From Acidaminococcus massiliensis (GTDB lineage Bacteria; Bacillota; Negativicutes; Acidaminococcales; Acidaminococcaceae): a stretch of 64,000 nucleotides of DNA. Positions 1 through 64,000 of the stretch are shown here, piece after piece. Both the position numbers and the translations under genes were made by a program. Below the pieces are notes generated by a model. The model worked only from the letters and a program-made list of their open reading frames with translations. It did not search any database and was not told where the DNA came from. Location of the stretch: contig NZ_LT608315.1 of NCBI RefSeq assembly GCF_900095825.1, positions 1,231,873 to 1,295,872 on the forward strand, in the 5' to 3' direction. Positions within the stretch are counted from its first letter, which is position 1. The number at the start of each line of letters is the position of its first letter.

Positions 1-23
1 ACGTGGACATGGAACGGGTATAT

Positions 24-52
24 TTGCGCAAATAAACAGAGTGTGATAAAAT
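24..52 (+). promoter_or_regulatory. Sigma-70-type promoter for yebC
   Basis: TTGCGC (24-29) and TAAAAT (47-52) are separated by exactly 17 bp, and the next gene is yebC with an AGGAGG ribosome site at 111-116. Assigned by consensus only. Confidence 0.6.
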
Positions 53-123
53 AGCCGGGTATGAGTACGTTGAAACGAGGGCTCTTACCCGGCGTTTTCG
101 AATTTATGTAGGAGGAATCAAGA

Positions 124-855
124 ATGTCAGGACATTCCAAGTGGGCTAATATCAAATTCAAAAAAGGCAAGGCTGATGCGCTCCGTGGGAAGATCACCAC
201 GAAGATCGGCCGTGAAATCACGATTGCTGTACGCATGGGCGGTCCTGATCCTACTGGCAATATGAGACTGAAGCTGGCTTTGTCCAAAGCCAAGGCCAAC
301 AACATCCCCAAGGACAACATCAAACGGGCCATCGCCAAGGGCCAGGGTGCTACCGAAGGGTCCAACTACGAACAGATCACTTATGAAGGATACGGCCCCG
401 CTGGGGTGGCCATCATGGTCAGCGCCCTGACGGACAACCGGAACCGGACGGCTGCCGATGTGCGCCACGTGTTCTCCAAAGGCGGGAACATGGGGGAATC
501 CGGCTGCGTAGGCTGGATGTTCAAGAACAAAGGGGTATTCACCGTAGAAAAGGAAGGGGCTCCTTCTGAAGACGAAGTGATGGAAGTGGCTCTGGATGCC
601 GGTGCGGAAGATATGGAAACCACCGATGATGCCTATGTGATCACCACGGCTCCGGAAGATTACGATGCCGTGGAAAAGGCTCTGGCTGATCACAACATCG
701 AAGTGGCCATGAGCGAGCTGTCCCTGATCCCGGACAATACTGTTGCAGTGGCCGGGGAAGATGCAGAGAAGGTCCAGAACATGATCGACGCGTTCAATGA
801 TCTGGATGATGTGCAGGACGTTTATACGAACGCTGACCTGCCTGATGAAGAATAA
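124..855 (+). CDS. yebC: YebC/PmpR-family DNA-binding regulator or translation factor
   Basis: The 243-residue protein has the full family length and opens with the hallmark MSGHSKWANIK stretch, followed by the Lys/Arg-rich N-terminal domain and the acidic C-terminal domains. YebC proteins are cytoplasmic. Some act as transcription factors (PmpR), and some members help ribosomes through proline stretches (TACO1-like). The gene sits directly upstream of ruvCAB, a very common arrangement, but a GC-rich terminator at 901-943 separates them, so ruvC probably has at least partly independent transcription. The ATG start follows an AGGAGG site by 7 nt. The family is certain; which of the two roles applies here cannot be told. 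Confidence 0.95.
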   Translation: MSGHSKWANIKFKKGKADALRGKITTKIGREITIAVRMGGPDPTGNMRLKLALSKAKANNIPKDNIKRAIAKGQGATEGSNYEQITYEGYGPAGVAIMVSALTDNRNRTAADVRHVFSKGGNMGESGCVGWMFKNKGVFTVEKEGAPSEDEVMEVALDAGAEDMETTDDAYVITTAPEDYDAVEKALADHNIEVAMSELSLIPDNTVAVAGEDAEKVQNMIDAFNDLDDVQDVYTNADLPDEE

Positions 856-900
856 AGGGAACTGCTGTTGCTGCTGAACAGTCATCCCAGGAGTACATAT

Positions 901-943
901 GGCCGGCCAGCTGGGGAAATGTTCCCTGGAGGCCGGCCTTTTT
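901..943 (+). terminator. Intrinsic terminator after yebC
   Basis: Two GGCCGGCC octamers (901-908 and 931-938) pair with each other around an inner GGGAA/TTCCC helix, and a run of five T follows. Confidence 0.8.
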
Positions 944-965
944 CACCATAAGGAGGGAATTGTCT

Positions 966-1463
966 ATGCTGGCATTGGGTATCGACCCGGGTACGGCGAT
1001 CTGCGGCTACGGGCTGGTGCGGCTGGAACGGAGCCGGCTGATCCCCGTCCATTATGGAGCCGTCTTTACGGATAAGGATATGCTGCCAGAACGGCGGCTG
1101 AACAAGATCTATGAGGAGCTGACGGAACTGATCCAGCGCTTCCGGCCGGATTTCATGTCCGTGGAAAAGCTCTTCTTCAACCGGAATGTGACCACGGCCA
1201 TTGCCGTAGGGGAGGCCCGGGGCGTCATCCTGCTGACGGCGGCCCAGGCCGGCATCCCGGTCTACGGATATACGCCCATCCAAGTGAAGCAGGCCATCAC
1301 CGGGACCGGGCGGGCCAACAAGGAACAGGTGACCTATATGGTACAGAAATTGCTCCATATCGAGGAAAAACCCAAACCGGATGATGTGGCCGACGCCCTG
1401 GCCATCGGCATCACAGGGCTGAACTTCATCCGGGAACAGGAACTGCGGGAGAGAATGCGATGA
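966..1463 (+). CDS. ruvC: Holliday junction resolvase RuvC
   Basis: RuvC cuts Holliday junctions symmetrically after RuvAB branch migration. From the ATG at 966 the protein is 165 residues, the usual size. The RuvC nuclease fold shows all four acidic residues: D7 in GIDPG, E67 in SVEKLFF, and D140 and D143 in PDDVADA. A TTG six bases upstream is in frame, but it lies only 3 nt from AGGAGG (951-956), whereas the ATG has 9 nt spacing, so the ATG is preferred. The stop overlaps the start of ruvA in an ATGA, so the two are translationally coupled. Confidence 0.96.
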   Translation: MLALGIDPGTAICGYGLVRLERSRLIPVHYGAVFTDKDMLPERRLNKIYEELTELIQRFRPDFMSVEKLFFNRNVTTAIAVGEARGVILLTAAQAGIPVYGYTPIQVKQAITGTGRANKEQVTYMVQKLLHIEEKPKPDDVADALAIGITGLNFIREQELRERMR

Positions 1464-2074
1464 TTGGATTCATTACCGGACGGGTGGACCATATTGGAAC
1501 GAATTTCTGCCTGGTGGATACCCAGGGAGTGGGCTACCGGATCTTCCTGAACACCGGGGACCTTTCCCGGATCCAGGTGGACCAGAAGGTGAAGATCTAT
1601 ACCTATCTGTCCGTACGGGAGGATGCCCTCCAGCTTTTCGGCTTCCTCTCCTACGATGCCTATTCCCTGTTCACCCAGCTGATCACCGTCAGTGGCATCG
1701 GTCCCAAGATGGCCCAAGGGATCCTTTCTGCCTCCAAGGTGGATGCTTTCTATTTGGCGGTAAAGAACCGGGACCTGAAGTTCTTGACCAAGCTGCCGGG
1801 GATCGGGAAGAAAACGGCGGAACGGCTGCTGCTGGAACTGAAGGACATGACTGGGCCGGAAGGGCTGGAAGAGGAAGGAACAGCAGGCGGCTATGAGGGA
1901 GATGTGCCGGATGATGACACCACGCCCCTGGGGGCTGTGGCCGAAGGGCTCAGCTATCTGGGCTACACCCAGGGGGAAATCGCCCAAGTACTGAAGAAAC
2001 TGAAAGTGACCGCTGACAGCAAGGCAGAAGACCTTTTGAAAGAGGCACTGCGCCTGATGGCCAGGAGGAGTTAA
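1460..2074 (+). CDS. ruvA: Holliday junction branch migration protein RuvA
   Basis: RuvA is the tetrameric junction-binding subunit that loads the RuvB motor. The 204-residue protein has the N-terminal OB domain, then two helix-hairpin-helix motifs (VSGIGPKMAQ and LPGIGKKTAERL), an acidic linker rich in E/G, and the C-terminal domain III (about residues 155-204) that contacts RuvB. It overlaps ruvC by 4 nt and ends immediately before the ruvB ATG, forming a tight ruvC-ruvA-ruvB unit. Confidence 0.97.
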   Translation: MIGFITGRVDHIGTNFCLVDTQGVGYRIFLNTGDLSRIQVDQKVKIYTYLSVREDALQLFGFLSYDAYSLFTQLITVSGIGPKMAQGILSASKVDAFYLAVKNRDLKFLTKLPGIGKKTAERLLLELKDMTGPEGLEEEGTAGGYEGDVPDDDTTPLGAVAEGLSYLGYTQGEIAQVLKKLKVTADSKAEDLLKEALRLMARRS

Positions 2075-3091
2075 ATGGAAGATACCAATCGCGTGATCGC
2101 CGGGCACGAACAGGAGCAGGACGGCTGGCAGTACAGCCTGCGCCCCCGGCGGCTGGCGGAATACATCGGTCAGTCCAAAGTGAAACGGAACATGGAGATT
2201 TTCATCCAGGCAGCCCTGAAACGAAAGGAAGCCCTGGACCATGTGCTGCTCTATGGACCGCCGGGCCTGGGAAAGACCACCCTGGCCAACATCATCGCCA
2301 ACGAACTGAATGTGAACATCCGGATTACCAGCGGGCCGGCGCTGGAGCGGCAGGGAGATCTGGCAGCCATCCTCACCAACCTCAGCGACAGCGATGTATT
2401 GTTCATCGATGAAATCCACCGGCTGCCCAAGACCGTGGAGGAAATCCTCTATTCGGCCATGGAAGACTATGCCTTGGACATCATCATCGGGAAGGGACCG
2501 GCTGCCCGGAGCGTCCGGCTGGATCTGCCCCGGTTCACTTTGATCGGGGCCACCACCCGGATGGGGTCCATTGCGGCTCCGCTCCGGGACCGGTTCGGAG
2601 TGATCTGCCATCTGGAATTCTATACTCCGGAAGAGCTCCAGATCATCGTGGAGCGGGCGGCGGAGATCCTGGGGGTTTCCATCGAATCCGACGGAGCCTA
2701 TGAAATCGGGCGCCGGAGCCGAGGGACGCCCCGGGTGGCCAACCGGCTGCTGAAACGGGTACGGGATTTTGCAGAAGTGGCTGGTCATGAGGTAATCACC
2801 CGGGACGTATGCCGGCATGCCATGGAACGGCTGGAAATCGATGATTTGGGCCTGGACCAGAACGACCGGCGGCTGCTGCAGAAGCTGGTGAAGGATTTCG
2901 GAGGCCGTCCGGTGGGGGTGGATACCTTGGCAGCTTCCCTCAACGAAGAGACCGAGACTTTGGAAGATGTCTATGAACCCTACTTGATGCAGCTGGGCAT
3001 GCTCCAGCGGACCCCCAAGGGCCGACAGGCCACCTTGGCGGCCTATCAATATCTGGGGGTGCCTTATCCCACGGAGGATGGAAACAAATGA
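2075..3091 (+). CDS. ruvB: Holliday junction branch migration ATPase RuvB
   Basis: RuvB is the hexameric AAA+ motor that drives branch migration. The 338-residue protein shows Walker A GPPGLGKT at 61-68, Walker B with D112-E113 in IDEIHRL, the sensor-1 region GATTRMG, and the C-terminal winged-helix domain. Its ATG directly follows the ruvA stop, and the AGGAGG site lies inside the end of ruvA. Its last bases overlap the next gene by 4 nt. Confidence 0.98.
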
Positions 3092-4407
3092 AGAAGACCC
3101 TGGGGATTTTTCTCTGCCTGTTCCTGCTGCTGTGCCAGAGCCTGGCCTTGGCGGCAGGGGGAGGCCCGAAGCTGCGGGTGGGACTGGCGGTGGATCAATT
3201 CTCCGCCCAGATCAGTTCCTCCGGCAAGATCAAGGTGGTGGAGCCGGGCGGACGGACCACAGTGCTGCAGCCAGGGAGCCACTTCATCAGCGTGAAGAAC
3301 GGAAGCCTCTATGCGGACCAGAAAAAACTGGGCAGCAGCCAGGTATCCCTCTTGGCGGCTGATGCCAAAAATCCGGTGCTGGTCCACCAGAAAAAATACC
3401 GGGGAGCCTTGACCGTACTCCTGAACAGCGGGAAAAAGAATCTGACCCTGGTGAACACCCTGCCTCTGGAACAGTATCTCTATGGGGTGGTGGCCAAAGA
3501 AGTGCTGCCCCTGTGGCCGGATGAAGCCATCAAGGCCCAGGCAGTGGCCGCTCGGAGCTTTGCCCTCTACAGCCTGGACCACGGGAAATATCCCAATTTC
3601 GACATCCGGGCCAACGAACTGGGCCAGGTGTACGGCGGGATCAGCGCCGAGCACGCCAATACTACGAAACTGGTGGATGCCACCAGCGGGGTGGCTGCCC
3701 TCTATGAGGGGGAACCCATCCAGGCGGTGTTCCACAGCAGCGGAGGCGGCTATACGGAAGCGGCCAGTGCCGTCTGGGGCAAGGACATCCCCTACCTCCA
3801 GGCGGTGCCCGATTACGACCAGGATTCCCCCAAATTTTCCTGGAACCGGGTCTTCACCAAGGTCCAGCTTACCCGGCTCCTGAGCCAGGGCGGCTATGAG
3901 CTGGGAGATCTCCAGGGCATCCGGCTGTCCGCCCGGACAGCACCACCCATGCGCTGGACCCCGGACCGGGGGACCTCCGGCCGGGTGAAGCGGATGACCT
4001 TCGTGGGTTCGAAGAAAAGCATCACCCTCACAGGGAGCCAGGTCCGGTCCCTGTTGGATCTGGATAGCGCCCTCTTTGATATCCGGATCGGCCTGGAACG
4101 GCCCAAAGAATTGGATGTGACCATCACCAACGGCTATGGCTATCCCATCGGGAAGAAGACCATCCCCATCAGCGGGGACAAGAAATCCGGCACCGAGGGG
4201 GCCAGCGTGGGAGACATGCGCCTGTTCACCAATGTAGACGGGGAAAAGGTGATCTTCACCGGCAACGGGTTCGGCCACGGAGTGGGCCTCAGCCAATGGG
4301 GCGCACGGGGCATGGCCCTCCAGAAAAACAAACGGGGAAAGTACAATGATTACAAGACCATCCTGTCCCATTACTACCAGGGGATCACGGTGAAACAGGT
4401 CTATTAG
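3088..4407 (+). CDS. SpoIID/LytB-domain exported protein
   Basis: A 439-residue protein with an N-terminal signal peptide (positive MKK, hydrophobic core, cleavage near the Ala-rich site around residue 23). The C-terminal two thirds are a SpoIID/LytB domain, recognisable from the [20 protein letters not shown] and [17 protein letters not shown] blocks. In sporulators SpoIID is a peptidoglycan lytic transglycosylase, and LytB is an amidase enhancer. Here the protein probably trims cell wall in the periplasm. Its ATG overlaps ruvB by 4 nt and queA follows after 12 nt, so it is co-transcribed with DNA-repair and tRNA-modification genes. Whether the host sporulates cannot be judged from the window. 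Confidence 0.88.
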
Positions 4408-4419
4408 GAGAGAAGAAAG

Positions 4420-6568
<2,149 letters not shown>

Positions 6569-6574
6569 TTTTTG

Positions 6575-7012
6575 ATGGAAAATCTGCTTCAAATGGCCTG
6601 GCCCTTCATTCTCATGGGTGTGATCTTCTACCTGATGATCTACCGTCCCCAGAAACGGGACCAGAAGAAACGCGCTGAAATGCTGGATTCCCTGAAGGTG
6701 GGCACCAACATCGTCACCATCGGCGGCATCCTGGGCACCATCACCAAGGTCTATGAGGACAAGATCCGGATCAAAGTGGCAGAAGGGGTGGAAATGCACA
6801 TCCGCAAGACAGCCGTGGGCGGTGTGATCACTTCCGCTTTCGACAAGAAGAACATCCGGAAGGCTGCTAAGAAGGAAGAGGCAGCCAAGAAAGAAGAAGC
6901 TGCCAAGAAGGAAGAAGCCCCTAAGGCGGAACCGGAAGCCAAACCGGCAGAAACTCCGGAAGCACCGGCAGCAGAAGCCCCCAAGGCTGAAGGGAACGGA
7001 GAAGGAAAATAA
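6575..7012 (+). CDS. yajC: Preprotein translocase subunit YajC with Lys/Glu/Ala-rich tail
   Basis: YajC is a small single-span membrane protein of the SecDF-YajC complex that assists SecYEG. The first 90 or so residues are canonical: one hydrophobic segment, then YRPQKRDQKKRAEML and the VGTNIVTIGGILGTI block. The remaining 50 residues are an unusual low-complexity tail built from repeated KKEEAA units and then Pro/Ala/Glu-rich sequence. An ATG at 6575 with 9-nt spacing from GGAGG is preferred to the TTG one codon earlier. It lies directly ahead of a folate gene and secDF. Confidence 0.93.
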   Translation: MENLLQMAWPFILMGVIFYLMIYRPQKRDQKKRAEMLDSLKVGTNIVTIGGILGTITKVYEDKIRIKVAEGVEMHIRKTAVGGVITSAFDKKNIRKAAKKEEAAKKEEAAKKEEAPKAEPEAKPAETPEAPAAEAPKAEGNGEGK

Positions 7013-7587
7013 TGGATAAGAAAACAGCCCGCCAGGAAATCAGGGAGAAAATCCAGAAACTGAACCAGCGGGAAATCCATAAATACAACCGGGAGATCAA
7101 CAGCCACATCGTCAACAGCCGGCTTTTCCTGGAAGGGAAAGTGATCATGGGCTACCTGGGAGAACCGGGGGAAGTGAACATCGATCAGTCCCTCCAGACA
7201 GCCCTCAACATGGGCAAGACCGTGTGCGTGCCCCAGATCCTGGAAGGACCGGGGGAGATGGCGGCGGCCCGGCTGGTGACCTTGAAGAAGCTGGGGCGGG
7301 ACCGTTACGGCATCCGTACGCCCCAGGAACCGGTGGAAACCATCGCCCCGGAAGACATCGACCTGGTGCTGACGCCCGGTCTGGGCTTTACCGCCCAGGG
7401 CGAACGGCTGGGCCGGGGAGCCGGGTATTACGATCGTTTCCTGCCACGGTGCACCAAAGGGGTTCCCATGGCAATCGGGTATGAGGTGCAGGTCCAGAAA
7501 GAGCTGCCCACCAATGCCCATGACGCGAAAGTCCGTTATCTGTGTACGGAAAAAGGACTGCGGGTATGCAAGAATAACGGAAAATAA
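7012..7587 (+). CDS. 5-formyltetrahydrofolate cyclo-ligase family protein
   Basis: The enzyme converts 5-formyl-THF to 5,10-methenyl-THF using ATP and so salvages a dead-end folate. The 191-residue protein has the family's C-terminal signature LTPGLGFTAQGERLGRGAG followed by YYDRFL, and the basic N-terminal helix. It overlaps the yajC stop by one base (TAATG) and is followed by secD after 12 nt, so it rides in the Sec operon. Confidence 0.92.
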   Translation: MDKKTARQEIREKIQKLNQREIHKYNREINSHIVNSRLFLEGKVIMGYLGEPGEVNIDQSLQTALNMGKTVCVPQILEGPGEMAAARLVTLKKLGRDRYGIRTPQEPVETIAPEDIDLVLTPGLGFTAQGERLGRGAGYYDRFLPRCTKGVPMAIGYEVQVQKELPTNAHDAKVRYLCTEKGLRVCKNNGK

Positions 7588-7599
7588 GGAGGAATCGTT

Positions 7600-8853
7600 T
7601 TGGAGGGTAAAAATCGGGTCAAGCTGCTGGTTTCAGTGCTGGCCATCGTGATTGCATTTGCCGTATTCATCAAGCCTCTGGCCAGTACGGTAAAACAGGG
7701 CCTGGACCTGCAGGGCGGCACCCATGTGGTGCTCCAGGCCCAGGAAACGCCGGAAAGCAAGGTGGATGACGACGCCATCAACCGGTCCATCCAGATCATC
7801 GAACGCCGGGTCAATGAACTGGGCCTGACGGAACCGGTGATCCAGCGCCAGGGCAAGGACAAGATCATCGTGGAACTGCCCGGAGTGAAGGATCCGGAAC
7901 AGGCCATTGCCATGCTGGGCAAGACGGCTATGCTGGAGTTCAAGGACATGGAAGGGAACACCGTCCTCACCGGGAAAGATTTGAAAGATTCCAAAGCCAG
8001 TGCAGACCAGAGCGGCCAGCCGGTGGTCACGCTCCAGTTCAATGAAGAAGGGGCGAAGAAATTCGCCGACCTGACCGCCCGGAACGTGGGCCGGCAGATT
8101 GCCATCCTCCTGGACGGCAACGTGCTCACCGCTCCCCGGGTCAGCGAACCCATCACTGGGGGCAATGCCCAGATCACCGGGTCCAAGGACGCCAAGGAAG
8201 CGGAACATTTGGCCATCCTCCTGCGCAGCGGCTCTCTGCCGGTGAAGCTGGAAGTGGTGGAAAACCGCACCGTAGGTCCTACCCTGGGCCAGGACGCCAA
8301 GGACGCCAGCATGAAGGCTTTTGCCATCGGGCTGGCCGGGGTGTTCCTGTTCATGCTGCTGTATTACCGCTTGGCAGGGCTGGTGGCGGATATCGTCCTG
8401 CTGCTCTATACCCTGCTGCTCCTGGCGGTGATGAAGGGACTCAATGCCACCTTGACCCTGCCGGGGATCGCCGGGATCATCCTGTCCATCGGGATGGCCG
8501 TGGATGCCAACGTACTGATCTTTGAACGGTTCAAGGAAGAAATCCAGGCCGGAAAGACCCTCCGGGCGGCTGTAAGTTCCGGTTTCTCCCGGGCCTTCAC
8601 CACCATCCTGGATTCCAACGTGACCACTCTCATGGCTGCGGCAGTGCTGTTCTATCTGGGCACCGGCCCCATCAAGGGCTTTGCCGTGACCTTGGCCCTT
8701 GGGGTATTGATCAGTATGTTCACGGCAGTGACGGTGACCAAGTTCATCCTCAGTGCCTTCATCGGCAGCAACTTTACAAAGAACCCGGCCTGGTTCGGTG
8801 TCCGGGGATATCAACCGAAAGAAAAAAACGGAAAAGGGGAGGCGGCACGATGA
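7600..8853 (+). CDS. secD: Protein translocase subunit SecD
   Basis: SecD with SecF uses the proton gradient to pull secreted proteins out of SecYEG. The 417-residue protein is of the short Firmicutes type: one N-terminal membrane span, the P1 periplasmic domain with LDLQGGTHVVL, then five C-terminal spans including the conserved GMAVDANVLIFERFKEE block. The start is a TTG eight or so bases after AAGGAGG. The end overlaps secF by 4 nt. Confidence 0.96.
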   Translation: MEGKNRVKLLVSVLAIVIAFAVFIKPLASTVKQGLDLQGGTHVVLQAQETPESKVDDDAINRSIQIIERRVNELGLTEPVIQRQGKDKIIVELPGVKDPEQAIAMLGKTAMLEFKDMEGNTVLTGKDLKDSKASADQSGQPVVTLQFNEEGAKKFADLTARNVGRQIAILLDGNVLTAPRVSEPITGGNAQITGSKDAKEAEHLAILLRSGSLPVKLEVVENRTVGPTLGQDAKDASMKAFAIGLAGVFLFMLLYYRLAGLVADIVLLLYTLLLLAVMKGLNATLTLPGIAGIILSIGMAVDANVLIFERFKEEIQAGKTLRAAVSSGFSRAFTTILDSNVTTLMAAAVLFYLGTGPIKGFAVTLALGVLISMFTAVTVTKFILSAFIGSNFTKNPAWFGVRGYQPKEKNGKGEAAR

Positions 8854-9731
8854 ATAAGTTTTCCATAGTCAAGCATGCCAAGATCTTCTTTTCCATCACA
8901 GCCGTGGTGCTGATCGTGGGGATCGTATCCATGTTCACCCGGGGCTTCAACCTGGGGATCGATTTCACCGGGGGCAGCATCCTGGATATCAAGTTCGACC
9001 AGCCGGTATCCGTGGCCCAGGTCCGGACCGTGCTCAGCGACCATCAGCTGGGCAGCAGCGTGATCCAGCTGGGCAGCAGCGACCAGCAGGTGGAGACCAG
9101 CCAATCGGTGCTGATCCGTACCGGGATCATCAGCGACAGCCAGCGGGTGGAAGTGATGAACGACCTGACCGGCCGCCTGGGGAAAAATGAAGTGCTCCGG
9201 GTGGAAAACGTGGGCGCTACCGTAGGCGGCGACCTGGTGAAATCTGCCATCGGGGCGGTGGTCCTCAGCTGGGTGCTGATGATCATCTATATCACCATCC
9301 GGTTCGAACTGCGCTTTGCCCTGGCCGCCATCGTGGCCCTGATCATCGATGTATTGGTGACCCTCACCTGGTTCTCGGTGCTCCACCTGGAAATTGATTC
9401 TTCCTTCGTGGCAGCTCTTCTGACCGTGGTCGGGTATTCTGTCAACGGCACCATCGTGGTGTTCGACCGGATCCGGGAAAATCTCCATACCCATCGCCGG
9501 AACGAAAGCATGGGGGATTTGGTGGATGCCAGCATCTGGCAGACCATGACCCGGAGCGTGTACACCACCCTGACCACCTTGTTTGCGGTGGTGGCCATCT
9601 TCCTGTTCGGGGGAGAGACCATCCACAACTTCTCCTTCGCCATGCTGGTGGGCTTCTGCAGCGGGTTCTACACCTCCACTTTCCTGGCCGGGAGCATGTG
9701 GCTGTTCTTTCGAAAAAAACTGAGGAGATAA
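8850..9731 (+). CDS. secF: Protein translocase subunit SecF
   Basis: The 293-residue partner of SecD has the N-terminal span, the GIDFTGGS motif of the periplasmic domain, and the VGYSVNGTIVVFDRIREN block in the C-terminal membrane half. It is translationally coupled to secD by an ATGA overlap. Its last codons and stop are part of a 12-bp perfect inverted repeat (9724-9753). Confidence 0.96.
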   Translation: MNKFSIVKHAKIFFSITAVVLIVGIVSMFTRGFNLGIDFTGGSILDIKFDQPVSVAQVRTVLSDHQLGSSVIQLGSSDQQVETSQSVLIRTGIISDSQRVEVMNDLTGRLGKNEVLRVENVGATVGGDLVKSAIGAVVLSWVLMIIYITIRFELRFALAAIVALIIDVLVTLTWFSVLHLEIDSSFVAALLTVVGYSVNGTIVVFDRIRENLHTHRRNESMGDLVDASIWQTMTRSVYTTLTTLFAVVAIFLFGGETIHNFSFAMLVGFCSGFYTSTFLAGSMWLFFRKKLRR

Positions 9732-9753
9732 GGCGGCAAGGCGCCTTATCTCC
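9724..9753. repeat. Perfect 12-bp hairpin spanning the secF stop codon
   Basis: GGAGATAAGGCG (9724-9735) pairs with CGCCTTATCTCC (9742-9753) around a 6-nt loop. No T run follows, so it is not a classic terminator on its own; a true one lies at 9792-9823. Confidence 0.75.
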
Positions 9754-9756
9754 AGA

Positions 9757-10016
9757 TGGAAGTCAGGAGTCTGGAGTCGGAAGCCTCAGGTTAGGACCTG
9801 GCTTGATTGGCCAGGTCCTTTTTATTGTGTAAAACCGTAGGGGCGCAGGCCTGTCACACTGCTGGATGAACGAACTATCGGCGAATCTGTGGGTTCCCTG
9901 GCGTGGAGTTCCTACGGTACCGATTTACACATTCAAAAAATTTGCCTGCAAGTTTTCTCCATGGACTTCCGACTTCAGACTCCGGACTTGAGCCGCTGTG
10001 CGGCTCTATAGCTGCG
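9757..10016. repeat. Intergenic word-repeat element, copy A
   Basis: This 260-bp gene-free stretch starts with GAAGTC/GGAGTC words and ends with their inverted copies (GACTTCC, GACTTCA, GACTCC), giving degenerate terminal inverted repeats of about 25 bp. Inside are a terminator hairpin, a GTAGGGGCG motif (9837-9845), and a near-palindrome AAATTTGC-CT-GCAAGTTT around 9939-9956. The same layout recurs at 36486-36694. It fills the gap between secF and the next gene; no ORF was seen. Confidence 0.6.
9792..9823 (+). terminator. Intrinsic terminator downstream of secF
   Basis: AGGACCTGGC pairs with GCCAGGTCCT around a 7-nt loop and runs into TTTTT. Confidence 0.8.
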
Positions 10017-10050
10017 GGCCAAGCGCCCGCAGCGGAAAGGACCTGATACT

Positions 10051-10998
10051 ATGAAAATCGCAGTGCCCATGTATGTACGGGAAAAGGATAAAGCAGTCTT
10101 GGAAGCAGCGGCACCCGGAGCGGAGTTCGTTTATGGGAAGGATGCGGCGGCTCTCCAGGGAGCGGAAGTGATCATCGGCAACGTTTCTCCTAAAAAGCTG
10201 GCGGGGCTCACGAGCCTAAAATGGCTCCAGCTGAATTCTGCCGGAGCCGATGCTTACTGCCGGCCGGGGATCCTGGCCCCTCAGGTGCAGCTGACCAACA
10301 GCACGGGAGCCTACGGCCAAGCCCTTTCGGAACATATGCTGGCCCTCCTCCTGTCCCTCCAGAAGAAGCTGTACCTGTATCATCAGAACCAGCTCCAGCA
10401 CCAGTGGAAGGATGAAGGAGAAGTGACCAGTCTGGAAGGAGCCACCGTAGTGATCGTAGGCTTTGGGGATATCGGCCGGGCTTTCGGGCGTCTGTGCCGT
10501 CTCCTGGGAGCTCATGTGATCGGCATCCGGCGGCATCGGGGTGCGCTTCCTCCAGAAGCGGACGAAATGGGCACCCTGGAAGATCTGCCCCGGTTCCTGG
10601 CCCGGGCAGATGTAGTAGCCAGCGTGCTCCCAGGGACGCCGGAAACCACCCATCTGTATGATGGGAAGCTTTTCCAGGCCATGAAGCCCGGAGCTTTCTT
10701 CCTCAACTGCGGCCGGGGGAATGCAGTGGTCCAAGAGGACCTGGCCCGGGCTCTTACGGAAGGGCATCTGGGCGGGGCAGCCCTGGACGTGACGGACCCG
10801 GAACCCCTGCCTGCGGACAGCCCATTGTGGGATGTGCCCAATCTTTTGATTACCCCCCATATCAGCGGGGAACATCACTTGGCCCAAACCTGGGATAAGG
10901 TGGCAGCCATTGCTGCCCGGAACCTGAAGCATTACCTGGCCGGCGAACCTCTGGAAAATGTGGTGGACCGGGAAACAGGGTATAAGAAGAGCATATAA
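10051..10998 (+). CDS. D-2-hydroxyacid dehydrogenase family protein
   Basis: A 315-residue NAD(P)-dependent oxidoreductase of the D-isomer-specific family. It has the Rossmann motif VGFGDIG (about residues 133-139), the catalytic Arg in NCGRGNAV, Glu in TDPEPLP and His in ITPHISG. These act on 2-keto acids such as pyruvate, hydroxypyruvate or glyoxylate; the exact substrate is not evident. It stands alone between repeat element A and a strong terminator. Confidence 0.9.
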   Translation: MKIAVPMYVREKDKAVLEAAAPGAEFVYGKDAAALQGAEVIIGNVSPKKLAGLTSLKWLQLNSAGADAYCRPGILAPQVQLTNSTGAYGQALSEHMLALLLSLQKKLYLYHQNQLQHQWKDEGEVTSLEGATVVIVGFGDIGRAFGRLCRLLGAHVIGIRRHRGALPPEADEMGTLEDLPRFLARADVVASVLPGTPETTHLYDGKLFQAMKPGAFFLNCGRGNAVVQEDLARALTEGHLGGAALDVTDPEPLPADSPLWDVPNLLITPHISGEHHLAQTWDKVAAIAARNLKHYLAGEPLENVVDRETGYKKSI

Positions 10999-11000
10999 GG

Positions 11001-11036
11001 AAGGGGCTGTTGCGCATGCAACAGCCCCTTCTTTTT
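11001..11036 (+). terminator. Intrinsic terminator after the dehydrogenase
   Basis: A 13-bp stem, AAGGGGCTGTTGC with GCAACAGCCCCTT, closes on a 4-nt loop and is followed by C and five T. Confidence 0.92.
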
Positions 11037-11118
11037 CTTTCCGAAATGCGATATAATAATACATCACGCTATTGTCGAACCGATATACCCTGGAGCCGGA
11101 CAGAAAGGATGTGCTCAT

Positions 11119-11508
11119 ATGCTGTATGTAATCCTCATGGGAATCATTGCTCTTTTGGTAGCGATCTTCGCCCTCCAGAATGCCATGGCGGTGGAAGTCA
11201 GTTTCCTTTTCTGGCATTTTTCTATGAGCCTGGCCCTGATCATCCTGGGCTGCCTCCTGGCAGGGTTTTTCCTGGCCAGCTTGTGGACCCTGAAAGTCAA
11301 GGCCGGCCATTATATGAAGGACCGCAGGCTGAAAGAGCAGCTGCGGCAGCTGGAAGATAAAAAAGCGGACTGGGAAGCGCGGCAGGAAAGACAGCCCCGC
11401 CGCCCGGTGCCCCATATGGACCTGCCTCGGACGGAACACAAGGGAAAAGCCTATGACCCGTCCCAGGACCAGGAGCCCATCATCAAGCCCTTCCGGCCAA
11501 AAGAATAA
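11119..11508 (+). CDS. LapA-like (DUF1049) membrane protein
   Basis: A 129-residue protein with two closely spaced membrane spans (about residues 3-20 and 37-60) and the FALQNAMAVEVSFLFW motif typical of the lipopolysaccharide-assembly LapA/DUF1049 domain. A charged coiled-coil-like and disordered cytoplasmic tail follows. In E. coli LapA works with LapB in envelope homeostasis; no LapB is adjacent here. A TATAAT box lies at 11052-11057 and recJ follows after 14 nt. Confidence 0.8.
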   Translation: MLYVILMGIIALLVAIFALQNAMAVEVSFLFWHFSMSLALIILGCLLAGFFLASLWTLKVKAGHYMKDRRLKEQLRQLEDKKADWEARQERQPRRPVPHMDLPRTEHKGKAYDPSQDQEPIIKPFRPKE

Positions 11509-11522
11509 GGGACAGGAGAAAT

Positions 11523-13871
11523 ATGATCTATTCGAAAATCAAGAACCTTACTGGGGAGGAAACGGACCAGATCCAGGCACTCAGCCGGGAAATGGGGGTT
11601 TCTCCCCTCCTGGCCGGAGTCCTGGTGCGCCGGAACCTGACGGAACCGGAGCAGATCAAAGAATTCCTGAAGGGGAAAAAACAGCCCTATTATGACCCTT
11701 TCCTGTTAAAAGATATGGACCGGGCAGTGGAACGGATCCTGAAGGCTCTGCAGCAGGGCGAACCCATGACCATCTACGGGGACTATGACGTGGATGGTAC
11801 ATCGGCCAGCTCCCTGCTGTATTTGTTTTTGCAGGCCCGGGGAGCCAAAGTGCAGGTCTATGTGCCCCGCCGGGATACGGAAGGGTATGGACTGAACCGT
11901 CCCGCCCTGGAAAAAATCGCCGCCTCAGGCACCCGTCTGCTGATTACCGTGGATACGGGCATCAGCGGCGCCCGGGAAGTGGCGGAGGCTCCCAAGACCA
12001 TGGATATCATCATTACGGACCACCATTTGGCTCCCCGGGAACTGCCTGCTGCCTTGGCGGTGGTGAACCCCAACCAGCCTGGGGACGGATATCCTTTCAA
12101 AGGGATCGCCGGGGTGGGAGTGGCTTTCAAATTGTGCCAGGCTCTGGAACAGAAGCTCACCGGGAACCCAGGATTTTACTGGGAGGACCTGATCGAATTG
12201 GTGGCTCTGGGCACCGTAGCGGATATGGTGCCTCTCCGGGATGAAAACCGGGAAATCGTCCGGAAAGGCCTGGCCAAAATGCCCCACAGCCCTCTCTGTG
12301 GCCTCCAAGCCCTGCTCCAGGTGACCGTGGCTCCCGGCAGCACAGTGAACAGCGGCACCATCGGGTTCGGCCTGGGTCCCCGGATCAACGCCGCCGGCCG
12401 GCTGGATGACGCCATGACGGCGGTGCATCTCCTGACGGCCCAGGATCCGGAAAAAGCCCGGGAACTGGCGGCAGAACTGAATTCTGCCAACCAGGAACGG
12501 CAGGCCCTGAGCCAGAAGATCTTCGAAGAGGCAGAGCATCAGATGGCTTCTTTGGGCAGCCCGGAATGGGGCATCGTCCTGGGAGAGGAAGGATGGCACC
12601 CCGGTGTCATCGGCATCGTGGCCTCCCGGATGACGGAAAAATACCATCTGCCTTCGGTGCTCCTTTCCATCAGCGGAGAAACCGCCAAAGGATCCTGCCG
12701 GAGCATCCCGCCCTTGGACTTGTACCAGGCCCTGGACCGGTGCCGGGACCATCTGGTCCAATTCGGCGGCCATGCCCAGGCAGCCGGACTGACCATGAAG
12801 ACGTCGGAGATCCCTGCCTTCCGGGAAGCTTTTGCCAAGACAGTGGCGGATATGCTGGATCATCAGCCCTATGAGCCGGCAGCCGTGCCGGATTATTTTG
12901 TGCCGGAAGGAAGGGAAGTGACCCCGGAAGCTGTCCAGGAACTGACGGAACTGGAACCTTTCGGAGTGGGGAACCCAGCACCGGTGCTGGGATTTGCCAA
13001 GGCCAAGATCCAGGAAGTCTCCCTGTTGGGCCGGGAACAGAACCATCTGAAGTTCCTCCTGGAACAGGGCGGTTTCCATTATAAGGGCCTCCTTTGGCAG
13101 GAAGGGCCCCGGTTCCATTCCTTTTATCCGGGAGAAGTGGCAGCCATCGCTTTTTCTCCCCGGCTGAATACTTTCCGGGGCGTCACCGCGGTGGATCTGG
13201 AAGTGTCGGCAGTAGAAGCACCGTACACCATTATTGACTGGCGGCATGAGAACCGGAATAAAGAGACAGAGCTAAATAATATTTTACAAAAAGATAAAAA
13301 GACGGTAGTATATGTAGAGGATAGTGTTGCCCTGCAGCAGAAATTCCCGGGAATCCATAGTCTCCGGTACGGAGAACCTCTTCCCGGAGATGTCCATACC
13401 GTTGTATTCTATGACGGCGGGGCGGAAAAGGTCCTGACACCGGAAAAATTCCCTCTGGGAAAGGATCAGCAGGGCCGGCTGTACCTGATGTACGGCCGGG
13501 AGGATCTGTTGGCTCGGCGGGATGCCCTCCGCCGGAAGTACCCCGACTTGGCTGGGCTGCGCTTCTGCTATGCGGCCATCCGGAACCTGATCCGGCAGCA
13601 GGGCGCCTGCCAGGAAGCCCGGCTGCTCCGCTTGACCACCCGGGAAGGGTATGGGATCAGCCAGGCCATCCTCGATATTTTTTATGAACTGCATCTGTTC
13701 ACCCGGGAAGCCGGATTGGTTTCCCTAGGGGAAACAGGACACAAGAATATGCAGGATTCCAAGGGGTTCCAGGCCCTCCAGGCGGCATACGACGCCCGTT
13801 TCCAGGAACTGAACCGCAGCTGGAAGCTGCAGCCGGCAGAAATCGCCGCGCTTTGGACCACAGGAAGGTGA
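11523..13871 (+). CDS. recJ: Single-stranded-DNA-specific exonuclease RecJ
   Basis: RecJ degrades single-stranded DNA 5' to 3' in recombination and mismatch repair. The 782-residue protein has the DHH phosphoesterase motifs (YGDYDVDGTSA near residues 84-94 and ITDHHLAP), the DHHA1 domain with GPRINAAGRL, an OB domain, and the extra C-terminal region found in Firmicutes RecJ. A short AT-rich patch around 13255-13315 departs from the local codon use and contains a good promoter match. It is followed after 4 nt by the relA/spoT gene. Confidence 0.95.
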   Translation: MIYSKIKNLTGEETDQIQALSREMGVSPLLAGVLVRRNLTEPEQIKEFLKGKKQPYYDPFLLKDMDRAVERILKALQQGEPMTIYGDYDVDGTSASSLLYLFLQARGAKVQVYVPRRDTEGYGLNRPALEKIAASGTRLLITVDTGISGAREVAEAPKTMDIIITDHHLAPRELPAALAVVNPNQPGDGYPFKGIAGVGVAFKLCQALEQKLTGNPGFYWEDLIELVALGTVADMVPLRDENREIVRKGLAKMPHSPLCGLQALLQVTVAPGSTVNSGTIGFGLGPRINAAGRLDDAMTAVHLLTAQDPEKARELAAELNSANQERQALSQKIFEEAEHQMASLGSPEWGIVLGEEGWHPGVIGIVASRMTEKYHLPSVLLSISGETAKGSCRSIPPLDLYQALDRCRDHLVQFGGHAQAAGLTMKTSEIPAFREAFAKTVADMLDHQPYEPAAVPDYFVPEGREVTPEAVQELTELEPFGVGNPAPVLGFAKAKIQEVSLLGREQNHLKFLLEQGGFHYKGLLWQEGPRFHSFYPGEVAAIAFSPRLNTFRGVTAVDLEVSAVEAPYTIIDWRHENRNKETELNNILQKDKKTVVYVEDSVALQQKFPGIHSLRYGEPLPGDVHTVVFYDGGAEKVLTPEKFPLGKDQQGRLYLMYGREDLLARRDALRRKYPDLAGLRFCYAAIRNLIRQQGACQEARLLRLTTREGYGISQAILDIFYELHLFTREAGLVSLGETGHKNMQDSKGFQALQAAYDARFQELNRSWKLQPAEIAALWTTGR
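13283..13311 (+). promoter_or_regulatory. Candidate internal promoter inside recJ, for relA-dtd
   Basis: TTTACA (13283-13288), a 17-bp spacer and TAGTAT (13306-13311) lie in an AT-rich island inside the GC-rich recJ gene, about 570 bp before the relA/spoT start. Confidence 0.4.
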
Positions 13872-13875
13872 GACA

Positions 13876-16098
13876 ATGGAACAGCTCGATGATAAGCCGA
13901 TCAGTGCGGAAGAATTCTACGCCCGCATCGGCAAATATTTGACCCCGCGGCAGGTGGAATTCGTCCGGGAAGCCTACAACTTCGCGGCGGAAGCCCATGC
14001 CAAGCAGAAACGCGCTTCCGGGGAACCCTATATCATCCATCCTCTGGGAGTGGCTACGATCTTGGCTCAGCTCCAGATGGACGATGTGACGCTGGCCGCT
14101 GCCTTCCTGCATGATGTGGTGGAAGATACGGATGTGACCTTGGACCAGCTGGAGGACATCTTCGGCCGGGAAGTGGCCATGCTGGTGGACGGGGTCACCA
14201 AACTGGGAAAGATCGAATACATCTCCCGGGAAGAACAGCAGGTGGAGAACTACCGGAAAATGTTCCTGGCCATGGCCAAGGACATCCGGGTGGTCTTGAT
14301 CAAACTGGCGGACCGGCTGCACAACATGCGGACCATGAAATACATGCCGGTGAACAAGCAGAAACGGATCTCTTCGGAAACCCTGGAAATCTACGCGCCC
14401 TTGGCCCACCGGCTGGGGATCTACGCCATCAAATGGGAATTGGAAGATCTGGCTTTCCGGTACATGGAACCCCAGCATTACTATGAATTGGTGGAACAGG
14501 TCAAGATCAAGCGGCACGAACGGGAAGCCATGGTCCAGGAAGCCATGGACGAACTCCGGAAGCTGTGTGAGGAAGCCGGCATCAACTGCCAGATCCAGGG
14601 CCGCCCCAAGAGCTTCTACAGCATCTACAAGAAGATGCAGCGGGACCATAAGACCATCAACGAAATCTACGATCTCCTGGCCGTCCGGGTGCTGGTGGAT
14701 ACGGTGAAGGACTGCTACGGGGTCCTGGGCATCGTCCACGGGAAATGGAAACCCATCCCGGGCCGGTTCAAAGATTACATCGCCGTGCCCAAATCCAACG
14801 GCTACCAGTCCCTCCATACCACGGTAGTGGCTTCCAGCGGACAGCCCCTGGAAATCCAGATCCGGACCTTCGAGATGCACAAGGTCTCGGAATACGGGGT
14901 GGCAGCCCACTGGCGGTATAAGGAAAGCGGCGGCTCCAAGATGCCCAGTTCTTCCGATAAGAGCGTGGATGCCAAGATGGCCTGGCTGCGGCAGCTGCTG
15001 GAATGGCACAAGGATATGCGGGATCCCCATGAATTCGTGGATACCGTGAAGATGGACGTGTTTTCCGACGAGGTGTTCGTGTTCACTCCCCAGGGGGATG
15101 TGCTGGACCTGCCGGAAGGCTCCGTCCCCATCGATTTCGCCTACCGGGTCCATACCGGAGTGGGCAACAGCTGCGTGGGGGCCAAGGTGAACGGAAAGAT
15201 CGTTCCCTTGGATTACCACCTGAAGAACGGGGACATCGTAGAGATCATCACGTCCAAACAGTCTCCCGGCCCCAGCCGTGACTGGATCAATATCGTGGGA
15301 TCCAGCCAGACCAAGAACAAGATCAAGCAGTTCTTCAAAAAGGAACGGCGGGAAGAGAACATCGTCAACGGCCGGGAAATGCTGGAACGGGAATGCCGGC
15401 GCCTGGGCTACGATGTGAACACCATGCTCACCCCGGACAACCTGAAGGAAGTGGCTTCCCGGTGCCATATGGACGGCAGCGTGGAGAACCTTTTGGCAGC
15501 CTTGGGATATGGCGGACTGATGGTCAACGGGGTCATGGTGAAATTGGTGGACCTGTACAAGAAGGCCCAGCGCCAGACCACCACCAAGAACCTGTCCCAG
15601 CTCCTCAGCGAGCTGAAGCCCAAGACCGTGAAGACCCATAAGGGCAGCCACGGGATCCTGGTGAAAGGGGAGGACGACATCATGGTGAAGCTGGCCAAAT
15701 GCTGCAATCCCATCCCTGGAGACCCTATCGTGGGCTACATCACCCGGGGCCACGGGGTTTCCGTCCACCGGGCGGACTGCCCCAACGTCCTTTCCAATAC
15801 GGAAGATCCCAACCGGATGATCGAAGTCTCCTGGAATGTGGATACGGACGTGGCCTACAAGGTGGTGCTGCGGCTGACGGCCGTGGACCAGCCCGGCGTC
15901 ATGGCCAATATCATGACCGTGGCCAGCGAGACCAAGGTGAACATCAATTCCATCAATGCCCATACCAATCCCAACAAGACGGCCTATGTGGACATGGGGC
16001 TGGATATCAGCAGCCTGGACCAGCTGAACTACATCATCGGCCGGCTGCGCCGGATCAAGGGCGTCTATAAAGTGGACCGGAAAGTGTCCGGAATGTGA
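13876..16098 (+). CDS. Bifunctional (p)ppGpp synthetase/hydrolase RelA/SpoT
   Basis: This 740-residue protein makes and degrades the stringent-response alarmone. In order it has the HD hydrolase domain (HPLGVATIL, then [13 protein letters not shown] at about residues 76-88), the synthetase domain with the substrate block [13 protein letters not shown], and the TGS domain ([15 protein letters not shown]-like). A Zn-finger-type [13 protein letters not shown] region and a C-terminal ACT domain follow. The intact HD motif suggests that hydrolase activity is retained. dtd follows 7 nt downstream, a widespread gene pair. Confidence 0.95.
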
Positions 16099-16105
16099 GG
16101 CAGCC

Positions 16106-16555
16106 ATGAGAGCAGTGGTACAGCGGGTCAGCGCAGCTTCTGTCACGGTGGAGGGCCGGAAAGTGGGCACCATCGGGCCGGGACTGCTGGTCCTTCTGGG
16201 CGTGGCCCGGGGAGATACAGAAAAAGACGGGGAATACCTGGCGGAGAAATTGGCCGGGCTCCGGATCTTTGAAGATGAAGAAGAAAAGATGAACCGGTCG
16301 GTGGCCCAAATCGGGGGCAGCATCCTTCTGGTATCCCAGTTCACCCTGTACGGGGATGTGCGCCATGGCAGGAGGCCTTCCTTCACCCAGGCGGCTCCGC
16401 CGGAAGAAGCCAACCGGCTCTATGAAGACCTGGCCCAGAAGCTCCGGGACAAAGGACTGACTGTGGAGACCGGACAGTTCCAGGCCCATATGGAAGTGTC
16501 CCTGGTGAACGACGGGCCGGTTACCATCCTGCTGGACAGCGGGAAAAGTTTTTAG
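16106..16555 (+). CDS. dtd: D-aminoacyl-tRNA deacylase
   Basis: Dtd removes D-amino acids (and glycine mischarged on tRNA-Ala) from tRNAs. The 149-residue protein is full length with the two active-site motifs: SQFTLYGD (the family's SQxTL) and NDGPVT (the Gly-cisPro loop). It is co-oriented with and close to relA/spoT and an MBL hydrolase. Confidence 0.96.
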
Positions 16556-16571
16556 GAGGAAATAGAAAACC

Positions 16572-17195
16572 ATGAAAATCTATCGGGTGGTCGTTGGACC
16601 GATCCAGGAAAACTGCTATATCATCAAAAACGAAGCCAACAACGAAGGCATCATCGTGGACCCGGGGGATGAAGCCGACCGGATCATGGATGCGGTGAAG
16701 AAGGCCGGCATCGAGAAGGTGCCTGCCATCTTCCTCACCCATGGCCACGGGGATCATATCTCCGCCCTGGACGAAGTGAAGGCTGCCACCGGCGCCAAAG
16801 TCTATATGAGCCGGGAAGATGCTCCCATGCTCCGGGTATGGAACAGCAGCCTGTCCTATTCCACCAACCGGGACAAGAAATTCGATCCCCCCGATGCATT
16901 TTTCACCGATGGGGAAAAACTGACAGCGGCCGGCTTGGATTTCACCATCGCTGCCACACCGGGCCATACCCGGGGCGGGGTGTGCATCATCGGAGACGGA
17001 GTGGTGTTCTGTGGGGATACGGTGTTCCTGGAAAGCATCGGCCGGACGGACCTGCCCGGGGGATCTTATGACGCCATCCTGGACTCCATCAAGACCAAGC
17101 TGCTGGTGCTGCCCGATGATTACAAACTGCTGCCCGGCCACGGACCGGCCACCACAGTGGGCTGGGAACGGCGCCGGAATCCGTTCCTCCAGTAA
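16572..17195 (+). CDS. MBL-fold metallo-hydrolase (glyoxalase II-like)
   Basis: A 207-residue stand-alone metallo-beta-lactamase-fold hydrolase with the metal-binding motif THGHGDH (about residues 56-62), a later His in ATPGHTRGGV, Asp in FCGDTVF and a C-terminal LLPGHGP. This pattern is that of the YcbL/GloB-like group, which hydrolyses thioesters such as S-lactoylglutathione analogues. The substrate is unknown. GGAGG precedes the ATG. Confidence 0.88.
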   Translation: MKIYRVVVGPIQENCYIIKNEANNEGIIVDPGDEADRIMDAVKKAGIEKVPAIFLTHGHGDHISALDEVKAATGAKVYMSREDAPMLRVWNSSLSYSTNRDKKFDPPDAFFTDGEKLTAAGLDFTIAATPGHTRGGVCIIGDGVVFCGDTVFLESIGRTDLPGGSYDAILDSIKTKLLVLPDDYKLLPGHGPATTVGWERRRNPFLQ

Positions 17196-17207
17196 GGTCG
17201 TGAGCGC

Positions 17208-18272
17208 ATGATGGAAGTGCAGCAAAGACCCAGGGGACTGGTGGCCAAACTGCTGGCAGGCCTTTTGGGGTTCGGTGTGTTCTATCTGCTGGGCCACTGG
17301 TTCCTGCCGGTGTTCCTGGCCGTAGGGATGAGTTTTTTGCTCTATCCCATCGTAGACCGGCTGGAACGGCTGAAGATCAAGGGACGGCCCTTTCCCAATA
17401 CCCTGGCGGTATTGATTTCTTTCCTCGTATTCGGACTGTTCCTCTATGCGGCGGCCAATGTGCTGATCGTCCCCTTGGTGACCCAGGTGAACACCCTGCT
17501 GAAAGCCATGCCAGGCTTGGCGGCCAAAGCCAACGAAAGCATCAGCCTGTTTTTGGGCAGCGAAGCCCAGAAGCTGCCGCCCAACACCCGGGAAGTGCTC
17601 CAGCAGGCGGCCAGCAGCCTGAGCAGCTACATCATGGGCCTGTTGAAGGACATGTTGGCTTCCACGGTCCAAGCGGCCAAGAGCCTGGTGAGCCTGGCCC
17701 TGGTCCCCTTCCTCAGCTTCTACTTCCTGAAAGACTGGCGGACCCTGAAGAAAATGGTGGTGGGGCTCTTCGCTTATGAAAAGCAGCCTCTGGCGGATCG
17801 GGTGCTCACGGACATGGGGCACATGCTCTGTGCCTATGTGGACAACATGTTCAAGCTCTGCTTCGTAGCGGCGGCCTGTCTCACTGCCGGGAATTCCATC
17901 CTGGGCGTCCAGTACACCTTGGTGCTGGGGTTCCTGGCCATGATCAGCGAGATGATCCCCCTGGTGGGATCGGTGGTAGGGACCCTGGCGGCGGTATTCA
18001 TCGCCCTGCTCCAGAACCCGTCCCTGGCCTTGAAGGTGCTGATCCTCTATCTGGTGTACTATCAGATCGATGCCCAGGTGATCATGCCCAATCTCATGGG
18101 TCACAGCATCACCCTGCATCCGGTGCTGATCATCCTGGCCGTGATGATCGGAGGCCAGATCGGCGGCGTGGCCGGGCTGATCTTCGCCGTCCCCGTCCTT
18201 GCCATCATCAAAGTACTCTATGGGTATTTCTGGCATGCGGGGGAGAAGAGTCCGGTTGATAAAAACCAATAA
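17208..18272 (+). CDS. AI-2E transporter (YdiK/PerM) family membrane protein
   Basis: A 354-residue polytopic membrane protein with the family's blocks: an N-terminal pair of spans, a central amphipathic region, FYFLKDW, and the C-terminal MISEMIPLVGSVVG and QIDAQVIMPNLMGHSI motifs. Members export autoinducer-2 or act as Na+/H+ antiporters, so a precise function cannot be given. A promoter for hisS overlaps its final codons. Confidence 0.85.
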   Translation: MMEVQQRPRGLVAKLLAGLLGFGVFYLLGHWFLPVFLAVGMSFLLYPIVDRLERLKIKGRPFPNTLAVLISFLVFGLFLYAAANVLIVPLVTQVNTLLKAMPGLAAKANESISLFLGSEAQKLPPNTREVLQQAASSLSSYIMGLLKDMLASTVQAAKSLVSLALVPFLSFYFLKDWRTLKKMVVGLFAYEKQPLADRVLTDMGHMLCAYVDNMFKLCFVAAACLTAGNSILGVQYTLVLGFLAMISEMIPLVGSVVGTLAAVFIALLQNPSLALKVLILYLVYYQIDAQVIMPNLMGHSITLHPVLIILAVMIGGQIGGVAGLIFAVPVLAIIKVLYGYFWHAGEKSPVDKNQ

Positions 18273-18285
18273 ACTGTGTTAAAAT
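18256..18285 (+). promoter_or_regulatory. Promoter for hisS-aspS
   Basis: TTGATA (18256-18261) and TAAAAT (18280-18285), 18 bp apart, straddle the end of the preceding gene. The hisS start is 40 bp downstream. No T-box structure was recognised in this short leader. Confidence 0.6.
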
Positions 18286-18325
18286 TAATAAGTTCAAACA
18301 AGTCGTGTGGACGGAGGGGATTTTT

Positions 18326-19579
18326 ATGTTAACAGGGGCACCGCGTGGTACCAAAGACATTCTGCCGGGCACCATCAATGGCTGGCGGTATGCTGAACAA
18401 ATCATTCGTGAAGTTTGCCGGGAATTCAATTATCAGGAAATCAGGACCCCGATCTTTGAACATACCGAACTGTTCCAGAGAGGCATCGGGGATGGGACGG
18501 ACGTGGTGGACAAGGAAATGTACACCTTTACGGACCGGAGCGGCCGCAGTCTGACCCTGCGCCCGGAAAACACCGCTTCCGTAGTCCGTTCTTTCGTGGA
18601 AAACAAGCTGTATGCGGAACCCATGCCGCTGAAGGTGTTCTATATCGGACCTATGTTCCGGTATGACCGTCCCCAGGCTGGGCGCATGAGACAGTTCCAT
18701 CAGTTCGGGGTGGAAGCCCTGGGGGCAGAATCCCCTGTAGTGGATGCAGAAGTCATCCTGCTGGCCCTCACCGTGCTGAAACGGTTCGGCCTGAAGGACC
18801 TGAAACTGAAGATTAACTCTGTGGGCTGCCCCAACTGCCGGCCCCAGCACCGGAAGCTGCTCCAAGACTACTTCCGTCCGCACTTGGACGAACTGTGCGA
18901 AGACTGCCAGAGCCGGTTCGACCGGAGTCCGCTGCGGATCCTGGACTGCAAAGTGGATGCCGATAAGCCTTTCATGGCCGGTGCACCGAAAATCACCGAC
19001 AGCCTGTGCGATGACTGCCGGGCCCATTTCGAAACCGTGAAGAAACTGCTGGACGAAGCCGGCGTGGAATATGAAGTGGACAGCAACCTGGTCCGGGGGC
19101 TGGATTACTACACCAAGACCGCTTTCGAGATCCAGTATTCTCCCCTGGGTGCCCAGAGCGCAGTAGGCGGTGGCGGACGGTATGACGGCCTGGTGGAAGA
19201 ACTGGGCGGCCCCAGCACCCCCGGCGTAGGCTTTGCCATGGGTCTGGAACGGATCCTCTTGGCCCTGGAAAAACAGGACCTGCTGCCTTCCGGGAAGGAA
19301 GCCATCGACATCTTCGCCGTGATCCCCGATGAAGGGGGCGTGGCTGATGCCTTCCGGGTGATCACTGCCCTGCGGAACCAGGGACTTGTCTGCGATATGA
19401 ACTTGGTGGAACGGAGCATGAAGGCCCAGATGAAGCAGGCCAACCGGGAACAGGCCCGTTTTGCCCTGATCTTCGGGGAAGAAGAACGGTCCAGAGGGGC
19501 TGTCACCGTCCGGAACATGGCGGACAGCAGCCAGGAAGAAGTCTGCTTCGGAGCTTTGGAAGCCTATTTCAACAAATAA
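18326..19579 (+). CDS. hisS: Histidyl-tRNA synthetase
   Basis: A class II aminoacyl-tRNA synthetase of 417 residues with motif 1 around the GTKDILPG N-terminus, motif 2 with MFRYDRPQAGRMRQFHQFGVE, the histidine motif LVRGLDYYTKTAFE and motif 3 GGGGRYDGL. The ATG at 18326 has GGAGGGG upstream; an in-frame GTG seven codons earlier is less likely. aspS follows after 21 nt, the usual pairing in Firmicutes. Confidence 0.97.
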   Translation: MLTGAPRGTKDILPGTINGWRYAEQIIREVCREFNYQEIRTPIFEHTELFQRGIGDGTDVVDKEMYTFTDRSGRSLTLRPENTASVVRSFVENKLYAEPMPLKVFYIGPMFRYDRPQAGRMRQFHQFGVEALGAESPVVDAEVILLALTVLKRFGLKDLKLKINSVGCPNCRPQHRKLLQDYFRPHLDELCEDCQSRFDRSPLRILDCKVDADKPFMAGAPKITDSLCDDCRAHFETVKKLLDEAGVEYEVDSNLVRGLDYYTKTAFEIQYSPLGAQSAVGGGGRYDGLVEELGGPSTPGVGFAMGLERILLALEKQDLLPSGKEAIDIFAVIPDEGGVADAFRVITALRNQGLVCDMNLVERSMKAQMKQANREQARFALIFGEEERSRGAVTVRNMADSSQEEVCFGALEAYFNK

Positions 19580-19600
19580 TGACCAGAGGTGTTGACAAGA

Positions 19601-21397
19601 ATGAGTATGGAACGCAGTCATCATTGCGGTGACTTGAGAAAAGCAGATGCCGGCAAGACGGTTACCTTGTGCGGCTGGGTAAGCAAACGGCGTGACCACG
19701 GCGGCATCATCTTCATCGATCTCCGGGACCGTCACGGTCTGGTGCAGGTGGTCATCGACCCGGCCCATGACGAAAAAGATTTCCACAAGGCCGAAGGGGT
19801 CCGCAGCGAATACGTGCTGCAGGTCAAAGGCCTGGTGCGGGAACGGAGCGCAGAAACCGTGAACCCCCACCTGCCCACCGGGGATGTGGAAGTGGTGGTG
19901 AAGGACCTGAACGTACTGAATCCTTCCAAGACTCCGCCCTTCTATATCCAGGATGGCATCGATGTAGATGAAAACGTCCGTCTCCGCTACCGGTATCTGG
20001 ATCTGCGGCGGCCGGAAATGCAGCAGAACCTGATCCTGCGCCACCGGGTGACCAAGGCGGTCCGGGACTTCCTGGATAAACAGGATTTCCTGGAAATCGA
20101 AACCCCGGATCTGATCCGGAGCACTCCGGAAGGGGCTCGGGACTACCTGGTGCCCAGCCGTGTGAACCCCGGCAAGTTCTATGCACTGCCTCAGTCTCCC
20201 CAGCTGTTCAAACAGCTGCTGATGATTGCGGGGATGGAACGGTACTTCCAGATCGCCCGGTGCTTCCGGGATGAAGACCTGCGGGCCGACCGTCAGCCGG
20301 AATTCACCCAGCTGGATATGGAAATGTCCTTTGTGGATCAGGATGACATCATGGCCCTCACCGAAAAGCTGATCGCCTATGTGTTCAAGGAAACTCTGGG
20401 CGTGGATGTGCCCGTGCCCATGGCCCGGATGACCTGGGATGAAGCCATGGACAAATACGGCAGCGACAAACCGGACCTGCGGTTCGGCATGCAGCTGATC
20501 AACATGAATGAAGCCCTCCAGGGGACCCAGTTCAAGGTGTTCAAGGACATCATCGAAAAGGGTGGCCTGGTGAAAGCCATCAACGTGAAAGGCTACAACA
20601 AGATCCCCCGGAGAGAACTGGACGGCCTGGTGGAATTCGTAGGCATCTACGGCGCCAAAGGCCTGGCCTGGATCATCGTCAACGATGACGGCACCATCAA
20701 GTCTCCTATTGCCAAATTCTTCTCCGACGAAGAAATGCAGCGGATCCTGGCTGCCGGCAAGGCGGAAAAAGGCGATGTGCTGCTGTTCGTGGCTGACCGG
20801 AAACCTTTGGTGGTAGCCGCTGCTCTGGGCGCCCTGCGTCTGGAAATGGGCAAGCGCCTGGGCCTCATCGACAAGGACAAACTGTGCTTCACCTGGGTGG
20901 TGAAGTTCCCCATGTTCGAATACAGTGAAGAAGAACACCGCTATGTGGCCATGCACCATCCCTTCACCGCCCCCTGCGATGAAGATGTAGACAAGCTCCT
21001 CACCGATCCCGGCCATGTGTATGCCAAAGCCTATGACATGGTGCTGAACGGGGTGGAAATCGGCGGCGGTTCCGAACGTATCCATCGGGAAGATATCCAG
21101 AAGAAGGTCTTCGAAGCCATCGGCCTGACCGATGAACAGGCCCAGGAGAAATTCGGCTTCCTGCTGAAAGCCTTTGAATTCGGAGCACCTCCCCATGGAG
21201 GTCTGGCCTTTGGCCTGGACCGTCTGGTGATGCTCATGGCCAAACGGCCTTCCATCCGTGACGTGATCGCTTTCCCGAAATCCCAGAGTGCCATCGACCT
21301 GATGTGCCAGGCACCCAATATGGTGGACGAAAAGCAGCTGCGGGAACTCCATATCCGGAGCACCGTGGTGAAGAAAGAAAAAGAAGAAAAGAAATAA
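19601..21397 (+). CDS. aspS: Aspartyl-tRNA synthetase
   Basis: A class IIb synthetase of 598 residues with an N-terminal OB anticodon-binding domain (LCGWVSKRRDHGGIIFIDLRD), the catalytic core with FRDEDLRADRQPEFTQLD, the bacterial GAD insertion domain, and motif 3 GLAFGLDRLVML. The ATG at 19601 fits the AGAGGTG site better than upstream in-frame GTG/TTG codons. Whether it is discriminating or also charges tRNA-Asn cannot be told here. Confidence 0.97.
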   Translation: MSMERSHHCGDLRKADAGKTVTLCGWVSKRRDHGGIIFIDLRDRHGLVQVVIDPAHDEKDFHKAEGVRSEYVLQVKGLVRERSAETVNPHLPTGDVEVVVKDLNVLNPSKTPPFYIQDGIDVDENVRLRYRYLDLRRPEMQQNLILRHRVTKAVRDFLDKQDFLEIETPDLIRSTPEGARDYLVPSRVNPGKFYALPQSPQLFKQLLMIAGMERYFQIARCFRDEDLRADRQPEFTQLDMEMSFVDQDDIMALTEKLIAYVFKETLGVDVPVPMARMTWDEAMDKYGSDKPDLRFGMQLINMNEALQGTQFKVFKDIIEKGGLVKAINVKGYNKIPRRELDGLVEFVGIYGAKGLAWIIVNDDGTIKSPIAKFFSDEEMQRILAAGKAEKGDVLLFVADRKPLVVAAALGALRLEMGKRLGLIDKDKLCFTWVVKFPMFEYSEEEHRYVAMHHPFTAPCDEDVDKLLTDPGHVYAKAYDMVLNGVEIGGGSERIHREDIQKKVFEAIGLTDEQAQEKFGFLLKAFEFGAPPHGGLAFGLDRLVMLMAKRPSIRDVIAFPKSQSAIDLMCQAPNMVDEKQLRELHIRSTVVKKEKEEKK

Positions 21398-21420
21398 ATC
21401 CGGTCTGCATGTGGGATGAG

Positions 21421-21550
21421 GGGGAGCGCCCTGATCCTGCTTTGCGGAAGGACGCAACAGGGACCGGGATGCGAGGGAGCCCGTGGGCCGGGCTGAGAGG
21501 GTACCCAAGTACCGACCGCCGGAGGGAGGGGTCCCTCTGCCGCATCCTGG
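21421..21550 (+). ncRNA. Candidate structured leader RNA upstream of the phn-like importer
   Basis: The 225-bp gap between aspS and the importer folds into a compact multi-branched RNA. A first hairpin is closed by CCCTG/CAGGG (21429-21433 with 21458-21462). A 10-bp closing helix pairs 21464-21473 with 21541-21550 and encloses three hairpins: AGCCCG/CGGGCT (21478-21494), GGTAC/GTACC (21500-21513) and GAGGGA/TCCCTC (21522-21537). A strong terminator follows. The layout resembles a riboswitch, but no known class was matched. The GCTGAGAGG...CCGACC part looks like half of a THI box. Confidence 0.45.
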
Positions 21551-21559
21551 GAACCGTAC

Positions 21560-21598
21560 AAAAATCGGCTGTCGCCAAGAAAGCGGCAGCCGATTTTT
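21560..21598 (+). terminator. Terminator or attenuator ahead of the phn-like genes
   Basis: A 16-bp stem (21560-21575 with 21583-21598, one G-T wobble) starting with five A and ending with five T closes on a 7-nt loop. It ends only 24 bp before the importer's start, so it could end aspS transcription, act as the expression platform of the leader RNA, or both. Confidence 0.85.
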
Positions 21599-21622
21599 GT
21601 GTGCATGAAAGGAGAACGTACC

Positions 21623-22651
21623 GTGAAAAATTGGAAGAAGATGGTGGGGGTGCTGCTGGCCGGGGCCCTGGTGCTGGGCGGCTGTGGCGGCACGAAAAAG
21701 GAACAGGCGGTTGGGAGCAAGACCATCCCGGAACTGAAGATCGCCATTTCTCCTTATCAAGATGCGGATACCCTGCGGACCAAGACCGAGCCCCTGGGGA
21801 AGATGCTCCAGACCAAACTGAAGGAAAAGGGCTATGAGGTGCAGAAAATCACCCTGAATGTGGGCACTTCCTACAATGCCGTGGGGGAGGCACTCAGTGC
21901 AGGCAGTGCTGATGTGGGCTTCATTTCCGGAGCCACCTATGTGCTCTGCGACCGGGATGTGGATGTGCTGCTGACGGCGCTCCGGGAAGGCATCGACAAG
22001 GACACCACGGATCTTTCCGTATGGAACAACGGCCAGCCGGACAAATTCACCAAAAACCTGGTGAAGTATTATCGCTCCGCCCTGGTGGTGGGGCCCAGCC
22101 CCAAGGGACAGGCTCTCCTGGCCAAAGTGAAGCGGGGAGAAAAGCCCACTTGGGAGGAACTGGACAGCCTGAACTGGGCGGTGATGAGCCCTGCCTCTGC
22201 TTCTGGGTACCTGTATCCTTCCCTATGGCTGAAGGAAAACTACGGGAAGACCCTGAAAGACCTGTCCCATGTGGTCCAGTCCGATTCCTATACCACTTCA
22301 ACGGCTCGGCTGGCTTCCGGCCAGGTGGATGTGATGGTGGCCTATTCCCATATCCGGGCCAAAATGGAAAAAGATTGGCAGGTCAAACTGGGGGGGACCG
22401 GGTCCATCTGGGATCAGACCGGGATCATCGGGGTCACGGGGAAGATCTTCAATGATACGGTGAGTGTGAGCAAGACCAGCAAAGTGATGCAGGATCCGGC
22501 CTTCCGCAAGGCACTGGGAGAAGCCCTGATCGAAATCGGGAAGACAGAAGAAGGGCTGAAGGTGCTGAAGACCATCGGCCACAAGGGCTATGACTGGGCC
22601 CAGGCCTCCGATTACGATGGAGAACGGAAGATCCGGAAGGAACTCCAATGA
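21623..22651 (+). CDS. PhnD-type substrate-binding lipoprotein of an ABC importer
   Basis: A 342-residue periplasmic binding protein of the phosphate/phosphonate (PhnD/SsuA-like) family. It starts with a lipoprotein signal peptide whose lipobox is LVLGGC, then ISPYQDADTLR, the GSADVGFISGATYVL ligand-site region and SPASASGYLYPSLWL. The GTG at 21623 is chosen because AAAGGAG lies about 8 nt upstream and the signal peptide begins there. It is translationally coupled to the ATPase gene. The ligand could be a phosphonate, phosphite or another small anion; sequence alone does not decide. Confidence 0.88.
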   Translation: MKNWKKMVGVLLAGALVLGGCGGTKKEQAVGSKTIPELKIAISPYQDADTLRTKTEPLGKMLQTKLKEKGYEVQKITLNVGTSYNAVGEALSAGSADVGFISGATYVLCDRDVDVLLTALREGIDKDTTDLSVWNNGQPDKFTKNLVKYYRSALVVGPSPKGQALLAKVKRGEKPTWEELDSLNWAVMSPASASGYLYPSLWLKENYGKTLKDLSHVVQSDSYTTSTARLASGQVDVMVAYSHIRAKMEKDWQVKLGGTGSIWDQTGIIGVTGKIFNDTVSVSKTSKVMQDPAFRKALGEALIEIGKTEEGLKVLKTIGHKGYDWAQASDYDGERKIRKELQ

Positions 22652-23400
22652 ACCCGACGGTACTGGAATTGAAAGCCGTTTCCCAAGCCTATGAAAAAGG
22701 ACATCCCATTCTCCAGGGGGTGTCCCTTTCCGTACCCCAGGGTTCCTTTGTTTCCTTGATCGGCCCCAGCGGTGCCGGGAAGACTACCCTGCTCCGGCTG
22801 TTCAATGGCATGGTACGGCCGCTCTCCGGTGAAGTATGGGTGGAAGGCCGCCGGTTCGACACCTTGAAAGGGAAATGGCGCCGGCAGGTCCAGCAGCAGG
22901 TGGGGATGATCTTCCAGGATTTCTGCTTGGTGGAAGAGAGCAGCTGCCTGGAAAACGTACTTTGCGGGGCCCTGGGACGGATCAGCCTGTGGCGGGCCCT
23001 GTGGGGAAACTTCCCAGAACGGGAAGTGCAGAAAGCCCGGCAGGCTCTGGATCTGGTTGGGCTGGGCGGACGGGAAGATACCTTGGCCGGCAGCCTTAGC
23101 GGGGGTCAGAAACAGCGGGTAGCCATTGCTAGGACTTTGGTCCAGGAAGCGTCCGTCATCTTGGCCGATGAACCGGTGGCTTCCTTGGATCCAGGGACGG
23201 GAAAAGCCATCCTGGAACTGCTCCGGCAGCTGCAGGAAACCCAGGGGCTTACCGTGGTGATGAACAGCCACAATGTGGAGCAGGCCATGGCATTTTCCCA
23301 GCAGGTGGTGGGGCTCCGGCAGGGCCGGATCCTGTTCCAAGGGCCGGCGGATGTCTGGGATGAGGAGAAGCTCCGGGGATTGTACAGGAGGGACTCATGA
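22648..23400 (+). CDS. PhnC-type ABC transporter ATP-binding protein
   Basis: The 250-residue ATPase has Walker A GPSGAGKTT (about residues 38-46), the Q-loop in MIFQDF, the signature LSGGQKQR, Walker B VILADEP and the switch His in MNSHNVE. The CLVEESSCLENVL stretch is typical of PhnC. It overlaps both neighbours by 4 nt (ATGA), so the three genes are one translational unit. Confidence 0.92.
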   Translation: MNPTVLELKAVSQAYEKGHPILQGVSLSVPQGSFVSLIGPSGAGKTTLLRLFNGMVRPLSGEVWVEGRRFDTLKGKWRRQVQQQVGMIFQDFCLVEESSCLENVLCGALGRISLWRALWGNFPEREVQKARQALDLVGLGGREDTLAGSLSGGQKQRVAIARTLVQEASVILADEPVASLDPGTGKAILELLRQLQETQGLTVVMNSHNVEQAMAFSQQVVGLRQGRILFQGPADVWDEEKLRGLYRRDS

Positions 23401-24914
23401 CCCAAAGATACCAACCGCGGATGGGATGGATCCTGCTGCTGGGGCTGACGGCCGGATCCCTGGCAGAAATCGGCTGGGATCCGGCATTACTGGGAGAACG
23501 GGGCGGCCGGTTCTTTGATATTGCCCGGGCCATGCTGCCCCCGGATTGGGGATTTTTCCGGGAGGCAGCTGGGCCTCTTCTCAGCACTGTGCGCATGTCC
23601 CTGGCAGGTTCTTTCCTGGGCAGTTCCCTGGGCCTTTTGGGAGCTGTGCTGGGCAGCCGTTGGACCAATCCCCATAGCTGGATCCGGATCCCTTTCCTGT
23701 GCGCCATCCAGCTGCTGCGGACGGTGCCGGCCTTGATCCTGGCTCTTTTGTGCACCTTCCTGGTGGGACTGGGGAGCCTAGCCGGTACTTTAGCCCTGAC
23801 CCTCAGTACCTTTGGGGTGATGACCCGGCTGGGATATGAAGATATGGAAACATTGGACTGGAAAACAGCCCGAGCCCTGGAAGCCTCTGGCTGCGGCCGG
23901 GGAAAAGCCTTCTGCCGGGCTCTCCTGCCCCGGCTGCTGCCCGGGTATCTGACCAACGCTCTGTACCTGTGGGAATCCAATGTGCGCCAAGCGGCCATCT
24001 TGGGCTATGTGGGAGCCGGGGGCATCGGGCTGCTGCTGAACCAGCAGCTGGCCTGGCGGGACTATGGCCGGGTGGGGACCTTGCTGGTACTGCTCTACGG
24101 TGCGGTGCTGGTGTCGGAAAGTCTCAGTGAAGCCCTGCGGAAAGTCCTGAGAGGCCAGTGGAGGCTCCGGTCTTGGATGAAAAAAGGCCTGAGTGTCTTG
24201 GGACTGCTGCTGCTCCTGGGTTCTCTGGGAACCTTGGAACCAGCAGGAAATGGCGGCATGGGTGCGGCCCGGGCCATGCTGGAGGGACTTTTGGAACCGG
24301 ATCCTTCCCTGCTGTTTTCTCTGGAAAAAGATGCTGTACCCTGGCTGTTGGGAGAAACCTTCTGTATGGCTTTCCTGGGGACCTTGGGAGGGGGCTTGGC
24401 GGCTGGGTTCTTAGCTTTGGCATCCAGCTTCCGGTTCCTGCCAGTGGGGGCCGCTTTGGTGCCCCGGCTGGTCCTCCTGGGCATCCGTACGGTGCCGGTC
24501 TTTGTCTACGGCCTCATGTGGCTCCGGGTCACTGGGCCCGGGCCTTTTGCCGGTACCCTTACTTTGCTGGTGTGCAGCATCGGCCTTTTGGCCAAACGGT
24601 TCCAGATCGGGCTGGATAGTACGGACCCACGACCTTTTGCTGCCAGCCGGGCCATGGGTACCGGGTGGGCTGCCGCCTTCCGATGGACGGTCCTGCCCCA
24701 GCTGAAAAAAAGCGGAGCGGCTGCCCTGCTGTACAGACTGGACGTGAACCTTCGGGAGGCTTCCATCTTAGGCCTGGTAGGAGCTGGAGGCATCGGCACC
24801 CCGCTGATCCTGGCTCTCCAGCAGTACAAATGGCAGGAAGCCGGCGCCTTTCTTTGGGGCATGGCTGCCTTGGTGCTGGCGGTGGAATGGGGAAGTGAAA
24901 GATGCAGGAGATGA
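23397..24914 (+). CDS. Fused tandem PhnE-type ABC permease
   Basis: A 505-residue permease about twice the length of a single PhnE. Two homologous membrane domains follow each other (about residues 1-255 and 256-505). Each has an EAA-like loop (ALEASGCGRGKAFCRALLP and RAMGTGWAAAFRWTVLPQL) followed by a matching ESNVRQAAILGYVGAGGIG or DVNLREASILGLVGAGGIG block. One polypeptide can therefore form the whole permease dimer. The stop codon is embedded in a 22-bp perfect hairpin that ends the operon. Confidence 0.9.
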   Translation: MTQRYQPRMGWILLLGLTAGSLAEIGWDPALLGERGGRFFDIARAMLPPDWGFFREAAGPLLSTVRMSLAGSFLGSSLGLLGAVLGSRWTNPHSWIRIPFLCAIQLLRTVPALILALLCTFLVGLGSLAGTLALTLSTFGVMTRLGYEDMETLDWKTARALEASGCGRGKAFCRALLPRLLPGYLTNALYLWESNVRQAAILGYVGAGGIGLLLNQQLAWRDYGRVGTLLVLLYGAVLVSESLSEALRKVLRGQWRLRSWMKKGLSVLGLLLLLGSLGTLEPAGNGGMGAARAMLEGLLEPDPSLLFSLEKDAVPWLLGETFCMAFLGTLGGGLAAGFLALASSFRFLPVGAALVPRLVLLGIRTVPVFVYGLMWLRVTGPGPFAGTLTLLVCSIGLLAKRFQIGLDSTDPRPFAASRAMGTGWAAAFRWTVLPQLKKSGAAALLYRLDVNLREASILGLVGAGGIGTPLILALQQYKWQEAGAFLWGMAALVLAVEWGSERCRR

Positions 24915-24951
24915 AAAGCGGCTTACTGCTTTTCATCTCCTGCATCTTTTT
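24898..24951 (+). terminator. 22-bp perfect terminator hairpin spanning the phnE stop codon
   Basis: Bases 24898-24919, which include the last codons and TGA of the permease gene, pair without mismatch with 24928-24949 around an 8-nt loop, and a T run follows. Confidence 0.92.
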
Positions 24952-25041
24952 ACCGTCTACCAACCGATTCCTGTCCCCAAATTTCCCCAGATCTTTTGTT
25001 ATACTGGAAGAAAAGAAATCCCATTATAGGAGGTACGGGCC

Positions 25042-25944
25042 ATGGAGAGCAATATGGAACAAAGAGGGATGCAGGCAGGGGAAAAAGGAATAGGGAGGGA
25101 AGAGACAGGGGAACTGGACCGGCTGTTCCTGGACCTTCCGCCCCGGGAGGCTTATCCTCTGATCCTGGCGAAAGCCTGGGAAGGCAGCGGCCGGGCTCTG
25201 CTACTCCTGGCTCTGTATCTGGACGGGGGATATGGGACCTTCTTCTTGGATCAGGGTCAGGCCCGGGTTTATGCTTCCGCTGCTTCCCAGGCCGGAGATC
25301 CGGTGGCCCCTGCCTTTTGCGCACTGAAAGACTTGCCCAATGTGGGAGAATCCGTCCGGGTGTTTGTCCGGCAGAGAGAAAAGATCCGGGCCCTGGCAGC
25401 AGAAGGAGACTTCCTGGCCCAGTACTATCGGGGTATCATGTACGCCTACGGGGAAGGAGAGGACCCTTCCTATGAAGACGCTCTGGCCTGGTTCGAGCAA
25501 TCCGCTGCCCAGGGTTTTGCGGCCGCCCAGCTGGCCATGGGTTCCTTTCTCCGGTTGGTGGATGGGGGGAAAAATGGCAGCTGGCGGGAGAAGCGGCTGG
25601 AATGGTATCGAAAAGCTGCAGCAAAAGGCCATGCAGAAGCCCAGCTCCGCCTGGCCCAGGAATACCGGCTGCGCTGCCATGACCTGGACCAGGCCAGGAT
25701 CTGGTACGAAAGAGCCGCCCGCCAGGGCCATCCCGCTGCCTGTGAGATCATGGGGACCTTCTGGGAAAATGGATACGTAGGCCGGGCAGACCCTGTCCAA
25801 GCACTGGCCTGGTACCGCAGAGCTTACCACAGAGGCAGCCGTACCGCCTGCTTCGCCATCGCCAGCCTGTACGAAGAAGGGCAAGGCGTCCCCCAATCCT
25901 GGCAGCAGGCGGCACTGTGGTATAAAAAATTTTGGGAAAGATAG
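25042..25944 (+). CDS. Sel1-like repeat (TPR-type) protein
   Basis: A 300-residue cytoplasmic protein (no signal peptide) made mostly of Sel1 repeats from about residue 125 onward. Recurrent units are A-WFEQSAAQG-A-AQLAMG, WYRKAAAKGHAEAQLRLA, WYERAARQGHPAACEIMG and WYRRAYHRGSRTACFAIA. Such repeats form superhelical scaffolds for protein-protein contacts; no partner is indicated. AGGAGGT precedes the ATG. It is the last normal-GC gene before the CRISPR island and no functional link to it is shown. Confidence 0.82.
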   Translation: MESNMEQRGMQAGEKGIGREETGELDRLFLDLPPREAYPLILAKAWEGSGRALLLLALYLDGGYGTFFLDQGQARVYASAASQAGDPVAPAFCALKDLPNVGESVRVFVRQREKIRALAAEGDFLAQYYRGIMYAYGEGEDPSYEDALAWFEQSAAQGFAAAQLAMGSFLRLVDGGKNGSWREKRLEWYRKAAAKGHAEAQLRLAQEYRLRCHDLDQARIWYERAARQGHPAACEIMGTFWENGYVGRADPVQALAWYRRAYHRGSRTACFAIASLYEEGQGVPQSWQQAALWYKKFWER

Positions 25945-26003
25945 GAATTGTACTGAAGTTTGGACAGGAAAGAGTGTATGATGGGAGTAGAAAATAAAAA
26001 TTG

Positions 26004-26037
26004 ATAGTTTGTCATTGTCAGAAAACTATGGTACTAT
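26004..26037 (+). promoter_or_regulatory. cas12a promoter with overlapping inverted repeat
   Basis: TTGTCA (26009-26014) and TACTAT (26032-26037) are 17 bp apart. A perfect 7-bp inverted repeat, ATAGTTT (26004-26010) and AAACTAT (26023-26029), covers the -35 box and the spacer, so a repressor could sit there. The cas12a ATG is 52 bp downstream. Confidence 0.55.
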
Positions 26038-26088
26038 CATTTTGGAAATGGGAATTGATAGATTTTTATAGAGAAAAGAGGGAATTGT

Positions 26089-29000
26089 ATGGCTGCTTTT
26101 GATAAGTTTATCCATCAGTATCAGGTTTCGAAGACCCTGCGTTTTGCTTTGATTCCCCAGGGGAAGACTCTTGAAAACACTAAAAATAACGTTTTGCAGG
26201 AGGATGATGAACGTCAGAAAAATTATGAAAAGGTCAAACCGATCCTGGACCGTATCTATAAAGTATTTGCAGAGGAAAGCCTAAAAGATTGTTCTGTGGA
26301 TTGGAACGACCTGAACGCCTGCCTGGATGCCTACCAGAAAAATCCTTCCGCTGATAAGCGTCAAAAGGTAAAAGCTGCCCAGGATGCACTCCGGGATGAA
26401 ATCGCTGGCTATTTTACCGGGAAACAATATGCGAATGGAAAAAATAAAAATGCGGTGAAGGAAAAAGAACAGGCCGAATTGTACAAAGATATTTTTAGCA
26501 AAAAAATTTTTGATGGAACCGTAACCAATAATAAATTGCCCCAAGTAAATCTTTCTGCAGAGGAAACAGAGCTTCTGGGCTGCTTTGATAAATTTACCAC
26601 TTACTTCGTCGGTTTTTATCAGAACAGAGAGAATGTTTTTTCGGGGGAAGATATTGCAACGGCCATTCCCCATCGGATCGTCCAGGACAATTTTCCAAAA
26701 TTCCGGGAGAATTGCAGAATCTACCAGGACCTCATAAAAAATGAACCGGCACTGAAACCTTTGCTGCAGCAGGCTGCTGCTGCAGTGATGGCTCAGAACC
26801 CCAAGGGAATCTATCAGCCAAGGAAATCGTTGGATGATATTTTTGTGATTCCATTTTATAATCATCTGTTGTTACAAGATGATATTGATTATTTCAACCA
26901 GATCTTGGGAGGCATCAGCGGTGCTGCAGGACAGAAAAAAATCCAGGGCCTGAACGAAACCATCAATCTATTCATGCAGCAGCATCCCCAGGAAGCTGAC
27001 AAATTAAAGAAGAAGAAGATTCGCCATCGGTTCATCCCTCTTTACAAGCAGATTTTAAGCGATCGTACCAGCTTTTCGTTTATCCCAGAGGCTTTTTCCA
27101 ATTCTCAGGAAGCCCTGGATGGGATAGAAACCTTTAAAAAATCCTTGAAAAAGAACGATACCTTTGGCGCTTTGGAGCGGCTCATCCAAAATCTTGCTTC
27201 TTTAGACCTGAAATATGTTTATCTTTCCAATAAAAAAGTCAATGAAATATCCCAGGCTTTGTATGGGGAATGGCATTGTATCCAGGATGTGCTGAAGCAG
27301 GATTTTTCCCTGGAATCGCTTATCCAGATAAATCCGCAAAATTCTTCCAATGGATTCCTTGCCACTTTGACCGATGAAGGCAAAAAAAGAATCTCCCAGT
27401 GCAGGAATGTCCTTGGGAATCCGTTGCCTGTCAAATTGGCGGATGACCAGGATAAAGCACAGGTCAAGAATCAGCTGGATACGCTGCTGGCTGCTGTCCA
27501 TTATCTGGAATGGTTCAAAGCGGATCCTGACCTGGAAACCGATCCGAATTTTACGGTTCCTTTTGAAAAAATCTGGGAAGAGTTGGTTCCTTTGCTGAGC
27601 CTTTATAGTAAAGTACGGAATTTTGTGACCAAAAAGCCTTATTCTACAGCAAAATTCAAGCTGAATTTTGCCAACCCCACATTGGCCGATGGCTGGGATA
27701 TCCATAAAGAATCAGATAATGGAGCCTTGTTATTTGAAAAAGGAGGTTTGTATTATCTGGGGATTATGAATCCCAAAGATAAACCTAATTTTAAATCTTA
27801 TCAAGGGGCCGAACCATACTATCAGAAAATGGTTTATCGGTTCTTTCCGGACTGTTCCAAGACAATACCAAAATGTTCTACCCAGAGAAAAGATGTGAAA
27901 AAATATTTCGAAGACCATCCCCAAGCCACTTCCTACCAGATTCATGATTCAAAAAAGGAAAAATTCAGACAAGATTTTTTCGAGATTCCCCGGGAAATCT
28001 ATGAATTGAACAATACTACGTATGGTACGGGGAAAAGTAAATACAAGAAATTCCAGACCCAGTATTATCAGAAGACCCAAGATAAATCTGGATATCAAAA
28101 AGCCCTTCGCAAATGGATCGATTTTTCCAAAAAATTTTTGCAGACGTATGTAAGTACCTCAATTTTTGATTTCAAGGGGCTGCGTCCCAGCAAGGACTAT
28201 CAAGATTTGGGGGAATTTTATAAGGATGTCAACAGCAGATGCTATCGGGTCACTTTTGAAAAAATCAGGGTACAAGATATCCATGAGGCTGTAAAAAATG
28301 GCCAGCTGTATCTGTTCCAGCTGTACAACAAAGACTTTTCCCCCAAAAGCCATGGTCTGCCCAATCTCCATACCCTTTACTGGAAAGCAGTTTTTGACCC
28401 CGAAAATTTAAAGGATCCGATTGTGAAACTCAATGGGCAGGCTGAATTGTTCTATCGTCCCAAGAGCAACATGCAGATTATCCAGCATAAAACCGGTGAA
28501 GAGATCGTAAATAAGAAACTGAAGGATGGGACGCCAGTCCCTGATGATATCTATCGGGAAATCTCTGCTTATGTACAAGGCAAGTGCCAGGGAAATTTAT
28601 CTCCGGAAGCTGAAAAATGGCTGCCTTCAGTGACCATTAAAAAGGCTGCCCATGATATTACCAAGGACAGACGGTTTACGGAAGACAAATTCTTCTTCCA
28701 TGTTCCCATTACCCTGAACTACCAAAGCTCGGGCAAACCAACTGCCTTTAATTCCCAGGTCAATGATTTCTTGACAGAGCATCCAGAGACCAATATCATC
28801 GGTATCGATCGGGGAGAAAGGAACCTGATTTATGCGGTAGTTATAACTCCCGATGGGAAAATCCTGGAACAAAAATCCTTTAATGTGATCCATGACTTCG
28901 ATTATCATGAAAGCTTGAGCCAGAGAGAAAAACAGCGGGTGGCAGCCCGCCAGGCATGGACCGCCATTGGTCGGATCAAAGATCTGAAAGAGGGGTATCT

Positions 29001-29997
29001 GTCTCTGGTCGTCCATGAGATTGCCCAGATGATGATCAAATACCAGGCTGTGGTTGTACTGGAAAATCTCAATACGGGATTTAAACGTGTCCGTGGAGGG
29101 ATTTCAGAAAAAGCCGTCTATCAGCAGTTTGAAAAGATGCTCATAGAAAAACTGAATTTCCTTGTGTTCAAAGATCGGGCCATAAATCAGGAAGGCGGGG
29201 TACTGAAAGCGTATCAGCTGACGGACAGCTTCACCAGTTTTGCAAAATTAGGGAATCAAAGTGGATTCCTGTTCTACATCCCTTCCGCTTATACATCTAA
29301 GATAGATCCAGGCACGGGCTTTGTAGATCCTTTCATCTGGAGCCATGTTACAGCCAGTGAGGAGAATCGGAATGAATTTCTGAAGGGGTTCGACAGTTTG
29401 AAGTATGATGCCCAATCTAGTGCTTTTGTCCTGCATTTCAAGATGAAGAGCAACAAACAGTTCCAAAAGAACAATGTGGAAGGATTCATGCCTGAATGGG
29501 ATATCTGCTTTGAGAAAAACGAAGAGAAAATCAGTCTGCAGGGAAGCAAATATACTGCCGGAAAGCGGATCATTTTCGATTCCAAGAAAAAACAGTATAT
29601 GGAGTGTTTTCCCCAAAATGAACTGATGAAGGCCCTGCAGGATGTTGGCATCACTTGGAATACGGGGAATGATATCTGGCAGGATGTCCTTAAGCAGGCG
29701 TCGACTGATACTGGGTTCCGGCATCGCATGATCAATCTGATCCGCTCCGTGCTGCAGATGCGCAGCAGCAATGGAGCAACCGGCGAAGATTACATCAATT
29801 CGCCCGTCATGGATTTGGATGGCCGTTTCTTCGATACCAGGGCGGGTATCCGGGATCTGCCGCTGGACGCAGACGCCAATGGGGCATACCATATTGCCTT
29901 AAAGGGAAGAATGGTCCTGGAGCGGATCCGCAGTCAAAAAAATACAGCCATCAAAAATACAGATTGGCTGTATGCCATTCAGGAAGAAAGAAACTGA
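26089..29997 (+). CDS. cas12a: CRISPR effector nuclease Cas12a (Cpf1), type V-A
   Basis: Cas12a processes its own crRNA and cuts T-rich-PAM DNA with a single RuvC site. The 1302-residue protein is full length and colinear with the 1307-residue Acidaminococcus AsCas12a (compared from memory). RuvC residues are D907 (GIDRGER), E992 (VLENLN) and D1262 (DADANGAYH). The Nuc-domain Arg is R1225, and the RNA-processing His is H800. In the PAM-contact loop the protein has D534, K540 and N544 where AsCas12a has S542, K548 and N552, so one key position differs. Base composition is lower in GC than the flanks, a sign of transfer. A weak GAGGG site precedes the ATG. Confidence 0.98.
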   Translation: MAAFDKFIHQYQVSKTLRFALIPQGKTLENTKNNVLQEDDERQKNYEKVKPILDRIYKVFAEESLKDCSVDWNDLNACLDAYQKNPSADKRQKVKAAQDALRDEIAGYFTGKQYANGKNKNAVKEKEQAELYKDIFSKKIFDGTVTNNKLPQVNLSAEETELLGCFDKFTTYFVGFYQNRENVFSGEDIATAIPHRIVQDNFPKFRENCRIYQDLIKNEPALKPLLQQAAAAVMAQNPKGIYQPRKSLDDIFVIPFYNHLLLQDDIDYFNQILGGISGAAGQKKIQGLNETINLFMQQHPQEADKLKKKKIRHRFIPLYKQILSDRTSFSFIPEAFSNSQEALDGIETFKKSLKKNDTFGALERLIQNLASLDLKYVYLSNKKVNEISQALYGEWHCIQDVLKQDFSLESLIQINPQNSSNGFLATLTDEGKKRISQCRNVLGNPLPVKLADDQDKAQVKNQLDTLLAAVHYLEWFKADPDLETDPNFTVPFEKIWEELVPLLSLYSKVRNFVTKKPYSTAKFKLNFANPTLADGWDIHKESDNGALLFEKGGLYYLGIMNPKDKPNFKSYQGAEPYYQKMVYRFFPDCSKTIPKCSTQRKDVKKYFEDHPQATSYQIHDSKKEKFRQDFFEIPREIYELNNTTYGTGKSKYKKFQTQYYQKTQDKSGYQKALRKWIDFSKKFLQTYVSTSIFDFKGLRPSKDYQDLGEFYKDVNSRCYRVTFEKIRVQDIHEAVKNGQLYLFQLYNKDFSPKSHGLPNLHTLYWKAVFDPENLKDPIVKLNGQAELFYRPKSNMQIIQHKTGEEIVNKKLKDGTPVPDDIYREISAYVQGKCQGNLSPEAEKWLPSVTIKKAAHDITKDRRFTEDKFFFHVPITLNYQSSGKPTAFNSQVNDFLTEHPETNIIGIDRGERNLIYAVVITPDGKILEQKSFNVIHDFDYHESLSQREKQRVAARQAWTAIGRIKDLKEGYLSLVVHEIAQMMIKYQAVVVLENLNTGFKRVRGGISEKAVYQQFEKMLIEKLNFLVFKDRAINQEGGVLKAYQLTDSFTSFAKLGNQSGFLFYIPSAYTSKIDPGTGFVDPFIWSHVTASEENRNEFLKGFDSLKYDAQSSAFVLHFKMKSNKQFQKNNVEGFMPEWDICFEKNEEKISLQGSKYTAGKRIIFDSKKKQYMECFPQNELMKALQDVGITWNTGNDIWQDVLKQASTDTGFRHRMINLIRSVLQMRSSNGATGEDYINSPVMDLDGRFFDTRAGIRDLPLDADANGAYHIALKGRMVLERIRSQKNTAIKNTDWLYAIQEERN

Positions 29998-30000
29998 AAA

Positions 30001-30098
30001 ATGGAAGATGACTATCTGCCGATATTTTTTTGAATGATTTCATCTTTTGCCCGGTCTCCATATATTTTCATCAATTATATGGGGACCAGGCCCCCATT
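30001..30098 (+). pseudogene. cas4: cas4 relic: frameshifted 5' end joined to cas1
   Basis: An ATG at 30001 opens MEDDYLPIFF and then meets TGA at 30031 because a T tract (30025-30031) has seven T; eight would restore the frame. The restored reading continues LNDFIFCPVSIYFHQLYGD, which matches the start of type V-A Cas4 proteins, including the first Fe-S cysteine. Then the sequence passes directly into the cas1 start. The RecB-type nuclease motifs and the three C-terminal cysteines of Cas4 (normally some 170 more residues) are absent. It lies exactly where cas4 belongs, between cas12a and cas1. Confidence 0.8.
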
Positions 30099-31067
30099 AT
30101 GATGACAACCAAAGATTTTGAAGCCAAACAAATTATTTTTATTTTCCTGCAGCCTAAAGAAATCATTTCCTTTCAAAATGATAACATCCTCATAAAAACG
30201 GCTGACAGAAAAATCAAATATCAAATCACCTGTTATCGTATTTTTGCGTTATTTGTTGTGGGTCATTTTGTATTGACCAGTGGGTTGATACAACGCTCCC
30301 ACAAATTTGGCTTTCCGATCTTTTTAATGACGAATGGGTTTAAACTCTATGAATCATTTGGAGGCCATATGGAAGGAAATATACTGCTGCGAAAACATCA
30401 GTATGAGTACCAGGGATTGGAGTTGGGAAAGCATATCCTGATGAATAAAGTGAAATGTCAGCGAGAAAATCTAAATCTCCAGCGGGACAAATCAGAAGAG
30501 CTGAAAAAGGCAATTGCTGCTTTGGATCGTTACATCAAAGAAATAGAATATTATCAGGGAAATTTAGAAGGCCTTTTGGGACTCGAAGGCTCGGCGGCCA
30601 GGATTTATTTTAAACAGGAGTTCAATAATGTCCAGTGGGGAGGGAGAAAGCCAAGGATCAAGAATGATTATATCAATTCGACTTTGGATATAGGATATAC
30701 GGTACTTTTTAATTTTATGGATGCATTGCTGCGGATTTATGGATTCGATACGTATTGTGGTGTATTGCATCGGCAATTTTATATGCGGAAATCGTTAGTC
30801 TGTGATGTAATGGAGCCGTTTCGGGCTATCGTAGATCATCAAATCAGAAAATCCATTAATTTACAACAATGTGCTGAAGAAGATTTTCAACTTGTGGATC
30901 ATCGGTATCTCTTGAAATGGAAGGAAAATCAGAAATATATTCAATTCCTGATGAAAGGAATCCTACAATACAAAATGGATATCTTTGTTTATGTCCAGCA
31001 ATTTTATCGTGCATTCATGAAACAGAAAGACGCCAAGGATTATCCTGTATTTGAGATGATAAAATGA
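30099..31067 (+). CDS. cas1: CRISPR adaptation endonuclease Cas1 (type V-A)
   Basis: Cas1 integrates new spacers together with Cas2. From ATG 30099 it has 322 residues, with the N-terminal beta domain (KDFEAKQIIFIFL) and the helical catalytic domain. Likely metal ligands are E163 (GLEGSAAR), H224 (GVLHRQF) and D236/E239 (CDVMEPFR). The frame is open upstream to a TTG at 30030, which adds 23 residues of cas4 origin; the ATG at 30099 (or the next codon) is the natural Cas1 start. There is little ribosome-site signal, so translation may once have been coupled to cas4. It overlaps cas2 by 4 nt. Confidence 0.93.
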   Translation: MMTTKDFEAKQIIFIFLQPKEIISFQNDNILIKTADRKIKYQITCYRIFALFVVGHFVLTSGLIQRSHKFGFPIFLMTNGFKLYESFGGHMEGNILLRKHQYEYQGLELGKHILMNKVKCQRENLNLQRDKSEELKKAIAALDRYIKEIEYYQGNLEGLLGLEGSAARIYFKQEFNNVQWGGRKPRIKNDYINSTLDIGYTVLFNFMDALLRIYGFDTYCGVLHRQFYMRKSLVCDVMEPFRAIVDHQIRKSINLQQCAEEDFQLVDHRYLLKWKENQKYIQFLMKGILQYKMDIFVYVQQFYRAFMKQKDAKDYPVFEMIK

Positions 31068-31336
31068 TTATCTTGAGTTATGATATTGCAGATGACAGGC
31101 TGCGGAATCATTTTGCCAAGTACATCACAAAATTCGGACACCGCATCCAGTACTCTGTTTACCAAATTGACAACAGCAGCAGAGTGTTGGATAATATAAT
31201 TAGTTATATCCAAGGCCACTTTGAAAAGAAATTTGGCCAGAGTGACAGCGTCTATATTTTTAAGCTGTCCAATACTTGTGAAGTAGTAAGGATGGGGTAT
31301 GCTAAAAATGAAGAAAAAGATCTGGTCGTCTTTTGA
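31064..31336 (+). CDS. cas2: CRISPR adaptation protein Cas2
   Basis: A 90-residue ferredoxin-fold protein with the N-terminal beta strand and Asp motif ILSYDIADDRLR, then FGHRIQYSVYQI, and a C-terminal beta strand. Cas2 bridges two Cas1 dimers in the integration complex. Its ATG lies within the cas1 stop (ATGA). The leader and array follow directly. Confidence 0.95.
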   Translation: MIILSYDIADDRLRNHFAKYITKFGHRIQYSVYQIDNSSRVLDNIISYIQGHFEKKFGQSDSVYIFKLSNTCEVVRMGYAKNEEKDLVVF

Positions 31337-31392
31337 TTTTTGCAAACCTTCGTTTTACTTTGAAAAAAACAGTGAAAATCGTGGAAAATCAC

Positions 31393-31420
31393 TTGGTACA
31401 ATGGACGGGAACACTATATA
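31393..31420 (+). promoter_or_regulatory. Leader promoter of the CRISPR array
   Basis: In the 128-bp leader between cas2 and repeat 1, TTGGTA (31393-31398) and TATATA (31415-31420) are 16 bp apart, placing a start about 35-40 nt before the first repeat. Confidence 0.45.
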
Positions 31421-31464
31421 TTGTGGCAGACTCCAAGAAAAAAGCAATTTTTGATGGCTTAGGG

Positions 31465-31694
31465 GTCTAAAAGACCATATGAATTTCTACTTTCGTAGAT
31501 CGATAGATTCAGCTCGTTGTTCAGCGTGTCTAAAAGACCATATGAATTTCTACTTTCGTAGATTCACTGGTCTGATATCAACCACCAAAAGTCTAAAAGA
31601 CCATATGAATTTCTACTTTCATAGATGTAGATTGTAAGCGTGCATTGCAGGTTTTTTAGTCTAAAAGATTATATGGATTTCTATTTTCGTAGAT
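31465..31694 (+). CRISPR. Type V-A CRISPR array: 4 repeats, 3 spacers
   Basis: Repeats of 36 nt start at 31465, 31528, 31591 and 31659. Each ends in the Cas12a handle AATTTCTACTTTCGTAGAT, whose TCTAC/GTAGA stem closes a TTTC loop. Repeats 1 and 2 are identical. Repeat 3 carries G-to-A at the loop-closing base (ATAGAT) and is followed at once by GTAGAT again. Repeat 4 has CC-to-TT, A-to-G and C-to-T changes, as expected of a leader-distal end. Spacers are 27, 27 and 32 nt, or 26 if the repeated GTAGAT belongs to repeat 3. Orientation is the same as the cas genes. Confidence 0.97.
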
Positions 31695-31734
31695 ACCATT
31701 ATAGCGGTTCGCATTTTCCTCTATTTGCAAAATA

Positions 31735-31783
31735 GGGCTGTGGAATCACCGTGTCTTCGACGGTGATTTCCACAGCCCTTTCT
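31735..31783. terminator. Bidirectional terminator between array and converging gene
   Basis: GGGCTGTGGAATCACCGT (31735-31752) pairs with 31760-31778 with one bulge, followed by T-rich sequence on the right. The array and the minus-strand gene converge on it. It also marks the right edge of the AT-richer CRISPR island. Confidence 0.85.
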
Positions 31784-31793
31784 TTAATTTTCC

Positions 31794-32390
31794 TCAATTA
31801 TTCAACAAAACCCCTTTCAGTGCCTCACACAGCTCCATCCCCAGGGTATTGGGGCTCAGGGGATACCAGGAGGGATCCCCTGTTTTCCCGTGGCTGATTT
31901 CTTTTCCGAGGCCGTTGTAGGTGTATTGGTACAGATCGGCACAGACCCGCAGCCGTACATCGTATCGGCTCAACAGGAGGGTAGTCCGGGTACCGGTCAG
32001 GACCGTGCCTTTTTTCACCCATTTGTTCCACAGGGTCAGGATCCCGGTCTTTTCGTCGTACTGGATGCTCCGGGTATCGTAATAGACTTCATAATTGCTG
32101 TTGGCGCCGGCCAGGGTCCAGGCGGCCGTTTCGTCGGTGGGCGGCACTGGGGGCTGTTCTGCTGGAGCTGCTGGGGCTGCTGTGGAGTCGGCTGCCGAGG
32201 CTGTTCCAGAGTCTTTCCCTGTACCCTTCGCCGGTGCAGCCGTTCCGTCCGGGGCTTTGGCCTCTTTTGCTTCATTCGTTACAGAAACGGCCGTTGGAGA
32301 AACGGCTTTTTCCTTTTCCTGGGCAAAAAGCAGGGAAGGGAACAGGAAAAGAGAAACAAACAATATAGGAAGAAAAAGATTTTTTTTCAT
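31794..32390 (-). CDS. Exported protein with surface-adhesin-E-like domain
   Basis: A 198-residue protein with a clear signal peptide (MKKNLF, hydrophobic core, cleavage after LLFA), a low-complexity Ala/Pro/Thr/Glu linker to about residue 95, and a small C-terminal domain starting WTLAGANSNYEVYYDTRSI. The pattern W-x-x-x-G-x-N-S-N-x-E-V-Y-Y-D is that of small secreted domains common in Negativicutes (surface-adhesin protein E-like). Function is unknown. The ATG at 32390 is preferred because AAGGA lies 9 nt upstream of it; the ATG at 32399 is too close. Confidence 0.65.
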   Translation of the reverse strand: MKKNLFLPILFVSLFLFPSLLFAQEKEKAVSPTAVSVTNEAKEAKAPDGTAAPAKGTGKDSGTASAADSTAAPAAPAEQPPVPPTDETAAWTLAGANSNYEVYYDTRSIQYDEKTGILTLWNKWVKKGTVLTGTRTTLLLSRYDVRLRVCADLYQYTYNGLGKEISHGKTGDPSWYPLSPNTLGMELCEALKGVLLNN

Positions 32391-32500
32391 GAATGACATC
32401 CTTTCTGTGAATCCATGGCATTATTGTACCACATCGTGTTATACTATAGGTGAATTAACTGAAAGATTAAATTAAATCTTTTCAAAAGGAGGCAGAATCT

Positions 32501-34108
32501 ATGAAAATCACCTTCTTGGGAGCGGATAAAATCGTCACAGGCTCCTGCCACCTGCTGGAAGTCAACGGGAAGAAGATCCTCCTGGACTGCGGCATGTTCC
32601 AGGGTCCCAAGCTGATCCGGGACCTGAACCGGCGGGAATTTGCCTTCAACCCAGGTGAAATCGATGCCGTGATCCTCAGCCATGCCCACATCGACCACAG
32701 TGGCCTTTTGCCCAAGCTGATCCGGGAAGGGTTCAAAGGATTCATCCACTGCACCCATGTGACGGAAGAACTCTGCGAGATCCTGCTGCCGGACTGCGGC
32801 CACATCCAGGAATCCGATGCAGAGATCGCCACCCGGAAAGGGCTCCGTGCCGGGAAGCAGGCGGTGGAACCTCTCTATACCGCCGATGACGCCTACCTGG
32901 CCCTGAAGCACTTCATCCCCCACGATTACGATGAAGACATCGAGCTGTACCCAGGGATCACCTTCCGGTTCCGGGTGGCCGGCCACATCCTGGGCAGCGC
33001 CCTGGTGAACCTGATGATCGAAGAGAACGGCAAGAAGACCAAATTGATCTTCACCGGGGATATCGGCCAGCCCAACGTGCCCATCCTGGATGATCCCCAC
33101 CAGATTTCCGGGGCAGATTTCATCATCACTGAATCTACCTACGGGAACCGGCTCCATGAACAGGTGGACCGGGAAAAGGAATTGTGCGACGTGATGAAGG
33201 AAGCCCTGAGCCGGGGCGGCAACGTGATCATCCCCGCCTTCGCCGTAGGCCGTACCCAGGTGATGCTCTACTATTTCCAGAAACTCATGTCCAGCGGACA
33301 GCTGCCGGTGGTCCCCATCATGGTGGACAGCCCCATGGCCATCAAGGCCACCCAGGTGATGCTGTTCAACCCGGAGGAATACGATGAAGAAGCCCGGACC
33401 ATCTTCAAGAAACAGGGCGGGCGGCTCATCGATATGCCCAATGTGAAATATACGGAAACGGCGGCAGAATCCAAGGCCATCAACGACATGCCCAGCCCCA
33501 TGATCATCATTTCCGCCAGCGGCATGGCCGATGCCGGCCGGGTGCTCCACCATCTGAAACACAACCTGTGGCGGAAGGATTCTTCCGTGATCTTTGCCGG
33601 CTACCAGGCAGAAGGGAGCCTGGGACGGCGGCTCATCGACGGCGCCAAGAAGGTGAAGATCATGGGCGAAGACATCGCCGTGGGAGCCAAGATCTACAAC
33701 CTCACCGGCTTTTCCGCCCATGCGGACCGGGACCAGATGCTGGCCTTCTATAAAGGGATGGAACGGAAGCCCAAAGCCTTCTTCGTGGTACACGGGGAAT
33801 ACGATGCGGCCAGCTCCTTTGCCCATCTGCTGAATACGGAACTGGGCACTGCCACCTACATCCCCAATTTCGGAGATGCAGCCATTATCGACGGCACCGA
33901 CTGGCGGATCGAAGAGACCAAGGTCATCACCAGTGCACCGGCCATCCAGGCCATGCGGGATTACCTGCGGAACTTCGAAAAGGATTACCTGGTTTACAAG
34001 GGACGGATGGAACAGCTCATCACCCACGATCCCCGTCGGATCCCCGATATTCGGGCCAAGATGGACAAGATTCGCAAGTATATCGACGATGTGATGAAGA
34101 CCCTGTAA
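32501..34108 (+). CDS. MBL-fold beta-CASP ribonuclease
   Basis: A 535-residue metallo-beta-lactamase/beta-CASP RNase. It has the metal motif HAHIDHSG (about residues 66-73), HILGSALV, the beta-CASP motif A region TESTYGNR, and the C-terminal FSAHADRD. The order fits the YSH1/CPSF-73-like bacterial group acting on RNA. It is monocistronic, with GGAGG 12 nt before the ATG and a TATACT-like box at about 32440. A cytoplasmic RNA-processing role is inferred from the family. Confidence 0.9.
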   Translation: MKITFLGADKIVTGSCHLLEVNGKKILLDCGMFQGPKLIRDLNRREFAFNPGEIDAVILSHAHIDHSGLLPKLIREGFKGFIHCTHVTEELCEILLPDCGHIQESDAEIATRKGLRAGKQAVEPLYTADDAYLALKHFIPHDYDEDIELYPGITFRFRVAGHILGSALVNLMIEENGKKTKLIFTGDIGQPNVPILDDPHQISGADFIITESTYGNRLHEQVDREKELCDVMKEALSRGGNVIIPAFAVGRTQVMLYYFQKLMSSGQLPVVPIMVDSPMAIKATQVMLFNPEEYDEEARTIFKKQGGRLIDMPNVKYTETAAESKAINDMPSPMIIISASGMADAGRVLHHLKHNLWRKDSSVIFAGYQAEGSLGRRLIDGAKKVKIMGEDIAVGAKIYNLTGFSAHADRDQMLAFYKGMERKPKAFFVVHGEYDAASSFAHLLNTELGTATYIPNFGDAAIIDGTDWRIEETKVITSAPAIQAMRDYLRNFEKDYLVYKGRMEQLITHDPRRIPDIRAKMDKIRKYIDDVMKTL

Positions 34109-34114
34109 ATGAAT

Positions 34115-34143
34115 TTGACATACGGATGGGAAAAGCATATAAT
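34115..34143 (+). promoter_or_regulatory. Consensus sigma-70 promoter for typA
   Basis: Perfect TTGACA (34115-34120) and perfect TATAAT (34138-34143) are 17 bp apart, the best promoter in the window. Confidence 0.9.
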
Positions 34144-34172
34144 AGGAAAGTCGAAATGATGTAGTTTACTTT

Positions 34173-34199
34173 GAGGATGCTTCTTTGACGGGCATCCTC
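34173..34199 (+). other. Hairpin in the typA leader
   Basis: GAGGATGC (34173-34180) pairs with GCATCCTC (34192-34199) in the 5' untranslated region about 23 nt downstream of the expected transcription start; only a weak T-rich tail follows. It may be an attenuator or a stabilising leader hairpin. Confidence 0.45.
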
Positions 34200-34235
34200 T
34201 TGATTTATCTGGAAATAAGAGGGGATTGGGCTTTT

Positions 34236-36056
34236 ATGATTAGAAATGATTTGCGTAACATTGCCATCATCGCTCACGTCGACCACGGCAAGACCACTTT
34301 GGTGGATGCCATGCTGAAGCAGAGCGGTGTATTCCGTGCCAACCAGCAGGTGCAGGAACGGGTCATGGACTCCAACGATCAGGAAAGAGAACGTGGCATC
34401 ACCATCCTGGCCAAGAATACCTCCGTCATGCATGATGGCTGCAAGATCAACATCCTGGACACTCCGGGCCATGCTGATTTCGGCGGCGAAGTGGAACGGG
34501 TGCTGAACATGGTGGATGGCGTGCTGCTGCTGGTAGACGCCTACGAAGGCCCCATGCCCCAGACCAAATACGTGCTGCGCAAAGCCCTGGAACATCATCT
34601 GAAACCGGTGGTGGTCATCAACAAGATCGACCGTCCTGATCAGCGGGTGGAAGAAGTGGTGGACGAAGTGCTGGATCTGTTCATCGAACTGAACGCCAAC
34701 GATGACCAGCTGGATTTCCCGGTGGTCTATGCTTCCGCCAAGAAGGGCGTTGCCAAGCTGTCCATGGATGACGACAGCGACAACCTGGAACCTCTGTTCC
34801 GCACCATCATCGACAGCATCCCCGCTCCCGATGTGGATGTGGATGCACCGCTCCAGATGCTGGTGAACACCCTGGACCACGATGATTATGTGGGCCGGAT
34901 CGTGGTAGGCCGTGTGGTCCGCGGGACCATCCGGAACGGCCAGAATGTATGCCTGATGCACGATGACCAGCGCTCCAACCAGAAAATCGGCCGTCTGTAC
35001 ACCTATGAAGGGCTGAAACGGGTGGAAGTGCCGGAAGCCAAGGCCGGGGACATCATCGCCCTGATCGGCCTGAACACGGCAGAAATCGGCGACACCATCG
35101 CTGACGTGGACAACCCGGAACAGCTCCAGGGGATCAAAGTGGATGAACCCACCCTGTCCATGACTTTCTCCGTCAACGACAGCCCCTTTGCCGGCCAGGA
35201 AGGGGATTTCATCACCAGCCGTCACCTTCGTGACCGTCTGTACAAGGAAGTGGAGACCAACGTTTCCATGCGGGTAGAAGATACGGACAGCGCCGATACC
35301 TTCAAGGTATCCGGTCGTGGGGAACTGCACCTGTCCGTGCTCATCGAAGCCATGCGTCGGGAAGGGTTCGAACTCCAGGTCGGGAAACCCACCGTCATCA
35401 TGCGCCGGGATGAAAACGGCAAGCTGCTGGAACCTATGGAAGCTCTGACCATCGAAGTGCCCCAAGATTTCATGGGTGCTGTGATGGAAGGCCTGGGGAT
35501 CCGGAAAGCGGAACTCCAGAACATGACCGAAATGGCCGGCTATCTGCGGATGGACTTCATCATCCCGGCCCGGGGCCTGATCGGCTTCCGGAACCAATTC
35601 CTCACCGATACCAAGGGCAACGGCATCATGAACCATGTGTTCGCTGGCTGGGGTGCCTATAAGGGCGAGATCCCGGGCCGTACCCGGGGCAGCCTGGTGG
35701 CTTTCGAAGCCGGCACCACCACGGCTTACGGCATCGACAAATGCCAGGCCAGAGGCACCATGTACGTGAACCCTGGTGAAGAAGTGTACGAAGGGGAAAT
35801 CGTCGGCGAAAACAGCCGGGAAGACGATATGGACGTAAACCCCTGCAAGAAGAAACACGTTTCCAACATGCGTGCTGCTGGGAGCGATGATGCGGTCCGT
35901 CTGGTTCCGCCCCAGACCTTCTCTCTGGAAGGGGCCCTGGAACACATCAATGACGATGAAACCGTGGAAGTCACCCCCAAGAGCATCCGTATGAGAAAAC
36001 GGGTCCTGTCCCGCCTGGAACGGGCCCGCACCAGAGCACGGAACGCTCGGGCGTAA
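34236..36056 (+). CDS. typA: Translational GTPase TypA/BipA
   Basis: A ribosome-associated GTPase of the EF-G/LepA superfamily, linked to ribosome assembly and stress. The 606-residue protein has G1 AHVDHGKTT, switch [19 protein letters not shown]4 NKIDRP, the two beta-barrel and EF-G-like domains and the TypA-specific C-terminal domain. The ATG at 34236 is preferred since the conserved [18 protein letters not shown] opening starts there and an AGAGGGG site precedes it. The preceding promoter is at full consensus, so expression is likely high. Confidence 0.97.
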
Positions 36057-36057
36057 G

Positions 36058-36088
36058 AAAAAAGCTGCCGCATTGCGGCGGCTTTTTT
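36058..36088 (+). terminator. Terminator after typA
   Basis: An A-rich/T-rich extended stem, AAAAAAGC-T-GCCGC with GCGGC-G-GCTTTTTT, lies right after the stop codon. Confidence 0.8.
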
Positions 36089-36115
36089 GCTTTCTCCTCC
36101 AAATTGGTGTAAAAT
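36087..36115 (+). promoter_or_regulatory. Promoter for the sepF-like gene
   Basis: TTGCTT (36087-36092), 17 bp, TAAAAT (36110-36115); it overlaps the T run of the typA terminator. Confidence 0.55.
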
Positions 36116-36147
36116 AAAAAGATACAAAGAAGGGAGGGATGTCACCC

Positions 36148-36462
36148 ATGTTTGCCAGTTTCAAATCCGGGAAAGCTCACCAGGAGGAACGGGAAAATCC
36201 CGGCTTGACTCTTTTGGATACGCCCAATCTGGATTTGTGTCTCCGGACACCGGGCAGCCTGGAAGACATCGTCTCCTACGGCGACCTGATCATGGCGGGG
36301 AAGGGGCTGCTCGTATGCCTCAACGACCTGCCGGAACCGGATAAGATCCGGGCCCAGGACTACCTGGCCGGCATCGCCTACACCATCGGCGCCACCGAAA
36401 CCGAAATTTCCCCGGAAGTGACCATGTACCTGCCGGGAGAAGTGGATACGATACGAGGATAA
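36148..36462 (+). CDS. SepF-like cell division protein (DUF552)
   Basis: A 104-residue protein whose C-terminal part fits the SepF/YlmF domain: LCLRTPGSLEDIVSYGDLI, then GLLVCLNDL and a RAQDYLAGIAYTIGA helix. SepF anchors FtsZ to the membrane through an N-terminal amphipathic helix and forms rings. The N-terminus here is short (some 30 residues before the domain), which is less than in B. subtilis SepF. The ATG at 36148 is used because GGAGG (36133-36137) is 10 nt upstream; an ATG at 36139 overlaps that site. Confidence 0.7.
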   Translation: MFASFKSGKAHQEERENPGLTLLDTPNLDLCLRTPGSLEDIVSYGDLIMAGKGLLVCLNDLPEPDKIRAQDYLAGIAYTIGATETEISPEVTMYLPGEVDTIRG

Positions 36463-36466
36463 GAGA

Positions 36467-36489
36467 AAGCTGTTGCTTGGCAACAGCTT
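36467..36489 (+). terminator. Hairpin after the sepF-like gene
   Basis: AAGCTGTTGC and GCAACAGCTT form a 10-bp stem with a 3-nt loop shortly after the stop. The T run is poor; a stronger terminator follows at 36525-36553. Confidence 0.6.
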
Positions 36490-36694
36490 CTCAGTCGGGA
36501 GTCGGAAGTCTGAAGCCTTAGGACAGGACCTGTCTTAACAGGCAGGTCCTTTTGATTGTGTAGAACCAGGAACGAAATCATTTTTAGAAATCATTTCGTA
36601 CAAGATTTTGCTTATTCAAAAATTTGCCTGCAAATTTATCATCCGGCTCCAGACTTCAGACTTCTGACTTGAGCCGCTATGCGGCGCTACAGCT
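36486..36694. repeat. Intergenic word-repeat element, copy B
   Basis: Same plan as copy A: GAGTCGGAAGTCTGAAG words at the left, inverted CCAGACTTCAGACTTC words at the right. Between them lie a terminator hairpin AGGACCTG...CAGGTCCT with T run (36525-36553), a shared ATTGTGTA-AACC stretch, and the palindrome AAATTTGC-CT-GCAAATTT. The central third differs (an ACGAAAT/ATTTCGT hairpin). The right edge TTGAGCCGCT is shared too. No gene seen. Confidence 0.6.
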
Positions 36695-36723
36695 AAGGGT
36701 GTTGCTACGCAACACCCTTTTTT
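36695..36723 (+). terminator. Hairpin with T run just before dnaE
   Basis: AAGGGTGTTGC and GCAACACCCTT with a 3-nt loop, followed by six T, end 13 bp before the dnaE ATG. Its position suggests it stops read-through into dnaE or attenuates dnaE. Confidence 0.8.
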
Positions 36724-36735
36724 AAAGGAGCACCC

Positions 36736-39700
36736 ATGAACCAATTCGTCCATTTACATACCCATACCCAATACAGCCTCCTGGATGGGTCCTGCCGTAT
36801 CCCGGAACTGGTCCAGTATGCCAAGGAACTGGGGATGCCGGCTTTGGCCATTACGGACCACGGGGTCATGTACGGAGTCATCGAGTTCTACCAGGAATGC
36901 AGGAAAGCCGGGATCAAGCCCATCATCGGCTGTGAAGTGTACATCACCTCCGGGTCCCACCTGGACAAAAGCCTGGAAACCCGGAACAAGCTCTACCACT
37001 TGATCCTCCTGGCGGAAAACAAGGCTGGCTATCAGAACCTGATGAAGCTGGTATCCATCGGCGAAGTGGAAGGCTTCTATTATAAACCCCGGATCGATAA
37101 AGAAGTCCTCCGCCAGCACAGCGAAGGGCTCATCTGCCTGTCCGCCTGCATCGCCGGGGAAGTGCCCCGCCACCTGATCCGGGGCGAACTGGAAACCGCC
37201 GAGAAGACCATGCTGGAATACCTGGATATCTTCGATAGGGATCACTACTACCTGGAGATCCAGAACCATGGCCTGCCGGAAGAAGCCACCGTCCGCCGGG
37301 AACTCCACCGGCTGGCCCAGAAACACAATATCAAACTGGTGGCCACCAACGACCTCCACTACATCCATAAAGAAGATGCTTCCGGCCAGGATATCCTCCT
37401 GTGCATCCAGACCAACGCCCGGTACCTGGATCCCCAGCGGATGCGCTTCAACAACGATTCCTACTACCTGAAGAGCCGGGAGGAAATGGAAGCCATTTTC
37501 CCAGAAGACCAGGAAGCCCTGGACAATACCCTGGAAATCGCCCAGCGGTGCAGCCTGGAACTGGAATTCGGCCATCTGCTCCTGCCGGAATTCCCCCTGC
37601 CTCCCGGAGAGACCATGGACGGTTTCCTGCGGAAGCTCTGTGAAGAAGGCTTCCCTTCCCGGTACCCCCAGGATGACGGCACCGCTCGGAAACGGATGGA
37701 ATACGAACTGGGGATCATCAAACAGATGGGCTATTCCGGCTATTTCCTCATCGTCTGGGATTTCATCAACTACAGCCGGACCCACGATATCCCGGTGGGG
37801 CCGGGGAGAGGTAGTGCTGCCGGCAGCATCGTGGCCTATCTGACGGGCATCACCAACATCGACCCGCTGAAGTACAACCTGATCTTTGAACGGTTCCTGA
37901 ACCCGGAACGGGTGAGCATGCCCGATATCGATACGGATATCTGTTACGTGAAGCGCCACCTGGTGGTGGATTACTTGGCTCGGAAATACGGGGAGAGCCA
38001 TGTGGCCCAGATCATCACTTTCGGGACCCTGGCGGCCAAAGCGGCCATCAAGGACGTGGGCCGGGCCATGGACATCCCCCTGAACGTGGTGAATCAAGTG
38101 AACAAGCTGATCCCCAACACCCCGGGCACCACCCTGAAAGGCGCCCTGGAAGGCAGCCGGGAACTCCGGGAACTCCGGGACCAGGATCCCAACATCGCCC
38201 AGCTCCTGGATTTCGCCCAGAAAGTGGAAGGGATGCCCCGGCATACCTCCACCCATGCAGCCGGCGTGGTGATCACTCCGGGGGAACTGACCAATTATGT
38301 CCCCCTCCAGATCACTTCCAGCAGCGACGACGAACATGAATACATCTGCACCCAATACGACAAGGACCGGTCGGAAAGCCTGGGCCTTTTGAAGATGGAT
38401 CTCCTGGGTCTCCGGACCTTGACCGTCATCGACGATGCCTTGAAGATGATCAAAAAGAACCGGGGCACGGAAGTGGATATCCAGCACATCGACCTCCATG
38501 ACCCCAAGACTTACAAAATGCTCTGCCAAGGAGATACGGCAGCGGTGTTCCAGATGGAAAGCGACGGCATGACCCGGCTCATGAAGCAGCTGGCTCCAGA
38601 AGGTTTCGAAGATTTGATCCCTCTGGTGGCCCTGTACCGGCCCGGCCCCCTGGGCAGCGGCATGGCGGAAGACTTCATCGCCGGCCGCCACGGCAAACGG
38701 ACCGCCCAGGTGCTCCATCCCCTGATGGAACCCATCGTGGCCGATACCTACGGAGTGATCCTCTACCAGGAGCAGGTGATGCAGATCGTTTCTGCCCTGG
38801 GGGGCTTTACCCTGGGGGAAGCAGACATCCTGCGCCGGGCCATGGGGAAGAAAAAGGCCAAACTGCTGGATTCCATGAAAGAGAAGTTCCTGGATGGGGC
38901 CCAAAAGCTCCACGGCATCAGCCGGGAACTGGGGGACAAGATCTTTGCCCTCCTGCAGCATTTCGCAGGCTACGGCTTCAACAAATCCCATTCTGCCGCC
39001 TATGCCTTAGTGGCTTATGAGACCGCCTGGCTGAAAGCCAACTATCCGGTAGAATACATGGCGGCTTTCCTGAACAGCATCATCACCGTGGCGGACAAGG
39101 TGAGCTGGTACATCGGTGTCTGCCGGGATATGGATATCAAAGTGCTGCCCCCGGACATCAATACCAGCGAAGCCGGCTTTTCCGTGGATGGGCACACCAT
39201 CCGGTTCGGCCTGGGAGCCATCAAGAGCGTGGGGGATGCGGCGGTTTCCGTGATCCTGGAAGAACGGGAGAAACGGGGCCCCTTCAAAGATTTCTTTGAT
39301 TTCACCCGCCGGGTGGATCTTTCCAAAGTGAACAAGCGGGTGGTGGAAGCCCTGATCAAAAGCGGTGCTCTCAATGGCTTCGGCCTGCGCCGGAGCCAGA
39401 TGCTGGCCATCATGGACCCGGCCCTGGAAGCGGCGGCCAGTGAACAGCGGGACCGGATCACCGGGCAGCTGGGATTGTTCGGAGAAGAAGAAATCGCTTC
39501 GGCCAGCACCATTCCCGTCCCGGATCTGCCGGAAATCCCCAAGGAAGAGATCCTCCGGCTGGAACGGGAACTGATCGGCTTCTATGTCACCGGCCATCCG
39601 TTAGATGCTTTCCGCACCGCCCTTCGTCGGCTGACGCCTTTGGCAAAATGCAGCGAGGAGAATTTCCGGGATGGAGAGCGGATCACCGTAGGAGGGATCA

Positions 39701-40152
39701 TCTCGGAACTGCGGATCCGTTCTACCAAGAACGGGGACCGGATGGCTTCTTTCACCCTGGAAGACCTCAGCGGCAGCCTGGATGTGATCGCCTTCCCCCG
39801 GGCCTATTCCCTCAGCCGGCTCCAGATCGAGAAGGACCGGATCGTCATGGTCCAGGGCGTCCTGAAATTGGACGAGGAACAGGCCCGGATCTTCGCCAAC
39901 AAAGTGGAACCCCTCCAGGAGGCGTCCAAAGAAGTCCATCTCCACATCGGACCGGGGAAGAATACCCAAACCGTCCAGCAGCAGCTGGGAGGTATCTTTG
40001 CCGCCTTTCACGGAAAGAATCCGGTGTACCTCCACATCGCCGATACCCGGAAAGTGATCCGGACCAATCCCCGATTTTGGGTGGACCTGGAAGCACCCGG
40101 CTTCCAAGAAGCCATAGAGCGGGTGCTGGGCAAGGGGAGTATGGAATTGTAG
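36736..40152 (+). CDS. dnaE: DNA polymerase III alpha subunit DnaE
   Basis: The replicative polymerase subunit, 1138 residues. It has the N-terminal PHP domain (HLHTHTQYSLLDG), the C-family catalytic core with GPGRGSAAGS and the acidic PDIDTDI motif, the helix-hairpin-helix region (FNKSHSAAYA, AYETAWLKANYP) and a C-terminal OB-fold. This is the DnaE1 type rather than PolC. AAAGGAG precedes the ATG. It is monocistronic between two strong hairpins. Confidence 0.97.
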   Translation: MNQFVHLHTHTQYSLLDGSCRIPELVQYAKELGMPALAITDHGVMYGVIEFYQECRKAGIKPIIGCEVYITSGSHLDKSLETRNKLYHLILLAENKAGYQNLMKLVSIGEVEGFYYKPRIDKEVLRQHSEGLICLSACIAGEVPRHLIRGELETAEKTMLEYLDIFDRDHYYLEIQNHGLPEEATVRRELHRLAQKHNIKLVATNDLHYIHKEDASGQDILLCIQTNARYLDPQRMRFNNDSYYLKSREEMEAIFPEDQEALDNTLEIAQRCSLELEFGHLLLPEFPLPPGETMDGFLRKLCEEGFPSRYPQDDGTARKRMEYELGIIKQMGYSGYFLIVWDFINYSRTHDIPVGPGRGSAAGSIVAYLTGITNIDPLKYNLIFERFLNPERVSMPDIDTDICYVKRHLVVDYLARKYGESHVAQIITFGTLAAKAAIKDVGRAMDIPLNVVNQVNKLIPNTPGTTLKGALEGSRELRELRDQDPNIAQLLDFAQKVEGMPRHTSTHAAGVVITPGELTNYVPLQITSSSDDEHEYICTQYDKDRSESLGLLKMDLLGLRTLTVIDDALKMIKKNRGTEVDIQHIDLHDPKTYKMLCQGDTAAVFQMESDGMTRLMKQLAPEGFEDLIPLVALYRPGPLGSGMAEDFIAGRHGKRTAQVLHPLMEPIVADTYGVILYQEQVMQIVSALGGFTLGEADILRRAMGKKKAKLLDSMKEKFLDGAQKLHGISRELGDKIFALLQHFAGYGFNKSHSAAYALVAYETAWLKANYPVEYMAAFLNSIITVADKVSWYIGVCRDMDIKVLPPDINTSEAGFSVDGHTIRFGLGAIKSVGDAAVSVILEEREKRGPFKDFFDFTRRVDLSKVNKRVVEALIKSGALNGFGLRRSQMLAIMDPALEAAASEQRDRITGQLGLFGEEEIASASTIPVPDLPEIPKEEILRLERELIGFYVTGHPLDAFRTALRRLTPLAKCSEENFRDGERITVGGIISELRIRSTKNGDRMASFTLEDLSGSLDVIAFPRAYSLSRLQIEKDRIVMVQGVLKLDEEQARIFANKVEPLQEASKEVHLHIGPGKNTQTVQQQLGGIFAAFHGKNPVYLHIADTRKVIRTNPRFWVDLEAPGFQEAIERVLGKGSMEL

Positions 40153-40183
40153 GGGGGTGTTGCCTGGGCAACACCCCCTTTTT
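40153..40183 (+). terminator. Terminator after dnaE
   Basis: GGGGGTGTTGCC pairs perfectly with GGCAACACCCCC around a 2-nt gap, then five T. Confidence 0.93.
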
Positions 40184-40260
40184 CATAAGCAATCCCTTAT
40201 GTTCTCGGAAAAATCCCCATTATTTGTCGTGCAATTCTGTAGAAATTTCCGTTACAGAAC

Positions 40261-40289
40261 TTGTATAGAATTATCCGTCAATTTAGAAT
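40261..40289 (+). promoter_or_regulatory. Upstream promoter of etfBA
   Basis: TTGTAT (40261-40266), 17 bp, TAGAAT (40284-40289). With the downstream promoter this gives etfBA two start points. Most of the remaining AT-rich 300-bp gap holds nothing else recognisable. Confidence 0.45.
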
Positions 40290-40381
40290 TAAAGAGGAAA
40301 AGAGAGGAAAACCCAGTATACAACTGGTGTTTCCGGGGGAGCGGGAGTTGCTACGCTAGTCTGACAAGTTTGTGCAATCCC

Positions 40382-40410
40382 TTGCATACCGGTAGAACAC
40401 GTGTTAAAAT
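40382..40410 (+). promoter_or_regulatory. Main promoter of etfBA
   Basis: TTGCAT (40382-40387), 17 bp, TAAAAT (40405-40410); the etfB ATG with AGGAGG lies 48 bp downstream. Confidence 0.65.
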
Positions 40411-40458
40411 GAGCTTGTGTGGTTTTGAACTATATGATTTTTAGGAGGTCGCTTTGTA

Positions 40459-41250
40459 ATGAACATCGTTGTATGTGTTAAACAGGTGCCGGATACCGCT
40501 GAAATGAAGATCGATCCGGTTACCAACAACCTCGTCAGAGATGGTGTAACCAATATTATGAACCCCTATGACCAGTATGCTCTGGAAACGGCTCTGCAGC
40601 TGAAAGACGAACTGGGTGCCCATGTCACCGTCATCACCATGGGACCGCCCCATGCTGAATCCGTCCTGAGAGACTGCCTGGCAGTAGGTGCTGATGAAGC
40701 CAAACTGGTCAGTGACAGAGCTTTCGGCGGCGCCGACACCCTGGCTACTTCCGCAGCCATGGCCAACACCATCAAACATTTCGGGATTCCTGATCTGATC
40801 CTCTGCGGCCGTCAGGCTATCGATGGGGATACCGCTCAGGTAGGTCCTGAAATCGCAGAACACCTGGATCTGCCCCAGGTTACCGCTGCTCTGAAAGTTC
40901 AGGTCAAAGGCGACGAAGTCATCGTAGATAGAGACAATGAACAAATGTCCATGACCTTCACCATGAAGATGCCCTGCGTGGTGACCGTAATGCGCAGCAA
41001 GGATCTGCGTTTTGCCAGCATCAGAGGCAAAATGAAAGCCAGAAAGGCTGAAGTTCCTGTCTACACCGCTGCTGCCCTGGAAATCCCTCTGGACATCATC
41101 GGCAAAGCTGGCTCTCCGACTCAGGTCATGAAGAGCTTCACTCCGAAAGTGACTCAGGTCCACGGCGAAATCTTCGACGACGAAGATCCTGCAGTTGCAG
41201 TCGATAAGTTAGTGAACAAACTGATCGAAGACAAGATTATTACGAAGTGA
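40459..41250 (+). CDS. etfB: Electron transfer flavoprotein beta subunit
   Basis: EtfB forms, with EtfA, a soluble FAD-containing electron carrier. The 263-residue protein has the MNIVVCVKQVPDTAE start, the IMNPYDQYALE adenine-site segment, and the RQAIDGDTAQVGP block of EtfB. In Acidaminococcus-type glutamate fermenters, EtfAB with butyryl-CoA dehydrogenase bifurcates electrons from NADH to crotonyl-CoA and ferredoxin; that role here is inference. Codon use shifts toward GCT/CGT/GAA, as in highly expressed genes. Confidence 0.95.
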   Translation: MNIVVCVKQVPDTAEMKIDPVTNNLVRDGVTNIMNPYDQYALETALQLKDELGAHVTVITMGPPHAESVLRDCLAVGADEAKLVSDRAFGGADTLATSAAMANTIKHFGIPDLILCGRQAIDGDTAQVGPEIAEHLDLPQVTAALKVQVKGDEVIVDRDNEQMSMTFTMKMPCVVTVMRSKDLRFASIRGKMKARKAEVPVYTAAALEIPLDIIGKAGSPTQVMKSFTPKVTQVHGEIFDDEDPAVAVDKLVNKLIEDKIITK

Positions 41251-41262
41251 GGTTGGGTATAA

Positions 41263-42285
<1,023 letters not shown>

Positions 42286-42302
42286 TTGTAGATACGGAAC
42301 TG

Positions 42303-42337
42303 AAAAGTCCGGGCTTTTATAAGTCCGGACTTTTTTT
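42303..42337 (+). terminator. Terminator of etfBA
   Basis: AAAAGTCCGG and CCGGACTTTT pair across a 12-nt loop, ending in seven T. Confidence 0.9.
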
Positions 42338-42354
42338 CAGAGGGGGAAACGTTC

Positions 42355-44103
42355 ATGAAGAAAACAAAAATCATCTGCACCCTGGGGCCAGCCACGGACA
42401 AAAAAGACCTGCTGGTGGACATGATCAAAGCAGGGATGGATCTGGCCCGGTTCAACTTCTCCCATGGCTCCCACAGCGAATGTGAAGCCCGGCTGAACCT
42501 GCTGAAGGAAGCCGAAAAGGAAGCAGGGCGGCTGGTAGGCTATGTGGCAGATACCAAAGGGCCGGAAATGCGTCTGGGGCTTTTCAAAGGGGATAAGACC
42601 ACTTTGGTGCCCGGCCACGAATTCATCCTCACCACGGAAGACGTGGAGGGGACGGCGGAGAAGGCCCATGTGAACTATGCCGGACTGCCGGAAGAAGTGA
42701 AGCGGGGAGATACCATTCTCCTGAACGACGGGAAACTATCCCTGGAAGTGGAATCCACCACAGCAACGGAAATCCGGACCAAAGTGGTGAATGGCGGGGA
42801 AATCTCCTCCCGGAAACGGGTGGCTGTGCCTGGGGCCTTCTTGAAACTGCCCTTCCTGTCCGAAGCGGATGTTTCCGATATCACCTTTGCCGCCCAGCAC
42901 GGCATGACTTATGTGGCTGCTTCTTTCGTGCGGAACGCCCATGATGCCATGGAGATCCGCCGGCTCCTGGAACGGCTGGGGTCCCCCATGGGGATCATCG
43001 CCAAAATCGAGAACCAGGAAGGAGTGGACAACATCGACGAAATCCTCCAGGTGGTGGACGGGGTCATGGTGGCCCGGGGCGATCTGGGGGTGGAGATCCC
43101 CATGGAAGACGTGCCCATTGTCCAGAAGGAAATCATCGCCAAATGCAATATGCTGGGCAAGCCGGTGGTCACCGCCACCCAGATGCTGGAAAGCATGATC
43201 ACCAACTACCGGGCTACCCGGGCTGAAGCCAACGACATCGCCAACTCCATCTTTGACGGCACGGACGCCATCATGCTCAGTGGGGAAACGGCCTCCGGCG
43301 CCTATCCTCTGGAAGCGGTGAAGACCATGGCCCGGATTGCCAAACGGACGGAAGAAGCCATCGATTATGTCCAGGTGTTCCAGCACAAGGGCATCGGGGC
43401 CCAGGTGCAGATGACCGATGCCATCAGCCATGCTACCGTGCAGATCGCCCAGGAACTGGAAGCCAATGCCATCATGTCCATCACCGAAAGCGGCTACACC
43501 GCCCGGATGGTGGCCAAATACCGGCCCAAGGCCCATGTGCTGGGGGTCTCTCCCAAAGAAGAGAGCCTGCGCCGGATGAACCTGTACTGGGGTGTGACAC
43601 CTCTCCAGGGTGAGAACAAGGCCAGCACCGATGCTCTGATCGATGCGTCCCTGAAGAAGGCCCTGGATTCCGGCCTCATCAAGAAAGGGGATTCCCTGGT
43701 GGTCACTGCCGGCATGAACGTGGGCAAGGTGGGCAGCACCAACCTGATCCAGGTGGTCAATGTGGGCCAGAAAGTGGTTTCCGGCCAGGGCATCGGCAAA
43801 AAAGCCGTCAGCGGGGTGGTCCTGCGGGTGGAAAAGAAAACAGATCTGGAGAAATTCCGCCCCGGTATGATCCTGGCTGTGGCCGCCCTGGAAAATGAAA
43901 TGGGGACTACAGCAGCCCAGGCCGGCGGCATCATCGCCGAAGAAGGCGGCTTCACTTCCCCGGCAGCCATCATCGGCATCAACTATGGCATCCCCGTCAT
44001 CGTAGGAGCCAAAGGAGCCATGGAAGCCCTGGAAACCGGCGACCTGGTGACCCTGGACGTAGCAACCGGGAGTGTGTATGCAGGGAAGATCAATGTGAAG
44101 TAA
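42355..44103 (+). CDS. pyk: Pyruvate kinase
   Basis: Catalyses phosphoenolpyruvate + ADP to pyruvate + ATP. The 582-residue protein has the KTKIICTLGPATD start, the K/Mg site block MVARGDLGVEIP, MLESMITN, and the allosteric C domain. An extra C-terminal PEP-utiliser-like domain (about residues 475-582, including GTTAAQAGGIIAEEGGFTSP and ATGSVYAGK) is present as in Bacillus-type Pyk. GGGGGA precedes the ATG. Confidence 0.96.
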   Translation: MKKTKIICTLGPATDKKDLLVDMIKAGMDLARFNFSHGSHSECEARLNLLKEAEKEAGRLVGYVADTKGPEMRLGLFKGDKTTLVPGHEFILTTEDVEGTAEKAHVNYAGLPEEVKRGDTILLNDGKLSLEVESTTATEIRTKVVNGGEISSRKRVAVPGAFLKLPFLSEADVSDITFAAQHGMTYVAASFVRNAHDAMEIRRLLERLGSPMGIIAKIENQEGVDNIDEILQVVDGVMVARGDLGVEIPMEDVPIVQKEIIAKCNMLGKPVVTATQMLESMITNYRATRAEANDIANSIFDGTDAIMLSGETASGAYPLEAVKTMARIAKRTEEAIDYVQVFQHKGIGAQVQMTDAISHATVQIAQELEANAIMSITESGYTARMVAKYRPKAHVLGVSPKEESLRRMNLYWGVTPLQGENKASTDALIDASLKKALDSGLIKKGDSLVVTAGMNVGKVGSTNLIQVVNVGQKVVSGQGIGKKAVSGVVLRVEKKTDLEKFRPGMILAVAALENEMGTTAAQAGGIIAEEGGFTSPAAIIGINYGIPVIVGAKGAMEALETGDLVTLDVATGSVYAGKINVK

Positions 44104-44162
44104 ATAGTCTCGAGTCTCGAAACCCTGTCTCTGGTCACTTGTCACTGGTCACTGGACGAAGG

Positions 44163-44187
44163 AAGGCAGCCGGGCTGCGGCTGCCTT
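44163..44187 (+). terminator. Terminator-like hairpin after pyk
   Basis: AAGGCAGCC and GGCTGCCTT form a 9-bp stem; only a short T run follows. Confidence 0.6.
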
Positions 44188-44269
44188 TCAATTTATACTG
44201 CAGGCTTGGACTCACCTTCGGCTTGTCCTTGCCTTCTTTTCTGAACAAACTGCTACAGGAGTCGCACTC

Positions 44270-44635
44270 ATGGAATACTCACATAAAAAGCTGGTGGTAT
44301 GGCAACGGAGCATGCAGCTGGCCAACCACATTTATACATTGACCGACCATTATCCATCTAAAGAATTGTTTACTCTGGTAAATCAGATGCGAAGGGCTGC
44401 TATATCCATTCCCAGCAATATTGCTGAAGGAAGGTCAAGAGGCAGTGACAGAGATTTTGTCCATTTTCTGCTGATTTCCAGAGGATCCTGTTCTGAACTG
44501 GATACCCAACTGCTGCTGAGCCATTCACAGGGGTATATTTCAGAAAAAGAATGTCAGGAAGCCTGCCAGATGTGTGAAGAACTGGGAAACAGACTTACCC
44601 GTCTTATCCAGCATCTGGATCCTTCCAAACGCTGA
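44270..44635 (+). CDS. Four-helix-bundle protein (23S rRNA intervening-sequence protein family)
   Basis: A 121-residue all-alpha protein. The KKLVVWQRSMQLANHIY start, the RRAAISIPSNIAEGRSRGS centre and the FLLISRGSCSELDTQL helix are diagnostic of the S23/IVP four-helix-bundle family. Members were first seen in 23S rRNA intervening sequences, and the fold is shared with Avd of diversity-generating retroelements. No rRNA and no reverse transcriptase is nearby. The biochemical role is unknown. AGGAG precedes the ATG. Base composition is more AT-rich than its neighbours and it sits inside inverted word repeats. Confidence 0.85.
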   Translation: MEYSHKKLVVWQRSMQLANHIYTLTDHYPSKELFTLVNQMRRAAISIPSNIAEGRSRGSDRDFVHFLLISRGSCSELDTQLLLSHSQGYISEKECQEACQMCEELGNRLTRLIQHLDPSKR

Positions 44636-44651
44636 TAAGACTCATGTTTGC

Positions 44652-44689
44652 AAAAAGTGTGCTGCACCATAAAATGCAGCACACTTTTT
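44652..44689 (+). terminator. Terminator after the four-helix-bundle gene
   Basis: A 15-bp perfect stem, AAAAAGTGTGCTGCA with TGCAGCACACTTTTT, on an 8-nt loop; it works in either direction. Confidence 0.92.
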
Positions 44690-44888
44690 GTTTGCATTTG
44701 AAAAAATGCAGGGTTCAGACAGAATGATAAAATTTGCTAGCAAATTTTAGAATGAGTTTTTCGCCGGAACCAGTGACAAGCAGCCGTATCCAGGAACAGC
44801 ACAATTTTGGCTTTCTTCCTTCAAAAGAACCCGTTAGCCACGGGTTCTTGCCTGCGGCTAGTGACCAGTGACAAGAGACCAGTGACAG

Positions 44889-44914
44889 CCTCAAAATCCT
44901 TTAGGATTTTGAGG
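44889..44914 (-). terminator. Perfect hairpin spanning the acyltransferase stop codon
   Basis: CCTCAAAATCC (44889-44899) pairs with GGATTTTGAGG (44904-44914); the TAA of the minus-strand gene lies at the loop. The T run is weak, so termination strength is uncertain. Confidence 0.65.
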
Positions 44915-45983
44915 CCCTGAATCGATGCCACATCTCCGCACATCCCCAGGACAGCAGCAGCACCGCCAGATAGAAGGCCTCCATGGGAACATGCTGCATC
45001 CCAACGGTCCGGTTCAATACATATTCCAGCTGATCGATGAACACCGGGTGGATCAGGTAGATGATGAAGGAGCGGTCGCTCATGCCCTTCAGGGCTTTTT
45101 TCAGGGGGTAGCGGCCGCTTTGGATCACCATGCTGAAGAAGAGTACGGAAGCAATGGTGTATACCAGACCCGGCAGGCTCAGCTGCTGAAGGTAGTTCAC
45201 CGTGCTTTCATAGGGCATCTGCCATTTGAAGGTCCACCGGTAAAACAGCCAGGTGTTGAACCCAGCGCTGGCAGCAAAGAACGCCGTCAGCAAGGCTTTC
45301 CGTTGGGTGATCAGCTGCTGGAATTTGCCATAATGCCGGGCAATCACTCCCCCCAGCATAAAGATGAATAAGTAGAAGAAGGGGAAATAGTTCAGTCGGT
45401 AATTGCACAGGTTCAGCAGGGTCGGGCTGGAAGCAATCCATTCAGGATAGACCCAGAACCGGAAATTTCCCTCGAACAGCAGCACTTGGGCCACAAACAA
45501 CAGAGGCAGGGCCAATTTCAGGCCGATTTTTTCCATCCCTCCCATCAGGGCCCGCCACAGCGGGAACAGCAGGTAGAACCAGATCAGGATCACCAGGAAA
45601 TAGATGTGGTACTGGGCAGTGCCGAAGAACAGGGAAAACAGGATGTTGGAAGGATCCAGCACGCTCATGTCCCGGTTCAAAAAGGCATAGTAGCACAGGT
45701 ACAGCAGGGACGCCAGCAGGTAAGGACGGCCGATACTTTTCATCCGTTTCTTCACAAAGCTCCCATACCGGAGAGGTTGCTCCAGAGGCTTGCTGTAGAA
45801 CAGCCCATAGCCGGAGATGAAAAAGAAGGCCGGTACGCTGTAGCGGCTCAGGATGTTGGTGATGAGCACCAGAAAAGGAGAAGCTACGGCGTCGCTGACC
45901 GCCATGCTCCCCACATGGATGGCAATGACCCCCAGCATGCAGATGCCCCGGAGGTTGTCGAATACAAGATTGCGCTGTTTCAC
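44901..45983 (-). CDS. Acyltransferase family 3 membrane protein
   Basis: A 360-residue polytopic protein of about ten membrane spans with the acyltransferase-3 opening (FDNLRGICMLGVIAIHVG, containing the conserved Arg and His) and FFISGYGLFYS. Such enzymes O-acetylate or succinylate exported sugars, lipids or peptidoglycan. The start is a GTG at 45983 with AAGGAG 6 nt upstream on the minus strand. It stands alone, so the substrate is not indicated. Confidence 0.85.
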   Translation of the reverse strand: MKQRNLVFDNLRGICMLGVIAIHVGSMAVSDAVASPFLVLITNILSRYSVPAFFFISGYGLFYSKPLEQPLRYGSFVKKRMKSIGRPYLLASLLYLCYYAFLNRDMSVLDPSNILFSLFFGTAQYHIYFLVILIWFYLLFPLWRALMGGMEKIGLKLALPLLFVAQVLLFEGNFRFWVYPEWIASSPTLLNLCNYRLNYFPFFYLFIFMLGGVIARHYGKFQQLITQRKALLTAFFAASAGFNTWLFYRWTFKWQMPYESTVNYLQQLSLPGLVYTIASVLFFSMVIQSGRYPLKKALKGMSDRSFIIYLIHPVFIDQLEYVLNRTVGMQHVPMEAFYLAVLLLSWGCAEMWHRFRASKS

Positions 45984-46118
45984 AGAAAGCTCCTTTGCAG
46001 GTTTACAGGAATATGGGGTACGCAGGATCGGTCCCTGCAGTATTGAAATGAATCTATCTTATCTATTATAATGACCGCCAACGGGATTCTCAACCCTCAT
46101 TTTGTGAGCACTAGGGTT

Positions 46119-46200
46119 TTACATCTTCAAAGGAACCTGGCCAGGGGACAGGTTCTATCCAGAGGTTCCCGACTCCAGACTTCCGACTTCCGACTGTTGA
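46119..46200. repeat. Word-repeat half element, copy C
   Basis: A GAACCTG...CAGGTTC hairpin is followed by TATCCAGAGG and then GACTCCAGACTTCCGACTTC words. It matches copy D (49226-49311) in order and spacing, with compensatory changes in the hairpin arms. Confidence 0.5.
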
Positions 46201-46283
46201 ACACCGTCCGTCTTGCCTTTTTCCGTCCGGCTGATTACAATAAGTTCAGAATATCTGCACATAACCTGAAAGGAGCCGATCCC

Positions 46284-46841
46284 ATGTCCCATTCTCTCCG
46301 TCTTTTGGTCCGGGGCGGCCTGCTCCTGGCCATCGGGGCCCTCAGCCAGCAGCTCCGGCTGGTGCTGCCTCTGCCCGTTCCTGTCATGACTCTCCTCATC
46401 GGCACCTTGGTGAACGCCGTCTTGGTGCTGGCGGGCCGGTACACCACCCGGCTCCTGGCCTGGGTCATCTGCGTGGCCTTGGCGGTCATCGCCTTTTTCC
46501 AGGGCCATATCCTGGGTCCGGTGGTCCCGGTGATCGCCCTGGGGAACGGCATGTACGTGGAACTGACCCGCAGCTTCACCCGGGGTCCGGTCCTTTTCCT
46601 GGGAGCTCCTCTGGGGAAAGCGGTGGTGCTGGGCATCGGCATGGTGGGGGCCCTCCATCTCCTCCAGCTGCCTTGGGCCGCCATCAGCAAAACATTGGCC
46701 CTGTTCCTGCCCCTCCAGCTGGCCACCGGGATCCTGGGCCTTTTCCTGGCCAAAGGGGTGGAAAAGAGGCTCCAAGGGAACGCTCCTGCCCCTCAGCCAC
46801 CCTCGAAAAGGAAATCCAAGGGAAAACAAAAGAAAAAGTGA
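46284..46841 (+). CDS. Small integral membrane protein, possibly ECF S-component-like
   Basis: A 185-residue protein with about five hydrophobic spans, an N-terminal SLRLLVRGGLLLAIGALSQQLRL, a LPVPVMTLLIGTLVNAVLVLAG span and a very basic C-terminal tail (KRKSKGKQKKK). The size, span number and the VIALGNGMYVE segment are reminiscent of substrate-binding S proteins of ECF vitamin transporters, but no motif settles it. The ATG at 46284 with AAAGGAG upstream is preferred; the open frame further upstream runs through repeat copy C and is not coding. Confidence 0.6.
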   Translation: MSHSLRLLVRGGLLLAIGALSQQLRLVLPLPVPVMTLLIGTLVNAVLVLAGRYTTRLLAWVICVALAVIAFFQGHILGPVVPVIALGNGMYVELTRSFTRGPVLFLGAPLGKAVVLGIGMVGALHLLQLPWAAISKTLALFLPLQLATGILGLFLAKGVEKRLQGNAPAPQPPSKRKSKGKQKKK

Positions 46842-46918
46842 TCAGAACACTGTACGGAATGTAACAAAAATGTGGATTTTTTTCGGCGGCTGGTGTATAG
46901 TAGAGGAGATTAACAAGA

Positions 46919-47083
46919 GGCCCTCTGGGAGGCCAGGGAAGGACGGGCCTGTGGCACGTCCCTACGCCGTTACGGGCGGCTGTTGGGACTATTTGCCGAT
47001 GGCCCGACACCAACGCCCGTAGGGGCTGGCCAAAGGCAAGCCCTCTGGGAGGCCAGGGAAGGGCGGGCCTGCGGCACGCCCCT
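46919..47083. repeat. 120-bp tandem repeat array, left part (before the IS element)
   Basis: A partial and one nearly full copy of a GC-rich unit repeat with exact 120-bp period (CCCTCTGGGA at 46921 and 47041). Each unit contains CTACGCCGTTAC and further on GCCCGTAGGGGC, so GCCCCTAC occurs on both strands. The array continues at 48690 beyond the IS element. Confidence 0.85.
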
Positions 47084-47255
47084 CGTATAATAGAGTTGTA
47101 CCAGATATTCCCTTTTATAGTGAATTACGGTACGATTAGAATGGAGCTGTGGATCGGTTGCGCGCCCCTCGTATAATAGAGTTGTACCAGATATTCCCTT
47201 TTATAGTGAATTACGGTACGATTAGAATGGAGCTGTGGATCGGTTGCGCGCCCCT
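47084..47255 (+). repeat. 86-bp tandem duplication at the left end of the IS element
   Basis: Bases from 47084 to about 47169 are repeated without visible change from 47170 to about 47255 (period 86). Both copies are preceded by CGCCCCT: the first from the target DNA, the second from the element's own guide region. Both copies carry TATAAT (47086 and 47172). Confidence 0.9.
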
Positions 47256-47360
47256 ACCGCTTGACGGTTTTTGTAGAGTCCGACCACAGAATTCATTCAA
47301 TTTGTTAATGAGTTGGATACCGCTCGACGGTTCATATCTAGCGAGGATACATTATGATGA
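47184..47360 (+). ncRNA. Putative bridge RNA of the IS110 element
   Basis: Downstream of the TATAAT at 47172 lies a GTACC/GGTAC-closed hairpin. Two similar loops follow. Loop 1: CGCCCCT (47249-47255, same as the left target flank), hairpin ACCGCTTGACGGT, GTAG (47273-47276, complement of target CTAC). Loop 2: AGTTGG (47311-47316, same as the element's right end AGTTGGT), hairpin ACCGCTCGACGGT (47319-47331), CGAG (47342-47345, complement of the left-end junction CTCG). This is the target-binding plus donor-binding layout known for IS621-type bridge RNAs. Exact ends are estimates. Confidence 0.7.
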
Positions 47361-47415
47361 AGTCTCTGTGGCTTTGATGCACAGCTGCCAATTCAAAAAA
47401 AGGAGGTTGATTTTT

Positions 47416-48585
47416 ATGCTTTGTGTCGGAATTGACGTTGCAAAGCGGAAACATGACTGCTGTATCATTGACTCGGATGCATTGAAAACAGTTGAATCTT
47501 TTACATTTCCCAATTCACGGGAAGGCTTTGACATGCTCCTTTCCAAGATTTCTGAACTGGGCATTCCAAAAGATAAAATAAGAGTAGGATTGGAAGCAAC
47601 CGGTCACTATTCCTCGAATCTCGCCCATTTCATCTCAGAACATGACCTTCCACTGCTCACTTTCAATCCGCTTCTCACGAATAGATACAAGCAAGGATTC
47701 AGCCTGCGTAAGACCAAGACTGATAAAGTCGATGCCTGCGCTATTGCACAGATGATTGTGTCAGGGAAAGGTTCCCAAACCTACTCTTCTTCATTGTACC
47801 ATAACGAGGAAATGAAATCACTCTCTCGTTACAGATCTCAAACCATGCAGAAGTGTTCCAAGCTAAAGATATCAGTTTCCCGTCTGGTTACGATTTTATT
47901 CCCAGAGCTGGAAGGGCTGACATCTTCCATCCATCTTGCTTCAATCTATGCGCTTCTAAAAGCCTATCCTGGCCATGAACAGATTGCTCATTGCAGCATG
48001 AAGCGGCTGACGCGCCTGTTAAGTGATGCCTCACAGGGGAGATTTGACAAAAGCAAGGCTTTGGAAATCCACCAGGCAGCATGCCGTTCTATCGGTAAAG
48101 TCTCGCTTTCGGCTTCTATGGAACTCGTCCATACCATTACGGATATTGAAGTGTTGAAGCAGCATATCGTTGAAATCGATGAGAAGCTTAAGGAAATGGT
48201 GGACCAGGAAGAATCTTCGATTATTGACATACCAGGGATCGGTTATACCCTTTGTGCCAGCATTCTGGGCGAAGTTGGTGATTTCAAGCGTTTTCCGGAT
48301 GTCGACAAGCTCCTGGCTTACGCAGGGATGTCACCTTCCAAACATGACTCTGGAGACTACCATTCGAAGCATAACAAGATGGAAAAAAGAGGATCCCCCT
48401 ATCTGCGAAAGACACTGTACCTTGCCGCCCGCCTGGTTGCACAGAACGTACCGAAATTCAAAGAATACCTTGAAAAGAAACTGTCAGAACACAAACCTTA
48501 CAAAGTCGCTTTGTCCCATGTAGCCAAGAAACTGATCCGATTGATTTACCGGCTGGGTATTAGTGGCTGCCCTTATTTAGCCTGA
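47416..48585 (+). CDS. IS110-family DEDD transposase (bridge-RNA-guided recombinase)
   Basis: A 389-residue recombinase. The N-terminal RuvC-like domain shows the DEDD set: D7 (GIDVAKRK), E60 (GLEATGHY), D103 and D106 (TDKVDA). The C-terminal transposase-20 domain has DIPGIGYTLCASILGEVGDF and KRGSPYLRKTL, whose S327 is the candidate catalytic serine. The ATG at 47416 has AGGAGG 9 nt upstream. The frame is open further upstream, but that stretch is the guide RNA region. No frameshift is seen, so it looks active. Confidence 0.93.
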   Translation: MLCVGIDVAKRKHDCCIIDSDALKTVESFTFPNSREGFDMLLSKISELGIPKDKIRVGLEATGHYSSNLAHFISEHDLPLLTFNPLLTNRYKQGFSLRKTKTDKVDACAIAQMIVSGKGSQTYSSSLYHNEEMKSLSRYRSQTMQKCSKLKISVSRLVTILFPELEGLTSSIHLASIYALLKAYPGHEQIAHCSMKRLTRLLSDASQGRFDKSKALEIHQAACRSIGKVSLSASMELVHTITDIEVLKQHIVEIDEKLKEMVDQEESSIIDIPGIGYTLCASILGEVGDFKRFPDVDKLLAYAGMSPSKHDSGDYHSKHNKMEKRGSPYLRKTLYLAARLVAQNVPKFKEYLEKKLSEHKPYKVALSHVAKKLIRLIYRLGISGCPYLA

Positions 48586-48689
48586 TTTTTTTAAGCCCAC
48601 AAGAGGGGGCTTGGGTAAGTGCGCCCTTTTGCCAAGATCCATAGCAACTGAAATTTATTTTAAAATTGGCTTGACTTTATATAGTTGGT

Positions 48690-49139
48690 CTACGCCGTTA
48701 CGGGCGGTTGTTGGGACTGTTTGCTGATGGTCCGGCACCAACGCCCGTAGGGGCTGGCCAAAGACAAGCCCTCTGGGAGGCCAGGGAAGGGCGGGCCTGC
48801 GGCACGTCCCTACGCCGTTACAGGCGGTTGTTGGGACTGTTTGCCGATGGCCCGGCACCAACGCCCGTAGGGGCTGGCCAAAGACAAGCCCTCTGGGAGG
48901 CCAGGGAAGGACGGGCCTGTGGCACGTCCCTACGCCGTTACAGGCGGCTGTTGGGACTATTTGCCGATGGTCCGGCACCAACGCCCGTAGGGGCTGGCCA
49001 AAGGCAAGCCCTCTGGGAGGCCAGGGAAGGGCGGGCCTGCGGCACACGCCCCTACGCCGTTACAGGCGGCTGTTGGGACTATTTGCCGATGGTCCGGCAC
49101 CAACGCCCGTAGGGGCTGGCCAAAGGCAAGCCCGTCCCG
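48690..49139. repeat. 120-bp tandem repeat array, right part
   Basis: Units begin at CTACGCCGTT at 48690, 48810, 48930 and 49052 (periods 120, 120 and 122); the last is cut short at about 49139. Units differ by a few substitutions (GGGCGG/AGGCGG, CACGTCC/CACGCCC). Open frames read through the repeat on both strands are artefacts of the period being a multiple of three. Confidence 0.92.
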
Positions 49140-49225
49140 GCCTCCCGGAGGGGTATTCCATTCCAGCCAAACGCCGCCGCGTTTCTGGATTTAGCGGGCC
49201 TCCCAGCATGAGGCCCCTACGGTTT

Positions 49226-49311
49226 TTATACGCTCATAAGAACTTGGACGAAGGACAAGTTCTGTCCAGGGGCCCGAGACTCGAGGACCCGAGACCCGAG
49301 ACCAGGGGCGT
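49226..49311. repeat. Word-repeat half element, copy D
   Basis: AGAACTTG...CAAGTTCT hairpin, GTCCAGGGG, then CCGAGACTCGAGGACCCGAGACC words. Homologous in layout to copy C with covarying hairpin arms. It ends about 30 bp before the trkA start. Confidence 0.5.
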
Positions 49312-49338
49312 CAGCCCCTTACAAAAGGAGTTCCTATT

Positions 49339-50694
49339 ATGCAAATCATAGTTGTAGGCTGCGGGAAAGTGGGGCGCAGCATCATTTCTCAGCTTGCCCA
49401 GGAAAATAACAATGTGACGGTGATCGATATCGACGCCACCATCATCCGGAACATCTCTACCAGTTACGATGTAATGGGGATCGTGGGCAATGGGTCCAGC
49501 TTCAATATCCTGGCCAAAGCCGATCTGGAACATACGGATATGCTCATCGCCGTCACCGAAAGCGACGAAGTGAACCTGCTTACCTGCGTCATCGCCAAGC
49601 TGAACAACAGCCAGTGCCATACCATCGCCCGGGTCCGCAGTCCCCATTATTCCGACGAGCGACACTATCTCCAGAAGGGTCTGAACCTTTCCATGACCAT
49701 CAACCCGGAAATGGAAGCGGCCAAAGAAATCTCCCGGCTGCTGAATTTCCCTTCCGCCATCGAGATCGTCAGCTTCGCCAAAGACCGGATCGACATGCTC
49801 CGGTTCCGGGTGCCTGCTTCTTCCGTGCTCATCGGCCGTTCCCTGAAGGACATCGCCGACCTGACTGTGAACTTGTTGGTGTGCATCATCGAACGGAACA
49901 GCAACATCCTGGTCCCTGACGGCAATACGGTGATCCAGGAAGGGGACATCCTCACCATCATCGCCATGCCCCGGGATGCCCAGGCCTTCTTCAAGAAAAT
50001 CGGGGTCCGTACCAACAAATGCAAGAGCGTGATGATCGTAGGGGGCGGCCAGCTCAGCTATTATCTGGCCAAGATGCTCCTGAAGAGCCATACCGACGTG
50101 ACCATCATCGAACGGGATATGGCCCGGTGCGAAGAACTGGTGGAAGCCCTTCCCGGTGCCACCATCGACTGCGGAGACGGCACCGAGGAAGAACTGCTGA
50201 AAGAAGAACATCTGGAAAGCATGGACGGCTTCGTGGCTTGTACCGGTATGGACGAAGTGAACGCCATCCTTTCCCTATACGCCTTGAAGCATATGGGGAA
50301 GAAAGTGGTCACCAAAGTGAACCATGTGGATTTCGGGGACGTGATCGAAGGGCTCCAGCTGGACAGCATCGTGAACCCCAAGGAACTCACCGCCCAGCAG
50401 ATCGTCCAGTACGTCCGGGCTGCCGGCAACAGCATGGAATCCAACGTAGAAACCCTGTACCGGCTCATGAACGGCCGGGTGGAAGCCCTGGAATTCCTGC
50501 TGGATAAGGAATCTCCCATCATCGGTCCCAAACTGGCGGAGATGCAGATCAAAAAGAATGTACTGATTGCCGGCATCGTCCGGGAAGGGAAGCTGATCAT
50601 CCCCGGAGGCCAGGACGCCTTCCAAGTAGGGGATACGGTGATCGTAGTCACCACCAATCTGGGCTTCCACGATATTGAAAACATCCTGGCATAA
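49339..50694 (+). CDS. trkA: Trk system potassium uptake protein TrkA
   Basis: A 451-residue peripheral membrane regulator with two RCK modules in tandem. Each begins with an NAD-binding Rossmann motif (VVGCGKVGRS near residue 4 and IVGGGQLSYYLA near residue 235) and each ends in a TrkA-C domain. TrkA gates TrkH in response to nucleotides. AAGGAG precedes the ATG, and trkH follows after 15 nt. Confidence 0.95.
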   Translation: MQIIVVGCGKVGRSIISQLAQENNNVTVIDIDATIIRNISTSYDVMGIVGNGSSFNILAKADLEHTDMLIAVTESDEVNLLTCVIAKLNNSQCHTIARVRSPHYSDERHYLQKGLNLSMTINPEMEAAKEISRLLNFPSAIEIVSFAKDRIDMLRFRVPASSVLIGRSLKDIADLTVNLLVCIIERNSNILVPDGNTVIQEGDILTIIAMPRDAQAFFKKIGVRTNKCKSVMIVGGGQLSYYLAKMLLKSHTDVTIIERDMARCEELVEALPGATIDCGDGTEEELLKEEHLESMDGFVACTGMDEVNAILSLYALKHMGKKVVTKVNHVDFGDVIEGLQLDSIVNPKELTAQQIVQYVRAAGNSMESNVETLYRLMNGRVEALEFLLDKESPIIGPKLAEMQIKKNVLIAGIVREGKLIIPGGQDAFQVGDTVIVVTTNLGFHDIENILA

Positions 50695-50709
50695 AGGAGC
50701 ATGACTTCT

Positions 50710-52152
50710 ATGAATTATCCTGTGATCGGGCAGGTGCTCTCCTGGATCCTCTGTACGGAAGGCACCTTGATGCTGCTGCCCGGCCTCATCTCCCTCATCT
50801 ATCGGGAAGACCAAGGAATGGTATATTTCGCCCTGGCCCTCCTGGCCATTGCCCTGGGCTTTCTCACCGGCAGGCGGAAAATCGCCAACAAGGCCATCTA
50901 CCAGCGGGAAGGGTTCGTGGCTGTGGGGCTGTCCTGGGTACTGCTCAGCCTTTACGGAGCCATTCCCTTTGTAATCACCGGGGAGATCCCCTGCTATGTG
51001 GATGCGGTGTTCGAGATCGTTTCCGGTTTCACCACCACCGGTTCTTCCATCCTGGGGGATGTCGAAGCCCTGTCCCACACCTCCCTTTTCTGGCGGAGCT
51101 TCTCCCACTGGATCGGGGGCATGGGGGTGCTGGTATTCATCCTGATGCTGGTTCCCCCCAACCGGGGCGGCACCCAGATGAACTTGATGAAGGCGGAAAG
51201 CCCCGGCCCGGATGTGTCCAAATTCGTGCCCCGGGTGCGGAATACTGCCATTGTATTGTATAAGATCTACCTGGGCATGACCCTTTTGATGATTGCCCTC
51301 CTGGCTCTCACCGGCATGAACTGGTTCCACAACCTGTGCATCACTTTCGGCACTGCCGGCACTGGGGGCTTCGGCATCCTCAACGACAGCTGCGCCAGCT
51401 ATACTCCCATCCAGCAGTGGATCATCACTCTGTTCATGATTGCTTTCGGGGTCAATTTTGGCTTTTACTACCTGTTCTTGATCAATCGCTTCCGGGAAGC
51501 CTTCGCCATGGAGGAAGTCCGGGCCTATCTGGGCATCATCCTGGCTTCCGGATTGGCCATCGCCTGGCAGATCCGGGACCGTTTCGATACTCTGGAAGAA
51601 ACCCTGCGGACGTCTTTCTTCCAGGTGGGGAGCATCATGACTACCACTGGCTACAGCACGGTGGATTTCGACCTGTGGCCCAGCTTTTCCAAGTTCATCC
51701 TGGTGCTCTTGATGGTAGTAGGGGCTTGCGCCGGCAGTACCGGCGGCGGGGTGAAGGTGAGCCGGGTGGTCCTGACCTGCAAATCCATCTTCCTGGAATT
51801 GGGCCAGGTGCTCCATCCTCATGGGGTCCAGCGGATGCGTATGGACGGGAAGACTGTGGACAGCAAGGTGCTGACTTCCATTTATATCTTCCTGATTACC
51901 TATTTCCTGATCTTTTTCCTGTCCATCCTGGTGGTGAGCCTGGACGGATTCAGCTTTGAGACCAACTTCACCGCTGTGGCTGCTACCCTGAACAATATCG
52001 GTCCCGGCCTGGCCGGAGTAGGCCCCACCAGGAACTTCTTCGACTACAGCCATCTGTCCAAACTGGTCCTGATCTTCGACATGCTGGCCGGACGGCTGGA
52101 ACTTTTGCCCATGCTGATCCTGTTCTATCCCAGGACCTGGACGAGGAATTGA
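50710..52152 (+). CDS. trkH: Trk potassium transporter membrane subunit TrkH
   Basis: A 480-residue channel-like transporter with four selectivity-filter loops: SGFTTTGSS, GTAGTGGFG, TTTGYSTVDF and a degenerate fourth, ATLNNIGPGLAG. About 10-12 membrane spans. ATG 50710 has AAAGGAG 10 nt upstream; the ATG at 50701 is too close. With trkA it forms a complete two-gene K+ uptake operon. Confidence 0.94.
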   Translation: MNYPVIGQVLSWILCTEGTLMLLPGLISLIYREDQGMVYFALALLAIALGFLTGRRKIANKAIYQREGFVAVGLSWVLLSLYGAIPFVITGEIPCYVDAVFEIVSGFTTTGSSILGDVEALSHTSLFWRSFSHWIGGMGVLVFILMLVPPNRGGTQMNLMKAESPGPDVSKFVPRVRNTAIVLYKIYLGMTLLMIALLALTGMNWFHNLCITFGTAGTGGFGILNDSCASYTPIQQWIITLFMIAFGVNFGFYYLFLINRFREAFAMEEVRAYLGIILASGLAIAWQIRDRFDTLEETLRTSFFQVGSIMTTTGYSTVDFDLWPSFSKFILVLLMVVGACAGSTGGGVKVSRVVLTCKSIFLELGQVLHPHGVQRMRMDGKTVDSKVLTSIYIFLITYFLIFFLSILVVSLDGFSFETNFTAVAATLNNIGPGLAGVGPTRNFFDYSHLSKLVLIFDMLAGRLELLPMLILFYPRTWTRN

Positions 52153-52157
52153 AAGGG

Positions 52158-52194
52158 GCTGTTGCATGCGTATGATTTTTACGCATGCAACAGC
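52158..52194 (+). terminator. Hairpin after trkH
   Basis: GCTGTTGCATGCGT (52158-52171) and ACGCATGCAACAGC (52181-52194) form a 14-bp perfect stem; T-rich sequence follows up to the next ribosome site. Confidence 0.75.
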
Positions 52195-52215
52195 TCTCTT
52201 TACGAGGTACCACCC

Positions 52216-53010
52216 ATGTTCGACCTTCACTCCCACATCTTATATAACATCGACGGGGACGACGGATCCCGCAGTGAGGCCATGTCCTTGGCCATGCTCC
52301 GGCAGGCAGCGGCGGCCGGCACCACCGACCTTTTTGCTACACCCCATTTCCACCGCAGGGGCATCTGTCCCAACTGGGACCTCATCACGGAACGGCTGGT
52401 CCAGCTCCAGCAGCAGGCCGACGCTGCCAAGATCCCCATCCGCCTTCACAGCGGGGCGGAGGTGAGCCTGGATGCGGACACCCTGAACTATCTGCCCGGC
52501 CCCGGAGAACACCGGGACTGCTGCCTGGCCGGCACCGTCTATCTCCTGGTGGAGCTGCTGCCCACCGCCGCACCCTTGGAAACCTGGAACCTGCTTTACC
52601 AGCTCCAGCTCCGGGGCTATCTGCCCATCCTGGCCCATCCGGAACGGTATAAGGCCATCATGGCGCAGCCGCAAGTGGTCCGCCAGTGGGTGGAAAAAGG
52701 CATCCTGCTCCAGAGCAATCAGGGCAGCTTCACCGGAGATTTCGGAGAAAGTGCCCTCCGCAGCGTCCACTGGCTCTATGACCGGGGGCTGATCCATTTC
52801 CTGGGCAGCGATGCACACCGCGTCGATTGGCGCAGCCCCGATACCCGGAAAGCCCAGGAGGCCATCCGTTCCCTCATCGGGGGAGATGCCTTCCTGGCAG
52901 ACTGCGATGCCCATGCCCGTCTGCTCCTCCAAGGACGGGTGTTCTATCCGGATCCGCCCCATGAGCCCCTGAAGAAAAAACGGAGCTTCTGGTCCCGCTT
53001 TTTCGGCTGA
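52216..53010 (+). CDS. CpsB/YwqE-type PHP-domain tyrosine-protein phosphatase
   Basis: A 264-residue metal-dependent phosphatase of the polymerase-histidinol phosphatase fold. FDLHSHILYNIDGDDGS is the CpsB motif, followed by ATPHFHRRG, AHPERYK and SDAHRVDW with the remaining metal ligands. CpsB dephosphorylates the tyrosine-rich tail of the BY-kinase (55556-56284 here), controlling capsule length and export. It begins the polysaccharide locus but has a separate promoter region downstream of it. The ATG at 52216 opens the conserved motif. Confidence 0.9.
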   Translation: MFDLHSHILYNIDGDDGSRSEAMSLAMLRQAAAAGTTDLFATPHFHRRGICPNWDLITERLVQLQQQADAAKIPIRLHSGAEVSLDADTLNYLPGPGEHRDCCLAGTVYLLVELLPTAAPLETWNLLYQLQLRGYLPILAHPERYKAIMAQPQVVRQWVEKGILLQSNQGSFTGDFGESALRSVHWLYDRGLIHFLGSDAHRVDWRSPDTRKAQEAIRSLIGGDAFLADCDAHARLLLQGRVFYPDPPHEPLKKKRSFWSRFFG

Positions 53011-53179
53011 ATGTTTTCTGGGGAGTTTTTTGCCCAGCTCTTCTGCTACAATGATGGTGTAGAAGAAAAGGGCCTCCTCCCCGGGACAGCCAATTCTGAG
53101 CAAATGACAATGAAATTCACAGAGAAGACATAAAATGGCCTTGAATTTTCATGTTCTTTTCATTTAATTCATTTTTTCA

Positions 53180-53208
53180 TTGCAAAAGTAACCCAATCTT
53201 GCTATACT
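53180..53208 (+). promoter_or_regulatory. Promoter of the polysaccharide operon
   Basis: TTGCAA (53180-53185), 17 bp, TATACT (53203-53208). The gap 53011-53450 holds this promoter, a short GTCAACTGTCAACTG word repeat (53281-53295), the G tract and a hairpin; no gene was seen. The leader to the first ATG is about 235 nt. Confidence 0.65.
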
Positions 53209-53321
53209 ACAGTCATATGGTCTTATACAAAAGTATATACCGATTCAAAACAATCTGCCTGTAAAAAATGGATAAATGTAGTCAACTGTCAACTGAATAA
53301 AGCACTTGCGAACAATCTTTC

Positions 53322-53357
53322 GGGGGGGGGGGTACAGGCGTTTCCTGTACCCTCTTT
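53322..53357 (+). promoter_or_regulatory. Run of 11 G joined to a terminator-like hairpin in the operon leader
   Basis: Eleven G (53322-53332) lead into GGTACAGG-CGTTT-CCTGTACC, then CTCTTTT. Extra G residues can extend the stem against the C residues on the far side, so slippage in the tract would alter the hairpin. Confidence 0.6.
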
Positions 53358-53450
53358 TAGTTTGTCCTAAAAAGGAATAGTTTTCTTTAACAAGAATATA
53401 TCGTTTACAGAATTTTTTTGGATGGAATCCATAGACCCAAAGGAGGTCCC

Positions 53451-54104
53451 ATGAAACAGAAAATCCTGGCCATGGCCTTTGCCTTGGCTTCCCTTACCCT
53501 GCCGGCAGCAGCCCAGGAATATACCCTGCGCCCCGGCGACCAGCTGAACATCGTCGTCGTCCAGGAGCAGGAAATCAGCTCCAATCTCCAAAATTCCAAG
53601 GAGACGCCCTATACTGTCCGGCCTGATGGCACTGTTTCCTTCCCCCTGGTGGGAGAGATCCAGGCTAGCGGCATGACCGTGGACCAGTTCACCCAGTACC
53701 TCCGGAACGGCCTTTCCCGGTACTATGTGGAACCGGATGTCACCGTGAACATCGTCCAATTGGGCGGCATCCGGGTCCATGTGTTCGGGGAAGTGAAGAA
53801 ACCCGGCACCTATGAACTCACCAAGAGCCATACCATCATGGATGCCCTAGGGGCCTCCGGAGGCTTCACCTGGGATGCGGCCAAGAAGAAGGTGTTCCTG
53901 ATCCACCAGGACGATACCAACAAGGCCATCAAGATCAACCTGAACAACATGCTGAAGACCGGCAACCTGAAGGACAACCTGGAACTGAAGGAAGGGGACA
54001 TCCTGTACCTGACCAAGAACGGCCGGATCGACTTTGCCCGGGATATCGTACCGTTCCTCAGCGGTGCCTACATGATCTCGGAAATCCATGACAACAATGA
54101 CTGA
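53451..54104 (+). CDS. Polysaccharide export protein (Wza/SLBB family)
   Basis: A 217-residue secreted protein with signal peptide (cleavage near PAAAQ), a polysaccharide-export domain (YTLRPGDQLNIVV, VRPDGTVSFPLVGEI) and an SLBB domain (VHVFGEVKKPGTYEL). It belongs to the outer-membrane polysaccharide export channel family, but lacks a lipobox and the long C-terminal helix of E. coli Wza, so it may be a periplasmic or shorter variant. AAAGGAGG precedes the ATG. First gene of the export/kinase operon. Confidence 0.9.
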   Translation: MKQKILAMAFALASLTLPAAAQEYTLRPGDQLNIVVVQEQEISSNLQNSKETPYTVRPDGTVSFPLVGEIQASGMTVDQFTQYLRNGLSRYYVEPDVTVNIVQLGGIRVHVFGEVKKPGTYELTKSHTIMDALGASGGFTWDAAKKKVFLIHQDDTNKAIKINLNNMLKTGNLKDNLELKEGDILYLTKNGRIDFARDIVPFLSGAYMISEIHDNND

Positions 54105-54119
54105 TAAAGGAGAACCATC

Positions 54120-55568
54120 TTGAACGAACAGGAAATCGATTTACGGGAATTGTGGCAGATCATCCGCGCCAACCAGAAATGCATCGCCAAGATCACCGGC
54201 GGCTTCCTGGGGCTGGCCGTGGCCTATCTCCTCATTGTCCCCAATACCTATCAGTCCACAGCCCTGCTGCGGATCAAACAAGAAAAAGGCCTTTCCAGTT
54301 CCATCATGGAACAGCTGCCCCTGGGCAATGCCCAGCTCACCAAGCAGCAGATGAACACCCATGCGGAGATCCTCAAGAGCCGCCATGTGGTGATCCCGGT
54401 GATCCAGCAGACCGAAGAAGAGAAGGACGGCAAGTTTCCCCGTTACGAAGATTATGTGAAAACTCACATCATTACCAAGCCCTATAAAGATACGGAAATC
54501 CTGGAAGTAGACGTCACCGGTAAGAGTCCGGAACAGGCCCAGGAGGCCAATCAGCTCTTGGTCCAAGGTTTCTTGGATCGGCTCACGGAACTCTCCCATG
54601 CAGAATCTGCCGCCACCCGGGAATTTTTGGAACAGCGGGTGAAATCCTCCAAGAAGGAATTGGACGACGCAGAGACCAAGCTGAAGGACTACCAGGTGAA
54701 GCACAAGATCTTCTCCACCGACAACCAGATGAAGAGCCTGGCGGAACGGATCACCGAACTGGATAAGGCCAAAGCCCAGAACAAACTGGATATGGAGACC
54801 GCCCAGGCGGCTCTGGGGTCCATCAACGGCCAGCTTTCCGAAGCCGGGGCTTCCATTGCCGACAGCCCTTCCATCCAGCAGGCCAAGAGCAAGCTGGTGG
54901 ACCTGGAGACCCAGAAAGCTGGCTACATGGGGAAATACACCAGCGAGAACCCCAAGATGAAAGAAATCAACCGACAGATTGCGGGGGCCCGCCAGAGCCT
55001 CCGCCGGGAGATCCAGGCCATCATCGCCCAGAAAGCGCCGTCTTCCAGCAGCGTCCAGCAGAAGCTCCTCAGCGACAAATTCACCAACGAGGCACTGATC
55101 GCCGTAGCCGAAGGGAAGAACCAGGCCATCGACCAGCTGGAAAAAAAGAATGCGGAAGAAATTGCCAAGCTGCCCCAGACCCAGCAGGGCTACCTGCAGG
55201 TGAAACGGGACGCGGACGTGGCCCAGGAAATCTACGTGATGCTGGCCAAACGGCTGGAAGAAGCCAAAGTGGCGGAAGTCATGGTCCCCACCGAAGTCCA
55301 GGTGGTGGACGAAGCCACCCTGCCCGATAAACCCATCAAACCGCGGAAACTGCTCACCTTGGTGCTGGCCCTGTTCCTGGGCCTCTTCGGAGGCACCGGC
55401 TTCACCATCGCCCGGGCCCTGCTGAACCGGAAAATCCGCACCGCCGCCGATGTGGAACAGTATCTGGAACTGCCCGTCCTGGGCGTGATCCCGGAAGCCA
55501 AAGGGGCGGAAAAGCAGGAAGAAGAAGGCTTTTGGGCCGGATTGCGGAGGAAATTATGGAAGAAATAA
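54120..55568 (+). CDS. Wzz/GNVR polysaccharide chain-length determinant
   Basis: A 482-residue co-polymerase. N-terminal Wzz domain with a span at about residues 24-42, a long periplasmic coiled coil (residues 170-370), the G-rich GNVR region, and a second span near residues 418-440. A PxxP-like stretch, LPDKPIKPRK, lies just before it. The start is TTG with AAAGGAG upstream. The cytoplasmic kinase domain is on the next gene, as in Gram-positive split systems rather than fused Wzc. Confidence 0.92.
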   Translation: MNEQEIDLRELWQIIRANQKCIAKITGGFLGLAVAYLLIVPNTYQSTALLRIKQEKGLSSSIMEQLPLGNAQLTKQQMNTHAEILKSRHVVIPVIQQTEEEKDGKFPRYEDYVKTHIITKPYKDTEILEVDVTGKSPEQAQEANQLLVQGFLDRLTELSHAESAATREFLEQRVKSSKKELDDAETKLKDYQVKHKIFSTDNQMKSLAERITELDKAKAQNKLDMETAQAALGSINGQLSEAGASIADSPSIQQAKSKLVDLETQKAGYMGKYTSENPKMKEINRQIAGARQSLRREIQAIIAQKAPSSSSVQQKLLSDKFTNEALIAVAEGKNQAIDQLEKKNAEEIAKLPQTQQGYLQVKRDADVAQEIYVMLAKRLEEAKVAEVMVPTEVQVVDEATLPDKPIKPRKLLTLVLALFLGLFGGTGFTIARALLNRKIRTAADVEQYLELPVLGVIPEAKGAEKQEEEGFWAGLRRKLWKK

Positions 55569-56284
55569 AACTCATCGTGGATAATAACCCCAAGTCTCCC
55601 ATCGCCGAGACCTACCGGTCCATCCGGACCAATCTCCAATTTGCCGGAGCCGGACGGGAACTGAAGTACATCTGCTTCACCTCCAGCGTACCGGGAGAAG
55701 GGAAATCCACCACCATTTCCAACCTGGCCCTGACTTTGGCCCAGGATGGGAAGAAAGTCCTCCTGGTGGACTGCGACCTGCGGAAACCGGTCCAGCACAA
55801 GATCTTCGGGGTCATCAACCAGGGCATCACCAACTGCCTGGCCCAGGGCGTCCCCTTTGCCCAGGTCCTCCATCCGGAAGTCTTCCACAACCTGGATCTC
55901 TTGACCAGCGGTCCGGTGCCTCCCAATCCCTCCGAACTCATCGGATCGGAAAAGATGGACCAGCTGCTCCAGCAGATCGGGGAAGGGTATGATTACGTAC
56001 TCCTCGACCTGCCCCCGGTATTGGCCGTCACCGATGCGGCCCTGCTGGGGAACCTGGCAGACGGCGTAGTCCTGGTGGTCCATTCCGGCCAGGTGGCTCC
56101 GGAAGAAGTCCAGGAAGCCAAGAAACGCCTCCAGGCCGGCAAAGCCAACATCCTGGGCGTCGTCCTCAACGGCGTTCCCCGCAGACACAGCGGCTATGGC
56201 TACGGATATGGCTATTACTACTATGATTACTACGACGAGAACCATGTGAAGCATACCAAGAAGAAAGCGAAAAGCAAGGAGTGA
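55556..56284 (+). CDS. BY-type tyrosine kinase of the polysaccharide locus
   Basis: A 242-residue cytoplasmic bacterial tyrosine kinase with Walker A SVPGEGKSTT, Walker A' VLLVDCDLRKP and Walker B YVLLDLPPV. A C-terminal tail holds about nine Tyr in GYGYGYGYYYYDYYDEN, the autophosphorylation cluster. It overlaps the Wzz gene by 13 nt. Phosphate is likely removed by the PHP phosphatase at 52216-53010. Together these cycle capsule assembly. Confidence 0.93.
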   Translation: MEEIKLIVDNNPKSPIAETYRSIRTNLQFAGAGRELKYICFTSSVPGEGKSTTISNLALTLAQDGKKVLLVDCDLRKPVQHKIFGVINQGITNCLAQGVPFAQVLHPEVFHNLDLLTSGPVPPNPSELIGSEKMDQLLQQIGEGYDYVLLDLPPVLAVTDAALLGNLADGVVLVVHSGQVAPEEVQEAKKRLQAGKANILGVVLNGVPRRHSGYGYGYGYYYYDYYDENHVKHTKKKAKSKE

Positions 56285-56285
56285 T

Positions 56286-56378
56286 CCGTAGGGGCTGAGC
56301 CAGGGCCGCGGAGCGATCCCGCCCAGTCAGCCTGCCTACGGCTCACGATGAACGACAAACGATGAATGACGAATGAAC
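56286..56378. repeat. Intergenic palindromic repeat plus word repeats
   Basis: CCGTAGGGGCTGA and TCAGCCTGCCTACGG face each other, followed by CGATGAACGACAAACGATGAA-type words up to the ribosome site of the next gene. Related in sequence (GTAGGGGC) to the 120-bp repeats and copy A. Confidence 0.5.
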
Positions 56379-56396
56379 AGGAGGTCGGACCAACCC

Positions 56397-57764
56397 ATGA
56401 ATACGTCCATGATTAAAAAAATCCAACAGGAACTGCTCAACGGGCTGGATGTCCTGCTGGTCACAGGGGCTTTCTGGCTCTGCTGGCAGCATTTCTACCA
56501 AAATCGCATCGACCATCCTTTTTACTACCTGGGCAACCTGATCATGGTGTTCCTGTTCGGCCTCTTCTATTATTCCATCTCCCACCTGTACAACGGCTAT
56601 TCCGTGCCCATCAGCCGGATCTATGAATTGGTCTACAGCCAGACCCTGGCCGCCTGTCTCAGCGATGGACTCCTGTATCTCATGATCCTCTTGATCAACC
56701 GGCACTATATCACGTTCCTGCCCTTTCTGCCCACCCTGGTGCTCCAGTTCTTCCTCATCGTGGGATGGACCGTAGCAGCCCACCAGTGGTATTTCCATCA
56801 GTTCCCGCCCAAAAAGACCGTGGTGATCTTGGGACAGGGCCAAAATGTGGATGCCCTGGTGAAACAGTACGGCATGGACGTCCATTTCGATGTCCAGTCC
56901 GTGGTCCCGGTGGAGGAGTGCCTCAAAGACCTGCCCGGAACCATCGGCCAGGCCGAAGTGGTGTTCTGCTGTGGCCTCCACAGCCACAATCGGAACCTGG
57001 TGACCAAATACTGCGTGGCCCATAAGATCGGTACCTATGTGATTCCCCGGATCGGGGACGTGATCATGGACAGCGCCCGGAAAGTCCATCTCTTCCACCT
57101 GCCCATGATGGCCGTCCAGCGCTACAACCCTTCTCCCGAATACCTGATCCTGAAACGGGCCTATGACATCGCCCTGTCCCTGGTGGCCCTGGTACTCTTT
57201 GCTCCCATCATGGCCGTTGTGGCCGCAGCCATCAAAGCTACTGATGGGGGAGACATCTTCTACCGCCAGGCCCGGCTCACCAAAGACGGCAAAGTCTTTC
57301 AGGTATTGAAATTCCGCAGCATGCGCATGGATGCAGAAAAAGACGGCGTAGCCCGGCTCAGCACCGGCGAAAACGATCCCCGGGTCACCAAAGTGGGCCG
57401 CTTCATCCGCGCCGTCCGCTTCGACGAACTGCCCCAGCTGCTGAACATCCTCAAAGGCGACATGGCCATCGTGGGACCAAGACCCGAACGCCCGGCCATC
57501 TCCGCCCAGTATGCCCAAGCCATGCCCGAATGGAACCTGCGGTTACAGGCCAAATGCGGTCTCACCGGCTACGCCCAAGTCTACGGTCAGTACAACACCA
57601 CCCCCTACGACAAACTGCTCCTGGATCTCATGTATATCGCCAAGCCCAGTTTGTTTGAAGATTTCAAGATCATCTTCGCCACGGTGAAGATCCTGTTCAT
57701 GAAGGAGAGTACCGCCGGGATGGCAGAAGGGCAGGTTACGGCGGAGGCAACAAATAAAAATTAG
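56397..57764 (+). CDS. Undecaprenyl-phosphate sugar phosphotransferase (WbaP-like)
   Basis: A 455-residue polyprenyl-P sugar-1-P transferase that starts the lipid-linked repeat unit. Four N-terminal spans, a CoA-binding-like central domain (VVILGQGQNV), then the bacterial sugar transferase domain (KRAYDIALSLVALVLFAPIM, FRSMRMDAEKDG, RFDELPQLLNILKGDMAIVGPRPE). The ATG at 56397 with CAGGAGG upstream is used. It is the last gene with normal GC before the AT-rich sugar block. Confidence 0.92.
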   Translation: MNTSMIKKIQQELLNGLDVLLVTGAFWLCWQHFYQNRIDHPFYYLGNLIMVFLFGLFYYSISHLYNGYSVPISRIYELVYSQTLAACLSDGLLYLMILLINRHYITFLPFLPTLVLQFFLIVGWTVAAHQWYFHQFPPKKTVVILGQGQNVDALVKQYGMDVHFDVQSVVPVEECLKDLPGTIGQAEVVFCCGLHSHNRNLVTKYCVAHKIGTYVIPRIGDVIMDSARKVHLFHLPMMAVQRYNPSPEYLILKRAYDIALSLVALVLFAPIMAVVAAAIKATDGGDIFYRQARLTKDGKVFQVLKFRSMRMDAEKDGVARLSTGENDPRVTKVGRFIRAVRFDELPQLLNILKGDMAIVGPRPERPAISAQYAQAMPEWNLRLQAKCGLTGYAQVYGQYNTTPYDKLLLDLMYIAKPSLFEDFKIIFATVKILFMKESTAGMAEGQVTAEATNKN

Positions 57765-57847
57765 GTTGTTCGGATAAATTACTCTAGTAATTTATAATAG
57801 ATTTGCTGGATAAATAGTCAGATAAATTTAGTGAGAAGGAAGATATC

Positions 57848-58981
57848 ATGGAAAACAATGAACCTGTTAGAGTGCTCCAAGTAGTGGGAAGAATGGATCG
57901 TGGGGGAATTGAAACCATGATTATGAATCTTTATAGGCATATAGATCGCAGTAAAGTGCAGTTTGATTTTTTAGCTCACTACGGAAGAGAGGCTGCATAT
58001 AATAATGAAATTCGTGCTTTGGGCGGAAATATTTATGAAATGCCAGCGTTGAGGGATGATACCCATATCTATTACTGGAAATTGCCTACCTATATAATGG
58101 CATTGCATCAATTTTTTGCTCATCATCCTGAAATAAAGATTATTCATGGTAATATGACAAATACAGCTGCGATTTATATGCCCATCGCAAGAAAGTATGG
58201 CATTAAAACATGCATAGCTCATAGTCACAATACAAGAGGAAAAGCAGGGCTGCTTGGAGTAGTGACAGACATTTTGCAAAAACCAATTATAAAGTATGCA
58301 ACTGATCTTTTTGCTTGCTCTAAAGAAGCTGCATACTGGTTTTATCCTAAGGAATTAGTTGATGCAGGTAAAATTAAAATTATTCCAAATGCAGTTGATG
58401 CCCAAAAATTTAGATACGATCCTATTAAACGTATAAAAATGCGGGAAAAACTTCAAATTGGTAATAGATTAGCAATCGTCTGCGTGGCTAGATTCAGAAA
58501 AGAAAAAAATCAAGCATTTCTTGTCCAAGTCTTAAATGAAATAGTCAAGAAACGGAATGATGTGGTTTTATTTTTTGCTGGGGATGGGGAATATGAGAAT
58601 AATGTAAAGAAACTGGTACAGAAATATCATCTAGAAAATCATGTGGTATTTTTGGGTATGTGTGATTATATTTCAGATCTTCTCCAGGCAATGGATGTAT
58701 TTGCGTTGACTTCTCTTTGGGAAGGCTTACCAGTGGTAGGTGTGGAAGCTCAGGCCAGTGGCTTGCATTGCGTTGTTTCAGATGGTATTACCAGGGAATT
58801 GGACATAATTGGGAATGTAAAGTTTTTATCTTTATCAGTGCCTGTCAGAGTATGGGCAGATCAATTAATAGCAGCAGCTCAACTTCCTAGGCAAGATACA
58901 TTTAAAGCTATTCAAGCGGCAGGATATGACATTCATACGACGGCTAAATGGCTACAAAATTTTTATTTATCTAAATGTTAA
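57848..58981 (+). CDS. GT4-type glycosyltransferase (family 1 domain)
   Basis: A 377-residue GT-B enzyme with N-terminal GRMDRGGIETMIMNLYRH (the donor-site loop) and C-terminal VARFRKEKNQ, FAGDGEYE and SLWEGLPVVGVEAQASGL. It resembles EpsF/CapM-like capsule glycosyltransferases; sugar specificity is unknown. Base composition drops sharply from here on, so this block was probably acquired separately from the export genes. Confidence 0.88.
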   Translation: MENNEPVRVLQVVGRMDRGGIETMIMNLYRHIDRSKVQFDFLAHYGREAAYNNEIRALGGNIYEMPALRDDTHIYYWKLPTYIMALHQFFAHHPEIKIIHGNMTNTAAIYMPIARKYGIKTCIAHSHNTRGKAGLLGVVTDILQKPIIKYATDLFACSKEAAYWFYPKELVDAGKIKIIPNAVDAQKFRYDPIKRIKMREKLQIGNRLAIVCVARFRKEKNQAFLVQVLNEIVKKRNDVVLFFAGDGEYENNVKKLVQKYHLENHVVFLGMCDYISDLLQAMDVFALTSLWEGLPVVGVEAQASGLHCVVSDGITRELDIIGNVKFLSLSVPVRVWADQLIAAAQLPRQDTFKAIQAAGYDIHTTAKWLQNFYLSKC

Positions 58982-59009
58982 TTTATATATGTAGCGGAAG
59001 GTGCTTCTG

Positions 59010-60509
59010 ATGATTGTAAAAAAGAATCAATTTTTATCAATCTTCTTTTATTTAATATCGTTTGTTTTGATGATTTTTGCAATATTTACAGAAGCAGAAG
59101 AAGCCCTTCTTTCTGTTTCTGTAACAATCATTTTAATTGCAAATATATGTTATTTATGGGATGAATTTCAGAAAAACATATTGCTAATCATGTTTCAATT
59201 AACATTCTTTTTATTTTTGATTTCTGGTGTTTTTATACAGACGCTAAATCAAGGAAACTATTTTACGATGTTCAATCCCAGTGAAATTGCAGAAACTATG
59301 ATATGTTATTGGATGGCTGCATCTTCTATGTGGCTATATATATTGTTTCGCTCTCGTATTAAAATCAAAAAAAATTCAAGGGAGAATATTACAGACGAAC
59401 TAAAGAAAAGTACTATTCCGTATTCTGGATATCAATTTAATGATGTGCTTCAAAAAATATCTAAGTGGATGTTTTATTTATGTAGTGTTGCTTATCTTGC
59501 AAATATTGTAGATAAAATAGTGTTTAGATTTACCCATACATTACAGGCTTATTATGCAGGGTATATATCATCACTTCCTACGTTGTTTGTAAAATTAGGA
59601 GATTGTTTTCTTATTTCATTCATGCTCTTTTTAGCCACTAAACCTTCAAAAAAAAGAGCTTTGTTTCCTATTGTCATCTATGTGTTTTTATCTATAATGA
59701 CGTTGTTATATGGAGTTAGAAATGTTTTTGTATTGAACATTATGTTTCTGATTATGTATGGTACAGCGAGGAATCTTGATAACAAAGAAAAGTGGATTAC
59801 TCGAAAGATGGTTAATATTGGGATTTTGTTTTTGCCAGTTTCTATAATCCTTTTACAGGCTTTTGATACGATTAGACGAAATGCAGGGTTTTCTATTGAC
59901 TTATTGGGGGAATTGTTTTCCTGGGATTTAGTAAAGGAGTTTTTTATTTCTCAAAGTGTAAGCTCACAAATCTTACCTAATGCAATTATCAATATGGATG
60001 TTTTGGGGGGGCAGCCTGTTCCATATACTTTTGGCACGCTTTATACATATTTGACGCAAAATATGCTTGTCAGATTTTTTACTGGTCAGGCGGCATATAC
60101 AGCTAATTCTGTTGAAGGCGCTTTTCAGAGTGGGAATTTGGGATCGAGATTGGCTTATGAAATGTATGAGGAGACATATCTTGCTGGTACTGGTATGGGA
60201 GGATGTTTTGTTGCTGATTTATATGTGGATTTTTCTTATATAGGAATTATTATTGGAACGATAGTCCTTATGATATTCATTAATATCCTTTCAAAAGGAT
60301 ATTTTACTGCATCTCCATATAAAGATGCTTTTTTGTTTGTAGGCTGGCGCTGGATTCTATATACACCACGCGATTCTTATTTTTCCTGGGCAATGCAGGC
60401 TTTTTCGTTCATGAATATAATTTATGTTATAGCAGTATATCTATTGGTGTCTGAAATTGCAAGGAGGAAAGGTTATCGAAAATTTACTTCTTTAAAGAGA
60501 GAATACTAA
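59010..60509 (+). CDS. O-antigen/capsule repeat-unit polymerase (Wzy-like)
   Basis: A 499-residue membrane protein with about 12 predicted spans and a large loop between residues 330 and 400, the plan of Wzy polymerases and of the oligosaccharide repeat unit polymerase family. No catalytic motif is diagnostic. Its place between two glycosyltransferases and ahead of a flippase supports the call. ATG 59010 with GGAAGG upstream is preferred over the GTG at 59001. Confidence 0.75.
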   Translation: MIVKKNQFLSIFFYLISFVLMIFAIFTEAEEALLSVSVTIILIANICYLWDEFQKNILLIMFQLTFFLFLISGVFIQTLNQGNYFTMFNPSEIAETMICYWMAASSMWLYILFRSRIKIKKNSRENITDELKKSTIPYSGYQFNDVLQKISKWMFYLCSVAYLANIVDKIVFRFTHTLQAYYAGYISSLPTLFVKLGDCFLISFMLFLATKPSKKRALFPIVIYVFLSIMTLLYGVRNVFVLNIMFLIMYGTARNLDNKEKWITRKMVNIGILFLPVSIILLQAFDTIRRNAGFSIDLLGELFSWDLVKEFFISQSVSSQILPNAIINMDVLGGQPVPYTFGTLYTYLTQNMLVRFFTGQAAYTANSVEGAFQSGNLGSRLAYEMYEETYLAGTGMGGCFVADLYVDFSYIGIIIGTIVLMIFINILSKGYFTASPYKDAFLFVGWRWILYTPRDSYFSWAMQAFSFMNIIYVIAVYLLVSEIARRKGYRKFTSLKREY

Positions 60510-60510
60510 A

Positions 60511-61737
60511 ATGTCTAGAATTGTAATTTTAACTAATACATATCCATATCCAGGAGAAACTTTTCTTGAAAATGAACTTAAATATATTCCTAATCCTAAT
60601 ATAGCGGTAATTTGTCCTATACAAATAGCTGGATTTCATCATGTGGATTCTAAAAAACATAAGATAACAATCTTTCATTGTATGAAAAAAATAGTCTTAA
60701 CGGATTGGATTGTTAGCGTAGGAAAAGGTATCTACAATATTTTTAAGCACCATGAATTTAAAGAAATAAAAAAAGATAGGTTCATGGTTAAAAACTTCAT
60801 AAAGGCGATAAAGTTTGCAATTAAATCAGAAACAGCTATTTGTGCAATTACTAGATGGATTCCTGTTTGGAATGTGAATAATGAATCAATAGTATTTTAT
60901 TCATATTGGTTTTATGAGGCTGCCTATATAGCGGCACGATTGCATGAAATATTTCCTAATAGTATATTTATATCACGATGCCATGGATATGATCTTTACA
61001 AAGAAAGACATATTGGTGGATATCTACCATTTCGACAGTATCTCTTGTATTCAGCTAGTGCGGTATACCCTATTTCTCAGCAAGGAGTAAATTATTTGCT
61101 TAACAATTATGGCTCTCAATGGGAGGATAAAATTAAAGTTTATAGATTAGGTACAGAAAGACTGTTTAAGCCTATTCTGCGGAAGGAGCCAGATCATATA
61201 GTCACCATTGTGAGTTGTTCTAATTTGGTGAAAGTAAAAAGAGTACACTTGTTAGTAAAGGCATTAATGATGACCGATTTACCATTGCGTTGGTATCATA
61301 TCGGTGATGGCCCCATGAAAGAATCACTGCTTTTATTAGCAAATGAGTTGCCGAAAACCATACGATGGAAATTTTTAGGTGCTATTCCCAATCGTGAGGT
61401 GCAGAAGTTTTATGCAGAACATTATGTGGACGCATTTATAAATGTTAGTGAATCAGAAGGAATACCAGTTTCAATCATGGAGGCGCTGTCTTATGGTATA
61501 CCAGCGATAGCTACAGATGTTGGAGGTGTATCGGAAATTATTGAAGATGGAAAGAATGGTTTTTTACTGAAAAAAAATTTTACTTCAGAGGAATTAATTT
61601 CAGCTATTTGTGTTTTTGGTAATTTAACAAAAGAAAATTCTATGATGCGTATTAATGCAGCTACTATGTGGAATGAGAAGTATAATGCAATAAAAAATTA
61701 TTCCCAGTTCTATCATGAAATTTCTGGGCTACTTTGA
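60511..61737 (+). CDS. GT4-type glycosyltransferase
   Basis: A 408-residue GT-B fold enzyme. The C-terminal half has VSCSNLVKVKRVHLLVKAL, YHIGDGPMKESL and the donor-site NVSESEGIPVSIMEALSYGIPAIATD with its Glu pair. It is AT-rich and starts one base after the polymerase stop. The acceptor and donor sugars are unknown. Confidence 0.88.
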   Translation: MSRIVILTNTYPYPGETFLENELKYIPNPNIAVICPIQIAGFHHVDSKKHKITIFHCMKKIVLTDWIVSVGKGIYNIFKHHEFKEIKKDRFMVKNFIKAIKFAIKSETAICAITRWIPVWNVNNESIVFYSYWFYEAAYIAARLHEIFPNSIFISRCHGYDLYKERHIGGYLPFRQYLLYSASAVYPISQQGVNYLLNNYGSQWEDKIKVYRLGTERLFKPILRKEPDHIVTIVSCSNLVKVKRVHLLVKALMMTDLPLRWYHIGDGPMKESLLLLANELPKTIRWKFLGAIPNREVQKFYAEHYVDAFINVSESEGIPVSIMEALSYGIPAIATDVGGVSEIIEDGKNGFLLKKNFTSEELISAICVFGNLTKENSMMRINAATMWNEKYNAIKNYSQFYHEISGLL

Positions 61738-61754
61738 CTCTATGGAGGTATATT

Positions 61755-63038
61755 ATGCCCAGTTCTGTTGTTAATAATAAAAAATTAATGATACTGATAC
61801 GGACAGGATTTTTCCATATTTTTGGAAGCAGTGTTATTAATAAAATTATTGCTTTCATGAGCAGTATTGTCTTGGTCAGGATTTTAACAAAACAAGAGTA
61901 TGGAGTTTTTACATATGCATGGAATATTTACAGTATTGTATTGTTATTTAATGGAATGGGAACGGATTCAGGTGTATTGCAACTTGCTAGCGAAAAAAAT
62001 GAGGATACTAATTTTGCTAATCGAACTAGTAATTATGGTACCCGATTCGGGATTCGATTCAATGTTATCCTCATGATTGTGCTTCTTAGTATTGGGCTGT
62101 TTGTTCCTTTAAAAATTGAAGGTGCTGGAAGATTATTATGTTTTCTTTGTTTAATGCCTATTCCACAGTTGTTATATCAGATGACAACTATATATATGCG
62201 ATCACAGAAACTAAATCGAGAGTTTGCTAGATTAACTGTTTTCAATACTGCTCTTCTGTTTATTAGTTCAGCCACTATGGCCTGGGGATTTCGCGAGATT
62301 GGATTGATTATGGGCTATTATATAGCCTATTTTACTTCATACATTGTTGGATATGTTGTATACCATATCAGTATTCTTAATCATTCTCAACATTTTGGGA
62401 AAAAGGATAGATATGATTTGTTGAAGATATCTTTTATTTCCATGTTGAATAATGGTTTGTCTCAAGCAATGTATCTTCTTGATATTTTTATGTTGGGAAT
62501 AGCAAACCCACAAGAAATAATGTTGGCAAGTTATAAAGTTGCCACGATGATTCCTACTGCATTGACCTTCATCCCCACTGCACTAATTACCTATCTTTAT
62601 CCTTATTTTGCAGAACATAGAAATAATGGCAGTTGGTGTCTTCAAGCTTATAAAAAAGTTCTTTTGGGCTTGAGCGGAACGAATTTTATAATTGCGATAG
62701 TGCTTTTTTTAGAAGCTCCGCTAATTATACAATTGTTTTTTGGAGCTCAATATCTTGATGCTGTGCCTGTATTTAGAATACTATCCTTAAACTATTTTAT
62801 TTCAGGGACGTTTAGAATCATATCCGGAAATTTATTGGTTACACAGAGAAAATTGACTTTTAATTTTTTTGTGGCTGTGGTATCGAGTATTGCAAATGTG
62901 ATTGCCGATTATCTATTTATACAATGGTGGGGATCTCTTGGCGCAGCAATGGCAACGGTTCTTGTTGTTGTTATTTCAAGTATACTTAGTACTGGATATT
63001 TGGTTCATATTTTCTATCGAAACCGTATAGTAAAGTAG
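61755..63038 (+). CDS. Oligosaccharide flippase (Wzx/MATE-like)
   Basis: A 427-residue polytopic protein with about 12-14 spans and the Wzx N-terminus IFGSSVINKIIAFMSSIVLVRILTKQEYG. It is expected to flip the lipid-linked repeat unit to the periplasm before Wzy and Wzz act. ATG 61755 with TGGAGGT upstream is preferred to the overlapping upstream TTG. Confidence 0.87.
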   Translation: MPSSVVNNKKLMILIRTGFFHIFGSSVINKIIAFMSSIVLVRILTKQEYGVFTYAWNIYSIVLLFNGMGTDSGVLQLASEKNEDTNFANRTSNYGTRFGIRFNVILMIVLLSIGLFVPLKIEGAGRLLCFLCLMPIPQLLYQMTTIYMRSQKLNREFARLTVFNTALLFISSATMAWGFREIGLIMGYYIAYFTSYIVGYVVYHISILNHSQHFGKKDRYDLLKISFISMLNNGLSQAMYLLDIFMLGIANPQEIMLASYKVATMIPTALTFIPTALITYLYPYFAEHRNNGSWCLQAYKKVLLGLSGTNFIIAIVLFLEAPLIIQLFFGAQYLDAVPVFRILSLNYFISGTFRIISGNLLVTQRKLTFNFFVAVVSSIANVIADYLFIQWWGSLGAAMATVLVVVISSILSTGYLVHIFYRNRIVK

Positions 63039-63071
63039 GATTATTGGTTTTATGAACTGGGGATATTTATT

Positions 63072-64000
63072 ATGAAATTGTGTTATTTGGTGTATCGCGA
63101 AGATAACGTTATGGTTTACGAATCCCAAGTCTTAGAATATCTACGGGCTTATGAAAGCAAAAATATATTTGATTCAATAGAGCTACTTTTGTTTAGACAT
63201 GAAAAAAATCTTATTAAAGGGAAAGAATCAGAAAACCGTATAAAGCAATACATTAAAAAGGGCCATACGTTTTGGAGTTTTCCTGTTTTAAGTATGATAC
63301 AGTTGAAATTTGATGTGCTTCGACTTAAAAATTATTTACAAAATCATTATGATAGAGCTGATAATATTGCGGTTATATGCCGAGGAGATTTAGCAGCCTA
63401 TATAGGGACACGTGCATTTAGTGGATATCCAAACAGTCGAATTTTGTATGACAATCGAGGATTGGCTTTTGAAGAATCTCTCATGAGCTATCCAAATAGT
63501 ATTATTCATAAAGTTAATCGCAATATAAAAAGAAAGGCGTTACTTGCAGCGAAAGATTTTTGTGACTCGTATAATTTTGTTACGACCAATATGCGAGAGT
63601 ATTTTATAAAGCACTATCAATTTGATGAAAATATTCCTTATACGATTATACCAACCTTATATCAGTCTGTAGTGTGTGATGAAATTAAACTTCAACAAAT
63701 CCGCCAACAGGAAAATTATCATGAAGGTGATACGGTCATTGGCTATATCGGTTCAACTGCTGCCTGGCAATCAATGAATACCTTGGTAAGCACTATGGCT
63801 AAAATTGGACAGAAAATGCCGAAAGCTAAATTTCTTATCTTAACAAATGGCGGTATCCCGGAAATACAGAAATTAACAAATAATATAAAGAAGAGAATAG
63901 TTATAAAGAATATTCCCCATAATAAGATGAACTATTACTTACAGATTATAGATATCGGTATTGTTATTAGAGATAATACTATTATCAATCATGTTGCAGC
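63072..64000 (+). CDS. Glycosyltransferase-like protein, cut by the window end
   Basis: An open frame from ATG 63072 continues without stop to the last base (309 codons seen). The visible part has a GT-B look: an N-terminal half with YESQVLEYLRAYE and LYDNRGLAFEE, then TVIGYIGSTAAWQSMNTLVSTM, KFLILTNGG and a D-I-G-I-V-I-R-D segment typical of the donor domain of GT4 enzymes acting in capsule loci. A weak GGGG site precedes the ATG. The C-terminus and sugar site are outside the window. Confidence 0.7.
   Translation, partial: MKLCYLVYREDNVMVYESQVLEYLRAYESKNIFDSIELLLFRHEKNLIKGKESENRIKQYIKKGHTFWSFPVLSMIQLKFDVLRLKNYLQNHYDRADNIAVICRGDLAAYIGTRAFSGYPNSRILYDNRGLAFEESLMSYPNSIIHKVNRNIKRKALLAAKDFCDSYNFVTTNMREYFIKHYQFDENIPYTIIPTLYQSVVCDEIKLQQIRQQENYHEGDTVIGYIGSTAAWQSMNTLVSTMAKIGQKMPKAKFLILTNGGIPEIQKLTNNIKKRIVIKNIPHNKMNYYLQIIDIGIVIRDNTIINHVA

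Follow-up and report, generated by a model that had tools for sequence, protein, structure and literature searches.

The cas4 gene of the type V-A CRISPR-Cas locus in the 64,000-nucleotide stretch of Acidaminococcus massiliensis DNA analysed here (the window) is a recent pseudogene, which carries a large internal deletion and a frameshift at a T run. The locus is of type V-A, with a Cas12a effector, a Cas1 of the V-A (PREFRAN) type, a Cas2, an array whose repeats end as is typical of V-A (TTTCTACT...GTAGAT) and a T-rich 5' PAM at the protospacers of the two spacers, out of three, that could be placed (TTTC, CTTC). A Cas4 nuclease, which is usual but not universal in type V-A, is missing: the locus covers 20 of the 178 positions of the type V Cas4 profile TIGR04328 and scores 25.1 bits where the cut-off is 70. 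We consider it likely that the remaining parts of the locus work on as proposed below, with a type I-C system of the same genome carrying most adaptation.

Table 1. Features of the type V-A locus, in positions of the window.
Feature	Position	Strand	Evidence and remarks
cas12a, 1302 aa, intact	26089..29997	+	TIGR04330, 1025.6 bits, above cut-off; full-length match to solved Cas12a chains, 1326.8 bits
cas4 start and first 10 codons (MEDDYLPIFF), early TGA	30001..30033	+	Sequence; ATG 3 nt past the cas12a stop, cas4 close behind cas12a in relatives too
7-T run, site of the frameshift (position +/- one base)	30025..30031	+	Sequence; S/T-x-L-N-D-F here in intact relatives
cas4 remnant with first Fe-S cysteine	30030..30084	+	TIGR04328, E 1.5e-5; 17/18 identity to intact Cas4; alignment A3
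Inverted repeat across the deletion junction, just 5' of the cas1 start (ends approximate)	30049..30092	+	RNA fold and complementarity
cas1, V-A (PREFRAN) type, intact; start ATG 30099 or 30102	30099..31067	+	TIGR04329, 411 bits; conserved residues kept
cas2, 90 aa, intact	31064..31336	+	TIGR01573, above cut-off; 56-61% identity to relatives
V-A CRISPR array, 4 repeats (last degenerate), 3 spacers (27, 27 and 32 nt)	31465..31694	+	Array parsing
Spacer 1	31501..31527	+	G764 with 3 mismatches (24/27), 5' flank TTTC; G765 with 2 mismatches (25/27), flank TTTT
Spacer 2	31564..31590	+	G764 with 1 mismatch (26/27), 5' flank CTTC

The stop codon of cas12a occupies 29995-29997 and the next ATG lies at 30001. 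Frame 0 from this ATG reads MEDDYLPIFF and then meets a TGA. Shifting at the 7-T run into the neighbouring frame gives LNDFIFCPVSIYFHQLYGDQAPIMMTTKDF, and this frame is open all the way into Cas1. ORF calling gives a 345-aa frame with a TTG start (30030-31067) that spans the cas4 remnant and Cas1, and residues 1-20 of this ORF match positions 6-25 of the NCBIfam TIGR04328 profile (E 1.5e-5). The stretch 30030-30083 is identical at 17 of 18 residues (E 2.5e-7) to the intact Cas4 of a genome of the same family. Given the profile match and this near-identity, the remnant (LNDFIFCPVSIYFHQLYG, 17-18 codons, nearly identical to intact V-A Cas4) is not a chance resemblance. Compared with the Cas4 of Anaerovibrio, 17 codons of the remnant are identical in protein and the DNA differs by 6 synonymous and 0 nonsynonymous changes; since all six differing sites over these 17 codons are synonymous, the loss of cas4 is recent on the Anaerovibrio scale. 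According to alignment A3, the remnant keeps the first Fe-S cysteine and has lost the nuclease motifs together with the cluster of cysteines at the C-terminus, hence of the catalytic motifs and four Fe-S cysteines of the Cas4 family the first cysteine alone is left. The same alignment shows that the residue two before the conserved LNDF motif is S or T in five aligned relatives and F here, a replacement that contributed to the making of the T run. A preliminary description of this DNA had recognised a frameshifted 5' stub of cas4 before cas1, devoid of the nuclease core and of three Fe-S cysteines, and was right in this; its Cas4 N-terminus of about 33 codons holds for the ATG at 30001, the shift at the seven T residues and the homology, but clear homology ends at about 30084.

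The distance from the cas4 ATG to the cas1 ATG is 554 bp in Anaerovibrio and Lachnoclostridium (both intact) versus 98 bp here. This shortfall of 456 bp (3 x 152, that is, 152 codons) relative to the two intact relatives agrees with the earlier proposal that cas4 was lost by deletion, and places the DNA missing inside cas4, nuclease core included, at about 456-460 bp. Because the net change is divisible by three, the cas4 frame retains its original end, an ATGA overlapping the cas1 start (frame-0 stop at 30100-30102, by frame arithmetic), the same arrangement as in Anaerovibrio and Lachnoclostridium; the retained overlap is either a one-in-three coincidence or has been kept for the coupling of cas1 translation. 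The RNA fold of 29990-30130 has an energy of -34.3 kcal/mol (z -2.68), the outer 9-base extension of the inverted repeat is complementary at 7 of 9 positions (empirical P 0.0017), and the sequence past the junction turns what was ancestrally a small palindrome into a long hairpin. A template switch at the palindrome is a possible cause of the deletion.

A Cas12a profile search across 59 genomes of the family found the effector in four, the window genome included. One of these, Candidatus Phascolarctobacterium caballi (G032, locus L046), has a complete cas12a-cas4-cas1-cas2 set on a 5872-base contig, and the V-A locus of Anaerovibrio sp. RM50 (G471, locus L047), a member of the same class, is complete as well. 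Both are like the window locus in Cas12a, Cas1, Cas2 and the Cas4 N-terminus, and differ from it in having a full-length cas4 (192 and 185 aa, respectively). The phylum and class searches for V-A cas1 relatives returned these two genomes only, besides the window genome; single-protein searches found none in genome or viral contigs, a plasmid search found none either, and an alignment query gave seven loci (one weak) in genome contigs and none in viral contigs. In all six other V-A cas1 loci examined, cas4 sequence lies directly upstream of cas1. Two of the six show apparent cas4 frameshifts (L051, 5035-5600, a gapped draft with a run of N; L050, 1236-1801, a low-coverage MAG contig), and the low quality of both assemblies makes sequencing errors likely. 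The remaining two family genomes with Cas12a and arrays, G052 and G038, have no cas1, cas2 or cas4 near them. The regions concerned are 5013-5454 and 9535-9990 in the G052 locus (L043), whose downstream genes look mobile-element-like (an ArdC-like protein, by eye), and around 4815-5195 in the G038 locus (L044).

The V-A repeat has no other copy in the genome at up to 3 mismatches. G764, matched by spacers 1 and 2, is the IMG/VR contig IMGVR_UViG_3300010282_000322 of a tailed phage, with the V-A protospacers at L062:4440-4466 and L062:18027-18053; genes for tail, internal virion and major head proteins (PHROGs) lie beside the spacer 2 site. One type I-C spacer of the same genome also matches G764, at 33/35 and adjoining TTC, and the two V-A spacers and this one together point to G764 being a phage of this host. 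Spacers shuffled in five rounds gave no match. No convincing match was found for spacer 3, phage BLAST matches obtained with the spacers at E >=1 were discounted as random, and in the 59 family genomes no spacer target was present at up to 3 mismatches except the array itself. In G764, the fraction of positions is 0.057 for TTV and 0.018 for TTTV, and the chance of two correct-side TTV flanks is about 0.003; set against this chance, the correct-side T-rich flanks make the V-A spacers look PAM-selected, with no sign of blind picking. The V-A array is a real, PAM-compatible phage memory. The spacers may predate the loss of cas4, may have been chosen with the aid of the I-C Cas4 (both G764 flanks end in TTC) or may simply be the useful ones that survived. 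Their acquisition probably preceded the cas4 loss or was assisted in trans, and they might also postdate the loss. The small size of the array, once offered as fitting the loss of Cas4, was rejected as an argument: array sizes differ greatly from one relative to another (a single repeat in the flank covered in the intact-cas4 Anaerovibrio; 9, 14 and about 39 in others) and 2 of the 3 spacers match phage with correct-side T-rich flanks.

A survey of the genome for the Cas4 family found one further Cas4 (Pfam Cas4 model), identified by PADLOC as Cas4c (E 1e-86), with Cas1c as the adjoining gene. The operon reads as a full type I-C system, cas3-cas5-cas8c-cas7-cas4-cas1-cas2 (the effector genes are assigned only from the order and length of the ORFs), and beside it is an array of 65 repeats and 64 spacers (L033 2300-7100, G000:C4). 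The preliminary description did not include this complete I-C adaptation module with its own Cas4. It had asked whether an intact cas4 of matching type lies elsewhere in the genome: an intact Cas4 exists, but it is of type I-C, and neither the Pfam Cas4 model nor PADLOC found a second Cas4 of the V-A type in the genome.

We propose that no V-A Cas4 is made, that translation of Cas1 begins at its own ATG, the ATGA overlap being kept as in intact loci, and that Cas12a still interferes using the spacers present, most of which would have been acquired while cas4 still worked. Judging from experiments in F. novicida (PMC9419969, PMC13034035), new V-A spacers would still be integrated by Cas1-Cas2 without PAM selection; useful V-A updating would then be poor and the separate type I-C system would carry most current adaptation.

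That the whole V-A adaptation module is instead inactive, with cas1 and cas2 on their way out, we hold to be doubtful. The two family Cas12a loci that have arrays and no adaptation genes nearby speak for it, but in the window locus Cas1 and Cas2 are intact, their branch lengths are unremarkable with no elongation among relatives, the family-conserved residues are retained, and repeats 1 and 2 of the array are identical.

It is improbable that the V-A Cas1-Cas2 makes use of the Cas4 from the cell's own I-C system, in which case prespacers would be chosen next to TTC and the spacers would be usable by Cas12a. TTC is the usual type I-C PAM, the genome has an intact I-C cas4-cas1-cas2 set, and the V-A and I-C protospacers in G764 all have a 5' TTC. 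The V-A protospacers are only two, however, spacer 1 is flanked by TTTT in G765, and TTTC also suits the ordinary V-A PAM; Cas12a recognises C-containing PAMs such as CTTV (PMC7093978). Moreover, the V-A and I-C Cas1 proteins are about 27% identical, and a swapped Cas4 domain (I-G into V-B) gave no correct PAMs (PMC9419969). The related proposition that a V-A module without its own Cas4 keeps choosing usable spacers via the co-resident I-C Cas4, V-A spacers carrying the I-C TTC motif as a result, appears distinctly improbable.

As the species is represented by one genome (n=1), both the deletion and the 7-T run may be peculiar to this strain, and the T run could be a sequencing error. The latter reading, under which a single ORF really extends from 30001 into Cas1, has a small chance of being correct: a single homopolymer indel would suffice, and similar apparent indels occur in the draft relatives L050 and L051, but the assembly is in 4 contigs and 99.99% complete, and the F in place of the S or T that precedes the motif in relatives fits decay. 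The large deletion stands whichever T count is right.

Returning to the proposal that cas4 is a pseudogene and Cas1 starts on its own, a structure prediction for the 345-aa ORF shows a Cas1 fold (mean pLDDT 80.7), with residues 1-22 at a pLDDT below 50; its top PDB matches are Cas1 proteins, among them those of type I-C and of Cas4-containing complexes. Cas1 is most likely translated from one of the two ATG codons of its own, given the retained ATGA overlap, the disorder of residues 1-22 and the lack of a Shine-Dalgarno-like stretch 5' of the TTG at 30030. A Cas4-Cas1 fusion would join a Cas4 nuclease domain to Cas1, whereas the Cas4 side of the ORF amounts to about 24 residues, and the model gives no structure to residues 1-22; from the sequence, expression of these residues in a single polypeptide with Cas1 is possible but unlikely. 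A Cas1 with a Cas4-derived extension from the TTG had been suggested before, and of this the open frame holds true; that such a short N-terminal extension is made, from the TTG or by slippage at the T run, and has a role is highly improbable, for although the frame is open from 30030 through Cas1 and the remnant codons have no nonsynonymous change relative to Anaerovibrio, the start features and the contrast between the disordered extension and the well-folded Cas1 part speak against it as a normal product.

In the type V-A system of F. novicida integration needs only Cas1 and Cas2, while PAM choice needs Cas4, and the native cas4 of strain U112 appears mutated, with a TAG stop at codon 6 (PMC9419969, PMC13034035). 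The cas4-1 gene of the V-B system of Alicyclobacillus acidoterrestris likewise appears mutated in its native host (PMC9419969), and Cas4-Cas1 fusions are listed for types I-B, I-U and V-A (PMC5704561). Inactivated cas4 in type V hosts is thus already published, and the window locus is a further, more severe case, brought about by deletion. F. novicida U112 is similar in its cas12a-cas4-cas1-cas2 order and in the reported inactivating change near the cas4 start, but the rest of its cas4 is present, whereas in the window locus the nuclease core is physically deleted. The A. acidoterrestris cas4/1 shares the N-terminal frame disruption of the Cas4 part; it is a genuine Cas4-Cas1 fusion with the full nuclease domain, in contrast to the about 30 codons left here. 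Like the known fusions (I-B, I-U, V-A; type I-G Cas4/1), the window locus has a stretch derived from Cas4 that shares an open frame with Cas1, but it lacks nuclease motifs as well as C-terminal cysteines and is probably not translated as a fusion. What is new is the link to one tailed-phage contig, which is matched by two V-A spacers and also by an I-C spacer from this genome. Ordinary in kind as a cas4 pseudogene, the locus is a useful native test case: Cas4 confers PAM choice on V-A systems, and here cas4 is deleted, cas1, cas2, array and effector are intact, a type I-C system stands alongside and a phage target is at hand, which allows one to ask whether V-A adaptation devoid of Cas4 picks spacers blindly, lies dormant or receives help in trans. 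Taken with the F. novicida and A. acidoterrestris examples, the locus suggests that type V hosts have lost Cas4 repeatedly.
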